Below, one piece after another: positions 1 through 52,532 of a DNA stretch of 52,532 nucleotides; the first letter of the stretch is position 1; each line of letters starts with the position of its first letter. The notes under the pieces were generated by a model. The model worked only from the letters and a program-made list of their open reading frames with translations, made no database searches and was not told the origin of the DNA. The translations under genes and the position numbers were made by a program. This DNA is from Saprospira grandis DSM 2844. Lineage in GTDB: Bacteria > Bacteroidota > Bacteroidia > Chitinophagales > Saprospiraceae. Location of the stretch: the NCBI GenBank assembly GCA_945888475.1, contig CAMDAB010000010.1, positions 1 through 52,532 of the forward strand, read 5' to 3'.

Positions 1-36
1 TCTTTCTTTTTGTCCCCTTCCTTCGAAAGGCGGATG

Positions 37-65
37 CAAAGGTAACACTCTTTTTTCTATTCCAA
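37..65 (-). promoter_or_regulatory. Bacteroidota-type promoter, downstream copy of a tandem pair
   Basis: On the minus strand, TTG (63-65) is followed after 18 nt by TACCTTTG (37-44), matching the Bacteroidota sigma-A consensus TTG-N(19-21)-TAnnTTTG. Transcription would leave the window through position 1. A second promoter of the same design lies about 105 bp upstream. Strong tandem promoters preceded by A/T-rich sequence are typical of rRNA operons in this phylum, so the target is probably an rrn operon just outside the window; that last step is inference. Confidence 0.55.
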
Positions 66-141
66 AACTTTTTTGAATTTATTTTGTACTTATTTTCTAG
101 AGCTTCCCTCTTCTTCCTTCTCCTCTTTCTTGAACGGGTTG

Positions 142-172
142 CAAAGGTATAGTACTCTAAGCAAACTTCCAA
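142..172 (-). promoter_or_regulatory. Bacteroidota-type promoter, upstream copy of a tandem pair
   Basis: On the minus strand, TTG (170-172), 20 nt spacer and TACCTTTG (142-149). The context CTTTGCA(A/T)CC after the -7 element is shared with the other copy at 37-65, which suggests duplication. It reads leftward out of the window. The rest of 1-367 is A/T-rich and I see no gene in it; the short plus-strand frame there has no supporting features. Confidence 0.55.
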
Positions 173-367
173 ACTTTTAGGCAAAAAAATTACTAGGATT
201 TTTTGTCCTAGTATTTTTGCAACCACCGCACATGTCTGTTGAACAAAATGCTTTGGCAAAGTTATTACATTAATTCAACTGAACAAATTTATTGTGATGT
301 TTTATGTGGTAATCGTTCATACCATAATATGAAAAGCCTAAATCAAGACTCAAAAGGAGCTATATTC

Positions 368-757
368 CTAAAATTCAGATGTTTTTGCCTGGTTATTTTT
401 GAAAACATAAGCATCGGGAAAATCTTCTGACAATTTATGCATTGCAATAGTTGCCTCGAGTTTTGTAAAGAAGGCGCCCACGTTTAACTTATAGTTAGGT
501 TGTTCATAGGTCCATTCAACTGCAAAATCTTCGTACTCTTTTTCGAAAGCTTCCTTTTTTTCAAGCACTTCATATTTATCTCTCGAAACCATTATTTGAA
601 TACTCCAGGCTTTAATATATCTATCTTTTTTAAAATTAAGTTCTTTTCGAACATCCATCATTTGTCTAATACCAGGTGCTTCACTCACAATAACCTGTGA
701 AGTGGCCGATCCTATAGATAATAAGGTGCAAATTAATGTAAAAAATGAGCTGCGCAT
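368..757 (-). CDS. secreted SPOR-domain protein
   Basis: A 129-aa protein with an N-terminal signal peptide (hydrophobic stretch at about 4-20) followed by one SPOR-like domain (about 50-122). The region from WSIQIMVS through NYKLNVGAFFTKLEA has the alternating beta-alpha pattern of SPOR domains, including the NYK-x-x-VG-x-F motif usual in Bacteroidota. SPOR domains bind denuded glycan strands of peptidoglycan at division sites. The protein would therefore act in the periplasm on cell-wall glycan (family knowledge). It starts 12 nt after the deoC stop codon, so the two are probably co-transcribed from the deoC promoter. No catalytic domain is present. Confidence 0.75.
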   Translation of the reverse strand: MRSSFFTLICTLLSIGSATSQVIVSEAPGIRQMMDVRKELNFKKDRYIKAWSIQIMVSRDKYEVLEKKEAFEKEYEDFAVEWTYEQPNYKLNVGAFFTKLEATIAMHKLSEDFPDAYVFKNNQAKTSEF

Positions 758-769
758 AGTTATCTTTTA

Positions 770-1414
770 TTATTTGATTATATTCATTGAGGCTGATGTT
801 CCAAGTCTGCTTGCTCCAGCAAGCACCAATTGTTCGGCAAATTCTTTTGTTTTAATTCCTCCTGATGCTTTTATTTTTACTTCGGTACCATCGGTAATCA
901 GTTTTAATAACTTAACTGATTCAATACTTGCTCCGCCATTCATACCTGTGGAAGTTTTGACATAGTTAACTCCAAGTTCGATACAAAGTTCGCAAAGTTT
1001 TTTGATTTCATCTTCAGATAGCAAAGCTGTCTCGAGAATGACTTTCATTATTTTACCTTTTAGATGCGTAGCATGGGTAACTGAATCGATATCGTTTCTT
1101 ACATGGGCCCATTTAGCATCCTTGACCGCACAAATATTTGCAACCATATCAATTTCGTCGGCTCCTTCATCGATAGCTCTTTTCACTTCTTCAACTTTTG
1201 AGGAAATGGCCGTGTAGCCCATTGGAAAACCAACTACCGTAACAATATTAACAGGACTTTCCTCCAGAAATAATTTTGCATCCGGAACATAAAATGGCGG
1301 GATGCATACCCCAGCAAAGCTATGCAATATGGACTCTTCGCAAAGTTTTCTTATCTGTGACAAGCTGGCATCAGGTTTTAAAAGGGTATGTTCTATGAGG
1401 TTCGACAGTTTCAT
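770..1414 (-). CDS. deoC: deoxyribose-phosphate aldolase
   Basis: A 214-aa cytosolic class I aldolase that cleaves 2-deoxy-D-ribose 5-phosphate to glyceraldehyde 3-phosphate and acetaldehyde in deoxynucleoside catabolism. The DeoC signatures are intact: Asp89 in DEIDMV, Schiff-base Lys153 in VKTSTG, and the second active-site lysine, Lys182, in IKASGG. Length is normal for the short bacterial DeoC group (about 210-225 aa). It has its own promoter (1451-1481) and is followed at 12 nt by the SPOR gene. No other deo genes are nearby, so it is detached from the classic deo operon. Confidence 0.95.
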   Translation of the reverse strand: MKLSNLIEHTLLKPDASLSQIRKLCEESILHSFAGVCIPPFYVPDAKLFLEESPVNIVTVVGFPMGYTAISSKVEEVKRAIDEGADEIDMVANICAVKDAKWAHVRNDIDSVTHATHLKGKIMKVILETALLSEDEIKKLCELCIELGVNYVKTSTGMNGGASIESVKLLKLITDGTEVKIKASGGIKTKEFAEQLVLAGASRLGTSASMNIIK

Positions 1415-1450
1415 TATTCCGATAAATCTGTTTGGGTAATTTTAAGCGCG

Positions 1451-1481
1451 CAAATTTATGCTTTTTTATGTTGTAAAACAA
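1451..1481 (-). promoter_or_regulatory. promoter of deoC-SPOR
   Basis: Minus-strand TTG (1479-1481), 20-nt spacer, TAAATTTG (1451-1458). The -7 element lies 36 nt upstream of the deoC ATG, which gives a short leader. It separates deoC from the CBS-domain gene upstream. Confidence 0.65.
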
Positions 1482-1498
1482 TAAATGTAAATTAAAAA

Positions 1499-2161
1499 TC
1501 AGGGATTTAGATAACGCATGAGTGCATCGTATCTTGACTTCAAATCTTCGAGATACTCTGATTCGTAAAAGGAGGATTTAACTTCGTAACCAAACCTGGA
1601 TAGCGTTGCAATCACATGTTTCAAATCCTGCCTTGACAGTTTAAGCGTAAGTTCAATTCGTTCGTCACCATAAGACGATGATAAGAAACAGCTTAAAATT
1701 TTGGTATTTTCAGATTCTATGAGTCGTGCAATTTCGGCCAATGAATAATCGCGCGGATTCATTTCCAACACAATAATACCCCCAGGCTGAGTAATGGCAA
1801 CCGTTTCGGCAAAATGTTTTACGATATTCTCGAGGGTTATCAAACCCAGGTATTTATTCTGATTGTTTACAACCGGAACCACCGTAAGGTTAAAATCAAC
1901 AATTAGCTTCATTACGTCGAAGAGATGTCGTTCGGGCGTAACGGATTTAAATATTAACTCCGGATTATTTTCATTGATAGAAAGGTCGGGCTCCATAAAA
2001 TTGAGCACCTCGTCCTCAGACAAAATTCCCAGTAACAGACCATCTTTGAGAACAGGTAGATGTCTGACGTGAAAGTCATTCATCCAATTTAAAGCCTTTT
2101 CCCCGCTATCTTTCCCAACAAGTGGCGGTATGGTATATGAAATCAGATTTGATGCGAGCAT
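1499..2161 (-). CDS. CBS-domain pair protein with ACT-like C-terminus
   Basis: A 220-aa soluble protein. Residues 1-55 and 65-120 form two CBS motifs (VRHLPVLKDGLLLGILSEDEVL and LTVVPVVNNQNKYLGLITLENIV), which together make a Bateman module that usually senses adenine nucleotides. Residues about 125-200 (GGIIVLEMNPRDYSLAEIARLIESEN onward) resemble the ACT-like regulatory fold seen after CBS pairs in AcuB-like proteins. There is no enzymatic domain, so it is probably a regulatory or energy-sensing protein whose ligand cannot be read from sequence. It lies 52 nt downstream of pabA/trpG on the same strand and may be last in the yqeY-cvpA-pabA unit. Confidence 0.8.
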   Translation of the reverse strand: MLASNLISYTIPPLVGKDSGEKALNWMNDFHVRHLPVLKDGLLLGILSEDEVLNFMEPDLSINENNPELIFKSVTPERHLFDVMKLIVDFNLTVVPVVNNQNKYLGLITLENIVKHFAETVAITQPGGIIVLEMNPRDYSLAEIARLIESENTKILSCFLSSSYGDERIELTLKLSRQDLKHVIATLSRFGYEVKSSFYESEYLEDLKSRYDALMRYLNP

Positions 2162-2213
2162 TTATGATTAGATTGTTTAAATGTAGCTATAACGTACAAA
2201 GCGTTCGTTTTGA

Positions 2214-2777
2214 TTAGAACTTTAAAAGATTCATCCAATTGTCCATCATTTGAAGACCTGAGGGAGTTAAAATAGACTCGGGATGAAACTGCACTGCATA
2301 AATTGGTAAGGTATGGTGTCTGAAGGCCATCAACTCTCCCGATTGAGTTTGAGCCAATGGTTTTAGACAATCGGGCAATTTATACAATAACAATGAATGA
2401 TAGCGCATTACCTGCATTGGATTTTCTATACCTTTAAAAATATCAGTCCCATTGTGTTCAACCATAGAAGTTTTACCATGTACGGGTAAACCTGCATTTG
2501 AAAGTTCAGCCCCAAAAAACTCGCCAAGCGCCTGATGTCCCAAACAAATTCCCAAAAAGGGCTTTACCTTATAATAATGTGCAATAATTTTCATCAACTG
2601 TCCAGCTTCAGATGGTCGTCCTGGACCTGGAGATAATACGATTGCATCAAAATCTGACAATTGTTCCAATTCTATTTTATCATTTCGAAATACCCTGCAT
2701 TCAGCGCCAAGCCGGCAGATATAATCGTATAAATTGTAGGTAAAAGAGTCGTAATTATCGATCAGTGCTATTTTCAT
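2214..2777 (-). CDS. glutamine amidotransferase, aminodeoxychorismate/anthranilate synthase component II
   Basis: A 187-aa class I glutamine amidotransferase that hydrolyses glutamine and channels ammonia to the chorismate-processing subunit, for folate (PabA) or tryptophan (TrpG) synthesis. The triad is visible: Cys78 in GICLGHQ, and His165 and Glu167 in QFHPES. The oxyanion strand LSPGPGRPSEAG is intact. Length is normal. PabA and TrpG cannot be separated by motif, and neither pabB nor trpE nor other trp genes are in the window. An isolated amphibolic PabA is therefore somewhat more likely. It follows cvpA by 24 nt. Confidence 0.88.
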   Translation of the reverse strand: MKIALIDNYDSFTYNLYDYICRLGAECRVFRNDKIELEQLSDFDAIVLSPGPGRPSEAGQLMKIIAHYYKVKPFLGICLGHQALGEFFGAELSNAGLPVHGKTSMVEHNGTDIFKGIENPMQVMRYHSLLLYKLPDCLKPLAQTQSGELMAFRHHTLPIYAVQFHPESILTPSGLQMMDNWMNLLKF

Positions 2778-2801
2778 TCAATGGTTTCTATCCGCTGTTA
2801 A

Positions 2802-3344
2802 CTACTGTTTTCTTGTTTTTTTAGGGTCGGTCATTTCTTCTCCGGAAAGTGAATTTACAAATGTAGTCACAAAGGGTGCCAATTTTTTTATCTGCTCTAA
2901 GCCGCTGTCAGAAAAATATTCCAGGGATGAATAGGTAAATGAATTTTCCCTGATTTCCTTATTAATTGCATTTGAAGCATTAAAAAAGTTTAAAATTACT
3001 GCAAATAAGAAGGAAGAAAAAAATGCCATGGAAACTGCGCCCAGATACTTTTCTGTTTTAGCAATTTTGGTATTTTTTAAATTTTTCTCAATTTTTTTGA
3101 AAATAAAAATTCCAACTGAACTAAGCAAAAGAACAATGAATATGAATGCAACGAGAGGTAAAAGTCTGTAATGAAAACCAAAAAAATTAGCCGTAAATTC
3201 AGCAGCAGGCGCCGTTAAGTACATAGAAAACAACAATCCGAATATTATTGCAAGTGCCAAAATACTAATTCTGAATACTCCTTGAGTGTAACCCAGATAG
3301 ATTCCGTAAGCCACAACAAATAGCAATAATATATCTATTATCAT
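2802..3344 (-). CDS. CvpA family membrane protein
   Basis: A 180-aa integral membrane protein with about four transmembrane helices (roughly 2-22, 26-47, 63-85 and 105-125) and a soluble tail. The opening IDILLLFVVAYGIYLGYTQGVFR is typical of the CvpA/colicin V production family, and the central basic loop (FKKIEKNLKNTKIAKTEK) fits too. In enterobacteria CvpA is linked to colicin V export and envelope homeostasis; the biochemical role is not settled. It starts 9 nt after the yqeY stop, so the two are almost certainly co-transcribed. Confidence 0.8.
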   Translation of the reverse strand: MIIDILLLFVVAYGIYLGYTQGVFRISILALAIIFGLLFSMYLTAPAAEFTANFFGFHYRLLPLVAFIFIVLLLSSVGIFIFKKIEKNLKNTKIAKTEKYLGAVSMAFFSSFLFAVILNFFNASNAINKEIRENSFTYSSLEYFSDSGLEQIKKLAPFVTTFVNSLSGEEMTDPKKTRKQ

Positions 3345-3353
3345 ATCAATTAT

Positions 3354-3800
3354 TTAGCCCAATAGTGCTTTTACCCTGGTAGAGATAAGTTTACCATCAG
3401 CCTTACCCAAAAGTCTTTTAGATGCCTCGCCCATCACTTTACCCATATCTTTTGGACCCTGCGCACCCAATTCGGCAATCAGCGATTTCAAAAATTCTTC
3501 GAGTTCGGATTCGCTGAGCTGTTGGGGCAAAAACTCTCTGAGGATAACAATTTCTTCGCGCTCGGTATCGGCCAAATCTTTTCTTCCTCCGGCATCGTAG
3601 CTTGTGGCAGAATCCTCGCGTTGTTTCACCATTGTTTGCAGCATCTTCAGTTCGCGGTCTGGCGTAATTTCCTGTCCCGATCCGTCGGTCTGCATCAACA
3701 GAATTTGGGATTTGATAGCGCGAATGGTTCTTTTGCGCGCTTCGTCTTTGTTTTTCATCGCCTCTTTCAGCGTTTCTGTTACTCTTTCGTTCAGCGTCAT
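3354..3800 (-). CDS. GatB/YqeY domain protein
   Basis: A 148-aa cytosolic protein matching the YqeY family over its full length. It has the N-terminal helical region with KDEARKRTIRAIKSQI, the central LPQQLSESELEEFL segment and the C-terminal GPKDMGKVMGEASKRLLGKADGKLIS, all characteristic of the family. The fold is related to the tRNA-binding tail of GatB, the amidotransferase subunit that corrects misacylated tRNA. A role in tRNA metabolism is usually assumed but is not proven. It is the first gene of the minus-strand run yqeY-cvpA-pabA-CBS. Confidence 0.88.
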   Translation of the reverse strand: MTLNERVTETLKEAMKNKDEARKRTIRAIKSQILLMQTDGSGQEITPDRELKMLQTMVKQREDSATSYDAGGRKDLADTEREEIVILREFLPQQLSESELEEFLKSLIAELGAQGPKDMGKVMGEASKRLLGKADGKLISTRVKALLG

Positions 3801-3945
3801 TTTTTCAATAAATTGTTGTTTATAAATAATCTTATTTTCTAATTTACCCTTAACATATTAACAATACAAAAAGGTTCAATAAAGCCAGCTACCTGCTTTA
3901 GGGTTAAAATAAATCTAAAATTATGAAACTGCAAAACTAAAATAG

Positions 3946-3953
3946 TAATTTTG
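3946..3953 (+). promoter_or_regulatory. -7 element upstream of the thioredoxin-fold gene
   Basis: TAATTTTG matches TAnnTTTG. The -33 region is weak. Transcription would begin at about 3960, downstream of the in-frame ATG at 3955. This favours the ATG at 4006 as the true start. Confidence 0.45.
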
Positions 3954-4005
3954 TATGTTTACATGTCAATTAAAATCAAATTTCATTCCTAATTTTACTC
4001 AACAT

Positions 4006-5109
4006 ATGAAAAATTTTCTTTTTGTAATTTTTATCTGCCTTGCTGCTTTTGCTGATGCTCAGGAAGGAATACAATTTTTTGGCGGAAGCTGGGATGAGGC
4101 TATCGAAACAGCAAAAAAAGAACATAAACTCATTTTTATGGACGCTTACGCTGAGTGGTGTGGTCCCTGCAAACGAATGGCAAAGGAAGTTTTTACCCAG
4201 AAAGAGCTTGGTGATTTTTTCAACAAGTATTTTATTAATGTAAAAATGGACATGGAGAAGGGCGAAGGTCCAAAATTAGCACAGAAATTTAAGGTTTCGG
4301 CCTATCCTACGCTTTTTTTTATTGATGGTGCAGGCGAAGTAGTGAATGTTCAGGTTGGCGGCGTAAATGCCGAACAGCTCCTTGGACTTGCAAAGGTGAG
4401 TATGAACAAGGGCGACAAAAGCAAAAACTTTGAAGAAGAATATGAAAATGGCAACAGGGACCCTGAAATGCTGAAGGCTTACGCTTATGCATTGATGGTG
4501 AGCGGTAAGCCCACCATGAAAATTGCCAACGAATACATTAAAAGCCAGGGAGAAAACAGTTCTGATGCCTTTCTGGAATTTATTTTTGACTTTGCAACAG
4601 AGGCCGATTGCAGTATTTTTGACAAACTGATTCAGCATCGTGAAAAACTTATAAAAATAAAAGGTGAAGAGGTTTTTAGAAATAAAGCTGAAAAAGCCTG
4701 CAACGAAACCGTCAAAAAGGCTTTTAATTTCCTAACTAAAAGTCTGCTTGATGAAGCAAAAAAACAGATGAAGCTGGCTATGCCTTCCTTTGCAGCTGAA
4801 TATGCGCTAAAGGCAGATATTATCTATTTCACAATGGTTAAAGATTTTAAAAAGGCCGGGGCACTTATCGAAAAATATGCTTCTAAATTCGGCAAAAGCA
4901 ATGAAAGCAAACTTCACTTTGCTGCGCAATTAGTAAGTCAGTCATTTGAGGACAAAAAACTGAATCTGAAGGCTGAAAAATGGGCAGCTGCTGCTTATTC
5001 AAAAAAGAAAAGCAAGGAATTTGCCAAAACTTATGCGGTACTGCTTATGAAAAATGGTAAAAATGCCGAGTATAAAAAGTTGGAGGAGGAGATAAAAAAA
5101 ATGAACTAA
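4006..5109 (+). CDS. secreted thioredoxin-fold protein with helical C-terminal region
   Basis: A 367-aa protein from the ATG at 4006. This start opens directly with a signal peptide (MKNFLFVIFICLAAFADAQ); the in-frame ATG at 3955 would add 17 residues before it and precedes the likely transcription start. Residues about 20-130 form a thioredoxin domain with active site Trp51-Cys-Gly-Pro-Cys55 and a cis-proline context at YPTLFF. It is thus probably a periplasmic dithiol oxidoreductase. Residues 140-367 are Lys/Ala-rich and helical, resembling TPR-like repeats (LLDEAKKQMKLAMPSFAAEYALKADIIY). This architecture is common in Bacteroidota; the substrate is unknown. It ends at a shared bidirectional terminator. 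Confidence 0.82.
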   Translation: MKNFLFVIFICLAAFADAQEGIQFFGGSWDEAIETAKKEHKLIFMDAYAEWCGPCKRMAKEVFTQKELGDFFNKYFINVKMDMEKGEGPKLAQKFKVSAYPTLFFIDGAGEVVNVQVGGVNAEQLLGLAKVSMNKGDKSKNFEEEYENGNRDPEMLKAYAYALMVSGKPTMKIANEYIKSQGENSSDAFLEFIFDFATEADCSIFDKLIQHREKLIKIKGEEVFRNKAEKACNETVKKAFNFLTKSLLDEAKKQMKLAMPSFAAEYALKADIIYFTMVKDFKKAGALIEKYASKFGKSNESKLHFAAQLVSQSFEDKKLNLKAEKWAAAAYSKKKSKEFAKTYAVLLMKNGKNAEYKKLEEEIKKMN

Positions 5110-5130
5110 GCTGGAATAAGCTCAGAATGT

Positions 5131-5171
5131 AAAAAACAAAAACCACCTAAAATCGGTGGTTTTTGTTTTTT
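5131..5171. terminator. bidirectional intrinsic terminator
   Basis: A near-perfect inverted repeat: AAAAAACAAAAACCACC (5131-5147), 7-nt loop, GGTGGTTTTTGTTTTTT (5155-5171). The GC core with A/T-rich arms gives a U-tract in both directions. It sits between the convergent thioredoxin-fold and CHU_C genes and overlaps the stop codon of the latter. Confidence 0.9.
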
Positions 5172-7593
5172 ATCTCATCAATGTTACCAGACCTCTTCTT
5201 ACAATAACAGGCTGTGAACTCAAGATTTGCCACTCAATTACATAAATATAAACATCTCTCGGCAGTTCCACTCCTTTGTATTTTCCATTCCAGGCTGCTT
5301 CTTCAGCATTGTCATAGACCAATTGTCCCCAGCGGTTATATATTTTGAAGTTTGTAAGCAACGCTTTATCAAGATTTAATACCTCAAAAAGATCATTCAG
5401 ATTATCCCCATTGGGAGAGAAAGCATTGGGAATATAAAGACAATCGAGCAATACATTGATTGAATCCGCATAATTGCAGGAATTACTATCCGTAACTGTC
5501 ATATAATAGGTGCCAGCTTCAGTTAAAACCAAGGTTGAGTTTGTTGAACCATTGCTCCATAAATAGTTTACCGGTACGGCTGGTCCGTTGGTAGTAATGA
5601 CCACTTCCTCTCCGGGACAAACATAAACGTCAACACCCAAATCAAAAACAGGTAGCGGATTCACGGTTACATTAATTGTATCAGAATTTTCACAATTGTT
5701 CACATCTGTAACCTCTACCCAATAGGTTCCACTTACGCTGACATTAAAAGTATCTGCGCCGGAACCATCCTGCCACAGGTAGTTTGTAAATCCAGTTCCG
5801 GCATTTAATAAACTGGCATTTCCACATTGCGCAATATCGGGGCCAAAATTTATTGCAGGTAAGGGATATACATTTAATACGCCGACCATATCAGTAGCTG
5901 TACATCCGGCAGCATCGGTAACGGTAACAGAATAATTTCCAACTGCATTTGCTTGTAAGGATGAGTTGACAGTTCCGCTATTCCAGGCATAAGACACAAA
6001 GCCTGCACCCGCATCAAACAATACAGAATCACCCAGACATAAATTTTGATCAAGTCCAAGGTTTATGGTTGGGTTACTGACTGTTACATTAATAGAATCC
6101 CTATCAAATAAACCGCAACCAACCGGAACTTCTACCCAATATAGCCCGGAAACTGCCGCATTCAGAACCGCATTGGTTGAGCCATCACTCCATAAGTACG
6201 AATTATAAACAGTATCGAGTTGTATCGTTGCAGTACCTCCACAAAATAAAGTATCAGGACCTAAATCAGGCGCCGGGAAGTTATGTGTTGATGGCACAGG
6301 AACAATATTATTTAAATTAAATAAGGTGCTTCCATTAGCTCCATTGGCTGCGGAATAAGTAGTATTGAACCAGAAACCGGCATGTTGTATGAGACCTGCA
6401 TTTCCTCCGGCAGAAGTTACATTAAGATTGGCTGGCGTTGAAGCGGATGTTAGCCATACATATCCACCACCACCACCACCGCCTGGTCCGTGTGCATCCG
6501 AGGCAAAAATCGTATTCTGAATATTTCCGCCAGTACCTCCTCGAACATTTACGTTTAATGCCGATACAATGGAGGGAACCCTCAAATACACTGAGCCACC
6601 TGCACCGCCCGCTCCTGCACCTTCGTCTCGGGTTAGTAAAGTAACAGATGCTCCGTTGGCAAGAACAGAAAAACCATTACCAGCTATAGATGGTGCATTG
6701 ATCATTACAATTCCCCCACCATTCGCTCCATCTGCGCAGGGCTGATTATTATCTCGAAAGCCACCACCTCCTCCACCACCTAAAAATGCTTTTGCTGGCA
6801 GGGTTGCTAAGGCATAGCCTCCCAAACCAAAAATACCATTGACCCCACAACCCGAATACTCATCACCTCCACGTCCTCCTGCACCAAAATTTCCACCACC
6901 TGCAGCGCCGCAATTACCCGGACTTGTACCACCTCCTCCATTGGCTAATGGGGCACGATGTGAATCTTGTCCAGCGGGTGCAGCAGCAATTCCCTCACCT
7001 TTTTTCCCATGTAAGTTGTTTGCGTAATTATTATTGGAACAACTAAAACCGCCGGTAACCGTCGCTCCGCCAACAAAGCCACGTCCACTTACATCAATGT
7101 TTGCATTAAATATGACAGGTCCGGTTGATTCAAAAACAAGCACTCCCCCGGTTACTCCATTCCAGTTGGGACAGGTTAAGTTACCCGTTATGGTAGGATT
7201 TGAATAAACAGGCACCCGAATTAGCTGAACTGATCCCGTTGTTGTATAGGTTTGGGTTAATGGCGCTGTTAAATTAATAACATTTCCTGCAACAGAAGCT
7301 ATGTTTGCGAATTCGTAATTTCCGGCATTATTGTAAGCAGTAATTTGTCCAAAGGATGCTGTATTGGTTACATCAATAGTCGCACCTTTCATCTGAATAA
7401 TCAACACCCTGTCGCAAGCTACAAAACCAGTAGAAGAACCAACACTAATATTCAAGCCGGCAATATTGGTAACATTGGTGTAGGTGTTAACTATGCCTGA
7501 GATGTTCTCAGATTGACCAAATAATTTATTGTTAGAAAAAGCGCCAAAAATTAATGCTGTAAGCAGAATGGAAATAAATGTAATGTTTTTCAT
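5170..7593 (-). CDS. glycine-rich surface protein with type B T9SS (CHU_C) sorting domain
   Basis: An 807-aa protein from the ATG at 7593. The ATG at 7620 would lie only 5 nt from the -7 element and would precede the signal peptide. The order is: signal peptide (about 1-26); an N-terminal beta-rich region; a glycine-rich part (about 185-400) with runs of seven or more Gly; four Ig/PKD-like repeats of about 65 residues each, starting near 443, 515, 585 and 650 (pattern NLG-D...C...YLWS-GS...G-Y-V-VTD...C...I-V); and a CHU_C domain (about 722-807, IPNAFSPNGDNLNDLFEV ... YNRWGQLVYDN). The last domain directs export by the type IX system and surface attachment. The role is probably adhesin-like; the binding partner is unknown. 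Confidence 0.88.
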   Translation of the reverse strand: MKNITFISILLTALIFGAFSNNKLFGQSENISGIVNTYTNVTNIAGLNISVGSSTGFVACDRVLIIQMKGATIDVTNTASFGQITAYNNAGNYEFANIASVAGNVINLTAPLTQTYTTTGSVQLIRVPVYSNPTITGNLTCPNWNGVTGGVLVFESTGPVIFNANIDVSGRGFVGGATVTGGFSCSNNNYANNLHGKKGEGIAAAPAGQDSHRAPLANGGGGTSPGNCGAAGGGNFGAGGRGGDEYSGCGVNGIFGLGGYALATLPAKAFLGGGGGGGFRDNNQPCADGANGGGIVMINAPSIAGNGFSVLANGASVTLLTRDEGAGAGGAGGSVYLRVPSIVSALNVNVRGGTGGNIQNTIFASDAHGPGGGGGGGYVWLTSASTPANLNVTSAGGNAGLIQHAGFWFNTTYSAANGANGSTLFNLNNIVPVPSTHNFPAPDLGPDTLFCGGTATIQLDTVYNSYLWSDGSTNAVLNAAVSGLYWVEVPVGCGLFDRDSINVTVSNPTINLGLDQNLCLGDSVLFDAGAGFVSYAWNSGTVNSSLQANAVGNYSVTVTDAAGCTATDMVGVLNVYPLPAINFGPDIAQCGNASLLNAGTGFTNYLWQDGSGADTFNVSVSGTYWVEVTDVNNCENSDTINVTVNPLPVFDLGVDVYVCPGEEVVITTNGPAVPVNYLWSNGSTNSTLVLTEAGTYYMTVTDSNSCNYADSINVLLDCLYIPNAFSPNGDNLNDLFEVLNLDKALLTNFKIYNRWGQLVYDNAEEAAWNGKYKGVELPRDVYIYVIEWQILSSQPVIVRRGLVTLMR

Positions 7594-7625
7594 ATTCAGT
7601 TCAGTTAGAAAATAATCCAATTATG

Positions 7626-7633
7626 CAAAGATA
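7626..7633 (-). promoter_or_regulatory. -7 element of the CHU_C gene
   Basis: Minus-strand TATCTTTG, 33 nt before the ATG at 7593. No clear TTG at the expected distance. It helps to decide the start of the gene. Confidence 0.5.
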
Positions 7634-7728
7634 ATCAACTAAATAAATAATTAAATTTTTAATCAAATTTTTATCATTTGCAAATTAAAGCGCACCAAAG
7701 ATGTTCATAAATTCATAATTAATCCATT

Positions 7729-7756
7729 TTGATATTGTCAAAAAAATCTATATTTG
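7729..7756 (+). promoter_or_regulatory. possible promoter of the 43-aa membrane peptide gene
   Basis: TTG (7729-7731), 17-nt spacer, TATATTTG (7749-7756). The spacer is shorter than usual. The leader to the ATG at 7859 would be about 95 nt. A second, poorer TTTG box occurs at about 7803. Confidence 0.35.
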
Positions 7757-7858
7757 ACAACTGCCCCTTAAAAAACTTGGACTAATTTTAAATTTCAAGA
7801 TAATATTTGTATCTTACGCTCGCTTTTAAAAATTAACCGACTAAAAAATATAATTGTT

Positions 7859-7990
7859 ATGAGCAATCATCACAAAGTTTGGGGATCTGAACGTTTTCTT
7901 ATGGGCCTTGCGCTATTTCTTATCATTTTCATGATGCTTTGGGCCTATGTTTATTTCATGAATGACGATTTTCTTCCAAAAGCAAAATAA
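7859..7990 (+). CDS. small single-span membrane protein (43 aa)
   Basis: A short open frame with polar N-terminus MSNHHKVWGSERF, one strongly hydrophobic helix (about 14-33, rich in Leu, Ile, Phe and Met) and a short charged tail ending FLPKAK. The composition is that of a real membrane peptide rather than random A/T-rich DNA, and a Bacteroidota -7 box lies upstream. I do not recognise a family. It could be a small subunit or regulator of a membrane complex. It is 88 nt upstream of the degenerate activator gene on the same strand, so co-transcription is possible but not shown. Confidence 0.55.
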   Translation: MSNHHKVWGSERFLMGLALFLIIFMMLWAYVYFMNDDFLPKAK

Positions 7991-8078
7991 CTAAGCCCCT
8001 CGGCAAAATTTACAGGAGCGGACATTACTGCATTGCAGAGATGTGCCGCTTTTTTGCTTAGTATAAAGCCAAAAACCG

Positions 8079-9449
8079 ATGCTTCAGGATATTGTTCCAA
8101 TAAAGATTTTTTTGATTTCGGACAGTAACTCATTGCTATCCGAAATTGGAGAAAAATTTAAAAAAGCATCTTTGCTGCTACTCGAAGATTTTTTTGCAGC
8201 GCTTGCCCATGCGCATCTCGAACCTGATTTCATTTTTATTTTTGGTATCCTTGAGCGAAATGGTATCGCAATAGCAAATTTCATTGAAAAACTTTCGGAG
8301 CTAAGCCCATCGACCCGGGTAATTTTTGCTGCCAATGACCCAGAATACAGGCAGGCTGTACAACTTATGAAAATAGGTATCGGAGATTATATTGCCGCTT
8401 CGGGTTTCGACAGTTTATATCTGAGTACGCTATTGGAGGCTTACTCGGGGGAAAAATGGAATCCTGAAGAAAAAATCAGGACAGGTATTGTTGAAAAATT
8501 CAGGGAGCTTGGCTTTATGGGTAGCGGAAGGAGAATGCGCAAACTGTACCGGATGATTGAAGATGCTTCGAAATCTGAGCTTTCCCTTTTGTTCGAAGCT
8601 GAGGTAGGCTGCGAATTGTTGGAAGCTGCAAGGGCAGCACATAAGCTGTCGAAAAGAAGAGAAGGTCCTTTTGTACTTTTCGATGTGCTGGCCTATCAGA
8701 GCGAAACCGTAGAATTTGAACTTTTCGGAAGGGAAAAAGACAGCAACGCCGGTATTGAAAAAAGAAAAACCGGTGCCATAGAAACTGCAAGCGGCGGAAG
8801 TCTTTGTATCGAAAACATAGATGCTTTGCCCATCCATATTCAAAGTCGACTTCTGAGGGCAATCCGTGAAAAAAAATACCTGAAACCCGGAGGACCGAAC
8901 ATTGTTTTTTGGAATACAAGACTGATTTGCATATCTTGGAAAAATCTTGAAAAATCTATCAAATTCAAACAATTGCGTGAAGATCTCTTTTATCAGATAG
9001 CTGCCTTTAATATTCGTGTCCCGTCGCTTAGAGCACGCGGGCAGGATGTCGTTTTATTGGCAAATCATTTTTTGAGAACCTTTGTCCGTGTCAATCGTTT
9101 AAAGGCAATGAATTTGTCGCAGGCAGCAAAAGATAAACTATTGGAACATTACTTTTCCGGTAATGTACTTGAGTTAAAATCGGTCATTGAAACAGCTGCG
9201 CTGCTAAGCAAGGGGGAGGAAATTGAAAAAGAAAATATAATTTTCAGAGAAAAACCTATCATTAACCTAATAAGTGACGGAGAGCAAAGTCTGGAAAAAT
9301 ACAATGAATTTATTATCAATACCTATCTCGAGAAATATGACAATGATGTATTAGCGGTAGCTGCAAGACTTGGAATTGGAAAATCGACCATATACCGTAT
9401 GTTACAGTCAAATAAAATTTCAAAAAAAACCAGCGCCCAAAATGACTAA
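8079..9449 (+). CDS. degenerate NtrC-type regulator (pseudo-receiver, inactive-looking AAA+, Fis HTH)
   Basis: A 456-aa protein with the layout of a sigma-54 activator: receiver-like domain (about 7-125), AAA+ central domain (about 145-385) and Fis-type helix-turn-helix (about 420-446, VAARLGIGKSTIYRMLQ). Nearly every catalytic position is lost. The receiver has Phe55 where the phosphorylated Asp belongs and Ala at the conserved Lys (YIAAS). The Walker A position reads EAEVGCEL instead of GESGTGKE. The GAFTGA loop is DSNAGI (221-226). Walker B Asp-Glu is Glu245-Asn246. The scaffold is still obvious (LFGREK, GSLCIENIDALP, LREDLFYQI, VPSLRARGQDV). It is probably a DNA-binding regulator that neither hydrolyses ATP nor contacts sigma-54; this is inference. 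The open frame is intact, so it is not a decayed gene. It overlaps the HPt gene by 8 nt. Confidence 0.8.
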   Translation: MLQDIVPIKIFLISDSNSLLSEIGEKFKKASLLLLEDFFAALAHAHLEPDFIFIFGILERNGIAIANFIEKLSELSPSTRVIFAANDPEYRQAVQLMKIGIGDYIAASGFDSLYLSTLLEAYSGEKWNPEEKIRTGIVEKFRELGFMGSGRRMRKLYRMIEDASKSELSLLFEAEVGCELLEAARAAHKLSKRREGPFVLFDVLAYQSETVEFELFGREKDSNAGIEKRKTGAIETASGGSLCIENIDALPIHIQSRLLRAIREKKYLKPGGPNIVFWNTRLICISWKNLEKSIKFKQLREDLFYQIAAFNIRVPSLRARGQDVVLLANHFLRTFVRVNRLKAMNLSQAAKDKLLEHYFSGNVLELKSVIETAALLSKGEEIEKENIIFREKPIINLISDGEQSLEKYNEFIINTYLEKYDNDVLAVAARLGIGKSTIYRMLQSNKISKKTSAQND

Positions 9450-9789
9450 GATAAAACTGGAATTCCTGAACGAATTGAGTGGCGGAGATGCCAAATTTGT
9501 CAGCTTAATGCTGAAAACATATATTGAAGAAACCGATAAAGAGCTGCTCTTACTTGAAGAAGCTTACCAAAATAAAGACAGAAGCAGCATTGCTTTTTGG
9601 GCACACAAAATAAAGACCTCTTTTTACCTATTGGGACTTGAACAATTAAGTGCTGTAGCGTCAAATCTTGAGCAAAATGCCAAGAATTTACAATTATCGT
9701 TGGATAATCTCCAAGAAGAGCTCAGCTATATCAGCAGCAATGCTGCCGATAGTATAAAACAAGCTAAAAGGTTGATAGAAGCGTTTTGA
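9442..9789 (+). CDS. HPt (histidine phosphotransfer) domain protein
   Basis: A 115-aa all-helical protein starting at the ATG at 9442, inside the end of the upstream gene (8-nt overlap, so translationally coupled). The motif FWAHKIKTSFYLLG matches the HPt signature H-x-(I/L)-K-(T/G)-S, with His55 as the likely phospho-acceptor. HPt proteins shuttle phosphate between receiver domains in multistep phosphorelays. Here the coupled neighbour has lost its receiver Asp and there is no histidine kinase in the window. The partners must therefore be elsewhere, or the pair works by binding rather than phosphotransfer. Confidence 0.8.
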   Translation: MTKIKLEFLNELSGGDAKFVSLMLKTYIEETDKELLLLEEAYQNKDRSSIAFWAHKIKTSFYLLGLEQLSAVASNLEQNAKNLQLSLDNLQEELSYISSNAADSIKQAKRLIEAF

Positions 9790-9830
9790 GTAGAAGAAAG
9801 ATGAAAGGATGAAGAGAATTATAATTTGGT

Positions 9831-9860
9831 AATTTGAAAATTTGAAAATTTGAAAATTTG
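9831..9860. repeat. tandem AATTTGAA low-complexity repeat
   Basis: About four units of the 8-mer AATTTGAA in tandem. They are flanked by GGATGAAAGATGAAA-type repeats (9795-9815 and 9942-9970). Similar words recur near 14360-14405, 16245-16280 and 34893-34922, always between genes. Confidence 0.7.
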
Positions 9861-9887
9861 TTTCGTCCGGCAGATGAGATTCCAAAT

Positions 9888-9931
9888 GGCTTCAACCTTT
9901 GAAAAAAAACATTAGTAGAGGACTGCGGTAT
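9888..9931. repeat. interspersed repeat family C, copy 1
   Basis: GGCTTCAACCTTTGA ... GAGGACTGCGGTAT is a diverged version of the element at 38101-38157. Part of it reappears at 9995-10031. Confidence 0.5.
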
Positions 9932-9994
9932 CATATTAGAGGAAAGGATGAAAGATGAAAGGATGAAAGAAGCGAAGAGGAACCGATCTCGTAA

Positions 9995-10031
9995 AATAGC
10001 AGAGGAGCGCGGTATTTTAATGTCGCTGTAG
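9995..10031. repeat. interspersed repeat family C, copy 2 (partial)
   Basis: ATAGCAGAGGAGCGCGGTAT continuing into TTTAATGTCGCTG closely matches 38123-38155. The core GCGGTATTTTAATG(C/T)CGC is an inverted repeat. Confidence 0.55.
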
Positions 10032-10066
10032 AGGAAAGGATGAAAGATGACATTTTGTACTAAAAT

Positions 10067-10100
10067 AAAAAAAGGGGAAGCAACGCAACCCCTTTTTTTT
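10067..10100. terminator. intrinsic terminator of the small RNA
   Basis: AAAAAAAGGGG (10067-10077), 11-nt loop, CCCCTTTTTTTT (10089-10100). It functions in either direction by sequence: for the small RNA on the minus strand and for the HPt operon on the plus strand. Confidence 0.85.
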
Positions 10101-10205
10101 GCTCATTTAGATGAGACTAATAGAAAGACCTACACTTAACTGACAGATAAGAACTTTTTCTGACCTAAAATTAGTATCCTTGCAGAAAGTTTCTGCTTAT
10201 TTGAT
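10067..10205 (-). ncRNA. probable independent small RNA gene
   Basis: Between HPt and the FAH-family gene, the minus strand holds a full transcription unit without an open frame: an excellent promoter (10210-10241), about 135 nt of transcript, and a strong intrinsic terminator (10067-10100). The predicted RNA contains hairpins GCAGAAA-C-TTTCTGC (10183-10197) and CTCAT-CTAA-ATGAG (10101-10116 region). A longer-range pair ACTAAT/ATTAGT encloses a further hairpin built on CTTA...TAAG. The size and the closed-stem layout with a large interior would suit a 6S-like RNA, but I cannot assign a family from sequence alone. It could also be an unnamed regulatory RNA. The exact 5' end is estimated from the -7 box. 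Confidence 0.6.
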
Positions 10206-10209
10206 GTTT

Positions 10210-10241
10210 CAAAGATAGCAAAAAGGAATCCGTATCACCAA
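10210..10241 (-). promoter_or_regulatory. promoter of the small RNA
   Basis: Minus-strand TTG (10239-10241, within TTTTGG), 21-nt spacer, TATCTTTG (10210-10217). This is among the best consensus matches in the window, yet no open reading frame follows it before the terminator. Confidence 0.7.
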
Positions 10242-10406
10242 AATTTTTTTACACTTTTTTGATTAGTTTTGGAAAATTTTAACGTTTCTATTGATAAAAA
10301 TTTTAACCTAAAATTCATATACAACTCAAAAATATCATAAAGTATTGATTTTCAATATATATTTTGATATAACTATTTTGTTTACATTTTATCAACTTTT
10401 GTCACC

Positions 10407-11021
10407 ATGAAAATAATTTGCATCGGAAGAAATTATGCCGCACATGCTGCCGAACTAAATAATCCAATTCCCGAAACTCCGCTGCTTTTTCTGAAACCTG
10501 ATACAGCTGTTTTGAAAGATTCGAAACCATTTTATCATCCCGATTTTTCGAAAGATATTCATCACGAAATTGAAATCGTACTCAAAATATCGAAAAACGG
10601 AAAAAGCATTGCGCCTGAGTTTGCGCATAAATATTACGAAATGGCAACATTGGGTATTGATTTCACGGCAAGAGATCTTCAGGCTGACCTAAAGAGCAAG
10701 GGACATCCTTGGGAAATCTCCAAAGCTTTTGATAATTCTGCTGTGCTTGGCGAATTTGTACCATTCTCATCATTAAAATCTGATGATGGGCATATTGATT
10801 TCAAATTGCTAAACAACAAAATATGTGTACAACATGGAAACAGCTCGCAGATGCTAACCGGCTTCGATGCGCTCATCAGCTATGCGTCCCGATTCTTTAC
10901 CCTGCAGGCCGGAGATCTTATTTTTTCAGGGACTCCCGCTGGCGTTGCTCAGGTAAAAATCAACGATATCCTGGAGGGATTTGTGGGCGATAAAAAACTA
11001 CTGCACTGTGAAATTCGTTAG
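10407..11021 (+). CDS. fumarylacetoacetate hydrolase family protein
   Basis: A 204-aa single-domain FAH-fold hydrolase. The family motifs are present: IGRNYAAHAAEL at the N-terminus, HHEIEIVL (metal-binding Glu pair), LGIDFTARDLQ (metal-binding Asp) and GDLIFSGTPAGVAQV near the end. This short form is most like acylpyruvases (FAHD1/YcgM type), which hydrolyse C-C bonds in acylpyruvates or decarboxylate oxaloacetate. The true substrate is not visible, and the surroundings show no aromatic catabolism genes. A rhodanese gene follows 24 nt downstream. The upstream 10242-10406 is A/T-rich and featureless apart from possible promoter sequence. Confidence 0.88.
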   Translation: MKIICIGRNYAAHAAELNNPIPETPLLFLKPDTAVLKDSKPFYHPDFSKDIHHEIEIVLKISKNGKSIAPEFAHKYYEMATLGIDFTARDLQADLKSKGHPWEISKAFDNSAVLGEFVPFSSLKSDDGHIDFKLLNNKICVQHGNSSQMLTGFDALISYASRFFTLQAGDLIFSGTPAGVAQVKINDILEGFVGDKKLLHCEIR

Positions 11022-11045
11022 TTTATCATCCGAAGATCAGCATTT

Positions 11046-11324
11046 ATGAAAAGTATCAGTCGCGAAACACTGGAACAATGGAAAACAGATCAGACAAAAT
11101 TCCAGCTTATTGATGTAAGAACTCCAGAAGAACATTACACCCATAATATAGGTGGCAAATTGATGCCGCTCGATGAACTGATAAGACGTAGCCATGAAAT
11201 CAAAAAGGATATGCCGGTGGTTTTTTACTGCCGCAAAGGGATTCGCAGCCAGATAGCCATACAGCGCCTGCTGGAGATTTTTCCGGATGGCGATTTTTAT
11301 AATTTGAGTGGAGGGATAGGCTGA
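11046..11324 (+). CDS. single-domain rhodanese-like protein
   Basis: A 92-aa cytosolic rhodanese. LIDVRTPEEHYTHNIGGKLMP is the typical N-terminal motif, and Cys62 heads the active-site loop CRKGIR before SQIAIQRL. The final NLSGGIG stops just before the usual C-terminal Trp and short tail, so this is a compact version. Rhodaneses of this type transfer sulfane sulfur or act as persulfide carriers; the acceptor is unknown. It probably shares a transcript with the FAH-family gene. Confidence 0.87.
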   Translation: MKSISRETLEQWKTDQTKFQLIDVRTPEEHYTHNIGGKLMPLDELIRRSHEIKKDMPVVFYCRKGIRSQIAIQRLLEIFPDGDFYNLSGGIG

Positions 11325-11350
11325 AAACAAGTTTAAAAAGAAATCGGTAT

Positions 11351-11881
11351 CTACTTGAAATCACCTTTTGCCCTAAACAATTTTACAATAACTGTAATCT
11401 GAAGGATAAAACCCGGGAAAAGCAGCGCAAGGAATAAGAGGGCTATGATAGGATCTGCCAAAAGAAAGAGCAATAACAGTAAGAGCAGGCGACTAAACAT
11501 AAAGGTTAAGACCGTGCCGGCAAGCGATTGATTTTCATCTGTTGTTCTTTGATTGAGCCCTTTCAGCATGAGAATTTGTGCCATAAAAGCAGTAATTGAA
11601 CTCATCGCCCACAAAAAAACCGGCAAAAAAATGATGGCAAAAAGAAAAACAGGTTGAAAAAGTAGGGATATGAAAATTACGCCAACCGCAGCCGAAAGAT
11701 AGATGGCCGCTAGCATAAGGTAACGTTCGGTTCCTTTTTCAAACCTAGGACTTTTTTTTGTGTTAAGTTCCTTTTGAAAAACTGTAGGATGTTTTGCGCT
11801 CAATGCCCTGTCTGCATAACGGACAGAGGCAGGCGAATTGAAGGCCAGGCATAAAAACAGCAGAATCATCAGGTATTTCAT
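11351..11881 (-). CDS. hypothetical multi-pass membrane protein
   Basis: A 176-aa protein with a signal-like N-terminal hydrophobic stretch (1-18), a charged segment, then about four hydrophobic helices (about 53-75, 78-102, 127-147 and 148-168). I do not recognise a family. A TATCTTTG box on the minus strand (11887-11894) lies so close to the ATG that the message would be nearly leaderless. The Met at codon 5 is an alternative start, still inside the signal sequence. The short glutamine/asparagine-containing loop (GLNQRTTDENQSLAG) faces away from the helices. Confidence 0.65.
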   Translation of the reverse strand: MKYLMILLFLCLAFNSPASVRYADRALSAKHPTVFQKELNTKKSPRFEKGTERYLMLAAIYLSAAVGVIFISLLFQPVFLFAIIFLPVFLWAMSSITAFMAQILMLKGLNQRTTDENQSLAGTVLTFMFSRLLLLLLLFLLADPIIALLFLALLFPGFILQITVIVKLFRAKGDFK

Positions 11882-11886
11882 AATGG

Positions 11887-11894
11887 CAAAGATA
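11887..11894 (-). promoter_or_regulatory. -7 element of the 176-aa membrane protein gene
   Basis: Minus-strand TATCTTTG ends 5 nt before the ATG at 11881, implying a leaderless or nearly leaderless mRNA. No clear -33 TTG. Confidence 0.4.
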
Positions 11895-11933
11895 CTTTTT
11901 TTAGCGCGATCCTTTAAAAAACTACTTTAAATT

Positions 11934-11963
11934 TTGATGCTTCGGTTTATGCAATTATTTTTG
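11934..11963 (+). promoter_or_regulatory. promoter of the helix-hairpin-helix gene
   Basis: TTG (11934-11936), 19-nt spacer, TATTTTTG (11956-11963), 20 nt before the ATG at 11984. Good match in both elements and spacing. Confidence 0.65.
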
Positions 11964-11983
11964 AATGTATAAACCAATCCCAC

Positions 11984-12919
11984 ATGCTGAAAGATTTTCT
12001 ATACCACAACAGTACAGAGCGAAAAGCTTCGATGCTGCTTATGCTTCTGGTATTTGTGCTGATAGCGCTTTGTTGGTGCATACCCTATTTGGTTCCCACA
12101 CCGAAATACGATTACAGCCAATTCAAAAAAGAAGCTGCAGCTTTTGCAGAGGGGCTGCATGAAGCTGAAAAAAGTGATGATGCCAGCAACTCGGAATATG
12201 GATACAGTGCTAAAAAGTATCCCAAAAAAGAGAAAAAATCAGACAATCAGCGCGAAATCAATCCCTTTCCATTCGATCCGAACAATGCCGATCTAAACAC
12301 ATTACTGGAGTTGGGACTATCAGAAAAAACGGTAAAAGGCATTCTCAATTACAGAGAAAAGGGCGGAGTTTTTAAAATCAAATCCGACTTTTCAAAAGTT
12401 TATTCCCTCAAAGAAGAAGACTTTGAAGCCTTGGAAGAATTTATTCAATTGCCCGACAGTCTCGAGAAAAAATCTTTTGGCGATAAGAAAACCACAGAGC
12501 GTAAAAAAACTGATATACCAACAGTAAATGTCAACAGCGCAAGTGCCGAAGATTTTGATAAATTGCCCGGTATAGGTCCCTCATTTGCCGAAAGAATTGT
12601 AAAATACCGCGATGGGCTGGGAGGTTTTGTCGATTTGGCACAGTTGGAAGAAATTTATGGCCTCAACGATTCCATTATTACAAAAATATCGCCTTACCTC
12701 AGTATTTCAAGCGGCTCGATAAAAAAAATAAATATCAACAAATTGGGAGCAGAGGAACTGAAATCGCATCCATATCTACGTTGGAGACATGCCAATGCCA
12801 TTGTAAAGTACCGCGAAAAAAATGGCCCCTACAAGTCGGTCGAAATGCTCAGAACCCTGCATGAATTTAATGATTCGGAAGGTACATATTGGAAAATAAA
12901 ACCCTACCTTAGCCTTTAA
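11984..12919 (+). CDS. membrane-anchored helix-hairpin-helix protein (ComEA-like)
   Basis: A 311-aa protein with one N-terminal transmembrane helix (about 17-36) and a polar linker. Three helix-hairpin-helix units follow: about 100-160 (NADLNTLLELGLSEKTVKGIL), 183-240 (VNVNSASAEDFDKLPGIGPS) and 250-311 (ININKLGAEELKSHPYLRWR). The middle unit has the canonical LPGIG hairpin used for sequence-independent DNA contact. ComEA binds incoming DNA outside the membrane during natural transformation. The same architecture is widespread in Bacteroidota, so a DNA-uptake role is a family-based inference. No other com genes are nearby. Confidence 0.8.
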   Translation: MLKDFLYHNSTERKASMLLMLLVFVLIALCWCIPYLVPTPKYDYSQFKKEAAAFAEGLHEAEKSDDASNSEYGYSAKKYPKKEKKSDNQREINPFPFDPNNADLNTLLELGLSEKTVKGILNYREKGGVFKIKSDFSKVYSLKEEDFEALEEFIQLPDSLEKKSFGDKKTTERKKTDIPTVNVNSASAEDFDKLPGIGPSFAERIVKYRDGLGGFVDLAQLEEIYGLNDSIITKISPYLSISSGSIKKININKLGAEELKSHPYLRWRHANAIVKYREKNGPYKSVEMLRTLHEFNDSEGTYWKIKPYLSL

Positions 12920-12952
12920 ATTTTTATACTTTTAAACCAATATCAATTGATT

Positions 12953-14308
12953 ATGCAGCAGAGCAGAATCGTAAAAAATTCACAGAGTCTCGAAAGGGAG
13001 CTGTTTTGGCTTGCCAAAGTTATCGATATCCGATTTAAGCTGCATTTCAAACTGGAGTGTGACCATAATTCAATATATGATATTGAGGTTCCCCAACTCA
13101 AAGATGACGGATCGGTTTATGCGCGGGTACTCAGGCATTTTCAAATGAACTATCAGGAGCGCTTGATACTGATTTTGAGTCTTGTGCCGCATATCCGACC
13201 ACAACTGCTCGACATTTTCTTCACCAAAAACGAGGCTTACGATCGTATTTATACAGAATTTGGCGGCCTGAAGGGAAAATATCACAGCGGTTTTTTACCC
13301 ACGGGCGAAACAGCTTCCTTTATCCTTGCCGGAAATGACCTTTCGGAGCGTATAAAAATGGTGGAGCTTTTCAGGCCCGAACATTTTTTTGCTAAACAAA
13401 ATGTTTTAAAACTCGATCTGCATCATGGGAATGAACCGCTATTAAGCAGCGGTATCGAAATCAGTGAGGAATACCTCAGTATGCTTACAACCGGGAAATC
13501 ATTTAAACCCGATTTTAGTACAAATTTTCCGGCAAAGCTTTTAACAACACGACTCGATTGGGCAGATCTGGTACTCGATCCACAGGTTTTGGGTGAAATT
13601 TCGGAAATTGCAGCCTGGATTAAGCATCAGGATACAATTATGAACGAGTGGGGGCTTAGCCGCATGCTCAAACGAGGCTACCGTTCGCTTTTTTACGGCC
13701 CGCCCGGCACTGGAAAAACGCTTACTGCCTGTCTTTTGGGAAAAACGCTAAACCTCGATGTTTACAGGGTCGATCTCTCGCAGGTAGTATCGAAATACAT
13801 TGGCGAAACCGAAAAAAACATGGCCAGTATCTTCGATCAGGCCGAAAATAAAAATTGGATTCTCTTTTTCGATGAAGCTGACGCCTTATTCGGAAAGCGC
13901 ACTGCAACAAGCGACAGTAAGGACCGACATGCCAATCAGGAAGTTGCTTATCTGCTGCAACGGGTCGAAGACTTTTCGGGTGTAGTTATTTTGGCTACCA
14001 ACCTGAAAGCAAATATGGATACAGCCTTTAGTCGTAGATTCCAGTCAATTGTATTTTTCCCGGCACCTAATTATGAGCAGCGACTCAGGCTTTGGAGAAA
14101 TACCTTTGAAGGTCAGGTAAAACTAGATTCAGATGTCGAATTCAAAACCCTTGCAAACGATTATAAACTAACCGGAGGAGCTATTATCAATGTACTTCGC
14201 TATTGTTCACTTTCTGCCCTCGATCGGGGAAGTCGCCACGTTTCGATGGACGATATTAGAGAAGGCGTTAAAAAAGAATTGAGAAAAGAAGGTAAAACGC
14301 TGGAATAG
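12953..14308 (+). CDS. AAA+ ATPase
   Basis: A 451-aa protein from the ATG at 12953, two codons inside a frame that could also open at a TTG. The N-terminal 200 residues carry no recognised domain. The C-terminal AAA+ module has Walker A GPPGTGKT (249-256), Walker B ILFFDEAD (303-310), a sensor-1 region VVILATNLK and arginine-finger context FSRRFQSIVFFP. ATPases of this sequence type occur with contractile injection systems but also alone. No sheath, tube or baseplate gene is present here, so I leave the function open. It starts 33 nt after the helix-hairpin-helix gene. Confidence 0.82.
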   Translation: MQQSRIVKNSQSLERELFWLAKVIDIRFKLHFKLECDHNSIYDIEVPQLKDDGSVYARVLRHFQMNYQERLILILSLVPHIRPQLLDIFFTKNEAYDRIYTEFGGLKGKYHSGFLPTGETASFILAGNDLSERIKMVELFRPEHFFAKQNVLKLDLHHGNEPLLSSGIEISEEYLSMLTTGKSFKPDFSTNFPAKLLTTRLDWADLVLDPQVLGEISEIAAWIKHQDTIMNEWGLSRMLKRGYRSLFYGPPGTGKTLTACLLGKTLNLDVYRVDLSQVVSKYIGETEKNMASIFDQAENKNWILFFDEADALFGKRTATSDSKDRHANQEVAYLLQRVEDFSGVVILATNLKANMDTAFSRRFQSIVFFPAPNYEQRLRLWRNTFEGQVKLDSDVEFKTLANDYKLTGGAIINVLRYCSLSALDRGSRHVSMDDIREGVKKELRKEGKTLE

Positions 14309-14370
14309 ACTGTAGGGACGAAGCGGAAAGAGGAGATGAGGAAAGAGGTCAATAATTTGAAAATTAGTTG

Positions 14371-14388
14371 ATCCGATAGCTATCGGAT
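14371..14388. repeat. dispersed palindrome, copy 1
   Basis: ATCCGATAGCTATCGGAT is a perfect 18-bp palindrome and a member of the CCCGATAGCTATCGGG family. It lies within AATTTGAAA-type low-complexity sequence between the AAA+ and ALDH genes. Confidence 0.75.
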
Positions 14389-14466
14389 TGAAAATTTGAA
14401 AATTTTGTACATTGATTACTTTTCAATAAATCATTACACTAGTACCGACTTAATATTTCGATTTCT

Positions 14467-14474
14467 TATCTTTG
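14467..14474 (+). promoter_or_regulatory. -7 element of the ALDH gene
   Basis: TATCTTTG 48 nt before the ATG at 14523. The -33 region is not recognisable. Confidence 0.5.
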
Positions 14475-14522
14475 TGCCCTCACTAATAATTTTAAATTTT
14501 AAAATCAATACAATATAAAAGT

Positions 14523-16076
14523 ATGCAAACTATTGAAAAAATCGATATGAGCGCTGTGCTGAATGAACTTGGACTCAAAGAAGTAAATTTCGGAAGCAGT
14601 AGTGGTCGCGACAGCTTTGGCAATACTTCAGAAAATCTGATTGCTTCTTATTCGCCTGTTGATGGTGCCCTCATCGGCAAAGTTAGTACTACTACAAAAG
14701 AAGAATATGAAAAAATAATGTCCCTTGCCGCCGATGCTTATAAAACATGGCGTAAAATGCCCGCTCCAAAACGTGGCGAAATAGTTCGTCAATACGGCGA
14801 GGCACTGCGTAAACATAAAGATGCCCTTGGCCGTCTGGTCTCTTACGAAATGGGCAAAAGCCTACAGGAAGGATGGGGCGAGGTGCAGGAAATGATCGAC
14901 ATCTGTGATTTTGCTGTGGGATTGTCCCGTCAGCTCTATGGTCTCAGCATGCACTCTGAGCGTCCCGACCATCGTATGTATGAGCAATGGCATCCGCTCG
15001 GAGTTGTGGGTATTATTTCGGCCTTCAATTTTCCGGTAGCAGTGTGGTCATGGAACTCAGCTTTGGCTTGGGTTTGCGGCGATGTCTGTATCTGGAAAGG
15101 CAGCGAAAAAGCTCCGCTTTGTGCTGTTGCCTGCCAAAATATTCTTCAGGAGGTTTTGGAAGCCAACGATTTGCCCGAAGGAATTTCCTGCATTGTTACA
15201 GGCGATTACAAAGTAGGGGAATGGATGACCAATGATACGCGCATTCCGCTCATTTCTGCAACAGGTTCTACCCGTATGGGCCGCATTGTGGGCCAGGCAG
15301 TTGCAGGACGTTTTGGCCGCAGTCTGCTCGAGTTGGGTGGCAACAATGCCATCATCGTTACGCCCAATGCCGATATGAAAGTGATGCTTACGGCTGCGGT
15401 TTTCGGTGCGGTAGGTACTGCCGGCCAGCGTTGTACTACCACCCGCCGTTTAATTGTACAGCACGGCATTTATGATAAAGTTAAAGAATTGCTGACAAAT
15501 GCCTACGGGCAGCTGCGCATCGGCAATCCGCTTGATACCAACAATCATGTTGGGCCGCTTATCGATAAATTGGCGGTCGATCAGTATCTCCATGCGATTT
15601 CTGAAGCCAAAAAAGCCGGCGGTCGCGAACTGGTTGCAGGTGGCGTGCTCAGTGGCACAGGTTACGATAGTGGCTGTTATGTAAAACCTTGTATTATAGA
15701 AGTGGATGCTCAATACGATATCGTAAAACACGAGACCTTTGCGCCTATTCTTTATCTTATGAAATACAATGAACTCGACGAGGCCATCGAAATGCAAAAC
15801 GACGTTCCTCAGGGACTTTCATCGGCAATTATGACCGATTCACTGCGCGAAGCCGAGCAATTCCTATCCTGCGCTGGTTCCGACTGCGGTATAGCCAATG
15901 TCAACATAGGTACCTCGGGAGCAGAAATCGGCGGTGCCTTTGGCGGGGAAAAAGAAACAGGCGGCGGTCGCGAATCAGGTTCTGATTCCTGGAAATTCTA
16001 CATGCGTCGTCAGACCAATACCATCAACTACGGAACAAAAGTACCACTTGCACAGGGCATTAAGTTTGATCTTTAA
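14523..16076 (+). CDS. aldehyde dehydrogenase, ALDH7 (alpha-aminoadipic semialdehyde / piperidine-6-carboxylate) type
   Basis: A 517-aa NAD(P)-dependent dehydrogenase. Catalytic residues are in place: Asn169 (SAFNFP), Lys192 (WKGSEKAP), Glu270 (LLELGGNNAI) and nucleophile Cys304 (GTAGQRCTTTRR). The GGNNAI and GQRCTTTRRL segments are those of ALDH7/antiquitin, whose bacterial members oxidise alpha-aminoadipate semialdehyde (or its cyclic form) in lysine degradation. The assignment to that substrate rests on family resemblance. No lysine-catabolic genes lie beside it, so it appears monocistronic. The codon third positions are more GC-rich than in neighbouring genes, as expected for a well-expressed enzyme. 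Confidence 0.9.
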   Translation: MQTIEKIDMSAVLNELGLKEVNFGSSSGRDSFGNTSENLIASYSPVDGALIGKVSTTTKEEYEKIMSLAADAYKTWRKMPAPKRGEIVRQYGEALRKHKDALGRLVSYEMGKSLQEGWGEVQEMIDICDFAVGLSRQLYGLSMHSERPDHRMYEQWHPLGVVGIISAFNFPVAVWSWNSALAWVCGDVCIWKGSEKAPLCAVACQNILQEVLEANDLPEGISCIVTGDYKVGEWMTNDTRIPLISATGSTRMGRIVGQAVAGRFGRSLLELGGNNAIIVTPNADMKVMLTAAVFGAVGTAGQRCTTTRRLIVQHGIYDKVKELLTNAYGQLRIGNPLDTNNHVGPLIDKLAVDQYLHAISEAKKAGGRELVAGGVLSGTGYDSGCYVKPCIIEVDAQYDIVKHETFAPILYLMKYNELDEAIEMQNDVPQGLSSAIMTDSLREAEQFLSCAGSDCGIANVNIGTSGAEIGGAFGGEKETGGGRESGSDSWKFYMRRQTNTINYGTKVPLAQGIKFDL

Positions 16077-16127
16077 AGGGAAATTAGACAGCTTTTCTTA
16101 AGTCAGAAATTAGAAGTCAGAAATTAG

Positions 16128-16146
16128 TCTCGTCTTTCGGACGAGA
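16128..16146. repeat. CTCGTC-type hairpin repeat, copy 1
   Basis: TCTCGTC (16128-16134), 5-nt loop, GACGAGA (16140-16146). A second hairpin with the same arms lies 70 bp downstream. The surrounding sequence is word-like repeats such as AGTCAGAAATTAG. Confidence 0.6.
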
Positions 16147-16204
16147 TGAAATCTGAATTCTGAAATGAGCATCTTTAATTCTTTTACTTCAGTTTGAGGA
16201 GCGC

Positions 16205-16222
16205 TCTCGTCTTGGGACGAGA
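16205..16222. repeat. CTCGTC-type hairpin repeat, copy 2
   Basis: TCTCGTC (16205-16211), 4-nt loop, GACGAGA (16216-16222). Same arms as the copy at 16128-16146. Related but decayed words occur at 9861-9878 and around 35137. Confidence 0.6.
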
Positions 16223-16317
16223 TCAGTTCCACTTCAATTCTCAAATTATCAAATCACCGAATTCTCAAATTCTCAAATTAAATCTTTCATCCTTTCATCT
16301 TCAACACCTATATCATT

Positions 16318-16659
16318 ATGAAAAACTTGATTTTTATTTTGACCATTCTTTTTTCGGTTCCAAATTTTGCCTTTGCAGCACAAAGTAGCTCCATTGTTCC
16401 AATTGAACAGTCAGAAAAAAAACCTGCAAAAAAGCAAAAAAAAGCAAAAAAGGCAGATTCGCCTAAATCCGACGTTGGAGCCTTTGGTATAGTTATGGCA
16501 TTTTATTTTGTGACCTTCCTTGGGGTACTTGTACTTGCGCTTGCACTAACAATTCCTGCAATTGCTGCGATTCTGTTATGGACAGGTTTCAGCATTACCT
16601 TGCTAGGAGTTTTATTGTTGGGACTTGCGCTTCGCAGTTTCAGAAAATATAATTTGTAA
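16318..16659 (+). CDS. small hypothetical membrane protein
   Basis: A 113-aa protein with a signal peptide (about 1-20, ending FAFAA), a very basic low-complexity linker (KKPAKKQKKAKKADSPK, about 38-54) and two hydrophobic helices (about 58-80 and 82-105) ending in a short basic tail. I do not recognise the family; small signal-peptide plus Lys-rich plus double-helix proteins are common in Bacteroidota. Upstream repeats separate it from the ALDH gene, and a terminator follows at 16698. Confidence 0.65.
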   Translation: MKNLIFILTILFSVPNFAFAAQSSSIVPIEQSEKKPAKKQKKAKKADSPKSDVGAFGIVMAFYFVTFLGVLVLALALTIPAIAAILLWTGFSITLLGVLLLGLALRSFRKYNL

Positions 16660-16697
16660 TAAAATCTTATTGTAAATTTCTCAAGATTAAATATTGA

Positions 16698-16730
16698 CAA
16701 AAAGCTCCGCTACGGTGGAGCTTTTGTTAT
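16698..16730. terminator. intrinsic terminator
   Basis: CAAAAAGCTCC (16698-16708), 8-nt loop, GGAGCTTTTG (16717-16726), then TTAT. It ends the 113-aa membrane protein transcript. Confidence 0.75.
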
Positions 16731-16751
16731 TTTGGCTTTTTGTTATATTTG
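16724..16751 (+). promoter_or_regulatory. promoter of the YARHG-domain gene
   Basis: TTG (16724-16726), 17-nt spacer, TATATTTG (16744-16751). The -7 match is perfect and the spacer a little short. The leader to the ATG at 16826 is about 70 nt. Confidence 0.5.
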
Positions 16752-16825
16752 CAATGTTGAGATATTTTCCCTAAATTTGAAGAGGTTTACAATCACCACA
16801 ACGAATCCATTAAAAATAAAATCCT

Positions 16826-17515
16826 ATGAAAATTTCATTTTTTGTTTTAACATTCATTTGTCTCGGTTTTTATTGCAAGGCTCAACGTGTAGCCGGAAAA
16901 GTTTTTACAACATCCGATTGCTACAGCGGTGAGGATTTCGATTACTATTTTTTTGAAGATAGTACAGTATTGGCAATTTGCAGCGACTGCAGTGCAAAAC
17001 CTCAGGTTCGTAGCGGTAAGTGGTCGGTTAAAGAACAGCAGGTTCATTACCAACTAACGATGGAATGGAGAGGCAATCCGCTTGGAAAGGCTGATGAAGA
17101 AGGAAAATTCTCTGCTTTTACTGCGCTTTCTGTTAAAATTGATAAAAAAGGCAGCGAGAACCTGATTATGTTTGGGGATGATTATGAGTCAAGAAACTGC
17201 ATGAAAGTGATAAAAAATGAATTAAAAAGTTCCAATCCACATGCCGCACTCAAAACCGGTTTTGTGGGCCGCTTTCCGCAAAGCTCCGAAAGGCTGCTCA
17301 CAACCGCCGATTTGAAAGGTCTTAAATCTAAAGATTTAAAAATAATGCGCAATGAAATTTATGCGCGATACGGACTCATTTTTAAATCTAAGGACATGGC
17401 TGCTTATTTCGAAAAACAAGCCGGATATGAGAAAAGGTTGGAGAATGCAGAGGCCTTTCTCTCAGAAATTGAGCAAAAAAATATTGCTTTTATAAAAAAG
17501 TATGAGCTAAAATAG
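16826..17515 (+). CDS. secreted YARHG-domain protein
   Basis: A 229-aa protein with a signal peptide (about 1-19), a beta-rich N-terminal region (20-140, with Cys pairs such as CSDC) and a C-terminal YARHG domain (about 158-225). The signature is MRNEIYARYGLIFKSKDM followed by a Phe/Tyr-rich helix and FLSEIEQKNI. YARHG is an extracellular domain thought to bind the cell wall or peptides; its function is not established. A second YARHG protein is at 28409-28900. The DnaB-like gene follows after 30 nt and may be co-transcribed. Confidence 0.78.
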   Translation: MKISFFVLTFICLGFYCKAQRVAGKVFTTSDCYSGEDFDYYFFEDSTVLAICSDCSAKPQVRSGKWSVKEQQVHYQLTMEWRGNPLGKADEEGKFSAFTALSVKIDKKGSENLIMFGDDYESRNCMKVIKNELKSSNPHAALKTGFVGRFPQSSERLLTTADLKGLKSKDLKIMRNEIYARYGLIFKSKDMAAYFEKQAGYEKRLENAEAFLSEIEQKNIAFIKKYELK

Positions 17516-17545
17516 TTAACGATAATCAGATTAAAATCTATTATG

Positions 17546-18193
17546 ATGAGCAATATAAAATTAGCTTCTGAAAAAATTCAACTAATTGAAGGGGAACTTC
17601 TTATGTTGGCAGGAAGGCCTGCAATGGGACAGACCACACTTATGGTAAACATGGCAATCGCTTTATCCGAACATAAAAAGATATTGTTCATTAGCCTTGA
17701 AAAATCAAAAAAACAGTTGGCCAATTATTTCTTTAATGCTTACTCCGACAGTTTCTCCTTTGTAAAAGACAAGGCAGATAAGGTTTTAATGGTCGATGAG
17801 GGTTTCAGCATTGGGGAAATAGAAGCAAATATTAAAAATTACTGCATTAGTCAAGGCGTTTCCATTATTTTTATCGATTACCTTCAATTGATTGAGGGAG
17901 AAAGAAGCGAGCTATTAAAGTCATTAAAAACTATGGCTTTGTACTACAATGTGAGTATTGTGGTTTCAACCATCTTGTCTAGATCGGTCGAACTAAGAGA
18001 AAATAAAAGACCTGTTTTGTCAGATCTTGAACCTCTTTTTCAAAATGATTTGCTCTTACTTAATTTTCCTGATAAAATTATTTTTCTCTACAGGGATGCA
18101 TATTATAATATTGAAGAAGAGAACGAGGTTCTTGAATTGATTGTGGCAAAGAACAGAAATGGCGAGTTGTCGACAGTTTTTCTGCAGAATTAA
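17546..18193 (+). CDS. stand-alone DnaB C-terminal-like protein with altered Walker A
   Basis: A 215-aa protein consisting only of a RecA-fold domain of the DnaB helicase type. The Walker A motif reads GRPAMGQTT: the essential Lys is Gln29, encoded by CAG at 17630-17632, one base from AAG. Other DnaB landmarks remain: FISLEKS (catalytic Glu strand), IIFIDYLQLI (Walker B), ENKRPVLSDLE (DNA-binding loop region) and VAKNRNGELSTVF (arginine-finger strand). It lacks the DnaB N-terminal domain and about 40 residues between the Glu strand and Walker B. A second ATG three bases upstream (17543) is equally possible. It probably cannot hydrolyse ATP and may be a regulatory subunit or partner of the intact paralogue at 22440; this is inference. 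Confidence 0.78.
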   Translation: MSNIKLASEKIQLIEGELLMLAGRPAMGQTTLMVNMAIALSEHKKILFISLEKSKKQLANYFFNAYSDSFSFVKDKADKVLMVDEGFSIGEIEANIKNYCISQGVSIIFIDYLQLIEGERSELLKSLKTMALYYNVSIVVSTILSRSVELRENKRPVLSDLEPLFQNDLLLLNFPDKIIFLYRDAYYNIEEENEVLELIVAKNRNGELSTVFLQN

Positions 18194-18242
18194 ATTTACA
18201 ACTTAGCTTTCGTACAGATTTTACCATTAGTCAAAAAATTTC

Positions 18243-18250
18243 TACCTTTG
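18243..18250 (+). promoter_or_regulatory. -7 element of serC
   Basis: TACCTTTG 24 nt before the ATG at 18275. The -33 region is only T-rich. It overlaps a possible upstream TTG start, which makes ATG 18275 the better choice. Confidence 0.5.
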
Positions 18251-18274
18251 CGGCTACTAAATAACATCAACAAA

Positions 18275-19342
18275 ATGAAAATACATAATTTCTCGGCAGG
18301 TCCGGCAATATTGCCAAAAAGCGTTCTGGAAGAAGCAGCTCAGGCACTTCTTAATTTTAACAATCGCGGTCTTTCCATCCTTGAGGTATCGCATAGGGGA
18401 AAAGATATCATCGCAGTAGTTGATGAGGCAGAGGCACTTATCAAAGAATTCCTCGCTGTGGGCGATGATTATAAGGTGCTTTTCCTGTCGGGCGGAGCAA
18501 GCACGCAGTTTTTTATGGTGCCAATGAATCTGTTGAACGAAGATGAAACTGCTGCTTACCTAAATACCGGCGTTTGGGCCGATAAAGCCATTGAGCAGGC
18601 CGTAAATTATGGAAATATAGATGTAGTTGCTTCTTCAAAAGATTCGAATTTTACCTTTATACCTAAAGATTACAAGGTAAAACCCGGCACAAAATTCCTG
18701 CATTATACCAGCAATAATACGGTGTACGGCACGCAATTTCATCATATCCCCGAAGTTCCTGAGGGCTGCCTCCTGGTAGCCGATATGTCATCCGATATTT
18801 TCTGCCGTCCGGTCGATGGTAAAAAATTTGACCTGATTTATGCCGGGGCGCAGAAAAATTTAGGTCCAGCCGGTGTTACCATCGTAGTGGTCAAAAAATC
18901 TATTCTGGGTACAGTTACTCGTAAAATTCCTACGATGCTCGATTATAGTGTGCATGTGAAAAACGAGTCGATGTACAACACCCCGCCTGTGTATCCTATT
19001 TATGTAACGATGCTCACACTGCGCTGGATAAAGGCAATGGGCGGACTCACTGCGATGGAACGCCGAAACAGAGAAAAAGCCGAATTGCTTTATGCTGAAA
19101 TTGACCGTAATCCTTATTTTAAAGGAACTACAGCAGTTGAAGACCGTTCCTGGATGAATGCCACTTTCCTGGCAGACAGCCCCGAACATGAAGCTGCTTT
19201 TTTGGAATACTGCAAGGCAAACAAGGTGGATGGAATTGCAGGACACCGATCAGTAGGCGGTTTCCGTGCATCGATGTACAATGCAATGGATTTGGATTCT
19301 GTTCAGTTTTTAGTTGAACTGATGCAAAATTTCAAGCCTTAG
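18275..19342 (+). CDS. serC: phosphoserine aminotransferase
   Basis: A 355-aa PLP-dependent class V aminotransferase that converts 3-phosphohydroxypyruvate and glutamate to phosphoserine in serine synthesis, and the equivalent step in pyridoxine synthesis. The N-terminus KIHNFSAGPAILPKSVL and SGGASTQFFMVPMNL are diagnostic. Lys194 in YAGAQKNLGPAG forms the Schiff base, and HRSVGGFRASMYNA closes the protein. Start chosen at ATG 18275, since the in-frame extension begins with TTG inside the promoter. serA is not adjacent. It is followed by a terminator. Confidence 0.96.
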   Translation: MKIHNFSAGPAILPKSVLEEAAQALLNFNNRGLSILEVSHRGKDIIAVVDEAEALIKEFLAVGDDYKVLFLSGGASTQFFMVPMNLLNEDETAAYLNTGVWADKAIEQAVNYGNIDVVASSKDSNFTFIPKDYKVKPGTKFLHYTSNNTVYGTQFHHIPEVPEGCLLVADMSSDIFCRPVDGKKFDLIYAGAQKNLGPAGVTIVVVKKSILGTVTRKIPTMLDYSVHVKNESMYNTPPVYPIYVTMLTLRWIKAMGGLTAMERRNREKAELLYAEIDRNPYFKGTTAVEDRSWMNATFLADSPEHEAAFLEYCKANKVDGIAGHRSVGGFRASMYNAMDLDSVQFLVELMQNFKP

Positions 19343-19370
19343 CTATTTAGTAAAAAGCTATTTCATAGAA

Positions 19371-19412
19371 AAGTGGCCGTCCAAAATTTGGACGTCCCCT
19401 TTGTTTTTTTTC
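19371..19412. terminator. intrinsic terminator after serC
   Basis: CGTCCAAA (19378-19385), one base, TTTGGACG (19387-19394), extended by AAAAGTGG/CCCCTTT, and followed by TTTGTTTTTTTT. It lies between the convergent serC and trpS. Confidence 0.8.
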
Positions 19413-19478
19413 CTCTTGATAGAGACGATTAGCGAATAATCAATGCTCAAGGCTAAGAAATTCCTTTTTAGACTAACC

Positions 19479-20492
19479 TTAAAACCTTACATTTTGTAAA
19501 CCGGACAGTTCTTTCACCTCTTTGAGTGTTTCCTGTGCAATTTTACGGATGTTGGCAGCGCTTTCCTTGATTTGGTTTTTAATTTCTTTTTTGTTGGCAT
19601 TCAATTCTTTGCGTTTTTCTGCAAAGTTAGATGTCAGGTCAACCAAAGTATCGGACACAGCTTCTTTCAGATCTTTATAAGAAAGTTTTGAGGCCGGATC
19701 TTTATAAATTTCCATCATATGTCGGTGCAGTTCTTCCTTGCCGCCGGCCTTGAGCATGATAAAGAGATTTTCGATACCTGGACTCATAATGCCACGCTCC
19801 TGTTCATCTCCGGCATCGGTTACGGCAGAGCCTACTTTTTTGCGCAAGGATTTTTCCTCTTCAAAAATGGAAATATAATGTTTCTCGCCAAGGCTTTTAC
19901 TCATTTTTTTGGTCGGATCGGCCAGAGAGCGGACCTTCAACGCCTCTGAAAACATGGCCTCTGGCAATACAAAATATTCTTTGCCAACAGTATTATTGAA
20001 ACGAGTTGCAATATTTCTGGCGAGCTCCAGATGCTGCTCCTGGTCTTTACCAACAGGCACAAAATCGGCCTTATAAATAAGAATATCGGCAGCCTGTAAA
20101 ACAGGATAATCGAAAAGTCCGGCCGAAATAAAGGCGTCTTTATCGCCCTCTTTAACCTGATCGCTTTTGTCTTTGAACTGCGTCATGCGGCTCAATTCAC
20201 CATAAGAACAAAAACAGTTGAAAATCCAGCCAAGCTCGGTATGTTCGGGAACGAGTGACTGTATGAATAGATTTTCGGGTTTTATGCCTAGTGCCAATAG
20301 ACTAAAAATCAGATCCCATGTATTTTCCCTTAACTTGCTTGGTGAATAAGGCATGGTCATGGCATGATAATCGACCACACCGTAAACACACTGAAATTCA
20401 TCCTGTAGTTTTACCCAATTTTGTACAGCACCGAAATAGTTTCCAAAATGGATTTCGCCGGTTGGCTGTATGGCCGAGAGGATGCGTTTCAT
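19479..20492 (-). CDS. trpS: tryptophanyl-tRNA synthetase
   Basis: A 337-aa class Ic aminoacyl-tRNA synthetase that charges tRNA-Trp. The HIGH-equivalent is PTGEIHFGNYFGA (10-22) and the KMSKS loop is Lys196-Met-Ser-Lys-Ser200 within ADPTKKMSKSLG. DYHAMTM and AADILIYKADFVPVGKDQEQHLELAR are conserved TrpS segments. Length is normal (about 325-340 aa). It appears monocistronic, with the LRR gene divergent upstream (97-nt gap). Confidence 0.96.
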   Translation of the reverse strand: MKRILSAIQPTGEIHFGNYFGAVQNWVKLQDEFQCVYGVVDYHAMTMPYSPSKLRENTWDLIFSLLALGIKPENLFIQSLVPEHTELGWIFNCFCSYGELSRMTQFKDKSDQVKEGDKDAFISAGLFDYPVLQAADILIYKADFVPVGKDQEQHLELARNIATRFNNTVGKEYFVLPEAMFSEALKVRSLADPTKKMSKSLGEKHYISIFEEEKSLRKKVGSAVTDAGDEQERGIMSPGIENLFIMLKAGGKEELHRHMMEIYKDPASKLSYKDLKEAVSDTLVDLTSNFAEKRKELNANKKEIKNQIKESAANIRKIAQETLKEVKELSGLQNVRF

Positions 20493-20589
20493 ATATTTTG
20501 ATAAGATTTGTTGATGAAAAACTTTGAAAGTGCCATAATTACACTTAATTTCCGTAAAATTAGAAAATTGAAATCAAAACCTAGTATTT

Positions 20590-21282
20590 ATGGCTAAAGT
20601 TTCGGCCGATGATTTACTCGAAAAGTTAAAACTGATGTTTTTGAGTGGAGACAGCCATCAGACTGAATTGGCATTTATGCTGGCTGATTCGAATGAAATT
20701 GATCTGAAACCGATAGCAGACGGCATCAAAAGTATATTATCGGTTTCGGAGATTAAACCCCGATTGGGCGATTGGACCAATGCCGGCCTTGAAAATTTGA
20801 TTTATCCCCTCAATATGGTGCTCACACTTTGTATTGAAGATTGTGAAATGAAGCAACTACCGGCCGAAATTGGCTTTTTTAGAAATTTGGGCATTATAGA
20901 ACTACACGGAATCGGTCTTGAAAATTTGGGTAGCGGGATTCAATACCTTAGTAAACTGCGCAGTTTGAGTACAAAAAATAATCGGGTGGAATATTTGCCT
21001 GAATCGATTGGGCAGCTAAAAAAACTCAGGTCACTGAACCTTCACGATAATCTGTTGAAAAAACTACCCGATTCGCTGCAGGAACTGGAAGAACTAGAAT
21101 TGCTGCAATTGTCGAAAAATCCCGAATTGACAGATTTGCCGTCCTGGCTTTGCCGACTTCCATCTTTGAAAAAACTAATCCTGGATGTAGCTGTTTTTAA
21201 GGGAAAGATTCCAGAGGTTTTATATCCAATTCCCGAAACGCTCACTATTGAGTGGGAACAGATTCAGCCAAAATTTAAATAA
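20590..21282 (+). CDS. leucine-rich-repeat protein
   Basis: A 230-aa protein without signal peptide or membrane helix, so probably cytoplasmic. Residues about 10-70 are helical (FLSGDSHQTELAFMLADSN). From about 75 to 215 there are five or six LRRs of the bacterial L-x-x-L-P-x-x-I/L-x-x-L type, for example YLPESIGQLKKLRSLNLHDNLLKKLPDSL. The helical motif S-x-D-x-x-x-x-x-LAF recurs in the 654-aa LRR protein (42278), in LLASDDTNSIMLAFNLIQ, suggesting a common family. LRRs mediate protein binding; the partner is unknown. Confidence 0.82.
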   Translation: MAKVSADDLLEKLKLMFLSGDSHQTELAFMLADSNEIDLKPIADGIKSILSVSEIKPRLGDWTNAGLENLIYPLNMVLTLCIEDCEMKQLPAEIGFFRNLGIIELHGIGLENLGSGIQYLSKLRSLSTKNNRVEYLPESIGQLKKLRSLNLHDNLLKKLPDSLQELEELELLQLSKNPELTDLPSWLCRLPSLKKLILDVAVFKGKIPEVLYPIPETLTIEWEQIQPKFK

Positions 21283-21311
21283 ATGGTAATTGTCTGTGGC
21301 TTATTGTATTA

Positions 21312-21367
21312 TCGAGTGCCATAAGCTTTTAGGTAATATGTTGAATAAAGTCGTCTAATTTACGGAG
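21312..21367. repeat. duplicated fragment of the Rpn-like gene
   Basis: These 56 bases align without gaps to 21601-21656 inside the Rpn-like gene, with about six mismatches (TCGAGTGCCATAAG ... CTAATTTACGGAG). It lies 14 bp beyond that gene's stop codon, in the same orientation, and has no open frame of its own. It looks like a remnant of a second gene copy. Confidence 0.8.
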
Positions 21368-21380
21368 TATAATATAAGTT

Positions 21381-22227
21381 TTACCTTTTCTTTTTAGTGC
21401 GTTTTTGTGAAGGGGTTTCCTCTTTTTCTGATTCTTTTATCAAATCAATAACGTATTGCTCAGGGACGTCTGCAGTCTGCGCAATTTTATGAATACTAAG
21501 CTTTGTGTTTTTGTAAAGGGATAAAATCATTTTATCGCGATTCTTTTTTTCGCCTTCAGCTTTTCCCTGCTTATAGGTAAGTGTGTCTTCTAATTTTAAA
21601 TCGAGTGCCATAAGATTTGTGGTAAAATGTTGAATAAAGCCATCTAATTTACGGAGTTTTGACAAAACTTCTATCTGATTAACAAATTTTCCCATGAGAT
21701 TGGTTTCATTTATGATAATTTTTGCTCTGGAAAAAATCATTTCGGCAATTTCTTCTTTGCTTTTATCCTCAAAATCGGAGAGGATTGCCAAAATCAATTC
21801 TTCGGGTTTGTCGCTGTTGATAAACTCTTTGTAGGAAAATTCCTGAATGCTGATGAGTTCGTAAGTATAGGTAGTTTTACCTGCAACAAAAACATTTTTC
21901 ATTTTGGAAATGCCCTCACCAAAATAAAATACAAACTGGTAAACGGGCATCTCGTATTTATTCACAAGCATTCCGAAATATTCAACCATTCGGAAATGCA
22001 TTCTGGGGTCATCCTTGCTTTGCGCTTCGGCATGCAATACAAAACTGATCGTCTGGGTTTTCGTACTCAATCTTTCTTAAAAAGTCAGTTTTCTTTTCAC
22101 GGGTGCTTTGTAGCTCGGTACCAAGTTCCTCAATTTTCCGGTAATTGGCATCAATAAATTTTTTGCTGAGAGAGAGGTACACAGCGTCCATAATCTCCTT
22201 AACGATCTTGTCGTGATGGTTTGGCAT
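21381..22227 (-). pseudogene. Rpn-family (PD-(D/E)XK) nuclease, frameshifted
   Basis: Two overlapping minus-strand frames together give one Rpn/transposase-like protein. The first part (ATG at 22227, MPNHHDKIVKEIMDAVYLSL ... KKTDFLRKIEYENPDDQF) carries the catalytic Asp of TDFL. The second frame (to 21381) carries the FVLHAEAQSKDDPRM strand with the Glu-x-Gln motif, then MHFRMVEYFGML and helices ending in a basic tail. Removing one base from the A4 run at 22041-22044 (T4 on the coding strand) joins them as DDQFVLHAEAQ. As written the gene is broken between catalytic residues. Rpn proteins are DNA endonucleases that promote RecA-independent recombination. A sequencing error or recoding at the homopolymer is the alternative. 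Confidence 0.75.
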
Positions 22228-22386
22228 AGGGTAAAGGGATTTGATTCGCTGCAAATATATTACAGCAAAATCAAAAAATCAAGTCAAAAAAATCATTTTC
22301 GTTCAAATTATTTGTTTTTTTTATTCTTTTATGAATATTTTTCAAAAACAAATTAAACCATGTCATATTTTGGCGTTGTCTGCAGC

Positions 22387-22394
22387 TACTTTTG
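22387..22394 (+). promoter_or_regulatory. -7 element of the second DnaB-like gene
   Basis: TACTTTTG 45 nt before the ATG at 22440. TTTTGG at 22368-22372 is present but the spacing (about 14 nt) is too short, so the -33 element is uncertain. Confidence 0.4.
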
Positions 22395-22439
22395 TACTAA
22401 CCATTGAGAAAAATCAATAATCATTCAAAAGAACTACAT

Positions 22440-23288
22440 ATGAGAACCAAAAATCTAGTGATGCTGCAGCAAGAATTTGTTAATTTCATCCAGAGCAAAA
22501 AAAATCTATCCCCTGAAATTAAAACCGGATTCAGCGATATAGATGACACACTTTCAGATTTAAAAAGAGCTAATCTGACATTGATTGCCGGCAGGGCAGG
22601 AATGGGTAAAACAAATTTTGCCATCTCCATCCTGAAAAATGTAGTTTTTGAACAAAAATTGCGTGTTGTATTTTTTTCATTTGAAATGTCCTCAATGCAA
22701 ATTTTTCAAAGACTAATGCGCATTGAGACTGGTATTGACGCTACAACATTGCGTACCGGACAAGTCGAAGAAAGTGATTTGCCAAAAATAAATGACCTGC
22801 TTCAGAGACCTGAAAATGCAAATGTACTCATTGACGACAGCAGCGGAATTTCGATTATTGAATTATGCGAGCGCTGTAGAAATTACGTTCTTATGCATCA
22901 AACTGATTTAATAATCATTGATTATCTACAACTTATTCCGCTCAGGCACAGAGAAATCAGCGAGATTGGACAAGAAAATTATCACCTGATCATGTATATG
23001 CTGAAAACTGTGGCACGCGAGCTGAATATTTCAATCGTTTTGCTCTCCTCTCTATCTTCTGAAATTGATCAACGGGAAAACAAAAGACCTTTACTCAGCG
23101 ATTTGAGTCAAGACATCGTTCAATATGCTGATAATGTATGCTTTATTTACCGGGCCGATTATTATGGCCTGCTTAACGATAATGGGAATGAAGCTGAATT
23201 CATTCTTGCCAAGAGTCGATTCCGTGGCACAGAAATTATCGCCATGGGTTGGGATAAAATTAAAGGTGTTTTGCAGGATGTAGGGTGA
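22440..23288 (+). CDS. stand-alone DnaB C-terminal-like ATPase
   Basis: A 282-aa protein from the ATG at 22440; the in-frame extension starts with TTG and is less likely. Apart from about 30 leading residues it is a DnaB-type RecA domain: KTGFSDIDDTLSDLKRANL, Walker A GRAGMGKTN, FFSFEMSSMQ, RTGQVEESDLPKIND, IDDSSGISIIEL, Walker B LIIIDYLQLI, ENKRPLLSDLSQ and AKSRFRGTE. It lacks the N-terminal primase-interacting domain of replicative DnaB (normally about 450 aa in total). Catalytic residues are intact, unlike its paralogue at 17546. It is probably a derived ATPase rather than the replicative helicase; a prophage or mobile origin is possible but no phage genes are nearby. Confidence 0.82.
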   Translation: MRTKNLVMLQQEFVNFIQSKKNLSPEIKTGFSDIDDTLSDLKRANLTLIAGRAGMGKTNFAISILKNVVFEQKLRVVFFSFEMSSMQIFQRLMRIETGIDATTLRTGQVEESDLPKINDLLQRPENANVLIDDSSGISIIELCERCRNYVLMHQTDLIIIDYLQLIPLRHREISEIGQENYHLIMYMLKTVARELNISIVLLSSLSSEIDQRENKRPLLSDLSQDIVQYADNVCFIYRADYYGLLNDNGNEAEFILAKSRFRGTEIIAMGWDKIKGVLQDVG

Positions 23289-23354
23289 AAAAATTAATGA
23301 CCTTTGAAGAAATCTTGATTCATTGATGAAAACTAAATAATTGGCAGTTAAATC

Positions 23355-23412
23355 TTTTTCCACTATTTTTTGCTAATTAGGAATTGAATTCCTAATTAGC
23401 AAAATGGAAAAA
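23355..23412. other. long palindromic hairpin
   Basis: TTTTGCTAATTAGGAATT (23368-23385), one central base, and its exact reverse complement (23387-23404). These are flanked by a second pair TTTTTCCA (23355-23362) and TGGAAAAA (23405-23412), with a 5-nt bulge on the left. The sequence is A/T-rich and not followed by a T-run on the plus strand, so it does not look like an ordinary terminator. It lies between the DnaB-like ATPase and the nuclease cassette. Confidence 0.85.
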
Positions 23413-23547
23413 ATAAAAAGAGTGGCCGCTGGAAATTAAATAAGTGCTTGGCAAATATCCGATTATAGCATTGATATGCTCTATACCATCAGGCCAATAC
23501 AACCCTTTGCAAAACAAAATTATAAAAACATAAAAACATATTGCATA

Positions 23548-24318
23548 ATGGATAGTAAAAACACAAACAATTCCCTTTCTTTTTTAGACGATTGGGTAAA
23601 AATAAAAGTTGCGTATTCCTTAAACAAAGCGAGTAACACCGATATCAATCTCAAAAAAATAGAAGAAACATTGGTTTGTTTCAAAAATATTTTACGAGAA
23701 AGACAAAAAATAAATAAAGAGGAAAGTACTGAGTTTAACTATTTCAGATTCTTTAATTTAAATGAGACTAAACATAGTGAATTACTCGCATTTTTATTGA
23801 ATCCATATGAGCAGCACGGTCAAGGTATGCTTTTTTTAAAGCTATTTCTAAATAAACTAGGGGTAATTGAAAATGAAAAAACTAAATGGTATGTAACGGC
23901 AGAAAAAGAGAGAATTGATATTCTAATTAAATGTTATAATCCTGAAACTGTGATAATCTTAGAAAATAAATCTAATGGAGCAATAGATCAGGAAAATCAA
24001 CTCTATCGTTATTGGCATAAGCACATATATAAGGTGGACAATCCTCAGGATTTTAATTCAGAAGATGTAAAAATAAGATATCAAATTGTTTATCTGGCAC
24101 CTAATAGAAATAAAATACCTTCGAATAATTCGCTGACACGCCCAGTTTCACTTGAGAAAGAGAATCCAAATGAAACGATATTAACGATTCCGACTATGTT
24201 ACTTTTTTCTGAAATTGCAAGTTGCTTGGAACCAGCTATTGAATTATTGCATGAAAAGAATTTCAGACTAAAAGAATATCTTAAACAATATTTTGAAACT
24301 TTAAAAAATATAAACTAA
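23548..24318 (+). CDS. PD-(D/E)XK nuclease family protein (PDDEXK_4-like)
   Basis: A 256-aa protein from the ATG at 23548; 24 extra in-frame codons upstream lack support. The nuclease core is visible: NETKHSELLAFLLNP (N-terminal helix with conserved Glu, about 72-86), Asp124 in ERIDILI, Glu139-Asn-Lys141 in VIILENKS, and DQENQLYRYW (147-156). That order, D...E-x-K...Q, is typical of the PDDEXK_4 family. Members are uncharacterised and are often found in accessory or defence-like loci. It is very A/T-rich compared with neighbouring housekeeping genes, which fits transfer. Its stop codon overlaps the next start by one base (TAATG), so the two are coupled. Confidence 0.78.
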   Translation: MDSKNTNNSLSFLDDWVKIKVAYSLNKASNTDINLKKIEETLVCFKNILRERQKINKEESTEFNYFRFFNLNETKHSELLAFLLNPYEQHGQGMLFLKLFLNKLGVIENEKTKWYVTAEKERIDILIKCYNPETVIILENKSNGAIDQENQLYRYWHKHIYKVDNPQDFNSEDVKIRYQIVYLAPNRNKIPSNNSLTRPVSLEKENPNETILTIPTMLLFSEIASCLEPAIELLHEKNFRLKEYLKQYFETLKNIN

Positions 24319-24902
24319 TGCCAAATGATTTATTATTCAAAGCTGTTACTCTTTTTGAAGAGCAAGATAAATGGGATGCTTTCATTGAACTTTCAAGTTA
24401 TGTCGAAAACATAAAAAATATTTGGAAAGACAGACTTTCAAACCGATTGGAAGAATACTTCACAAAAGAAGGGAAAATGGATGGTTGGAATTTTAATAAA
24501 GATGGGATGGTATGGTATTTAAATGATTATGGCCAGGATTCATTTGGTATATGGTGGGAGCATTTGTATCAGCTATCTTTTTGGGCTAATCCTTCTCACT
24601 ATGACATCGAAAAAATTAAAAGTTTATTAGAATCTACAAAATATTCTCCCTTGTTAAATGTGTTTGATGGTGTGGTCAAAAAGTTCAATGGAAATTATTT
24701 GTTAAGCGAATTTGGAAATTTTTCATTTGGAAGCATTTACGACAATAACTTTGGGTTTGAACACTTAAATACCCTGGCGTGGTATGCTGGAAACGAAACT
24801 GAAGAATTTGCAAACCAAATCATAAAAAAGGTAGATTCAATTAGAAAAGAACATTTTGAAATCATTACAGAACTTTGCGAATATACCAAGATTATAAAAT
24901 AA
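24318..24902 (+). CDS. hypothetical partner of the nuclease
   Basis: A 194-aa soluble protein, starting one base inside the nuclease stop codon. It is helical at both ends and has an aromatic-rich centre (about 52-95: DGWNFNKDGMVWYLNDYG ... GIWWEHLYQLSFW). I do not recognise a domain. The coupling suggests a subunit, inhibitor or detached C-terminal part of the PDDEXK_4 protein; related nucleases are often about 400 aa in one chain, and 256 plus 194 residues gives a similar total. That comparison is from memory of the family. It has no catalytic motif that I can see. Confidence 0.65.
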   Translation: MPNDLLFKAVTLFEEQDKWDAFIELSSYVENIKNIWKDRLSNRLEEYFTKEGKMDGWNFNKDGMVWYLNDYGQDSFGIWWEHLYQLSFWANPSHYDIEKIKSLLESTKYSPLLNVFDGVVKKFNGNYLLSEFGNFSFGSIYDNNFGFEHLNTLAWYAGNETEEFANQIIKKVDSIRKEHFEIITELCEYTKIIK

Positions 24903-24930
24903 TACATTAACAATCAAATTATTCGTAAAT

Positions 24931-25182
24931 ATGGCAAATTTCTATTGTGAATACTGTGGGACAAAATCTGCTACAGTAGCTGGTTTAGTTTCAGGTAACT
25001 GCATGAAACATGCGGATGGGCCTAATAAAGGTAAGCATAAATTATATGAGGGGAGTGAGAAATCACAGTATACCTGTAAATATTGCGGCACAAAACAACC
25101 TACAATTCAGGGCTTAACATCACTATCATGCACAAAACATCCTAATGGTGTAAATAAAGGCAAGCATTCTCCGGCATTATAA
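24931..25182 (+). CDS. tandem zinc-finger-like small protein
   Basis: An 83-aa protein made of two copies of a 43-residue unit. Each has C-x2-C-G-T-K, then C-x2-H about 14 residues later, then G-x-N-K-G-K-H: Cys6, Cys9, Cys24, His27 and Cys49, Cys52, Cys67, His70. Four such ligands per unit suggest one zinc ion each. The conserved Asn-Lys-Gly-Lys-His tail is basic and could contact nucleic acid or a protein. It begins 28 nt after the 194-aa gene on the same strand and is the third gene of the cassette. I know no established function for this arrangement. Confidence 0.72.
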   Translation: MANFYCEYCGTKSATVAGLVSGNCMKHADGPNKGKHKLYEGSEKSQYTCKYCGTKQPTIQGLTSLSCTKHPNGVNKGKHSPAL

Positions 25183-25246
25183 CGGAGACTCCTTTTTTAG
25201 GTTTAAACTTGAAATGGCTTAGCTTTGGTTTTACTTCCAAAAATAA

Positions 25247-25280
25247 AACTGCCGACATCCTTCAGGACATCGGCAGTTTG
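25247..25280. terminator. bidirectional intrinsic terminator
   Basis: AAACTGCCGA (25247-25256) and TCGGCAGTTT (25270-25279) with inner pairs TCC/GGA around TTCA. It lies between the convergent zinc-finger and alaS genes. The flanking T/A runs are moderate. Confidence 0.8.
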
Positions 25281-25318
25281 TTATTATATCTTATCTCGAG
25301 ACCTTACATATAACGTCT

Positions 25319-28054
25319 TTACGAAATCATCCCCCTCACTGTCGCAATCGCTTCTCCCAATCCTTCCGGGTTTTTACCACCTGCGGTAGCAAAGAAAGGC
25401 TGACCACCACCACCGCCATTGATGGCTTTGGCCGCTTCGCGGATGAGCTGTCCGGCATTGATGCCTTTGGCTTCCGAGAGCTCGCGGTTGAGGTGGATGG
25501 TAAGGGTGGCTTTGTCTTGACCATCGCTCGCACCTAAAACAACCAGTGCATTTGGATGTTGTTGTGTAATTTCCGCACAAAGCTGTTTGGTGGCATCCTT
25601 GTCAGAAACGCTGATGATGCCGCTCACAAAGAGGACATCGCCTATTTGTTCAGCATTTTTGAGCAGATTGTCTTTTTCGCCCTGCGCCTGTTTCAAAACC
25701 AGCTCCTCGATGAGTTTTTGCTGTTTTTTCTGCTCTTCGAGCAGATTGTCCAAAGTCTTGAGCAAGTCTTTTGGATTGTTGAAACGGGCACGAACCTCAG
25801 AGAGTTCCTGACTTTCGCTGCGCATCAAATCCTCGGCAGCATCGGCAGTGAGGGCAATGACGCGGCGTACACCTGCTGCGATGGAAGTCTCTTCCCTGAT
25901 TTTGAAAAGTCCGATAGATCCTGTATTTTTTACATGGCAACCGCCACAAAGTTCTTTCGAATAAGCATCGTCGAAGGTGATAACACGAACAGTTTCGCCG
26001 TATTTTTCGCCGAAAAGCATCATCGCTCCAGTCTTTTTAGCCTCTTCGATGGGCAGCTGACGCTGTTCTTTCAGGGAAATATTTTCGCGGATTTTTTTGT
26101 TGACAATGCGCTCCACGCGATCAATTTCTTCCTGAGTCATTTTGGCAAAATGCGCAAAGTCGAAACGCAACAACTCATCGCTCACCAAAGAGCCCTTTTG
26201 CTGTACATGCGTACCCAATACCTGACGCAGTGCCGCATGCAGCAGGTGCGTAGCCGAGTGGTTATTTTCGGTCAGTCGGCGTTTTTCGGCATTTACTGTT
26301 GCTTTTACGCTGCTGTCGGGATTAGCAGGCAACTTGCTGCTGATACTCAGAATCAGGTCATTTTCCTTGCGGGTATCGATGATGTCAATTTTTTCATTAC
26401 CAAACCAAAGGCAGCCGCTGTCGCCAATCTGTCCACCACCTTCGGGATAAAAGGGCGTTTCTTCCAAAACCAGATGATAATAGGTATTTTTCTTTTCCAC
26501 CACTTTTCGGTAGCGCAGCAGGCGGGTAGTATTTTCCAATTGGTCGTAACCGACGAAGCCTGTTGGATTGCCCGGAGCAACTTCGGTCCAGTTACCTGTT
26601 TCTTTTTCGGCATCGCGTTTTGAGCGGTCTTTCTGCTCCGAAAGGGCCGCTTCAAATCCGCGCTCATCCACTTCAAAACCTTTTTCTTTGCCAATGAGCA
26701 TCGTTAGGTCAATAGGGAAGCCAAAGGTATCGTATAATTCGAAGGCAATGCGGCCATCGAGGGTTTGACCCGAGGTGGCCAACTCGTCCAAGCGGCGCAA
26801 ACCCGATGCAAGTGTTCTCAAAAAGGCTTCTTCCTCGCTTTTGATAACCTGAGCGATGAAGTTTTCCTGAGCTTTAACCTCGGGGAAAACGCCGTCGAAC
26901 ATATCAGCAACGATAGGCAGCAGTTTATACATGAGCGGCTCTTTGATACCCAGAAAACTGAAATAATAACGCACTGCACGGCGAAGTACGCGGCGCACCA
27001 CATAGCCTGCCCCATTGCTCGACGGCAATTGTCCGTCGCCGATGACCAGGGTCACCGCCCTGATATGGTCGGCAATCACGCGCATGGCAATATCTGTTTT
27101 GGCATCGCGCTCGTAGCTGCCAGTGTATTTCATGCCCGAAGCCGCTTCCAAAAAACGGATGATGGGGCTAAAAGCATCGGTATCATAAGTATAATTTACG
27201 CCCTGAATGACCATGCAGAGTCGCTCAAGTCCCATTCCGGTGTCCACATGCTTGGCCGAAAGTTCTTTCAAAACAGTCACTTCTGTATGTTTTTCATTTC
27301 TGGCCTTTTTGAAGGCGGAGCTGTCGCGCGGACCATCGAAGGCGCGTTCCCATTCCACCAGGGCTTTTGAACCGCCTTTTGCTTCGTCCCAGCTGCGCTC
27401 GAACTGCATAAAAACATTGTTCCAGATTTCAATAACCATGGGATGATCCTTGTTGACCAATTCCTCTCCCGGCAAGGCGGCGCGATCGGCATCGGGACGC
27501 AAGTCCACATGAATTTCGGAACAAGGGCCGCAGGGGCCAGTGTCGCCCATTTCCCAGAAATTATCTTTTTTATTGCCGTAAACGATATGATTTTTAGGCA
27601 GATAGTTGAGCCAAAGTTCAAAAGCTTCCTGATCCGATTCGAGATTTTCCTTTGGATCGCCTTCGAAAACAGTGGCGTATAATCTATCGACCGGAATACC
27701 ATAAACCTTTGTTAAGAGTTCAAATGACCAGTCGATGGCCTCTTTTTTAAAATAATCGCCAAATGACCAGTTGCCGAGCATCTCGAACATGGTGTGGTGC
27801 GTACCGTCCATCCCTACATCCTCCAGGTCGTTGTGCTTACCCGATACGCGCAGGCATTTTTGCGTGTCGGCTATACGTGCGTAGGGTGCCGGGCGATTGC
27901 CCAGGAAATAATCTTTAAACTGTGCCATTCCTGAGTTTATGAACATCAGGGTTGGGTCGTTCTGATTGACAATGGGTGCCGATGGCACTATTTCGTGGCC
28001 TTTTGAGGCAAAAAAATCGAGAAATTGCTGGCGTATTTGTTTTACGGTTTTCAT
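25319..28054 (-). CDS. alaS: alanyl-tRNA synthetase
   Basis: A 911-aa class II synthetase that charges tRNA-Ala, slightly longer than the common 870-880. The N-terminal aminoacylation domain has the signature RQQFLDFFASKGHEIVPSAPIV and DVGMDGTHHTMFEMLGNWSFGDYFK. The editing domain has zinc-binding HSATHLLHAALRQVLG and Cys-x3-His in ELCGGCHVKNTG. The C-terminal DHHA1-type region ends with the glycine run AINGGGGGQPFFATAGG. All expected motifs are intact. It has its own promoter and a leader of about 155 nt with inverted repeats. Confidence 0.97.
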   Translation of the reverse strand: MKTVKQIRQQFLDFFASKGHEIVPSAPIVNQNDPTLMFINSGMAQFKDYFLGNRPAPYARIADTQKCLRVSGKHNDLEDVGMDGTHHTMFEMLGNWSFGDYFKKEAIDWSFELLTKVYGIPVDRLYATVFEGDPKENLESDQEAFELWLNYLPKNHIVYGNKKDNFWEMGDTGPCGPCSEIHVDLRPDADRAALPGEELVNKDHPMVIEIWNNVFMQFERSWDEAKGGSKALVEWERAFDGPRDSSAFKKARNEKHTEVTVLKELSAKHVDTGMGLERLCMVIQGVNYTYDTDAFSPIIRFLEAASGMKYTGSYERDAKTDIAMRVIADHIRAVTLVIGDGQLPSSNGAGYVVRRVLRRAVRYYFSFLGIKEPLMYKLLPIVADMFDGVFPEVKAQENFIAQVIKSEEEAFLRTLASGLRRLDELATSGQTLDGRIAFELYDTFGFPIDLTMLIGKEKGFEVDERGFEAALSEQKDRSKRDAEKETGNWTEVAPGNPTGFVGYDQLENTTRLLRYRKVVEKKNTYYHLVLEETPFYPEGGGQIGDSGCLWFGNEKIDIIDTRKENDLILSISSKLPANPDSSVKATVNAEKRRLTENNHSATHLLHAALRQVLGTHVQQKGSLVSDELLRFDFAHFAKMTQEEIDRVERIVNKKIRENISLKEQRQLPIEEAKKTGAMMLFGEKYGETVRVITFDDAYSKELCGGCHVKNTGSIGLFKIREETSIAAGVRRVIALTADAAEDLMRSESQELSEVRARFNNPKDLLKTLDNLLEEQKKQQKLIEELVLKQAQGEKDNLLKNAEQIGDVLFVSGIISVSDKDATKQLCAEITQQHPNALVVLGASDGQDKATLTIHLNRELSEAKGINAGQLIREAAKAINGGGGGQPFFATAGGKNPEGLGEAIATVRGMIS

Positions 28055-28065
28055 TATATAGATTT

Positions 28066-28181
28066 TCAGATATCAGAAGTCAGATTTTCAGCGCTCAATT
28101 CACAGCGCAATAGATTTTGTCTTATCCGATAGCATCGGGAAAAAATTAGAAAATTAGTATGTAGATTTATCTGATATCTGA
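28066..28181 (-). promoter_or_regulatory. inverted repeats in the alaS leader
   Basis: TCAGATATCAGA (28066-28077) and its exact reverse complement TCTGATATCTGA (28170-28181) flank a decayed family palindrome CCGAT-AGC-ATCGG (28126-28138). All lie between the alaS -7 box and the ATG, so the leader RNA can form a long-range stem. Regulation is conjecture. The same words (TCAGATTATCAGA) recur at about 30968-31000, so this may only be the local repeat family. Confidence 0.4.
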
Positions 28182-28215
28182 TAATCTGATGTCTGACAAT
28201 CTAGCAAATTCGCCG

Positions 28216-28223
28216 CAAATATA
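28216..28223 (-). promoter_or_regulatory. -7 element of alaS
   Basis: Minus-strand TATATTTG, a perfect match, about 160 nt before the alaS ATG. The -33 element is not clear. It is the only good box in the gap, hence the long leader. Confidence 0.5.
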
Positions 28224-28305
28224 GGAGTTTTTTACTTAAATATGCCAGCAGCATATTTTTTGTTTTTTCAGGCATTTGTTTCAAATATTAACAGTACATA
28301 ATATA

Positions 28306-28333
28306 TTGATTACATATAAGTTTATTAACTTTG
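28306..28333 (+). promoter_or_regulatory. promoter of the second YARHG gene
   Basis: TTG (28306-28308), 17-nt spacer, TAACTTTG (28326-28333), about 75 nt before the ATG at 28409. Confidence 0.45.
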
Positions 28334-28408
28334 TTCTTGCTAATATCTAAATTAGAATAAGCCACTTTTTTGATTTAAAAATCAAATCACTCTACAAATA
28401 TATAAATC

Positions 28409-28900
28409 ATGAAAACAGCTGCTATTATATCAGTTTCCTTAATCATTGGAATTTTTATTGGCATATTCATATCAAATTATAAGATTGTATTAAAGTCTGA
28501 TTCTATTGTAAAGCAAGAATCAAAACCACTTTCAGCTGATGCAAGCCAACCAAGAGATAAAGAATCTAAATCTGTTGATAATAAACCGAAATTCAAGAAA
28601 GAATCAATTCCTTGTGTCTGTGGGGCAAAACAATATCCCTATACCTCTAACCGATTACTAAAACTCAAAGAACTTGAAGGCCTGACTAAAAGCGCACTCC
28701 GTATTATGCGAAATGAAATCTTTGCATGCCATGGTTTCATTTTCAAAAGCACTGATCTAGTCATGTATTTTGGTGAATGCCCTATCAAACGTTCAAATGT
28801 CGATGAATACCTCTCAGAAATTGAAGTTAAAAACATTAGCACTATAAGTATTGCTGAGAAAAATGCTCAGGGAGAAGGGACTATATATTTTGGGCGCTAA
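28409..28900 (+). CDS. membrane-anchored YARHG-domain protein
   Basis: A 163-aa protein with an uncleaved-looking N-terminal membrane segment (about 4-24), a Ser/Lys-rich linker (30-70) and a YARHG-like domain (about 82-150): GLTKSALRIMRNEIFACHGFIFKSTDLVMYF ... YLSEIEVKNIS. The signature reads FACHG instead of YARHG, so it is a divergent member. Two extra Cys pairs (CVCG, and CHG with ECP) may form disulfides outside the cell. Function unknown. The next gene starts 47 nt downstream and may be in the same operon. Confidence 0.72.
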   Translation: MKTAAIISVSLIIGIFIGIFISNYKIVLKSDSIVKQESKPLSADASQPRDKESKSVDNKPKFKKESIPCVCGAKQYPYTSNRLLKLKELEGLTKSALRIMRNEIFACHGFIFKSTDLVMYFGECPIKRSNVDEYLSEIEVKNISTISIAEKNAQGEGTIYFGR

Positions 28901-28947
28901 ATTGCAGATTCAATCTTAAATATATAAAACTACTTAAAATATAAATT

Positions 28948-29946
28948 ATGAAATCTAAAATATTTTATGGCCTATTTGTATTCACTTTATTATTGCTGCT
29001 AAACAGCTTATCATCGGCACAAAACCTTGAATTGGTGTCCAATAAAGAGAAAATTTCTTTTACAAATATTAAATACCTCGACACAATTCAAAATACCAAA
29101 CCGGCCGAAGGAATTCCTGAAGTAGATGTAGATTACTGGATGAAAACTATATTTGAAGGCATAAAAGATGTCAAAGATGGGAAAGGCTATCAGGAATTTG
29201 AAGATACTCTAAGTGCTGAATATTTAAAAATTAGATATAACAATGAGTTTGGAACTCTTAAAAATAACATAAGCACTTCTAATACATATTATTACTTTAT
29301 TAACAAAGTGCCACATGCTTTAATTTTTTTCAATCATGATAAGGAATTACCAGCCGTTCTTCAAACAGCCAGCAATATGAGTTTAAAAGGTTATATGTTT
29401 GATAATGCTACAATGAGTATACTAGAATTACAATTCACGCAAAATAAATGGAATCTAATAAAACATACTGAAAATTTGAGGAACTGCATTTCAATAAATC
29501 AGTCACTAAATGGTAATGGGTCGGCTGGTTGGAATTTTGACTTTTCACTTCCCAGAGTATTAAGTTTGGAAAGTGGGCATCATTTTATTGTTACTGAATT
29601 AAGAAATGAATCGAGATACTTTGAAAACCAAGATACGAGTAAACTATTTTCAAATGGTAATTTTGAAACTCCGGCTATTGCTTGGGAAAGTTTAAATGAA
29701 TTTAGCTTTGAGGATTATGATTCATCTGTAATTGAAGGTATTGTAAGTTATTATAAATTGCAGGACTTTAAGCCATACAAAAAAACAGAAAACATTAAAT
29801 TCTTTTTGGATAAAGGAATTTTGCATGCTGAAATTACTCAGGACGGTTTTATACACGACAGAGAGAAGGATAAGATGATCCCTCAAAACGCAAAGACTTA
29901 TTATCGTTATTCGGAAGAAAAAAAGATTTTTACAAAGCTAGAATAG
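28948..29946 (+). CDS. hypothetical secreted protein
   Basis: A 332-aa protein with a clear signal peptide (about 1-24, ending LSSAQ) and no other hydrophobic segment, so periplasmic or surface-exposed. It is predicted to be mixed alpha/beta, rich in Asn, Lys, Glu and Tyr. I see no catalytic motif and recognise no family. The A/T-rich composition and position after a YARHG gene suggest an envelope-associated lineage-specific protein. It ends 19 nt from the convergent panE-like gene. Confidence 0.6.
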   Translation: MKSKIFYGLFVFTLLLLLNSLSSAQNLELVSNKEKISFTNIKYLDTIQNTKPAEGIPEVDVDYWMKTIFEGIKDVKDGKGYQEFEDTLSAEYLKIRYNNEFGTLKNNISTSNTYYYFINKVPHALIFFNHDKELPAVLQTASNMSLKGYMFDNATMSILELQFTQNKWNLIKHTENLRNCISINQSLNGNGSAGWNFDFSLPRVLSLESGHHFIVTELRNESRYFENQDTSKLFSNGNFETPAIAWESLNEFSFEDYDSSVIEGIVSYYKLQDFKPYKKTENIKFFLDKGILHAEITQDGFIHDREKDKMIPQNAKTYYRYSEEKKIFTKLE

Positions 29947-29965
29947 TAATTCGGAATAATCTTTT

Positions 29966-30967
29966 TCAAAATTCCTCAAAATTCTCCAATCCAATCTTCC
30001 TTTTCCCGCTTTCAACTTCTTTGATCATCTGTACAATTTTGGAATTGACCGGCGTAGCAATGCCAGATTCCAGCGCATTTTCGACAATAAAGCCATTGAG
30101 GAAATCAATTTCGGTTTTATTACCCCGCTCGAGCGACTGCAACATCGAGGATTTTAACCTGCGGTATTTGAAACCAATGATGCGAATGAGCAGATGCCGG
30201 TAAAAATTGCCAAAAAAACCGGGCTTTTTCAAAAATCGGTAGTAGTCAATTTTATTTGCATAGGGTGGCACCTTCATGTTCATGGCATCGGCAACAGACA
30301 TGGCTTCGCGCATAATTTCGATAAACAAGTTGCGTATCTTTTTCCGGCTGAGCATCTGCCCCAGCTGCAGGCCACAAACTGCGCCCAGACTGGTAATACA
30401 GCTGTTGATGATGAGTTTTGAATAAAGACTTGCTATGATATCCTCCGAAATTTCGACAGGAACAATCAACGAGAGCATTTTTTGAATTTCGGTCAAATGC
30501 TCTTTTGAACTTCCACGGAGGGTTCCAATGACAAATTCTCCGCCGGAGGTCATTTCCAGTTCCCCGGGCGCATGCATACTTGCTCCCCAGCCTACTACGC
30601 AGCCTACCATTCGGTCCTTGCCGATTATCTCGGCCAGTGCTGCTTCGCAAATGCCGTTTTGCAGGGAAACCACTTTTGAATTTTCATGCAAAAATGGAAG
30701 AAGTTCCTTGGCTGCGGGCAACATATCGGTGGCTTTTGTGGCATGCAGCACCAAATCATATTTGTCTGTCAACTCAGCGATTGTGGCTACTGCATTCATT
30801 TTCAGGTTGATATTTCCACAAATGCCACTCACTTTCAAGCCCTGTTCCCTTATTTTTATAGCCAGCTCGGGATATTTGCAGACTACTGTTATGTCGTAAT
30901 TGTTTTTTGCCAGAATTGCTGCGCAAACGCCGCCGATGGCTCCGGTTCCGATGATTAGGGTTTTCAT
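29966..30967 (-). CDS. ketopantoate reductase family protein (ApbA/PanE)
   Basis: A 333-aa NADPH-dependent reductase. The Rossmann motif is KTLIIGTGAIGGVCAAILAKN at the N-terminus, VVSLQNGI lies in the expected central position, and the C-terminal helical domain carries KLIINSCITSLGAVCGLQLG with the catalytic-type Lys. The standard reaction is 2-dehydropantoate to pantoate for coenzyme A. Many homologues act on other substrates, and other pantothenate genes are not adjacent, so panE itself is only likely. The downstream end abuts the hypothetical secreted gene. Confidence 0.85.
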   Translation of the reverse strand: MKTLIIGTGAIGGVCAAILAKNNYDITVVCKYPELAIKIREQGLKVSGICGNINLKMNAVATIAELTDKYDLVLHATKATDMLPAAKELLPFLHENSKVVSLQNGICEAALAEIIGKDRMVGCVVGWGASMHAPGELEMTSGGEFVIGTLRGSSKEHLTEIQKMLSLIVPVEISEDIIASLYSKLIINSCITSLGAVCGLQLGQMLSRKKIRNLFIEIMREAMSVADAMNMKVPPYANKIDYYRFLKKPGFFGNFYRHLLIRIIGFKYRRLKSSMLQSLERGNKTEIDFLNGFIVENALESGIATPVNSKIVQMIKEVESGKRKIGLENFEEF

Positions 30968-31127
30968 ATTTACAGATTGTCAGATTATCAGAGGTCAGAT
31001 GTTAGATTTGTATCAAGTAGCAGGTAGCAAGTATCAAGACTTTTTTAATTAGACGCTAGACTAACAGACACTAGACTTGTAGACTTTTTTGATTAGACTT
31101 TAGACTTAGAGACTTTTTAAATTAGAA

Positions 31128-31145
31128 TCCCGATAGCTATCGGGA
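31128..31145. repeat. dispersed palindrome, copy 2
   Basis: TCCCGATAGCTATCGGGA, a perfect 18-bp palindrome. It is embedded in a 513-bp intergenic stretch (30968-31480) made mostly of repeated words such as TAGACTTTAGACTTAGAGAC, with no coding frame that I can support. Confidence 0.85.
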
Positions 31146-31274
31146 AGAAGTCTGAATTTAGAATTTTTTAACTAGACGCTAGACCAATTATGAAAGTAAA
31201 AGTAAGAAATTAGTAATTTGTCAATCACTAAATAAGGTTGACCGTTTTGTTAATACTTTGTGGTGCTTTGTGTA

Positions 31275-31292
31275 ACCCGATAGCTATCGGGT
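31275..31292. repeat. dispersed palindrome, copy 3
   Basis: ACCCGATAGCTATCGGGT, perfect 18-bp palindrome, 147 bp from the previous copy. The flanks differ, so the palindrome core itself is the conserved unit. Confidence 0.85.
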
Positions 31293-31353
31293 CTCTACGC
31301 GCTCTATGGTTGAAATTTTTAGACTTTAGACTGAGAGACGCTGCCTAAGCACT

Positions 31354-31381
31354 AGTACCTAGTTCCTCGTACCTAGGTACT
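31354..31381. repeat. AGTACCTAG inverted repeat
   Basis: AGTACCTAG (31354-31362) pairs with CTAGGTACT (31373-31381). The right half also contains the 12-bp palindrome GTACCTAGGTAC (31369-31380). It lies just upstream of the possible -7 box of the lipoprotein gene. Confidence 0.6.
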
Positions 31382-31390
31382 CTTAACTAG

Positions 31391-31398
31391 TAACTTTG
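31391..31398 (+). promoter_or_regulatory. possible -7 element of the lipoprotein-lutB unit
   Basis: TAACTTTG, 83 nt before the ATG at 31481. No convincing -33. Confidence 0.35.
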
Positions 31399-31480
31399 CA
31401 CTTTTAGACTTTATTATTAACTTTACATCCTGATTTTTGTTTCCATGAATGAAATTTCGACATTAAGATAAATCATAATA

Positions 31481-32221
31481 ATGAAAAACTGTGTAAAAAT
31501 ATTGGCCATCCTATCGCTTTTCCTTAGCCTTTACGGATGTTTTGCCATACAGAAGGGCGATCAATACAAATATCTGGCTCCGGGAATCTGGCGCGGACTC
31601 TTTCTTTTTGGCGAGGACAGCCTGGCCGATAAAGTGCCTGTCAACTTTGAAGTAAAAACCAAGGGCGACAAGGTTAGTATAGAATTTATTAATGGCAATA
31701 GCCGATTAAAAGCTGACAGTCTGCGCTTTTGGGGCGATACCCTTTACGCCTGGTTCGATAACAATAAAAAATATCTGAGGGTAATTTATGAACCCGGATT
31801 GGTAGAGGGTTATTATTACGACAGCGAAAAAAAGAACTATCCGATTGAGTTTTATGCACAATATGCTCAAAAGCATCGCTTTATCGACCTAAGAAAAAAA
31901 CCGAAGTTTGATATAAACGGCACTTGGGCAATGGATATTCTGGACGAGACAGAAAATATTATCCCGACCAAACTTGATATAAAAGTTGATAAAAACAGGG
32001 TTATTGCCATGATGAAAATGGAAAAAGACTCCCTGCCTACCGAGCTGGAGGGTACCATACAAAACGATAAACTTTTCCTTTCGGCCTTTACAGGCGACCG
32101 CATCATTCTGGTAAAAGCCATTTTGAAAGACAAGGAAACTTTGGGACAGGGCAGCATTCGTATCAATACCAAAGAATTGGCCTGTGCAGCAAAAAAGATA
32201 ACCGCTGAACAAAGCAAATAG
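31481..32221 (+). CDS. hypothetical lipoprotein
   Basis: A 246-aa protein with a lipoprotein signal peptide: hydrophobic core, then LSLYGC with Cys20 as the lipidation site. The remainder is beta-rich (YLAPGIWRGLFLFGEDS ... FEVKTKGDKVSIEFING), resembling a lipocalin-like or barrel fold with two related halves (31-130 and about 140-235, the second starting FDINGTWAMDI). No recognised family. It stops 5 nt before lutB, so the two genes are probably co-transcribed; a functional link between a lipoprotein and a lactate-oxidation protein is not obvious. Confidence 0.68.
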   Translation: MKNCVKILAILSLFLSLYGCFAIQKGDQYKYLAPGIWRGLFLFGEDSLADKVPVNFEVKTKGDKVSIEFINGNSRLKADSLRFWGDTLYAWFDNNKKYLRVIYEPGLVEGYYYDSEKKNYPIEFYAQYAQKHRFIDLRKKPKFDINGTWAMDILDETENIIPTKLDIKVDKNRVIAMMKMEKDSLPTELEGTIQNDKLFLSAFTGDRIILVKAILKDKETLGQGSIRINTKELACAAKKITAEQSK

Positions 32222-32226
32222 TCTGA

Positions 32227-33597
32227 ATGAAAACACCAAAATCATTTTTGCAAAAATCTGAAGCTAAAGCCTTTTCTGCCGATCACCGCAGAACGATCAG
32301 CTTTAACATGGGCAAATACGATGCAAAGGTAAAGGAAGGCAAGTCACAGTTTTTTGACCTTGAAAAAGCGCGCAAACTAGCCAAGAATATCAAGTGGCAG
32401 GTGATGGAAAATCTACCGGAATTGTTGCTTCAATTCGAGAAAAATTTTACTTCGCGTGGCGGACAAATCATCTGGGCGGAAAGTGCCGAAGATGCGCTGG
32501 AAGCAATTGCCGGAATCGTCGAAAAGCATGCCGCTAAGACCGTTGTGAAATCGAAATCGATGATAACGGAGGAGATTGAGCTCAATCCCTTTCTAGAAAA
32601 TATGGGTTTGGAACTGCTCGAAACCGACCTGGGTGAATATATTGTACAATTGCGCGAAGAGCCACCCTATCATATTGTTACGCCGGCCATGCACCTGAAT
32701 CGCACTGAGATTGCCGAGCTTTTTCATAGAAAATTCAATACCGCTCCCGATGCTACGCCCGAGGAAATTACCGCCTTTGTACGGCGTTTGCTGCGTCAAA
32801 AATTTGAATCGGCCGATATTGGCATCAGTGGCGCAAATTTTCTCATTGCCGAAACAGGCTCAGTGGCCCTGACCGAAAATGAGGGTAATGCCCGATTGGC
32901 AACCACTTTTCCAAAGGTACATATTGCCATAGCAGGCATTGAAAAAGTGCTGCCAAAGATTTCCGATCTGGAAGTTTTTTGGCCTTTACTGGCCGCTTTC
33001 GGCACCGGGCAACAGCTCACGGTTTACAACAGTCTCTTGAGCGGCCCCCGTCAACCCGATGAAAACGACGGTCCGGAAGCCATGTATGTCATTCTGCTCG
33101 ACAATGGCCGCAGCGAAATTTTGGCAAATCCCGAAAAAAGACAATCGCTCTATTGCATCCGTTGCGGCTCCTGTCTGAATGCCTGTCCGGTTTACCGAAC
33201 CATTGGCGGACACAGCTACGAAGCACCATACAGCGGACCGATTGGCGCAGTGATCATGCCCATGTTGGAAGGCTATGAAAAATATGGACATTTGAGTGGA
33301 GCATCCTCGCTTTGCGGCGCATGCACCGAAAACTGTCCGATGAATATCGATTTGCATAAAATGCTGGTGTACAATCGCAGAGATGCGGTAAAAAGCGGAG
33401 CGAGCAGTGCTGAAAAGATGCTTTGGAAGCTTTGGAAAAAAGCCATGTTGAATCGAAGGTCAATGAATAGTCCACTTTTTTTGAAGAAACTCATGGTCAA
33501 TTTATTTTTTAAAAAAGCATGGGGACCAAGAAGAGATTTTCCCGATTTTGCAGCCGAAAGTTTTAATCAACGTTGGAAAAAAGGAAAATTGAGTTGA
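32227..33597 (+). CDS. LutB-type iron-sulfur protein (L-lactate oxidation family)
   Basis: A 456-aa protein: LUD domain (about 70-300, including SKSMITEEIELNPFLE and ADIGISGANFLIAETGSVALTENEGN), then a ferredoxin-like region with two [4Fe-4S] motifs. The first is Cys310-x2-Cys-x2-Cys-x3-Cys320-Pro and the second Cys363-x2-Cys-x3-Cys370-Pro. The C-terminal part is basic. In LutABC this subunit shuttles electrons during lactate oxidation to pyruvate. lutA and lutC are not in the window, so the partner subunits must be elsewhere or the protein works differently. Confidence 0.9.
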   Translation: MKTPKSFLQKSEAKAFSADHRRTISFNMGKYDAKVKEGKSQFFDLEKARKLAKNIKWQVMENLPELLLQFEKNFTSRGGQIIWAESAEDALEAIAGIVEKHAAKTVVKSKSMITEEIELNPFLENMGLELLETDLGEYIVQLREEPPYHIVTPAMHLNRTEIAELFHRKFNTAPDATPEEITAFVRRLLRQKFESADIGISGANFLIAETGSVALTENEGNARLATTFPKVHIAIAGIEKVLPKISDLEVFWPLLAAFGTGQQLTVYNSLLSGPRQPDENDGPEAMYVILLDNGRSEILANPEKRQSLYCIRCGSCLNACPVYRTIGGHSYEAPYSGPIGAVIMPMLEGYEKYGHLSGASSLCGACTENCPMNIDLHKMLVYNRRDAVKSGASSAEKMLWKLWKKAMLNRRSMNSPLFLKKLMVNLFFKKAWGPRRDFPDFAAESFNQRWKKGKLS

Positions 33598-33688
33598 TTT
33601 ATTTCTGATTCCGCTATTTAATTTGTAAACTTGCAAAGCTTTTAAACAGAAAACAGTTTTTTACAATTCTCAAAACAACATTAATATT

Positions 33689-34069
33689 ATGAAAATTCTA
33701 ACAATGCTCGCGCTGATGCTGTTTTTTGCAGCAGGAACCGCAATGGCTACTCAGTCTGTTTCAGAAAATGTACAATTTGTAGCCGGACCATCTGATGCTG
33801 AGGTAAAGAAGCTGGTTATGTATATGATTAAAACCTATAACCTGAATCCTGACCAACAGTTGAAGGTAAAAGAAGCTGCTATGAAAATGGCTTCGGATGC
33901 CGCTGCAAAAAAACCGCTTAACGCCAAAAAAAGAGCTGCGCTTCGCGATGCATTATCTGCTGCTATGTCAAAAACACTCAGTGCCGCTCAGTACAGTCAA
34001 TATAAATCAGCATTGAATGGCGAAATCAACAAATTATTGGACGATATCATTGATGCTGCCGTAAAGTAA
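33689..34069 (+). CDS. small secreted helical protein
   Basis: A 126-aa protein with a signal peptide (about 1-20, AAGTAMA) and a mature part that is almost wholly helical and rich in Ala and Lys (LNPDQQLKVKEAAMKMASDAAAKKPLNAKKRAALRDALSAAM). The L-(N/S)-P/A-x-Q-x-x-K pattern occurs twice (LNPDQQLKVK and LSAAQYSQYK), reminiscent of Spy/CpxP-like LTxxQ motifs, though too weak to assign. Probably periplasmic. It is followed by a terminator. Confidence 0.68.
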   Translation: MKILTMLALMLFFAAGTAMATQSVSENVQFVAGPSDAEVKKLVMYMIKTYNLNPDQQLKVKEAAMKMASDAAAKKPLNAKKRAALRDALSAAMSKTLSAAQYSQYKSALNGEINKLLDDIIDAAVK

Positions 34070-34088
34070 GCGCAGGTTCATAAATTTT

Positions 34089-34130
34089 TAAAAACAGTTC
34101 AGCAGCATTGTTGAGCTGTTTTTTTGTTTT
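34089..34130 (+). terminator. intrinsic terminator
   Basis: AACAG-T-TCA and TGA-G-CTGTT flank a loop of about 12 nt, followed by TTTTTTTGTTTT. It ends the 126-aa secreted protein gene. Confidence 0.75.
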
Positions 34131-34154
34131 AATCGTTCCAATTGCGAAATTTCA

Positions 34155-34186
34155 TTGGCATCTCTCATCAAAATGTCCTATATTTG
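34155..34186 (+). promoter_or_regulatory. promoter of the ECF sigma gene
   Basis: TTG (34155-34157), 21-nt spacer, TATATTTG (34179-34186), 37 nt before the ATG at 34223. A housekeeping-type promoter; no obvious autoregulated ECF promoter is visible. Confidence 0.65.
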
Positions 34187-34222
34187 CGTTTAAGGTAATA
34201 AAATAACCCCAAATATATTGCT

Positions 34223-34888
34223 ATGGTTGAGGACAATAACGAAGAAATCGAATTTGAGAACGAATTTTTTGAAGAGTCTGAAGACTCCGAAAAAAAGCAT
34301 CGCGAAGCAACACCCGAAGAATTAGAAGTTTTTCACAGAGAATTGATGCCACAAATCAATGCCCTGTACAATTTTGCCTTCCATCTTACTTATAATGAAG
34401 ATGATGCAAATGATCTGGTGCAGGAAACCTATATGAAAGCATATCGCTTTATCGATAAATACATTGCCGGTACCAATGCAAAAGCCTGGCTTTTCAAAAT
34501 TTTGAAAAATGCCTTCATTAATGAGTATCGAAAAAAGAGCAAACGTCCTCAAAATGTTGATTATGAGGAAATAGCCATCTATCACGATACGGAAGAAGAT
34601 GGTTACACCAGGTATACCGATTTGCGCGAAGAAATTTTCGAGGGCATGATGGGCGATGAGGTTACTATTGCCATAAATTCCCTGCCAATCGATTTCAGAA
34701 CGGTTATTCTACTCTGCGATGTGGAAGACTTTACTTATGAGGAAATTTCAAAAATTATAGATATTCCAATTGGTACGGTCCGTTCCCGTCTGCATCGTGC
34801 GCGTAACATGCTCAAGGAAAAATTGACAGAATATGCAAGATCAATGGGTTATAAGGATATGAGGGGATCGAAACATAAAGAAGACTAA
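34223..34888 (+). CDS. RNA polymerase ECF sigma factor
   Basis: A 221-aa sigma-70 family protein of the ECF group. After a very acidic N-terminal extension (1-38) come region 2 (about 50-118, with YNEDDANDLVQETYMKAYRFIDKY and NAKAWLFKILKNAFINEYRKKSKR) and region 4 (about 150-212, LPIDFRTVILLCDVEDFTYEEISKIIDIPIGTVRSRLHRARNMLKEKL). No anti-sigma gene is adjacent, which is unusual for ECF factors but fits a widely conserved Bacteroidota subgroup with this acidic start. Target genes cannot be inferred. Confidence 0.92.
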   Translation: MVEDNNEEIEFENEFFEESEDSEKKHREATPEELEVFHRELMPQINALYNFAFHLTYNEDDANDLVQETYMKAYRFIDKYIAGTNAKAWLFKILKNAFINEYRKKSKRPQNVDYEEIAIYHDTEEDGYTRYTDLREEIFEGMMGDEVTIAINSLPIDFRTVILLCDVEDFTYEEISKIIDIPIGTVRSRLHRARNMLKEKLTEYARSMGYKDMRGSKHKED

Positions 34889-34892
34889 AAAT

Positions 34893-34922
34893 AATTTGAT
34901 AATTTGATAATTTGATAATTTG
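34893..34922. repeat. tandem AATTTGAT low-complexity repeat
   Basis: Three to four tandem AATTTGAT units directly after the ECF sigma gene, then CTCGTTC-type and TCTTTCATC/CTTTCCTCTTCAA words up to 35225. The 343-bp gap 34889-35231 holds no gene that I can support. Confidence 0.7.
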
Positions 34923-35231
34923 TCTCGTTCTTTCTACTTCGTTTTATTCCTATTTACGCTCATACCTGCTATTCCACGCAAAGGCGAAAAGCCGCACCCG
35001 ATCTATATTCAGCAAAGAAGAAAAGATTAACTTTGTGTGCTCTGTTAAAAATTCTCCCACGGTGATAGGGAGAAATTTACGCGCTTGTGATTCGGGAGTT
35101 GGTCTATGAGTGTTCTGTGCAAATCTTTCATCTCATCATACTGACGAGACATTCTTTCATCTTTCCTCTTTAATTCTTTCCTCTTCAAATCTTTCCTCTT
35201 CAATTCTTTCAGTCTTCAATCCTAATCTCTA

Positions 35232-35633
35232 ATGAAAGTAGAACATATAGGCATCGCCGTAAAAAATTTAGCGGACAGTAACGAATTGTTTTCGAAACTG
35301 TTTGGACGTGATAATTACAAGGTAGAAAGCGTTGAATCAGAAGGCGTTTCGACCTCCTTTTTCATGTGCGGCGAAACCAAGGTAGAACTGCTCGAAGCTA
35401 CGAATCCCGACAGCGCCATTGCAAAATTCATTGAAAAAAGAGGCGAGGGCATTCATCATATTGCATTTGAAGTGGAGGACATTCATGCTGAAATGCAAAG
35501 ACTTAAAAATGAAGGCTTTCAGATTCTGAATGAGAACCCCAAAAAAGGCGCTGACAACAAACTCATTTGTTTTTTACATCCCAAAGGGACAAATGGCGTA
35601 TTGATAGAACTTTGCCAGACTATCAGACCTTAG
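35232..35633 (+). CDS. mce: methylmalonyl-CoA epimerase
   Basis: A 133-aa VOC-superfamily enzyme that interconverts (2R)- and (2S)-methylmalonyl-CoA in propionate/succinate metabolism. Metal-ligand candidates are His5 (VEHIGIAV), His75/His76 (GEGIHHIAFEV) and Glu126 (GVLIELCQ), in the expected beta-alpha-beta-beta-beta pairs. The HHIAFEVEDI and HPKGTNGVLIELCQ segments are diagnostic of the epimerase rather than other VOC enzymes. Length is normal. The mutase genes are not in the window. The TauE/SafE gene starts 12 nt downstream. Confidence 0.92.
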   Translation: MKVEHIGIAVKNLADSNELFSKLFGRDNYKVESVESEGVSTSFFMCGETKVELLEATNPDSAIAKFIEKRGEGIHHIAFEVEDIHAEMQRLKNEGFQILNENPKKGADNKLICFLHPKGTNGVLIELCQTIRP

Positions 35634-35645
35634 TATCATTAGCAA

Positions 35646-36410
35646 ATGCCATTTTATTATTATCTGATTGCTGCTGCAGCAAGCCTTGTGGCCGGAATCA
35701 TCAATGCCATTGCAGGCAACGGTTCTTCCATCACTTTGGCGGTATTGATGCAACTAATTGGCTTGCCTGCCCGAGAAGCAAATGCTACCATCCGAATTGG
35801 TGTTCTTTCAGGAACTCTTGGTGCTTTGCCAGCATTTTACCGCAAAGGGCATATTCGTCCCAAACGCGATGCCTTATTGATAGTCTGTATGACAGCAGGC
35901 GCAATCATTGGCATTTTTACTGCATTAAATATTGACAATGCATTATTTAAAGAGATTTTTAAATATCTTTTCATTGTGATGCTGCTCTTGGCATTAGTCG
36001 ACACAAAAAGCTGGCTCAAAAAAACGGATGAACAGAAAAGATTACCAGTATATTTAATTGTACCCTTATTCCTTTTGCTCGGATTCTACGGCGGCTTTGT
36101 ACAAATGGGCATCGGCGTTTTCTTCCTTTTTGTTACGGTGTTGGGGGCAAGGTACAATGTCATCGATGCAGCTGGGCTTAAAGCACTTTGCATTTTTCTC
36201 TATACGCCGGCTGCGATTCTCATCTTTGCACTCAACGGACTTATCCACTGGGATTTTGCATTGGTAATGGCCGCAGGGGAAATGTTTGGAGGAATGATTG
36301 GTGCAAAAATCGCTACAGAAAAACCAAATGCAGCAGTTTTTGCGCACCGACTGCTGATAGTTGTACTCATAGCTGCAATTCTGAATGCATTTTTAAATCC
36401 CGCAGCTTAA
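35646..36410 (+). CDS. TauE/SafE family sulfite exporter-like transporter
   Basis: A 254-aa integral membrane protein with seven or eight hydrophobic helices. The family pattern is clear: AGIINAIAGNGSSITLAVLMQLIGLPAREANAT in the first repeat and GFYGGFVQMGIGVFFLFVTVLGARYNVIDAAGLKAL in the second, which form the inverted duplicate of TauE/SafE. These carriers move sulfite, sulfonates or other anions; the substrate is not predictable. It is very close to mce and probably in one transcript, though no functional link is apparent. Confidence 0.87.
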   Translation: MPFYYYLIAAAASLVAGIINAIAGNGSSITLAVLMQLIGLPAREANATIRIGVLSGTLGALPAFYRKGHIRPKRDALLIVCMTAGAIIGIFTALNIDNALFKEIFKYLFIVMLLLALVDTKSWLKKTDEQKRLPVYLIVPLFLLLGFYGGFVQMGIGVFFLFVTVLGARYNVIDAAGLKALCIFLYTPAAILIFALNGLIHWDFALVMAAGEMFGGMIGAKIATEKPNAAVFAHRLLIVVLIAAILNAFLNPAA

Positions 36411-36419
36411 AACAAAAAT

Positions 36420-36450
36420 TTGCAATTCTGATTGAATGAGTGTAAATTTG
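36420..36450 (+). promoter_or_regulatory. promoter of ruvB
   Basis: TTG (36420-36422), 20-nt spacer, TAAATTTG (36443-36450), 46 nt before the ATG at 36497. Good match in both boxes. Confidence 0.6.
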
Positions 36451-36496
36451 AACAAACTTGCGATTTGCCTATGGTTTGCAAATCTATTCATAAAAT

Positions 36497-37522
36497 ATGC
36501 TGAACGAAAACCTCAACGCGGGCAAAGAAAACCTATCGGAAGCCGAGAAGCAGCTTGAAAAGGCATTGCGCCCTCAATTGCTCAACGATTTTACCGGGCA
36601 GGGAAAAATTGTCGATAATCTTAAAATATTTATTCAGGCAGCAAAAGGCCGCGACGAAGCATTGGATCATGTACTTTTGCATGGCCCTCCCGGTTTGGGA
36701 AAAACTACCTTGTCGCTCATTATTGCCAATGAGCTGGGTTCTAATATCAAAATTACTTCTGGTCCGGTACTGGAAAAACCAGGCGATCTGGCCGGCCTGC
36801 TCACTAATCTTGGCAAGGGCGATGTGCTTTTTATAGATGAAATCCACCGCTTAAATACTGTGGTCGAAGAATATCTCTACTCGGCCATGGAGGATTATCG
36901 CATCGATATCATGATCGACTCGGGGCCTAATGCACGTACGATACAAATTGCGCTTAATCCATTTACACTTGTGGGCGCCACTACACGCAAAGGCATGCTC
37001 ACCGCACCTATGCGCGCACGCTTTGGTATCGATTGTCTGCTCGATTATTATGACCGTGCAACACTCATCAGAATCTTAAAACGCTCGGCCGAGATTTTGA
37101 ATGTACCCATCACAGATGAAGGTGCTATAGAAATTGCCCGCCGAAGCCGCGGTACGCCCCGTATTGCCAATGCCCTACTCAGAAGAATCCGTGACTTTGC
37201 CCAGATTAAGGGCAATGGCACCATCGATCTTAAAATATCAAAATATGGCCTCGATGCACTGAATGTGGACAGCGAAGGGCTCGATGAAATGGACAATAAA
37301 ATTCTGCGTTGCATCATCGATAATTTCAGCGGCGGCCCAGTGGGTTTGACTACCATTTCAACAGCAGTTGGCGAAGATCCAGGCACCATCGAGGATGTAC
37401 ACGAGCCTTACCTGATTCAACAGGGATATCTAAAGCGTACACCCCGCGGAAGAGAGGCTACGCCTAAGGCTTATGAGCATTTGGGTATCAGTCCAAAGGA
37501 GCAGAATGGGACATTGTTTTAG
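36497..37522 (+). CDS. ruvB: Holliday junction ATP-dependent DNA helicase RuvB
   Basis: A 341-aa AAA+ motor that drives branch migration of Holliday junctions with RuvA. Motifs: [23 protein letters not shown], Walker [13 protein letters not shown], Walker [29 protein letters not shown], sensor 1 [20 protein letters not shown], and the winged-helix C-terminus [27 protein letters not shown]. All are intact and the length is normal. ruvA and ruvC are not adjacent, as is usual in this phylum. The gene is followed by the repeat mosaic. Confidence 0.97.
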
Positions 37523-37561
37523 AGAAGCAAAAACATAGTTTTTCAATCAGGAATGCGCACT

Positions 37562-37602
37562 AAATCCGTGTTTTTTTAATTTCAGTTTAAAAACACGGAT
37601 TT
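37562..37602. repeat. repeat family B, copy 1 (long hairpin)
   Basis: AAATCCGTGTTTTT (37562-37575) and its exact reverse complement (37589-37602), then TACGGTAGAAATACA. The unit recurs in diverged form at 38245-38300 and in part at 37735-37749. It may end ruvB transcription, but its repetition suggests a mobile or amplified element. Confidence 0.75.
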
Positions 37603-37670
37603 TACGGTAGAAATACAGATACACACATAAGACGAATTTTAAGTTTGATAATCTGTTTGTTTTTTACGCA

Positions 37671-37731
37671 GTAAAATACCATTATTTTGTGTAACAAAAT
37701 CTAGCCCCGATAGCTATCGGGGTCAGCATTG
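37671..37731. repeat. repeat family A, copy 1
   Basis: A 61-bp unit containing the palindrome CCCCGATAGCTATCGGGG (37705-37722). It matches 38179-38239 with two differences over all 61 positions. The flanks are unrelated except for the neighbouring B units. Confidence 0.9.
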
Positions 37732-37834
37732 TCGATTAAATCCGTGTTTGAAAATCTTCTACAAAACGATAGATTTTTCTTCTGCTCACAGTGAGATTTT
37801 CAAACCCAAAGTTTGTTCCTTTCTCTTTTCTTTT

Positions 37835-37861
37835 TTACTTTTTTCATCGCTAAAAAAGTAA
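37835..37861. repeat. TTACTTTTTT inverted repeat
   Basis: TTACTTTTTT (37835-37844), 7-nt loop, AAAAAAGTAA (37852-37861). Part of the same non-coding mosaic. I have the impression that this hairpin recurs between genes in other Bacteroidota, but cannot verify it here. Confidence 0.65.
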
Positions 37862-38100
37862 CAAAAAATCTAGTCCTCAGCAAGGCGTTTTCGGGTCGCA
37901 AGCCCAAGTTATTCAATAGTTTAATTGCAAGGAACCCGATCCTCGATAACTATCGGGACGGAAGCAGCATCTCTAACCTTTGCTTATTACTCCTCACTAT
38001 TTGTCCCAAACTACAAAAGTACCATTGCCAGCCGATGCTGCTTCCATACGCTGGTGCTTCAGACATTGGGAAGCGGTGCCTGCGGCGCGTTTTTCCAAAA

Positions 38101-38157
38101 GGCTTTAGCCTTTGAGAAAAAAATAGCAAAGGAGTGCGGTATTTTAATGCCGCTAAG
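38101..38157. repeat. interspersed repeat family C, copy 3
   Basis: GGCTTTAGCCTTTGAG ... GGAGTGCGGTATTTTAATGCCGCTAAG. It holds two inverted repeats, AAAGGC-TTTA-GCCTTT (with upstream bases) and GCGGTATTTTAATGCCGC. Diverged copies are at 9888-9931 and 9995-10031, about 28 kb away. Confidence 0.65.
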
Positions 38158-38178
38158 TATTGCAGCATTTTTTATAAG

Positions 38179-38239
38179 GTAAAATACCAGTATTTTGTGA
38201 AACAAAATCTAGCCCCGATAGCTATCGGGGTCAGCATTG
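38179..38239. repeat. repeat family A, copy 2
   Basis: The second copy of the 61-bp unit, with palindrome CCCCGATAGCTATCGGGG at 38213-38230, followed at once by family B copy 2. Confidence 0.9.
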
Positions 38240-38244
38240 CCCAC

Positions 38245-38300
38245 TAAATTTGTGTTTTAATTTCAGTTTTAACACACAGATTTTACGGTAGAAATACAAT
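38245..38300. repeat. repeat family B, copy 2
   Basis: TAAATTTGTGTTTTAATTTC ... GATTTTACGGTAGAAATACA aligns to 37561-37617. Its inverted arms have decayed compared with copy 1. Confidence 0.75.
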
Positions 38301-38324
38301 GTTGTCTTAACTAGTAATAACGCC

Positions 38325-38365
38325 AAAAAAATTAGGCTACCTTTTAAAGGCAGCCTAATTTTTTT
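38325..38365. terminator. intrinsic terminator of the YfhO gene
   Basis: AAAAAAATTAGGCT (38325-38338) and AGCCTAATTTTTTT (38352-38365) with inner palindrome CCTTTTAAAGG. Works in both directions by sequence. Confidence 0.9.
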
Positions 38366-38382
38366 ATACGTTTCAGTAAAAA

Positions 38383-41190
38383 CTATGCTTTTGTGATTTT
38401 TGAATTATCCTCTTTTGGCGAATTTTTATAAACCCACCAAATAGCAAAGCCCATAAAAGCAATAATCAACAAGGATGAAATGAGCGCGCACAATTGACCA
38501 AGTCTGTGTGAACGTGGCTCGAATTTAAACTCAATTGTATGCTCACCTGCAGGAATACGCATACCGCGCAGGAGATAATCAACTTTAATAAAGGCTGATT
38601 TTAGGAGTTTTCCATCGACATAAACATTCCAACCCTTGTGAGGCGGATAATAAATTTCAGAAAATACTGCAAATCGTTCATTTACTGTTTTCGATTTGTA
38701 TGTGAGTTTCTCAGGATGATAAGCAGCAAGCATGATATAATCACCATCCGATTTGGTATTTGCTAGTCCTTTCAGATAAGCCTCGTTACTTTTTCGCGTA
38801 ACTGCAGTTGATCTCGGAACCAGTTTTGCCAGATAATCAAGTTCTTCATCGGCAGTATTCACATATTGAATAGCATCTACAAGCCAAGCATTGCCGAGTG
38901 CCTCTGGGTTTTCGAGCGCCTTATCCGGATTGTTCAAGACATATTTTGCATTGAGCATTCCAAGAATATGCAGGTAATCGGGATTGATATCTTTTCCACG
39001 CAGATAATATTCAGAAAGTTCCTGAATGAGAATTGGTTTAGCAGCATGGTAACCACCAATTATTTTATGAAAATAGGCTCCTTCCGAATTTTGGAAAGGG
39101 CTACCTTGCCGGCCACTTCTTGCCCCTGCCAAAAGATCGTAAACCCTGAAATGAGGGGTCTTATCTGCAAGTACCTGCTGATCGGCCTTGGTGGCAGGCG
39201 GTGTACTATTTACATTACTTTTCTCTTCATAACTGCTATCATTGATATAGTATCTGTCAATCAATACAACATCGACCATAGAAATGGCAGCAACAATGCC
39301 CACCAAAAGCCATGATTGTTTGAACTTATCGCTTGCATAGGCCCAAAGTGCAGCAGCTCCCAGAATGATAAAAATTAAAGAGCGTATAGCATCCGATCTC
39401 ATCAATTCTGCCCGGTCTTTTTTAACTGCATTGTAAAACTCACCCCATTGCGGAGCCTGTTTGGTAAGCTGTACAAATTGACTGTCATTAGCACCGGTAA
39501 AATCGCCACTGTAACTGAACATTATAACATATAAAACAGCTGCAGCCGATATTCCCAAAGCTGTATACAGATAAGTCAGGCGATTTGCCTTGATTTTGAC
39601 AGCCGCAAAAATGCGTTCAATAAGTAATCCTGTTGGCTTTGCATCCAGCGTTTTATCTTTGTATTTTATAAATTCAGCCAATCCCAAAACTGCCAGAATC
39701 ACTGCTATTGCCTCAACGCCTGCTAAGGACATCGTCACAGCTCTGAATTTATTATACATGGGGAAATAATCCACCATAAAATAGTTAAAGGCTTTGAAAT
39801 TATCACCCCAGGCGAGCATAATAAAGAATGCGCCTACCAGCATCAGTGCCCATTTTACCGGACCTTTCGCAATAAGCAGACCCAAAATTGCCAAAAGGAA
39901 AACAATTGCCCCCAAATAAACTGTACCACTGGTAAATGGCTGCGCTCCCCAATATTGAGAAGTCATTTGGAAAAGCTGATTCAGAATCTTATTTTGTTGC
40001 TCTGGCGCTGCTCCTTGTAAGAGCTTTTTTATAGCTGCGGCAGAGTTGGTCTCATTAAACTCAATTCCAGAACTGCCTGCTTCTCCGGCAAAATATTTGG
40101 AATTGGTACCACCGGCAAAACGCGGTACTATGAGGGTAAAAGTTTCTCTGATGCCATAGCTCCAACCGAAAATATAATCCTTGTCTAGCCCTTTATTCTT
40201 GGAGGTACTTGCAAGGCTTAGGATATCTTTTTTGAGGTTATTTGCCTTTTCGGGACTAAGGGCAGCGCTCATATAGTCCATGAATATTTTTTCGGTCTTG
40301 ATGGCTTTTCCCACTACACCATAGTCGTTCAGTTTAGCAATCTCTTCCTGCGACACTCCCTTTGAAACAAGTGCCTTCACATCATCTTCCTCGAGAATAA
40401 ACTGCTTAAGCTCCGATCCGCCCCGTATCGTCTCGGCAGAATATTCATAAGTTGTCCAAAGTTGTCCAAGATTAGCAAGTACGCCAAAAACTGCAGCAAG
40501 CGCCAATGCTCCGGAAGCTTTTATGAAACTGCCAATTTTCTTGTTTGTAATGTCATGCACCAGGAAAGCCGCGGCCAAAAAGCCCATCATCAGGAAAGTA
40601 TAATAAACTATCTGAACATGGCTTGCTCCTATCTGTCCTGCAATACAAAAAGCAGCAATAGCAGATCCCAGAATGATTTTGCCACGATAAGCAGTTATGG
40701 TTGCCGCTATAATCGGTATCATATAAACCATGGCATGGATTTTTGTGGAATGCCCTGCCTGAAAAAGGTCCATATTGTTGGCCATAAATCCGAAGGAAAG
40801 ACCTCCCAATGCCGATATCCACTTATCAGTACCCATGGCCAGAAAACCCAGGTAGGCAAGTATCATCATAAAGAACAGCATGGTATGCGGCGCATTGATA
40901 GGCGCACCAAAAAGGAAAACATAGGATACAACCGTGAAAACCTTATTGGCTGTATAGTTTCCATACAACAAATAAGTTGGCATACCGATGAAGGTCTGGT
41001 CAGTCCAGTTGATATGTTTGTTTTCTTTTTCAATATACTGATAAACTTCTGCCGACATGCCCCGTGCCTGCATGTTATCATGCTCGGTCAAGGACATATC
41101 ATTAAAAGCTGTCGGACTAAAAAAGATAAAGGCCGCCAAAAGCAGCGTGAAATAAATGGCAATATGTGGAATCAGTTTTTCAAATTTCAT
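38383..41190 (-). CDS. YfhO family membrane protein
   Basis: A 935-aa polytopic protein with about twelve to fourteen hydrophobic helices, a large extracytoplasmic C-terminal domain (about 660-890) and a final helix near 905-925. YfhO proteins resemble GT-C fold glycosyltransferases and are linked to glycosylation of lipoteichoic acid in Gram-positives; in Bacteroidota the role is unproven. The C-terminal segment with YPEKLTYKSKTVNERFAVFSEIYYPPHKGWNVYVDGK is characteristic. The location beside a family 2 glycosyltransferase supports an envelope glycan role. Confidence 0.86.
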   Translation of the reverse strand: MKFEKLIPHIAIYFTLLLAAFIFFSPTAFNDMSLTEHDNMQARGMSAEVYQYIEKENKHINWTDQTFIGMPTYLLYGNYTANKVFTVVSYVFLFGAPINAPHTMLFFMMILAYLGFLAMGTDKWISALGGLSFGFMANNMDLFQAGHSTKIHAMVYMIPIIAATITAYRGKIILGSAIAAFCIAGQIGASHVQIVYYTFLMMGFLAAAFLVHDITNKKIGSFIKASGALALAAVFGVLANLGQLWTTYEYSAETIRGGSELKQFILEEDDVKALVSKGVSQEEIAKLNDYGVVGKAIKTEKIFMDYMSAALSPEKANNLKKDILSLASTSKNKGLDKDYIFGWSYGIRETFTLIVPRFAGGTNSKYFAGEAGSSGIEFNETNSAAAIKKLLQGAAPEQQNKILNQLFQMTSQYWGAQPFTSGTVYLGAIVFLLAILGLLIAKGPVKWALMLVGAFFIMLAWGDNFKAFNYFMVDYFPMYNKFRAVTMSLAGVEAIAVILAVLGLAEFIKYKDKTLDAKPTGLLIERIFAAVKIKANRLTYLYTALGISAAAVLYVIMFSYSGDFTGANDSQFVQLTKQAPQWGEFYNAVKKDRAELMRSDAIRSLIFIILGAAALWAYASDKFKQSWLLVGIVAAISMVDVVLIDRYYINDSSYEEKSNVNSTPPATKADQQVLADKTPHFRVYDLLAGARSGRQGSPFQNSEGAYFHKIIGGYHAAKPILIQELSEYYLRGKDINPDYLHILGMLNAKYVLNNPDKALENPEALGNAWLVDAIQYVNTADEELDYLAKLVPRSTAVTRKSNEAYLKGLANTKSDGDYIMLAAYHPEKLTYKSKTVNERFAVFSEIYYPPHKGWNVYVDGKLLKSAFIKVDYLLRGMRIPAGEHTIEFKFEPRSHRLGQLCALISSLLIIAFMGFAIWWVYKNSPKEDNSKITKA

Positions 41191-41238
41191 TTTTATAAAT
41201 CTCTTTTAGCAATGATAAAAAACAATTCTGATAAGGGA

Positions 41239-41246
41239 CAAAGTTA
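41239..41246 (-). promoter_or_regulatory. -7 element of the YfhO gene
   Basis: Minus-strand TAACTTTG, 48 nt before the ATG at 41190. The -33 region is not recognisable. Confidence 0.45.
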
Positions 41247-41293
41247 AAGATTTGACAGCAAATAATTTTTAGAAATACATCGCTTTATTAAAA

Positions 41294-42088
41294 TTATGCT
41301 TTAATATTTTCAGCAGCGATGTAAGCTCTATTTTTAAACATTTGTTTCTTTGTTGTAAAAACATTGTATTTCAAAATGCAGTAAATCGCCCTGAAACCGT
41401 CTTTCCAATTTATTTTTTTTCCCTCAGCATAGGTTCTTCCGTAATATGAAATACCCACCTCATAGATTCTCACATTGGGAATTCTCGCCATTTTAGCAGT
41501 AACTTCCGGTTCGAAACCAAAGCGTTTTTCCTTTAGAACAAGCTGCTGCACCATACTTGTTCTAAAAAGTTTATAACAGGTTTCCATATCGGTGAGATTG
41601 ATATTGGAAAACAGATTGGATAAAAATGTCAAAAACTTATTACCAATACTGTGAAAGAAAAACAGCCTGCGATTGGGATTTCCACCCATAAAACGCGAAC
41701 CATAGACAACATCAGCCTGTCCGATCAAAATGGGCTTCAGCAGCAACACATACTCATCGGGATCGTATTCCAGGTCGGCATCCTGTATAATGAGAAACTC
41801 TCCGCTTGCATGTTCAATTCCTGTGTGCAGGGCAGCGCCTTTTCCCTTGTTCACTTCATGTTTCAGGTAACGTATGTTGAGTTCGGGATGATTGCTGATA
41901 TAATTTTTAATAGCTTCCTCTGTATTATCTTTTGAGCAGTCATTTACAATGATTACTTCCTTCTCGATTCCGTTTGGCAATAGCGTTTTCCTTACTTTAT
42001 CCAGAATTAAATGTACTGTTCTCCCTTCATTATAGGCGGGTATAACAATAGACAATTTATGTATAATTGAATTTTCTTCCATTTTCAT
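41294..42088 (-). CDS. family 2 glycosyltransferase (polyprenyl-phosphate sugar transferase type)
   Basis: A 264-aa GT-A glycosyltransferase from the ATG at 42088. The frame could extend to ATG 42136, but a TATATTTG box (42138-42145) ends just above it, placing transcription start inside that extension. Motifs: LSIVIPAYNEGRTVHLILDKV, VIIVNDCSKDNTEE, FLIIQDADLEYDPDEY (metal-binding Asp-x-Asp) and VVYGSRFMGGNPNRR. This pattern is that of dolichol- or undecaprenyl-phosphate mannosyl/glucosyltransferases (DPM1-like). It would supply lipid-linked sugars, possibly to YfhO-type transferases; that link is inference. It lacks C-terminal membrane helices. Confidence 0.86.
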   Translation of the reverse strand: MKMEENSIIHKLSIVIPAYNEGRTVHLILDKVRKTLLPNGIEKEVIIVNDCSKDNTEEAIKNYISNHPELNIRYLKHEVNKGKGAALHTGIEHASGEFLIIQDADLEYDPDEYVLLLKPILIGQADVVYGSRFMGGNPNRRLFFFHSIGNKFLTFLSNLFSNINLTDMETCYKLFRTSMVQQLVLKEKRFGFEPEVTAKMARIPNVRIYEVGISYYGRTYAEGKKINWKDGFRAIYCILKYNVFTTKKQMFKNRAYIAAENIKA

Positions 42089-42137
42089 TTTATTTCTGAT
42101 GAGGCCAAAGCTGTCTCGACAGGATTGTTGGCCCATT

Positions 42138-42145
42138 CAAATATA
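42138..42145 (-). promoter_or_regulatory. -7 element of the glycosyltransferase gene
   Basis: Minus-strand TATATTTG. Its position decides the start codon in favour of 42088. No clear -33. Confidence 0.45.
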
Positions 42146-42250
42146 TGTTTCTAACTTAGTATTAAAAGCATCGTGGTTCAAAATTATAAAAAAAATTGCA
42201 AAATCGGATTTTTTAATCTTAATAGCATAGTTACAAAGCTGCTGATTACT

Positions 42251-42258
42251 TAATTTTG
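42251..42258 (+). promoter_or_regulatory. -7 element of the 654-aa LRR gene
   Basis: TAATTTTG, 19 nt before the ATG at 42278. The -33 element is weak. Confidence 0.45.
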
Positions 42259-42277
42259 AAAAAATAATTGATATTAG

Positions 42278-44242
42278 ATGCAAAATTATAGTGACGAGCG
42301 GCATATTGCTGACCTCGAACAGGTTGAAGAGCTTATTAGCAAAAACATCAACGATGAATTTTTTGGAATCACTGATTTAAATGGGATTAAAACGCTGCCC
42401 CCTTCTATATCCAAAATGGTCAAAGTTAGCCTTTTAACCATCGATAATTGCCGGGAATTCAATGAGATTTCAGCTGCTATGATAGAAATGAAAGCACTGA
42501 AATGGTTGAGGTTTGTATACTGTCAGCACAAAAATTTGCCGGTTGGGCTTTCGCGATTGACACAGCTCAGAAAACTGTCATTGAATGAAAATCAATATTC
42601 GCTAAAAACGAACTGGGAAGAATTGGGGAAAATGCAGGGTATTGAATCGCTCGAATTGAGTCAAAGCCTTGTCAATCTGCGGGGCAAAGTTCCCAAGGTG
42701 ATTTTTTCCTTAAAAAAACTACAGTTTCTTTACCTCGACAACAATAAACTTAAGCATTTACCTGGAGAAATAAGCCAGTTGAAAGAACTCATTACTTTGG
42801 ATTTGGGTAATAATAAACTAAGTCAGTTGCCTTATGAAATGAGTCAGTTGAAAGAGCTAGTTACCTTGGAATTGGGGGAGAATCAATTCCATGAATTTCC
42901 TGATGTATTGCTTTTGCTACCTAAACTTAGAAACCTGACTATCAACGCTGAGGCCATTAACAATATTCCATTCGAGCTATTTGATATGCAGGCATTGAAA
43001 ACGCTCAGTATTACTGGAAAAAATACCAAAAAATATCCTGCTATATCCGAAGTTGAAAAATTTTTCAATTTGACAAGACAAGCGCAATTAGACAGCGATT
43101 TTATAAATCTGGTACTCAATGTGCTGAAATATCCGCAACTCTATGATGAACTAGAAATTAACGAACTTATTTTACTCTTGAACTGCAAGCTGGAAACAGT
43201 TATTAATAACAGCCTGGAAAGATTGGAACTAATGCTAAGCAATTCATTTTCAGGTATTAGTTCAGGGGATAATTTATTAATAAGCGGTAAAAGCTTTGAG
43301 CACAAAAATACATTAAAACAAAAACTGGAACTTAAGGACATTGTTGTACACTCAAAACTATCGAAAAAAGTTACACATGTTTTATTGAGCCAAGACCTAA
43401 AAAGCCTGGAATTTTTAAATAACCATGAAATAGTATTATTGACCGAAAAAATGCTGCACAAGGCTCTTTCAGAAGAGGATAAAGAAATTATTTTTTCAGA
43501 TCCTGCTGAATATGAGTCAAGTTTGAATAAGATTCGCGAACTTTTGGCATCGGATGATACAAACAGCATTATGCTTGCATTTAACCTTATACAAAATTAT
43601 GGCCTTATCGACAGCTTATTAACCGATCTGCTTTTTGTTTACAAAAAAACCCAAAGCGAGTCTGTAAGAAAAGCAATTATTTTACTTTTGAAAAAGGAGG
43701 GTAATTTCGAATTTTCTGTCGATTTAAAAAAAAGAATGCCATTGTTCAAAATTAACAAGGAAAAAACCCTTAGTAAATCCTTGCTTTTCTACAGTACGAA
43801 ATACAAGATCGAAACGACTAGGTTAGTAAAACTAATTTTTGATAAAACTAAAATGGGCAGGCATTTCGCCCTGATGCATTTTGAAACTAAAGATAAAATC
43901 GATTTTTTTGAAGCCATAATAAAAGACAGGCAACTCAATCTTTCGAACTGTGATTTGGAAAAACTGCCTGAAGATTTCGAAATATTTTCAGATAAAGTGA
44001 ACTCGATTGATTTGAATTTCAACTCCTTTGCCGATATTCCGATAAAAGCGCTATTGAAATTAAAAAATCTTAAAGAATTAAAATTTGTCAATGCTAAAAT
44101 CTGGCATTATCCCGAAGCACTTCTCAAACTCGATAAATTGGAGTGCTTGATTGTTCCAAGTAGTTTTGCCCAACTTGCCTCCGCTGAGCTATTATCGACT
44201 TTAAAAAAACGAAAAGTAAGTATAATTTATGCTATGATTTAA
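42278..44242 (+). CDS. large leucine-rich-repeat protein
   Basis: A 654-aa soluble protein without a signal peptide. The N-terminal LRR block (about 20-265) has bacterial repeats such as LPGEISQLKELITLDLGNNKLSQLPYEMSQLKEL. The middle (about 280-540) is helical with the motif LLASDDTNSIMLAFNLIQNYG, shared with the 230-aa LRR protein at 20590. A short second LRR block follows at about 550-650 (NLSNCDLEKLPEDFEIFSDKVNSIDLNFNSF). LRR arrays bind proteins; no enzymatic domain is visible. Its 3' end overlaps the convergent flippase gene by 11 nt. Confidence 0.82.
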   Translation: MQNYSDERHIADLEQVEELISKNINDEFFGITDLNGIKTLPPSISKMVKVSLLTIDNCREFNEISAAMIEMKALKWLRFVYCQHKNLPVGLSRLTQLRKLSLNENQYSLKTNWEELGKMQGIESLELSQSLVNLRGKVPKVIFSLKKLQFLYLDNNKLKHLPGEISQLKELITLDLGNNKLSQLPYEMSQLKELVTLELGENQFHEFPDVLLLLPKLRNLTINAEAINNIPFELFDMQALKTLSITGKNTKKYPAISEVEKFFNLTRQAQLDSDFINLVLNVLKYPQLYDELEINELILLLNCKLETVINNSLERLELMLSNSFSGISSGDNLLISGKSFEHKNTLKQKLELKDIVVHSKLSKKVTHVLLSQDLKSLEFLNNHEIVLLTEKMLHKALSEEDKEIIFSDPAEYESSLNKIRELLASDDTNSIMLAFNLIQNYGLIDSLLTDLLFVYKKTQSESVRKAIILLLKKEGNFEFSVDLKKRMPLFKINKEKTLSKSLLFYSTKYKIETTRLVKLIFDKTKMGRHFALMHFETKDKIDFFEAIIKDRQLNLSNCDLEKLPEDFEIFSDKVNSIDLNFNSFADIPIKALLKLKNLKELKFVNAKIWHYPEALLKLDKLECLIVPSSFAQLASAELLSTLKKRKVSIIYAMI

Positions 44243-45695
44243 ACAGCTTTTTAAGCGTATCATAAAAAAGAGCTATCCCGAAAACAAACATGAGCAATCC
44301 TTTCAGGGCAATCAAACCGAAATTCATCCCCAATGTTTCCCAGCCTAATTTGTAAAAAGCAAAAGTGAGGGCAAAAAGCGGAAGCAATGACAAAACAATT
44401 TTTCCCAATGGCAAAGCAGGAAATTTCATCCAAAAATCATTGAAAATCCATGCAATCAGGGCCATGAGGGCATAAGAAAACAAGGTTGTATAAGCGGCTG
44501 CTTCATAACCATAATCTTTTACGAAAAGCATATTTAAACAGATATTTACCACTGCACCACTCAAGAAAATAAGGGTTATAAACAAATTAGTTTTTCTATA
44601 ATTGTATATCCGTGTATATAGCAGCGCAAGTCCGTATAAGATATTGCCGAGTATTATGATGGGTACAATTACCAGCGCCTCTCTAAAACTAGCCTTTGCC
44701 GAAAGTAAGGTACCCAAATCGACTGAAAAGAGGATAAGAAAAAGACCCGCCAGTAAGGTGAGTTTGTGAATACTATAAGATTGAGTTGCTATATCTTCAT
44801 ATTTTTGCTCATCCATCATTTTTGTGTAATGTACCAATGAGGCATTGTGCAAGGCAGTGATAAGACCAAACATCAATAGACTGATCTTATATGCAAAGCT
44901 GTAAAGTCCTGCTTTTTCGGGCCCTAAAGCTACATTAATATACCACTGATCGAATGAGGATAAAATTTGACCACCCAATGCATAAGGAACCAAGGGCAAT
45001 GAATAAACTAAGGCATATCTTAGATAAGCCCATTTCATGTTTCTGAAATCGAAATATTTCCGAATGAGATAAAACAGGAAAATTGCCAAAATTGCATTGA
45101 CAAAGAATTCACCCACTATCTTCCCCATGTAGAGCGAGCCGCCATATTTTTTTAAATAAATAATACAGGCGACCGATACAACAAATTTAATATATTGGTT
45201 TAACACTTGCATGGTGGTCATTTCACGACTATTATTCTCGGCTACTCTTATAAAAAAATAGACATACCACATGATGCTGGTGTAGGAATATAGCATGAGC
45301 CAGTTGACCAATTGAGGACTAAGGTTGAGAAAGCGCCCAACTTCTTCTCTGTAAAGATAGATACAAAAAGCCGATACGCTGTATAGCACTGTAACCGCTG
45401 TAAAAATGGTACTCAAAAAAGCTTTTTTCTGTGCATCGGGCTCAAGGAAATATCTGGAGATGGACCACTCCAGGTTAAGCGAGAAAATTACAGATGCAAT
45501 AAGTGTATAGCTAAGGTAAACGTTTACAATTCCATATTCTTCCGGACTTAGAAAATAGGTCATTACCGGCAGTGAAATGATGCCAAGCCCTTGAATAAGA
45601 ATAGTTCCCGAAAAATAAACACTGGCATGTTTGAAGCTGTCGAAAAATGAAAAGTTTTTCAGCTTGGCCAATATTGAAGTATTTTTTAAAGACAT
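44232..45695 (-). CDS. oligosaccharide flippase family protein
   Basis: A 487-aa polytopic membrane protein with about fourteen hydrophobic helices. It fits the MOP/Wzx-like superfamily that flips lipid-linked oligosaccharides. The start FKHASVYFSGTILIQGLGIISLPVMTYFLSPEEYGIVNVYLSYT is typical of polysaccharide biosynthesis proteins. Length is usual. It overlaps the LRR gene stop by 11 nt at its own end, and begins one base after the stop of the upstream 96-aa gene. Other capsule genes are absent here, so it may serve a general glycan route with the YfhO and GT2 products. Confidence 0.87.
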   Translation of the reverse strand: MSLKNTSILAKLKNFSFFDSFKHASVYFSGTILIQGLGIISLPVMTYFLSPEEYGIVNVYLSYTLIASVIFSLNLEWSISRYFLEPDAQKKAFLSTIFTAVTVLYSVSAFCIYLYREEVGRFLNLSPQLVNWLMLYSYTSIMWYVYFFIRVAENNSREMTTMQVLNQYIKFVVSVACIIYLKKYGGSLYMGKIVGEFFVNAILAIFLFYLIRKYFDFRNMKWAYLRYALVYSLPLVPYALGGQILSSFDQWYINVALGPEKAGLYSFAYKISLLMFGLITALHNASLVHYTKMMDEQKYEDIATQSYSIHKLTLLAGLFLILFSVDLGTLLSAKASFREALVIVPIIILGNILYGLALLYTRIYNYRKTNLFITLIFLSGAVVNICLNMLFVKDYGYEAAAYTTLFSYALMALIAWIFNDFWMKFPALPLGKIVLSLLPLFALTFAFYKLGWETLGMNFGLIALKGLLMFVFGIALFYDTLKKLFKS

Positions 45696-45696
45696 A

Positions 45697-45987
45697 TCAG
45701 TTTACCTTGCTTATTGTCTTCGATTCTTTAAGTACCTCGTCGAGCAGTTTACGACTGTTTTCATCCAGCGCCATTTTTAGCTCGTCTTCGATTTCAGTCA
45801 GTTGAATTATTTCGATCAGACAGTTAATGCGGGCCTCTGTCGTAAAAAATTTATTAATGACAATTACCTTTTGGTTTTTGACAAGACAGTACCCGGACTG
45901 AAAATGACCTTTTTCGTATCGCAGTTTATACTGCAAGTGTTTAAAAAGCTCTTCCAGCTTTTTTAGTGTATTTTCATTTAATTTCAT
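45697..45987 (-). CDS. small conserved-looking hypothetical protein
   Basis: A 96-aa soluble protein: N-terminal helix (LNENTLKKLEELFKHLQYKLRYEKG), a short beta hairpin (GYCLVKNQKVIVINKFFTTEAR) and C-terminal helices ending in an acidic/basic tail. I recognise no family. One base separates it from the flippase start on the same strand, so the two are translationally linked. Its promoter is at 46007-46035. It could be a regulatory or chaperone-like partner of envelope biosynthesis, but nothing in the sequence says so. Confidence 0.7.
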   Translation of the reverse strand: MKLNENTLKKLEELFKHLQYKLRYEKGHFQSGYCLVKNQKVIVINKFFTTEARINCLIEIIQLTEIEDELKMALDENSRKLLDEVLKESKTISKVN

Positions 45988-46006
45988 CTAATCGAAACTT
46001 TAGCTG

Positions 46007-46035
46007 CAAAGATAAAAAAATAGGGCGTAAAACAA
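46007..46035 (-). promoter_or_regulatory. promoter of the 96-aa gene and flippase
   Basis: Minus-strand TTG (46033-46035), 18-nt spacer, TATCTTTG (46007-46014), 20 nt before the ATG at 45987. It touches the terminator of the upstream adhesin gene. Confidence 0.6.
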
Positions 46036-46064
46036 AACGGCCTGCAAAGCGCTGCAGACCGTTT
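46034..46064 (-). terminator. intrinsic terminator of the adhesin gene
   Basis: AAAACGG-C-CTGCA (46034-46046) pairs with TGCAG-A-CCGTTT (46053-46064). On the minus strand it is followed by TTTTGTTTTAC. Confidence 0.75.
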
Positions 46065-46088
46065 ATAAATTTAGCTTTTCAAAATTTG

Positions 46089-49000
46089 TTATTTTTTAAC
46101 AATTTTTGCGCTATGTAGCATTCCACTCTTTTCATGTTTAGCCCTGATAATGTATGTACCGGGTACAAGACTGCTCATATCAGTTCTCAAATTATTATTG
46201 CCTGTGCTGGTAGCGAGAATTTTTGTACTGACTACTCGACCCAAGACATCTAAAATCTCAATTTGTATATTTTCCTCTCTTTCTGAATTGAAAGTGTAGA
46301 AAACTTCATCCTGAACTGGGTTAGGGAAGAAACTGTAACCTTTGCCGTTACCGTTTCTTTCGAGCACGACAATATTTGAAAGCTCAGTAGAAGCATCAGC
46401 ATTGATCAAATTCAAACGGTAATAATTCAGACCAATGAATGGACTGTTATCGATAAATTGATAAGTTTTAGTTTCGGCACTATTACCTGAGGCAGCTACT
46501 TCTCCGATAGTCTGGAAGTTAATACCGTCTTTGCTGCGCTGGACTTCGAAACGGGCAGTATTTTGCTCGCTTGCAGTTGCCCAATCGAGTATGTTGTAAG
46601 TTCCCTGTTCAGTTCCTGTAAAGAAAAGCCATTCGACAGGTAACAGCGCACTTGGAATGAGCACAACTGCTCCTGTTCCACCTGAGAAATTTGTTACACC
46701 TGCCATTACAGAGAAGTTTATTCCATTGAAAGTAGTTCCGGTACCTGAGGATGTCAGCTGCAAGAAAGTCGGATCATCGTCATAATCAGGTGCAGTATAA
46801 GCAGCATTTTGGTTTTTGAACCAGAACCAACCGTTCGGATTGGGATATTTGTATGCATAACCGCAAGCTGGATTGGTTGTCATCCAGGTATTGGCTGCAT
46901 TGATTACTGCGTTCTGTTCTGCCGGTTGATAGTAAAATCTTACATTGTAAGTTCCTGAAAGTGTTCCTGTATGTTGTACATTCCAGTTGCGTTCCATTTC
47001 GAACTGTGCCTCGCCTGATGTATTTCCAAAGGCGCAATTGGCAGGATTTCCAGGATCGAGATAGTAGGTTCCATTATCTCTTATCGTAGCGGTAACAGTA
47101 CCTGCAGAAGCCAAATTCCCCTGAAGCGATAAAATAATATCATTGCCTACGTAGAAATGGTGCCATCCTGCATTATCGGTACAATAAGTAGAAGTACTTG
47201 TACCATTTGCTGCGTAGATATAGCTTCTCGAATTAATAGTTGCAGTAGCATCGCTCGTTGTATTGCAAGTCCCCTGACGACGAGCAAATACCGTTGTACT
47301 TGCAGTTGTAACTGTAACGGGAACACTACTGCCAGTACCCAACAAAGTACCCGTACCATTAGGGCCGGAATACCAGTTTATTGTCGAACCTGAACCAGCG
47401 GTACCGCCAGCAGCTGTAATGTTTACAGTTGTATTGGGGCAGGTGATAGTTGGCGCAGAAAGCGTTGGCGCAGTCGAGTTTGTTAAGGCCGTAATAGTAG
47501 CGCTTGAACTTCTGGTACAACTGTTACCATCGGTAATAGTTACTGTGTACACGCCAGGTGCCAAGCCTGTTATATTGGAAGTTGTGCGTCCGTTGCTCCA
47601 AAGATAGCTATAACTGAGTGTTCCCCCTGAAAGTGAAGTAGATACCGTGCCAGTTGTAGAACTTGGACAAGCTGCTGCACTTGGCGTAGTTGTAAGTGTT
47701 ATGGCAGATGGCTGAGTCACATTAACTGTTCTTGTAGCTGAACATCCATTTGCATCTGTTGCAGTAACAGTTGATAGACCTGCTGGAAGTGTAGAAACAC
47801 TTGGCCCTGTTGAACCATTACTCCAATTATAGCTTATTACACCTGTTCCTCCAACGGCTTCAACGGTAGCCGATCCTGTATTTGTACCATTGCAAAGCAG
47901 ATTCCCAGTTGATAATAAATTTACGGTTACCGTTCCGGGTGTAGTTATATTAAAGTTTACTGAATTCTGACAGCCGCCCGCAGTCACTGTAACAGAATAA
48001 TTGCCCGGGGCAAGACCCGATCTGACACCAGTTGTATTTCCGCCAATGTTCCATGCATAGGAATATGGTCCCGGAGCTCCTATCGTTGCTACCGTAGCCG
48101 TTCCGTTATTTTGTCCGCAAAGCGCCGGAGTACTAGATTGCAAAAAGATATTTGGCGCTGCCGGAGCTGTAAAAAGAAAATTTGAAGCTGTTGCAGTACA
48201 GCCCGAAACTGTATTAGTTGCCGTTACAGTATAAATTCCCTGAGCTAAACCACTGATGGTAGATGCAGTTGTTCCAAAAGATGTACCGCCATTTGACCAT
48301 ACAAAGTTGAATGTACCACCCGATGGTGTAGCTGTCACTGTACCATTGCTGTTGCAGGTTGGCTGTACATTGCTCATCGTAATGTTAGGAAGCGCATTCA
48401 CTGTAACAGGGAAGCTAAACGTTCTTGGACAACCATATCTGGTGATTCCTCCGACGATTGATCTGGAATAGACCGTAGCAAAATATGTTGTCGTACTCCC
48501 CGGTGCAATTGTTATGCTATTTGGATTTGATGACAATATATTTGTGGTTGGTGACCATACAATTGAGTCTCCGATAAGTAAATTGTTTAGACTTATTGTA
48601 GTTGATCTTCCGGCACATATTGAAGCTGCGCCCGAACCGGTAGGACTAGAAGTTTGTACAACTGACAAATAAACTGTTTTATTTACTGGGCCACAACAAT
48701 CGGTTGTTAAAGTGAGGACAATTGTGTAAAAGCCTATATTATTGAATTGCGTTGAAGGCACCTGCTGTACATTGCCGGGATTTGCAATTGCTCCGTTGAA
48801 ATTCCAGGCATAAGAAACACCTGGATACAAACTCTGGAAGGATGCGAATTCGCCCTGGCAAAGTTGGAAAGTATCAGTATTCAAAAGATTTGCATTGCTG
48901 TTGATTACCGGAATGGTAGAACCAGCAAAGGCAATATTATGAAAACCTGTATATGGGCTACCGGCCATGGTTACTGTATAACGGCCTGTTTGAGAATATT

Positions 49001-52000
49001 GTGTAGCACCACTTGCAACTGTTGCTGTAGCAGGGGTAGCATTGTTATTTATTAAAGCATAATCCCATGCAGATGAAACCGCAGTGGAATAAGTTACATT
49101 AGTATTGGTACAACTGACATTTGTTACTGTAATAGTTGTTTGTGTATTAAGTGCAAAGTTGGTAACATTAGATACCAAAGCAGTGCCGCTTTGAAGGTGT
49201 ACCGCAGTGGATTGACCAGTTGAACCTGAACCTCCTTGCCCACCAGCACCACCAGCACCACCAGATCCACCATTGCCTCCTCTACCTACCTCTCCACTAC
49301 TGTAAGGGCTACCAGCACCACCGGTACCACCAGCACCGCCGGCACCGCCAGTACCACCTACCCCACCTATGCCTGCAGTACCTGCAACAACTCTTCCTTG
49401 TAGAATACTACCATTGGCACCATTTACAAAAAGATATACACCATAGGATGAACCACCGCCAAGGCCACCGGTTCCACCGGCACCACCTTGACCGCCACCG
49501 CCGCCGCCGCCGCCGCCTGAACCACATCCGTCAATACATAAAGTACAACCCTGTCCGCCGCCGCCGCCGCCGCCGCGACCACCTTGACCGCCTGTTCCAT
49601 TACTACCTGTTCCTGCTTGAGCGCCGGGCGCCCAAAAACCTGCTGTATGAGCACCTGTAGCACCAGCTGCACCGAGCGTACCAGCAATTCCTGCAGTACC
49701 ATTTCCTCCATTTGCTCCACCAGCTCCACCACCACTGCCGCCGCCTGCTCCGGCACCACCACCACTTACGTTGGCACCATACTGACCACTAACACCTCCT
49801 CCTGTTCCGCCGGCTCCGCCTGAATTATTTTCACAACCGCCATTTCCGCCGCCGCCGCCGCCGCCGCCGCTTCTCAGATTAGCGGAAATATTACCGCCTG
49901 AACCCTGAGTTCCTGCATTACAGCAACCGCACCCGTTAGTGTCACCTGTTCCGGCACCACCAACACCCGCACCAGTACCAGCTGTTCCGCCCGTTCCTCC
50001 AACTAATGTACAGTTATTTGCTGAGCCAGTATTACCTGAAGCATTTCCGCCGTTTCCACCAACAGTGGTACCAGCACCTCCTCCTCCACCGCCACCGGCA
50101 CCGGAATCTTCCTGGTCGTCAATATCCCCGGCTGTTCCAAGGCCACCATTCCCGCCACGGTTACCAGCAGCACCAACGGTACCCGCTGCACCACTGCCCG
50201 CATTGCCAGGCAACACCTGAGTTCTTACAATATTATAATTAGAACAAGCGGTAAGGTGAATGCCATAGGTTGACATACCCGTACCGGTAGTACCTGCGGC
50301 TGTTGTGATGGTTAAATCTTGTAAACGGAAACCGACGACAGTATTACCGTAAAAAGCAACTAGACGTTGTTCATCTACAGCACCTTCGGGATTTAAAGCT
50401 GAACGGAAAATTGTGGTTGCACCTGCCAAACTGGTTTTGGTCCAGGTTGTAGGGTCGAAACCACCCTCAATAGTGATATAACTGGCAAGATTTAACGGAT
50501 TGTTTAGGGTATAGGTACCCGTCGCCATTTTAATAACAGCATTTTGGCAGGCGCCTCTGGAAATCGCAGCTGCGAGTGTTGTCGGTGAAGTCTGAGTGCC
50601 GGGATTTAAAAATGCACCCGTTGGCGAAACGTATATATTGACACAAGAGGCTAAAGCCGGAGGTGAACCAACTGTAATGTCTGAAAAGGCATCTGTGGTA
50701 CAACCTGTTGTTGGGTTGGTTACCCTTAAAGTGTATCTGTAGGTGCCTGGTGTAGATGGCGGTGTAACTGTTCTTGTATTGCTGGTTCCGACAAAGACAC
50801 CAGAGGCAATAGAAGTCATAGTATGGTCAAACCATTGAAAATTCATGCCCGTTACATCTGTTGTACCAGTTAAGGTAAAACTACCACCCGGACAAACGGA
50901 GCCTGTTGCAGGACTGACAAAAGCCAAGGGGTCGGCAGCAACAGTAACCAAAACATCGTCGGTTGAACTACAACCATCTGTGTACTGAAGGCGTACTGTG
51001 TATCTTATTGTTGCTGAAGGACTTGCAGTAACAGTTGCGCCATTGCCCGATGAAAGGCCAACAGTTGGAGTCCAACTAAAAGAAGAAATATTTATTGCAG
51101 CTGTTGTAGCCGTAAGTGTAGTTGAATTTCCCGCACAGATCGTAACATTTAAACCTGCATTTACAGGTGGGTTGGGATTTGCGACAACGTTTACGGTATA
51201 GGCTCTAGAATTGATGCCGGGTATAGGACAAGCCTGATCATTCAAATTAACCGAGAAAGAAAAACTTCCGGTCTGTCCAACAGGTGGGGTCCAGCAAAAA
51301 CGGCCCGTTCTGTTATTTCCGCTACCAGTTTGAGTAAAAGTTGAACCGGCAGGTGCGCCGCTTATTGACATAAGCACATTATTTGTAGCATTGGCATCTG
51401 TTCCAAAAATATCGAAACAAACCTGACTGCCTTCACAAGTGCTAATACTAAAGGAATTTGGTACATTATTAATGCCTGAAAGTGAAGGCAAAAGATTGCT
51501 ACAATTCTGGATAACAAACTGCATATCTCTGATGATTTCACCAATTTTTACACCATTGCGGTACTCTTCAACTCTTACACAAATTGCAGCAACCTGCGGC
51601 GTGTTTGCAGTAAAAGTTATTTCCCCTGTGCTTGCATTTATGGTTATGGGAACTGTCAAAGGATTTGTACCACTAAAACCTGAATTGTAAGTCACAGACG
51701 CACCATTGCTTTGGCGACAGGTAGTCAATGAATACACCAACTGGTCACCATCGGGATCAGTAGCCAACTGTTGAAATACTACCGGCTGATTTACACAGGT
51801 AAAAGGAGCGGGAGATGATGCAAAAGATGGGGAACTGTTGCATGGGCTCAATGTATTATTTAATCTTGCGGAAATTGAAAAATCATTTATGTCAGGATTG
51901 CTAATGTTTGTAATAATGCCATTTCGGCAACAGGTTGAAGTACTTAAAATCCAATCGGAACAACCTGAAGGAAGTGTCACCGTACCCTGATAGACATACA

Positions 52001-52334
52001 ATTCTACGCCAACAGCACTGTTACCGCCTGAGCAGCGGCTTGATTGTGATGGACAAAGTGGGGTAACATCTGTGCTGCTCTGCAAAGATGCCGTTATTGT
52101 ACCCGATGCTCCACAAGAAGCTGAACTGTAGGAAACAGTAAAAGAAGTTGGCATACTGATGCCCGAACAGTCGCGATAAACCCTTACATTTACACGATAC
52201 TGATTTGGTCCTATACAGGTGTAGGTAAGTTCCGACCCCATAATGTGGGACGCATGCGCAGATTCAAAAAATCCGGCAAAAAGCAGCAGAATGGTAAAAA
52301 AACGTAAGATGTTTTTTTGTAAATTTTGTTTCAT
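46089..52334 (-). CDS. giant surface adhesin with SprB-like repeats and type A T9SS sorting domain
   Basis: A 2081-aa secreted protein. The order is: signal peptide (1-28); a Cys-rich N-terminal module starting SHIMGSELTYTCIGPNQYRVNVRVYRDC, found at the start of many Bacteroidota surface proteins (about 29-275); Ig/PKD-like modules (280-560); a beta-helix-like segment (563-700); a glycine-rich block (about 705-1045) with Gly runs encoded by GGC/GGT; more PKD-like modules; SprB-like repeats (about 1320-1615, pattern C-N-G...SYNWSNG-T...G-Y-VTVTD-NGC); an Ig-like domain; and a C-terminal sorting domain (2000-2081, SFFPNPVQDEVFYTF ... GTYIIRAKHEKSG). SprB repeats carry cell-surface adhesion in gliding bacteria. 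Probably an adhesin secreted by T9SS. Confidence 0.9.
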   Translation of the reverse strand: MKQNLQKNILRFFTILLLFAGFFESAHASHIMGSELTYTCIGPNQYRVNVRVYRDCSGISMPTSFTVSYSSASCGASGTITASLQSSTDVTPLCPSQSSRCSGGNSAVGVELYVYQGTVTLPSGCSDWILSTSTCCRNGIITNISNPDINDFSISARLNNTLSPCNSSPSFASSPAPFTCVNQPVVFQQLATDPDGDQLVYSLTTCRQSNGASVTYNSGFSGTNPLTVPITINASTGEITFTANTPQVAAICVRVEEYRNGVKIGEIIRDMQFVIQNCSNLLPSLSGINNVPNSFSISTCEGSQVCFDIFGTDANATNNVLMSISGAPAGSTFTQTGSGNNRTGRFCWTPPVGQTGSFSFSVNLNDQACPIPGINSRAYTVNVVANPNPPVNAGLNVTICAGNSTTLTATTAAINISSFSWTPTVGLSSGNGATVTASPSATIRYTVRLQYTDGCSSTDDVLVTVAADPLAFVSPATGSVCPGGSFTLTGTTDVTGMNFQWFDHTMTSIASGVFVGTSNTRTVTPPSTPGTYRYTLRVTNPTTGCTTDAFSDITVGSPPALASCVNIYVSPTGAFLNPGTQTSPTTLAAAISRGACQNAVIKMATGTYTLNNPLNLASYITIEGGFDPTTWTKTSLAGATTIFRSALNPEGAVDEQRLVAFYGNTVVGFRLQDLTITTAAGTTGTGMSTYGIHLTACSNYNIVRTQVLPGNAGSGAAGTVGAAGNRGGNGGLGTAGDIDDQEDSGAGGGGGGGAGTTVGGNGGNASGNTGSANNCTLVGGTGGTAGTGAGVGGAGTGDTNGCGCCNAGTQGSGGNISANLRSGGGGGGGGNGGCENNSGGAGGTGGGVSGQYGANVSGGGAGAGGGSGGGAGGANGGNGTAGIAGTLGAAGATGAHTAGFWAPGAQAGTGSNGTGGQGGRGGGGGGGQGCTLCIDGCGSGGGGGGGGGQGGAGGTGGLGGGSSYGVYLFVNGANGSILQGRVVAGTAGIGGVGGTGGAGGAGGTGGAGSPYSSGEVGRGGNGGSGGAGGAGGQGGSGSTGQSTAVHLQSGTALVSNVTNFALNTQTTITVTNVSCTNTNVTYSTAVSSAWDYALINNNATPATATVASGATQYSQTGRYTVTMAGSPYTGFHNIAFAGSTIPVINSNANLLNTDTFQLCQGEFASFQSLYPGVSYAWNFNGAIANPGNVQQVPSTQFNNIGFYTIVLTLTTDCCGPVNKTVYLSVVQTSSPTGSGAASICAGRSTTISLNNLLIGDSIVWSPTTNILSSNPNSITIAPGSTTTYFATVYSRSIVGGITRYGCPRTFSFPVTVNALPNITMSNVQPTCNSNGTVTATPSGGTFNFVWSNGGTSFGTTASTISGLAQGIYTVTATNTVSGCTATASNFLFTAPAAPNIFLQSSTPALCGQNNGTATVATIGAPGPYSYAWNIGGNTTGVRSGLAPGNYSVTVTAGGCQNSVNFNITTPGTVTVNLLSTGNLLCNGTNTGSATVEAVGGTGVISYNWSNGSTGPSVSTLPAGLSTVTATDANGCSATRTVNVTQPSAITLTTTPSAAACPSSTTGTVSTSLSGGTLSYSYLWSNGRTTSNITGLAPGVYTVTITDGNSCTRSSSATITALTNSTAPTLSAPTITCPNTTVNITAAGGTAGSGSTINWYSGPNGTGTLLGTGSSVPVTVTTASTTVFARRQGTCNTTSDATATINSRSYIYAANGTSTSTYCTDNAGWHHFYVGNDIILSLQGNLASAGTVTATIRDNGTYYLDPGNPANCAFGNTSGEAQFEMERNWNVQHTGTLSGTYNVRFYYQPAEQNAVINAANTWMTTNPACGYAYKYPNPNGWFWFKNQNAAYTAPDYDDDPTFLQLTSSGTGTTFNGINFSVMAGVTNFSGGTGAVVLIPSALLPVEWLFFTGTEQGTYNILDWATASEQNTARFEVQRSKDGINFQTIGEVAASGNSAETKTYQFIDNSPFIGLNYYRLNLINADASTELSNIVVLERNGNGKGYSFFPNPVQDEVFYTFNSEREENIQIEILDVLGRVVSTKILATSTGNNNLRTDMSSLVPGTYIIRAKHEKSGMLHSAKIVKK
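49498..49515. repeat. (CCG)6 triplet run inside the adhesin gene
   Basis: Six CCG triplets on the plus strand, encoding polyglycine on the minus strand. Gain or loss of units would change the Gly run without breaking the frame. Confidence 0.8.
49555..49575. repeat. (CCG)7 triplet run inside the adhesin gene
   Basis: Seven CCG triplets, in the Gly-rich part at about residues 920-927 of the adhesin. Confidence 0.8.
49846..49869. repeat. (CCG)8 triplet run inside the adhesin gene
   Basis: Eight CCG triplets, about residues 822-830 of the adhesin; the longest of the three triplet runs. Confidence 0.8.
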
Positions 52335-52387
52335 AGTGCAGTTTTTGGTGTTATTTTGATGTTTTGTAGAAAAATTTAATAACCCGG

Positions 52388-52395
52388 CAAATTTA
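52388..52395 (-). promoter_or_regulatory. -7 element of the adhesin gene
   Basis: Minus-strand TAAATTTG, 53 nt before the ATG at 52334. The -33 region is A/T-rich without TTG. The rest of 52396-52532 is A/T-rich and I see nothing else in it. Confidence 0.5.
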
Positions 52396-52532
52396 ATAAT
52401 TTTTTTTTTAAAAGTTAAGACATAAAAATTAATTGTTCGTAAAATAAGCCAAAAAAACTATTATCTTTATTATTGTTTACTCTTTAGCTAATTTTGATAA
52501 AATTGAATAAAAATTTGAAAATCAATCTATTA

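Follow-up and report, generated by a model that had tools for sequence, protein, structure and literature searches.

The gene at positions 8079–9449 (+) of the window, the whole 52,532-nucleotide stretch of DNA analysed here, encodes an NtrC-type regulator that, judged by its residues, would be inactive as a sigma-54 activator. The best explanation, to which we give a probability of about 0.58, is that in Saprospira, a genus noted for its predatory marine filaments, this protein has been kept as a DNA-binding regulator, possibly steered by docking of the Hpt protein encoded next to it.

The reading frame is uninterrupted from ATG to stop, and its lack of damage had been recognised in an earlier, sequence-only reading of this DNA. 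The gene and its parts are as follows.

8079–9449 (+): pseudo-activator, receiver-like/AAA+/HTH, 456 amino acids (open frame, Pfam, AlphaFold2 (AF2) model, 71% identical orthologue)
8079–8453 (+): pseudo-receiver, residues 1–125 (AF2 model of a (beta-alpha)5 fold; phospho-Asp, Ser/Thr and Lys replaced)
8241–8243 (+): codon of Phe55 in the position of the phospho-Asp (aligned by eye without gaps; MAFFT opens a gap in that column)
8514–9023 (+): AAA+ domain, residues 146–315 (Pfam; Foldseek match to the NtrC1 AAA+ domain)
8595–8618 (+): lost Walker A, EAEVGCEL, residues 173–180 (motif comparison)
8739–8756 (+): lost GAFTGA loop, DSNAGI, residues 221–226 (motif comparison)
8811–8816 (+): lost Walker B Asp-Glu, now Glu245-Asn246 (motif comparison)
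9024–9254 (+): AAA+ lid, residues 316–392 (mostly conserved, with 2 of 11 conserved columns lost; R364L)
9291–9419 (+): C-terminal helices with HTH, residues 405–447 (AF2 model; none of 11 conserved columns lost in segment 393–456)

Pfam recognised Sigma54_activat (E = 1.1e-32) and AAA_lid_14 (E = 4.6e-14) in the protein, while the HTH was matched weakly and below its cut-off (HTH_17, E = 0.0029). Response_reg gave no match at E <= 0.01 and was also below cut-off in the 71% identical orthologue (E = 0.049). The AF2 model, built with 51 relatives (mean pLDDT 85), places an AAA+ domain between a (beta-alpha)5 domain and a helical C-terminus, the orientation of the domains being unsure because the pTM is 0.59. 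The AAA+ part superposes on active NtrC1 (1ny6_A) at 1.6 Å over 242 columns in Foldseek. Whole-chain matches of the model include NtrC1, NtrX, NtrC4, FleQ, LuxO and VpsR, with a TM-score of about 0.5 of the query because the domain orientations differ. The predicted fold is NtrC-type, with the receiver/AAA+/HTH architecture and the AAA+ fold expected of a sigma-54-dependent bEBP, in agreement with the family assignment made in the sequence-only reading; a non-AAA+ fold is ruled out by the model and the Foldseek matches.

The residues, the roles of which (arginine fingers, sensor II Arg and the other motif residues) we take to be those known from work on PspF and NtrC1, are largely replaced. 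In the receiver, which has the (beta-alpha)5 fold of a pseudo-receiver in the model, F55, A85 and A107 occupy the places of phospho-Asp, Ser/Thr and Lys, so that the triad of a phosphorylatable regulator is absent, and D15 of the acidic pocket is still present. Of the features of a sigma-54 bEBP, the Gly-Lys of Walker A (K180L), the GAFTGA loop, the Walker B Asp-Glu, R306 (R306Q, the second arginine finger) and the sensor II Arg (R364L) are absent; sensor I is also replaced, while R300, the first arginine finger, is kept. With DSNAGI in the loop, the protein has no functional GAFTGA, a feature of the GAFTGA-less bEBP homologues of the sigma-70 type, and may likewise regulate sigma-70-type promoters. 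By a substitution survey described in passages of PMC3162934, the replacements at the third and fourth positions of the loop belong to the ‘inactive’ class. The residues and motifs named in the sequence-only reading (F55, A107 for Lys, EAEVGCEL, DSNAGI and E245-N246) are all correct, F55 with the by-eye placement given above. Its wider statement that all catalytic motifs were lost stands for most of them and fails for R300 and D15.

The distribution of these changes was examined over 103 conserved columns, defined as conserved in at least 95% of 79 non-Saprospira relatives from titled genome records. The 79 intact rows were drawn from the best 80 of 547 confirmed stretches and so represent the closest relatives, not a random sample; they include near-copies (L106 is the contig of L003, and L078 and L079 look similar). 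The window protein has lost 5 of 13 such columns in the receiver, both in the linker, 37 of 66 in the AAA+ domain, 2 of 11 in the lid and none of the 11 in the HTH segment. The difference between the AAA+ domain and the HTH segment (Fisher p = 0.0005) is indicative, the columns of one protein not being independent. In this alignment the losses are domain-specific and not evenly spread.

By contrast, all 79 relatives outside Saprospira possess the receiver Asp and Lys, Walker A, the GA/SFTGA loop, Walker B, both arginine fingers and the sensor II Arg (L121, where the sensor II word was unmatched in the recount and the Arg is present, was counted as intact). The change is lineage-specific, since the relatives outside the genus are intact.

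An orthologue with 71% identity is found in a second genome of the same genus group (contig CANETR010000005.1, Saprospiraceae bacterium isolate CE-Jul18-164) and has the same motif losses as the window protein. Among the 32 AAA+ columns lost in both, 27 (84%) carry the identical new residue, which argues that the shared losses are not due to chance; the overall identity of the AAA+ domain in this window-type pair is 77%, and the receiver is the least conserved domain (63%). A codon model gave an omega of 0.042 for the pair and omega = 1 was rejected (2dlnL 351); as dS is saturated, at 4.45, this omega signals constraint only. For two conserved neighbour genes of the same genome pair omega was 0.014 and 0.02 (dS 3.3 and 2.0), so the regulator is less constrained than these two, and a third neighbour gene was saturated beyond estimate.

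A degenerate version of the gene is present in all six Saprospira-group genomes examined, two of the window type and four more divergent. The latter, referred to here as the plasmid type, are 31–34% identical to the window protein over approximately residues 133–451 and lie on contigs of 53–57 kb. Three of the four are on Saprospira plasmids: NC_016936.1 (S. grandis Lewin), NZ_CP110855.1 (S. grandis) and NZ_CP116809.1 (Saprospira sp. CCB-QB6), to which the gene L024 matches at 100, 97.4 and 79.4%, respectively. Walker A and the sensor II Arg survive in the plasmid type, which lacks the key residues of the receiver, some of the GAFTGA loop, Walker B and the two arginine fingers. Conserved columns lost in all four plasmid-type proteins number 44 of 66 in the AAA+ domain, 4 of 11 in the lid and 1 of 11 in the HTH segment; the receiver is shorter, with 12 of its 13 conserved columns changed. 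The two types have 30 lost conserved columns in common, three of which show an identical replacement in all six proteins (L244I, E266K and R306Q). Besides the regulator and its neighbour, annotated as ‘sigma 54-interacting transcriptional regulator’ and ‘Hpt domain-containing protein’, the Lewin plasmid (L043) includes purF, purN and a cluster of phenylacetate genes, and because of these it resembles a chromid. A neighbour gene in the window (12947–14308) shares 70% identity with its counterpart in S. grandis, situated on the large contig C1, and the same percentage with a gene of another genus, from which the genus group would be deep, the window setting chromosomal in type and the regulator fast-evolving.

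Degenerate relatives were also sought more widely. A contig search with the window protein as a single query gave no match; an alignment query gave matches. The family-level search covered 248 genomes, 78 of them with a match at E <= 1e-42, and from about 98 places listed 30 were taken as loci. Among the 51 non-Saprospira rows of another motif comparison one is degenerate (L021, positions 1489–2832, contig C30 of genome G051, another family): its receiver and Walker A are intact and the GAFTGA loop, Walker B and arginine fingers are lost. It is followed by two genes of 877 and 952 amino acids on the same strand. Of the same rows, two (L014 and L027) are incomplete, L017 stops short of the HTH and L023 is without a receiver. 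Loop variants in L016, L028 and L030 (GAFTDA, GSFTSA and GAFTSA) were not counted as losses. A plasmid-type query over 248 order-level genomes gave a match in 27; 28 places were listed and 11 non-Saprospira loci opened (L160–L170). No further degenerate relative was among these 11, all of which keep Walker A, Walker B and a GAFTGA-like loop (GSFTGS in L162, L164 and L165); L160 is the L003 gene again. L169 combines intact AAA+ motifs with Glu at the phospho-Asp place, possibly a first step of receiver loss. Based on these comparisons, degeneration appears to be the rule in Saprospira and to have occurred, at least in part, once elsewhere.

In the trees, the window and plasmid types, which share about 31% identity, lie on one side of a branch with support of 97/91 (96/92 in the wider tree). 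The wider tree left out L014, L017, L023 and L027, and the second tree (97/91) additionally dropped eight more distant or long-branch rows, including L021. The grouping may reflect attraction, both branches being very long; counting against this, the best match of the plasmid type among the 248 order-level genomes is the window gene. Long branches, together with the intact relatives outside the genus, are also what a decaying relic with a still unbroken frame would leave. Such a relic is highly improbable, given a gene-length open frame in all six genus genomes, omega well below 1 and losses concentrated by domain; selection and this pattern of loss led us to reject decay. Across six plasmid-type gene pairs omega was 0.076–0.131, and the pseudo-activator is evidently under purifying selection, to judge from these codon comparisons. 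The proposal of the sequence-only reading that selection maintains an NtrC-type pseudo-activator is thus borne out (omega about 0.04, and 0.08–0.13 in the plasmid type); the check it suggested, whether orthologues share the lost positions, gave the same losses in the 71% orthologue, and the gene is degenerate in six of six genus genomes. Of the two signs of decay that it had named together, orthologues with intact motifs were found, outside the genus, and relaxed selection in the window gene was not.

All six genus genomes have rpoN, and the window’s genome has two high-scoring sigma-54 activator domains elsewhere; sigma-54 itself has therefore not been lost. Loss of rpoN as the cause of the degeneration is ruled out. 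With its AAA+ fold and lid preserved, the protein could be a dominant-negative subunit that poisons hexamers of intact activators or competes for their sites, and the two other activator domains, known by domain score alone, would suit this role. We regard it as very unlikely, because R306 is lost, the matches listed from the genus genomes include no intact member of the same clade (G001–G003 have none at E <= 1e-42) and the other activator of the window genome is, among the matches listed, distant (29% identity).

The pseudo-activator gene is followed by a gene for a phosphotransfer protein with the following features.

9442–9789 (+): Hpt phosphotransfer protein, 115 amino acids (Pfam Hpt, E = 1.3e-9); its start overlaps the pseudo-activator end by 8 nt
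9604–9606 (+): codon of the phospho-acceptor His55 of Hpt (sequence, Hpt alignment)

Neither this overlapping gene nor the intact relatives outside the genus had featured in the sequence-only reading. The protein has an Hpt domain with its phospho-His, and His55, Lys58 and Glu77 are invariant columns among 28 aligned Hpts. An Hpt gene follows the degenerate gene in all six genus genomes, over the Pfam cut-off and with His and Lys kept in each; in the second window-type genome and on the S. grandis plasmid a gap of about 10 nt takes the place of the overlap. In 42 of the 79 intact relatives an Hpt-bearing frame lies directly downstream (-130 to +250 nt), 23 of these frames having at most 300 codons. 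For 26 of the 79 no Hpt was found in the DNA examined, some of which ends at a contig end. The regulator and Hpt pair looks ancestral, as it occurs in six of six genus genomes and 42 of 79 intact relatives. In other Bacteroidota an Hpt/hybrid-kinase phosphorelay probably has the intact regulator as its output, which would act together with sigma-54.

From its residues, the NtrC-type regulator of Saprospira would have lost phosphorylation, ATP hydrolysis and sigma-54 engagement. It would act by occupying DNA, either repressing genes or activating ordinary promoters; site occupancy is the simplest function, since the ATPase and sigma-54 contact are presumably gone and the HTH is untouched. The role suggested in the sequence-only reading, a repressor or DNA-bound scaffold independent of ATP and sigma-54, would be one possible form of this. 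The input could be Hpt docking without phosphotransfer, expression level alone, or none. The likeliest is a non-enzymatic input, because the neighbouring Hpt keeps its phospho-His: Hpt would dock on the dead receiver in a phosphorylation-dependent manner and alter DNA binding. Taken by itself, the more general idea of a phosphorelay read without phosphotransfer, in which Hpt, phosphorylated or not, docks on the dead receiver of the dead activator and shifts its DNA binding, seems doubtful. If it were true, an ATP-driven sigma-54 activator would have become an ATP-free, docking-controlled switch that is fixed genus-wide. A conserved docking face is questionable in the plasmid type, where the receiver is shortened and altered at 12 of 13 conserved columns. 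Hpt has also diverged more quickly than the regulator (identities of 55% and 71%, respectively, in the window type), with omega of 0.67 (not distinguishable from 1) and 0.195 in two plasmid pairs; its constraint is therefore weaker than that of the regulator, which counts against a tight role. Hpt may serve another receiver, the window’s genome having 22 receiver matches.

These observations bear on a second possibility, less probable than the main reading and held tentatively, namely a constitutive DNA-binding regulator controlled only by its level and without a link to Hpt, which would serve other receivers. It accords with the state of the receiver, which is less conserved than the other domains in the window type (63%) and in the plasmid type has changed more than any of them (12 of 13 columns), and with a terminator-like stem before the start codon (described below) that could set the level; constitutively active pseudo-receiver proteins controlled by level are described as a possibility in passages of PMC12632262. 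It leaves unexplained why Hpt adjoins the regulator in six of six genomes despite settings as different as the chromosomal type of the window and the S. grandis plasmid, and we favour the regulator kept on DNA and steered by Hpt docking.

Compared with known systems, the window protein has the domain order and AAA+ fold of NtrC1/NtrC4-type activators (1ny5, 4l4u and 3dzd) and, unlike them, is without phospho-Asp, Walker A and B, GAFTGA and the sensor residues. Passages of PMC10274813 and PMC3162934 describe bEBP homologues without GAFTGA that work at sigma-70 promoters. The GAFTGA-less homologues, comprising the NtrC proteins of Caulobacter and R. capsulatus, HupR, TyrR, DhaR, VpsR and YplP, are, like the window protein, without a sigma-54 loop and are shown or suspected to be sigma-54-independent in the same passages. 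PMC10274813 reports that phosphorylation of the Asp is used by the NtrC proteins of Caulobacter and R. capsulatus, and that VpsR uses the same conserved site; the window protein differs from this group in also lacking the Asp, P-loop and Walker B and in its coupled Hpt gene. VpsR is the model for a further alternative, reuse of the AAA+ pocket for a small ligand, as with c-di-GMP. Foldseek matched the window protein to, among others, VpsR (7v2b, a structure whose title states c-di-GMP binding), which PMC3162934 names as GAFTGA-deficient, and Walker A is kept in the plasmid type; as the window protein has lost Walker A, such reuse is unlikely.

Bacterial pseudo-receivers share with the window protein a receiver fold without the phosphotransfer residues (passages of PMC12632262); here the pseudo-receiver sits on a dead AAA+ activator and is tied to an Hpt gene, a pairing absent from the NtrC and Hpt passages of that review. 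Intact Bacteroidota operons of a receiver-AAA+-HTH regulator with Hpt or a hybrid kinase (L072–L150) have a homologous regulator and the Hpt arrangement, with all motifs present (79 of 79), unlike the window locus. Among the open-licence papers that literature searches listed, none was seen that deals with this gene, or with a bEBP homologue that has lost all of these motifs and is paired with Hpt. GAFTGA-less bEBP homologues and pseudo-receivers are known kinds; what is unusual here is the extent of the joint loss and the retention of the partner.

The comparison constitutes a natural experiment, with an intact activator and Hpt across Bacteroidota and a stripped version in one genus that keeps the HTH and Hpt. 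It may show how a bEBP turns into an ordinary transcription factor, and would offer two divergent results of that change for comparison. A 2025 review (PMC12632262) calls the switching of bacterial pseudo-receivers a continuing mystery, and with this pair the question of what a dead receiver listens to becomes testable with two purified proteins. The annotation of the S. grandis plasmid gene as a ‘sigma 54-interacting transcriptional regulator’ calls for caution.

Two elements lie upstream of the pseudo-activator.

7859–7990 (+): small open reading frame, 43 amino acids, conserved in six of six genus genomes on the contig of the pseudo-activator; one hydrophobic stretch (by eye)
8014–8055 (+): stem-loop with a T run, terminator-like, ending 23 nt before the pseudo-activator start codon

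The small frame is about 8 kb from the regulator on the three named plasmids and at the opposite contig end in G001, and weak matches to it (E <= 0.01) were found in seven others among 120 family genomes. It may or may not be part of the pseudo-activator unit; as it shares the regulator’s contig in six of six genomes, it supports common descent of the window and plasmid loci. A similar stem-loop precedes the 71% identical orthologue (z -4.3 and -5.8 for the two stems), and the stem is possibly an attenuator. Further upstream, positions 5170–7620 (-) hold an open reading frame of 816 amino acids with an NAFSPNGD-type C-terminus, presumably as in type IX secreted proteins of Bacteroidota. Downstream of Hpt, the intergenic region at 9790–10065 contains, by eye, repeated GGATGAAAGATGAAAGGATG-like and GAAAATTT units.
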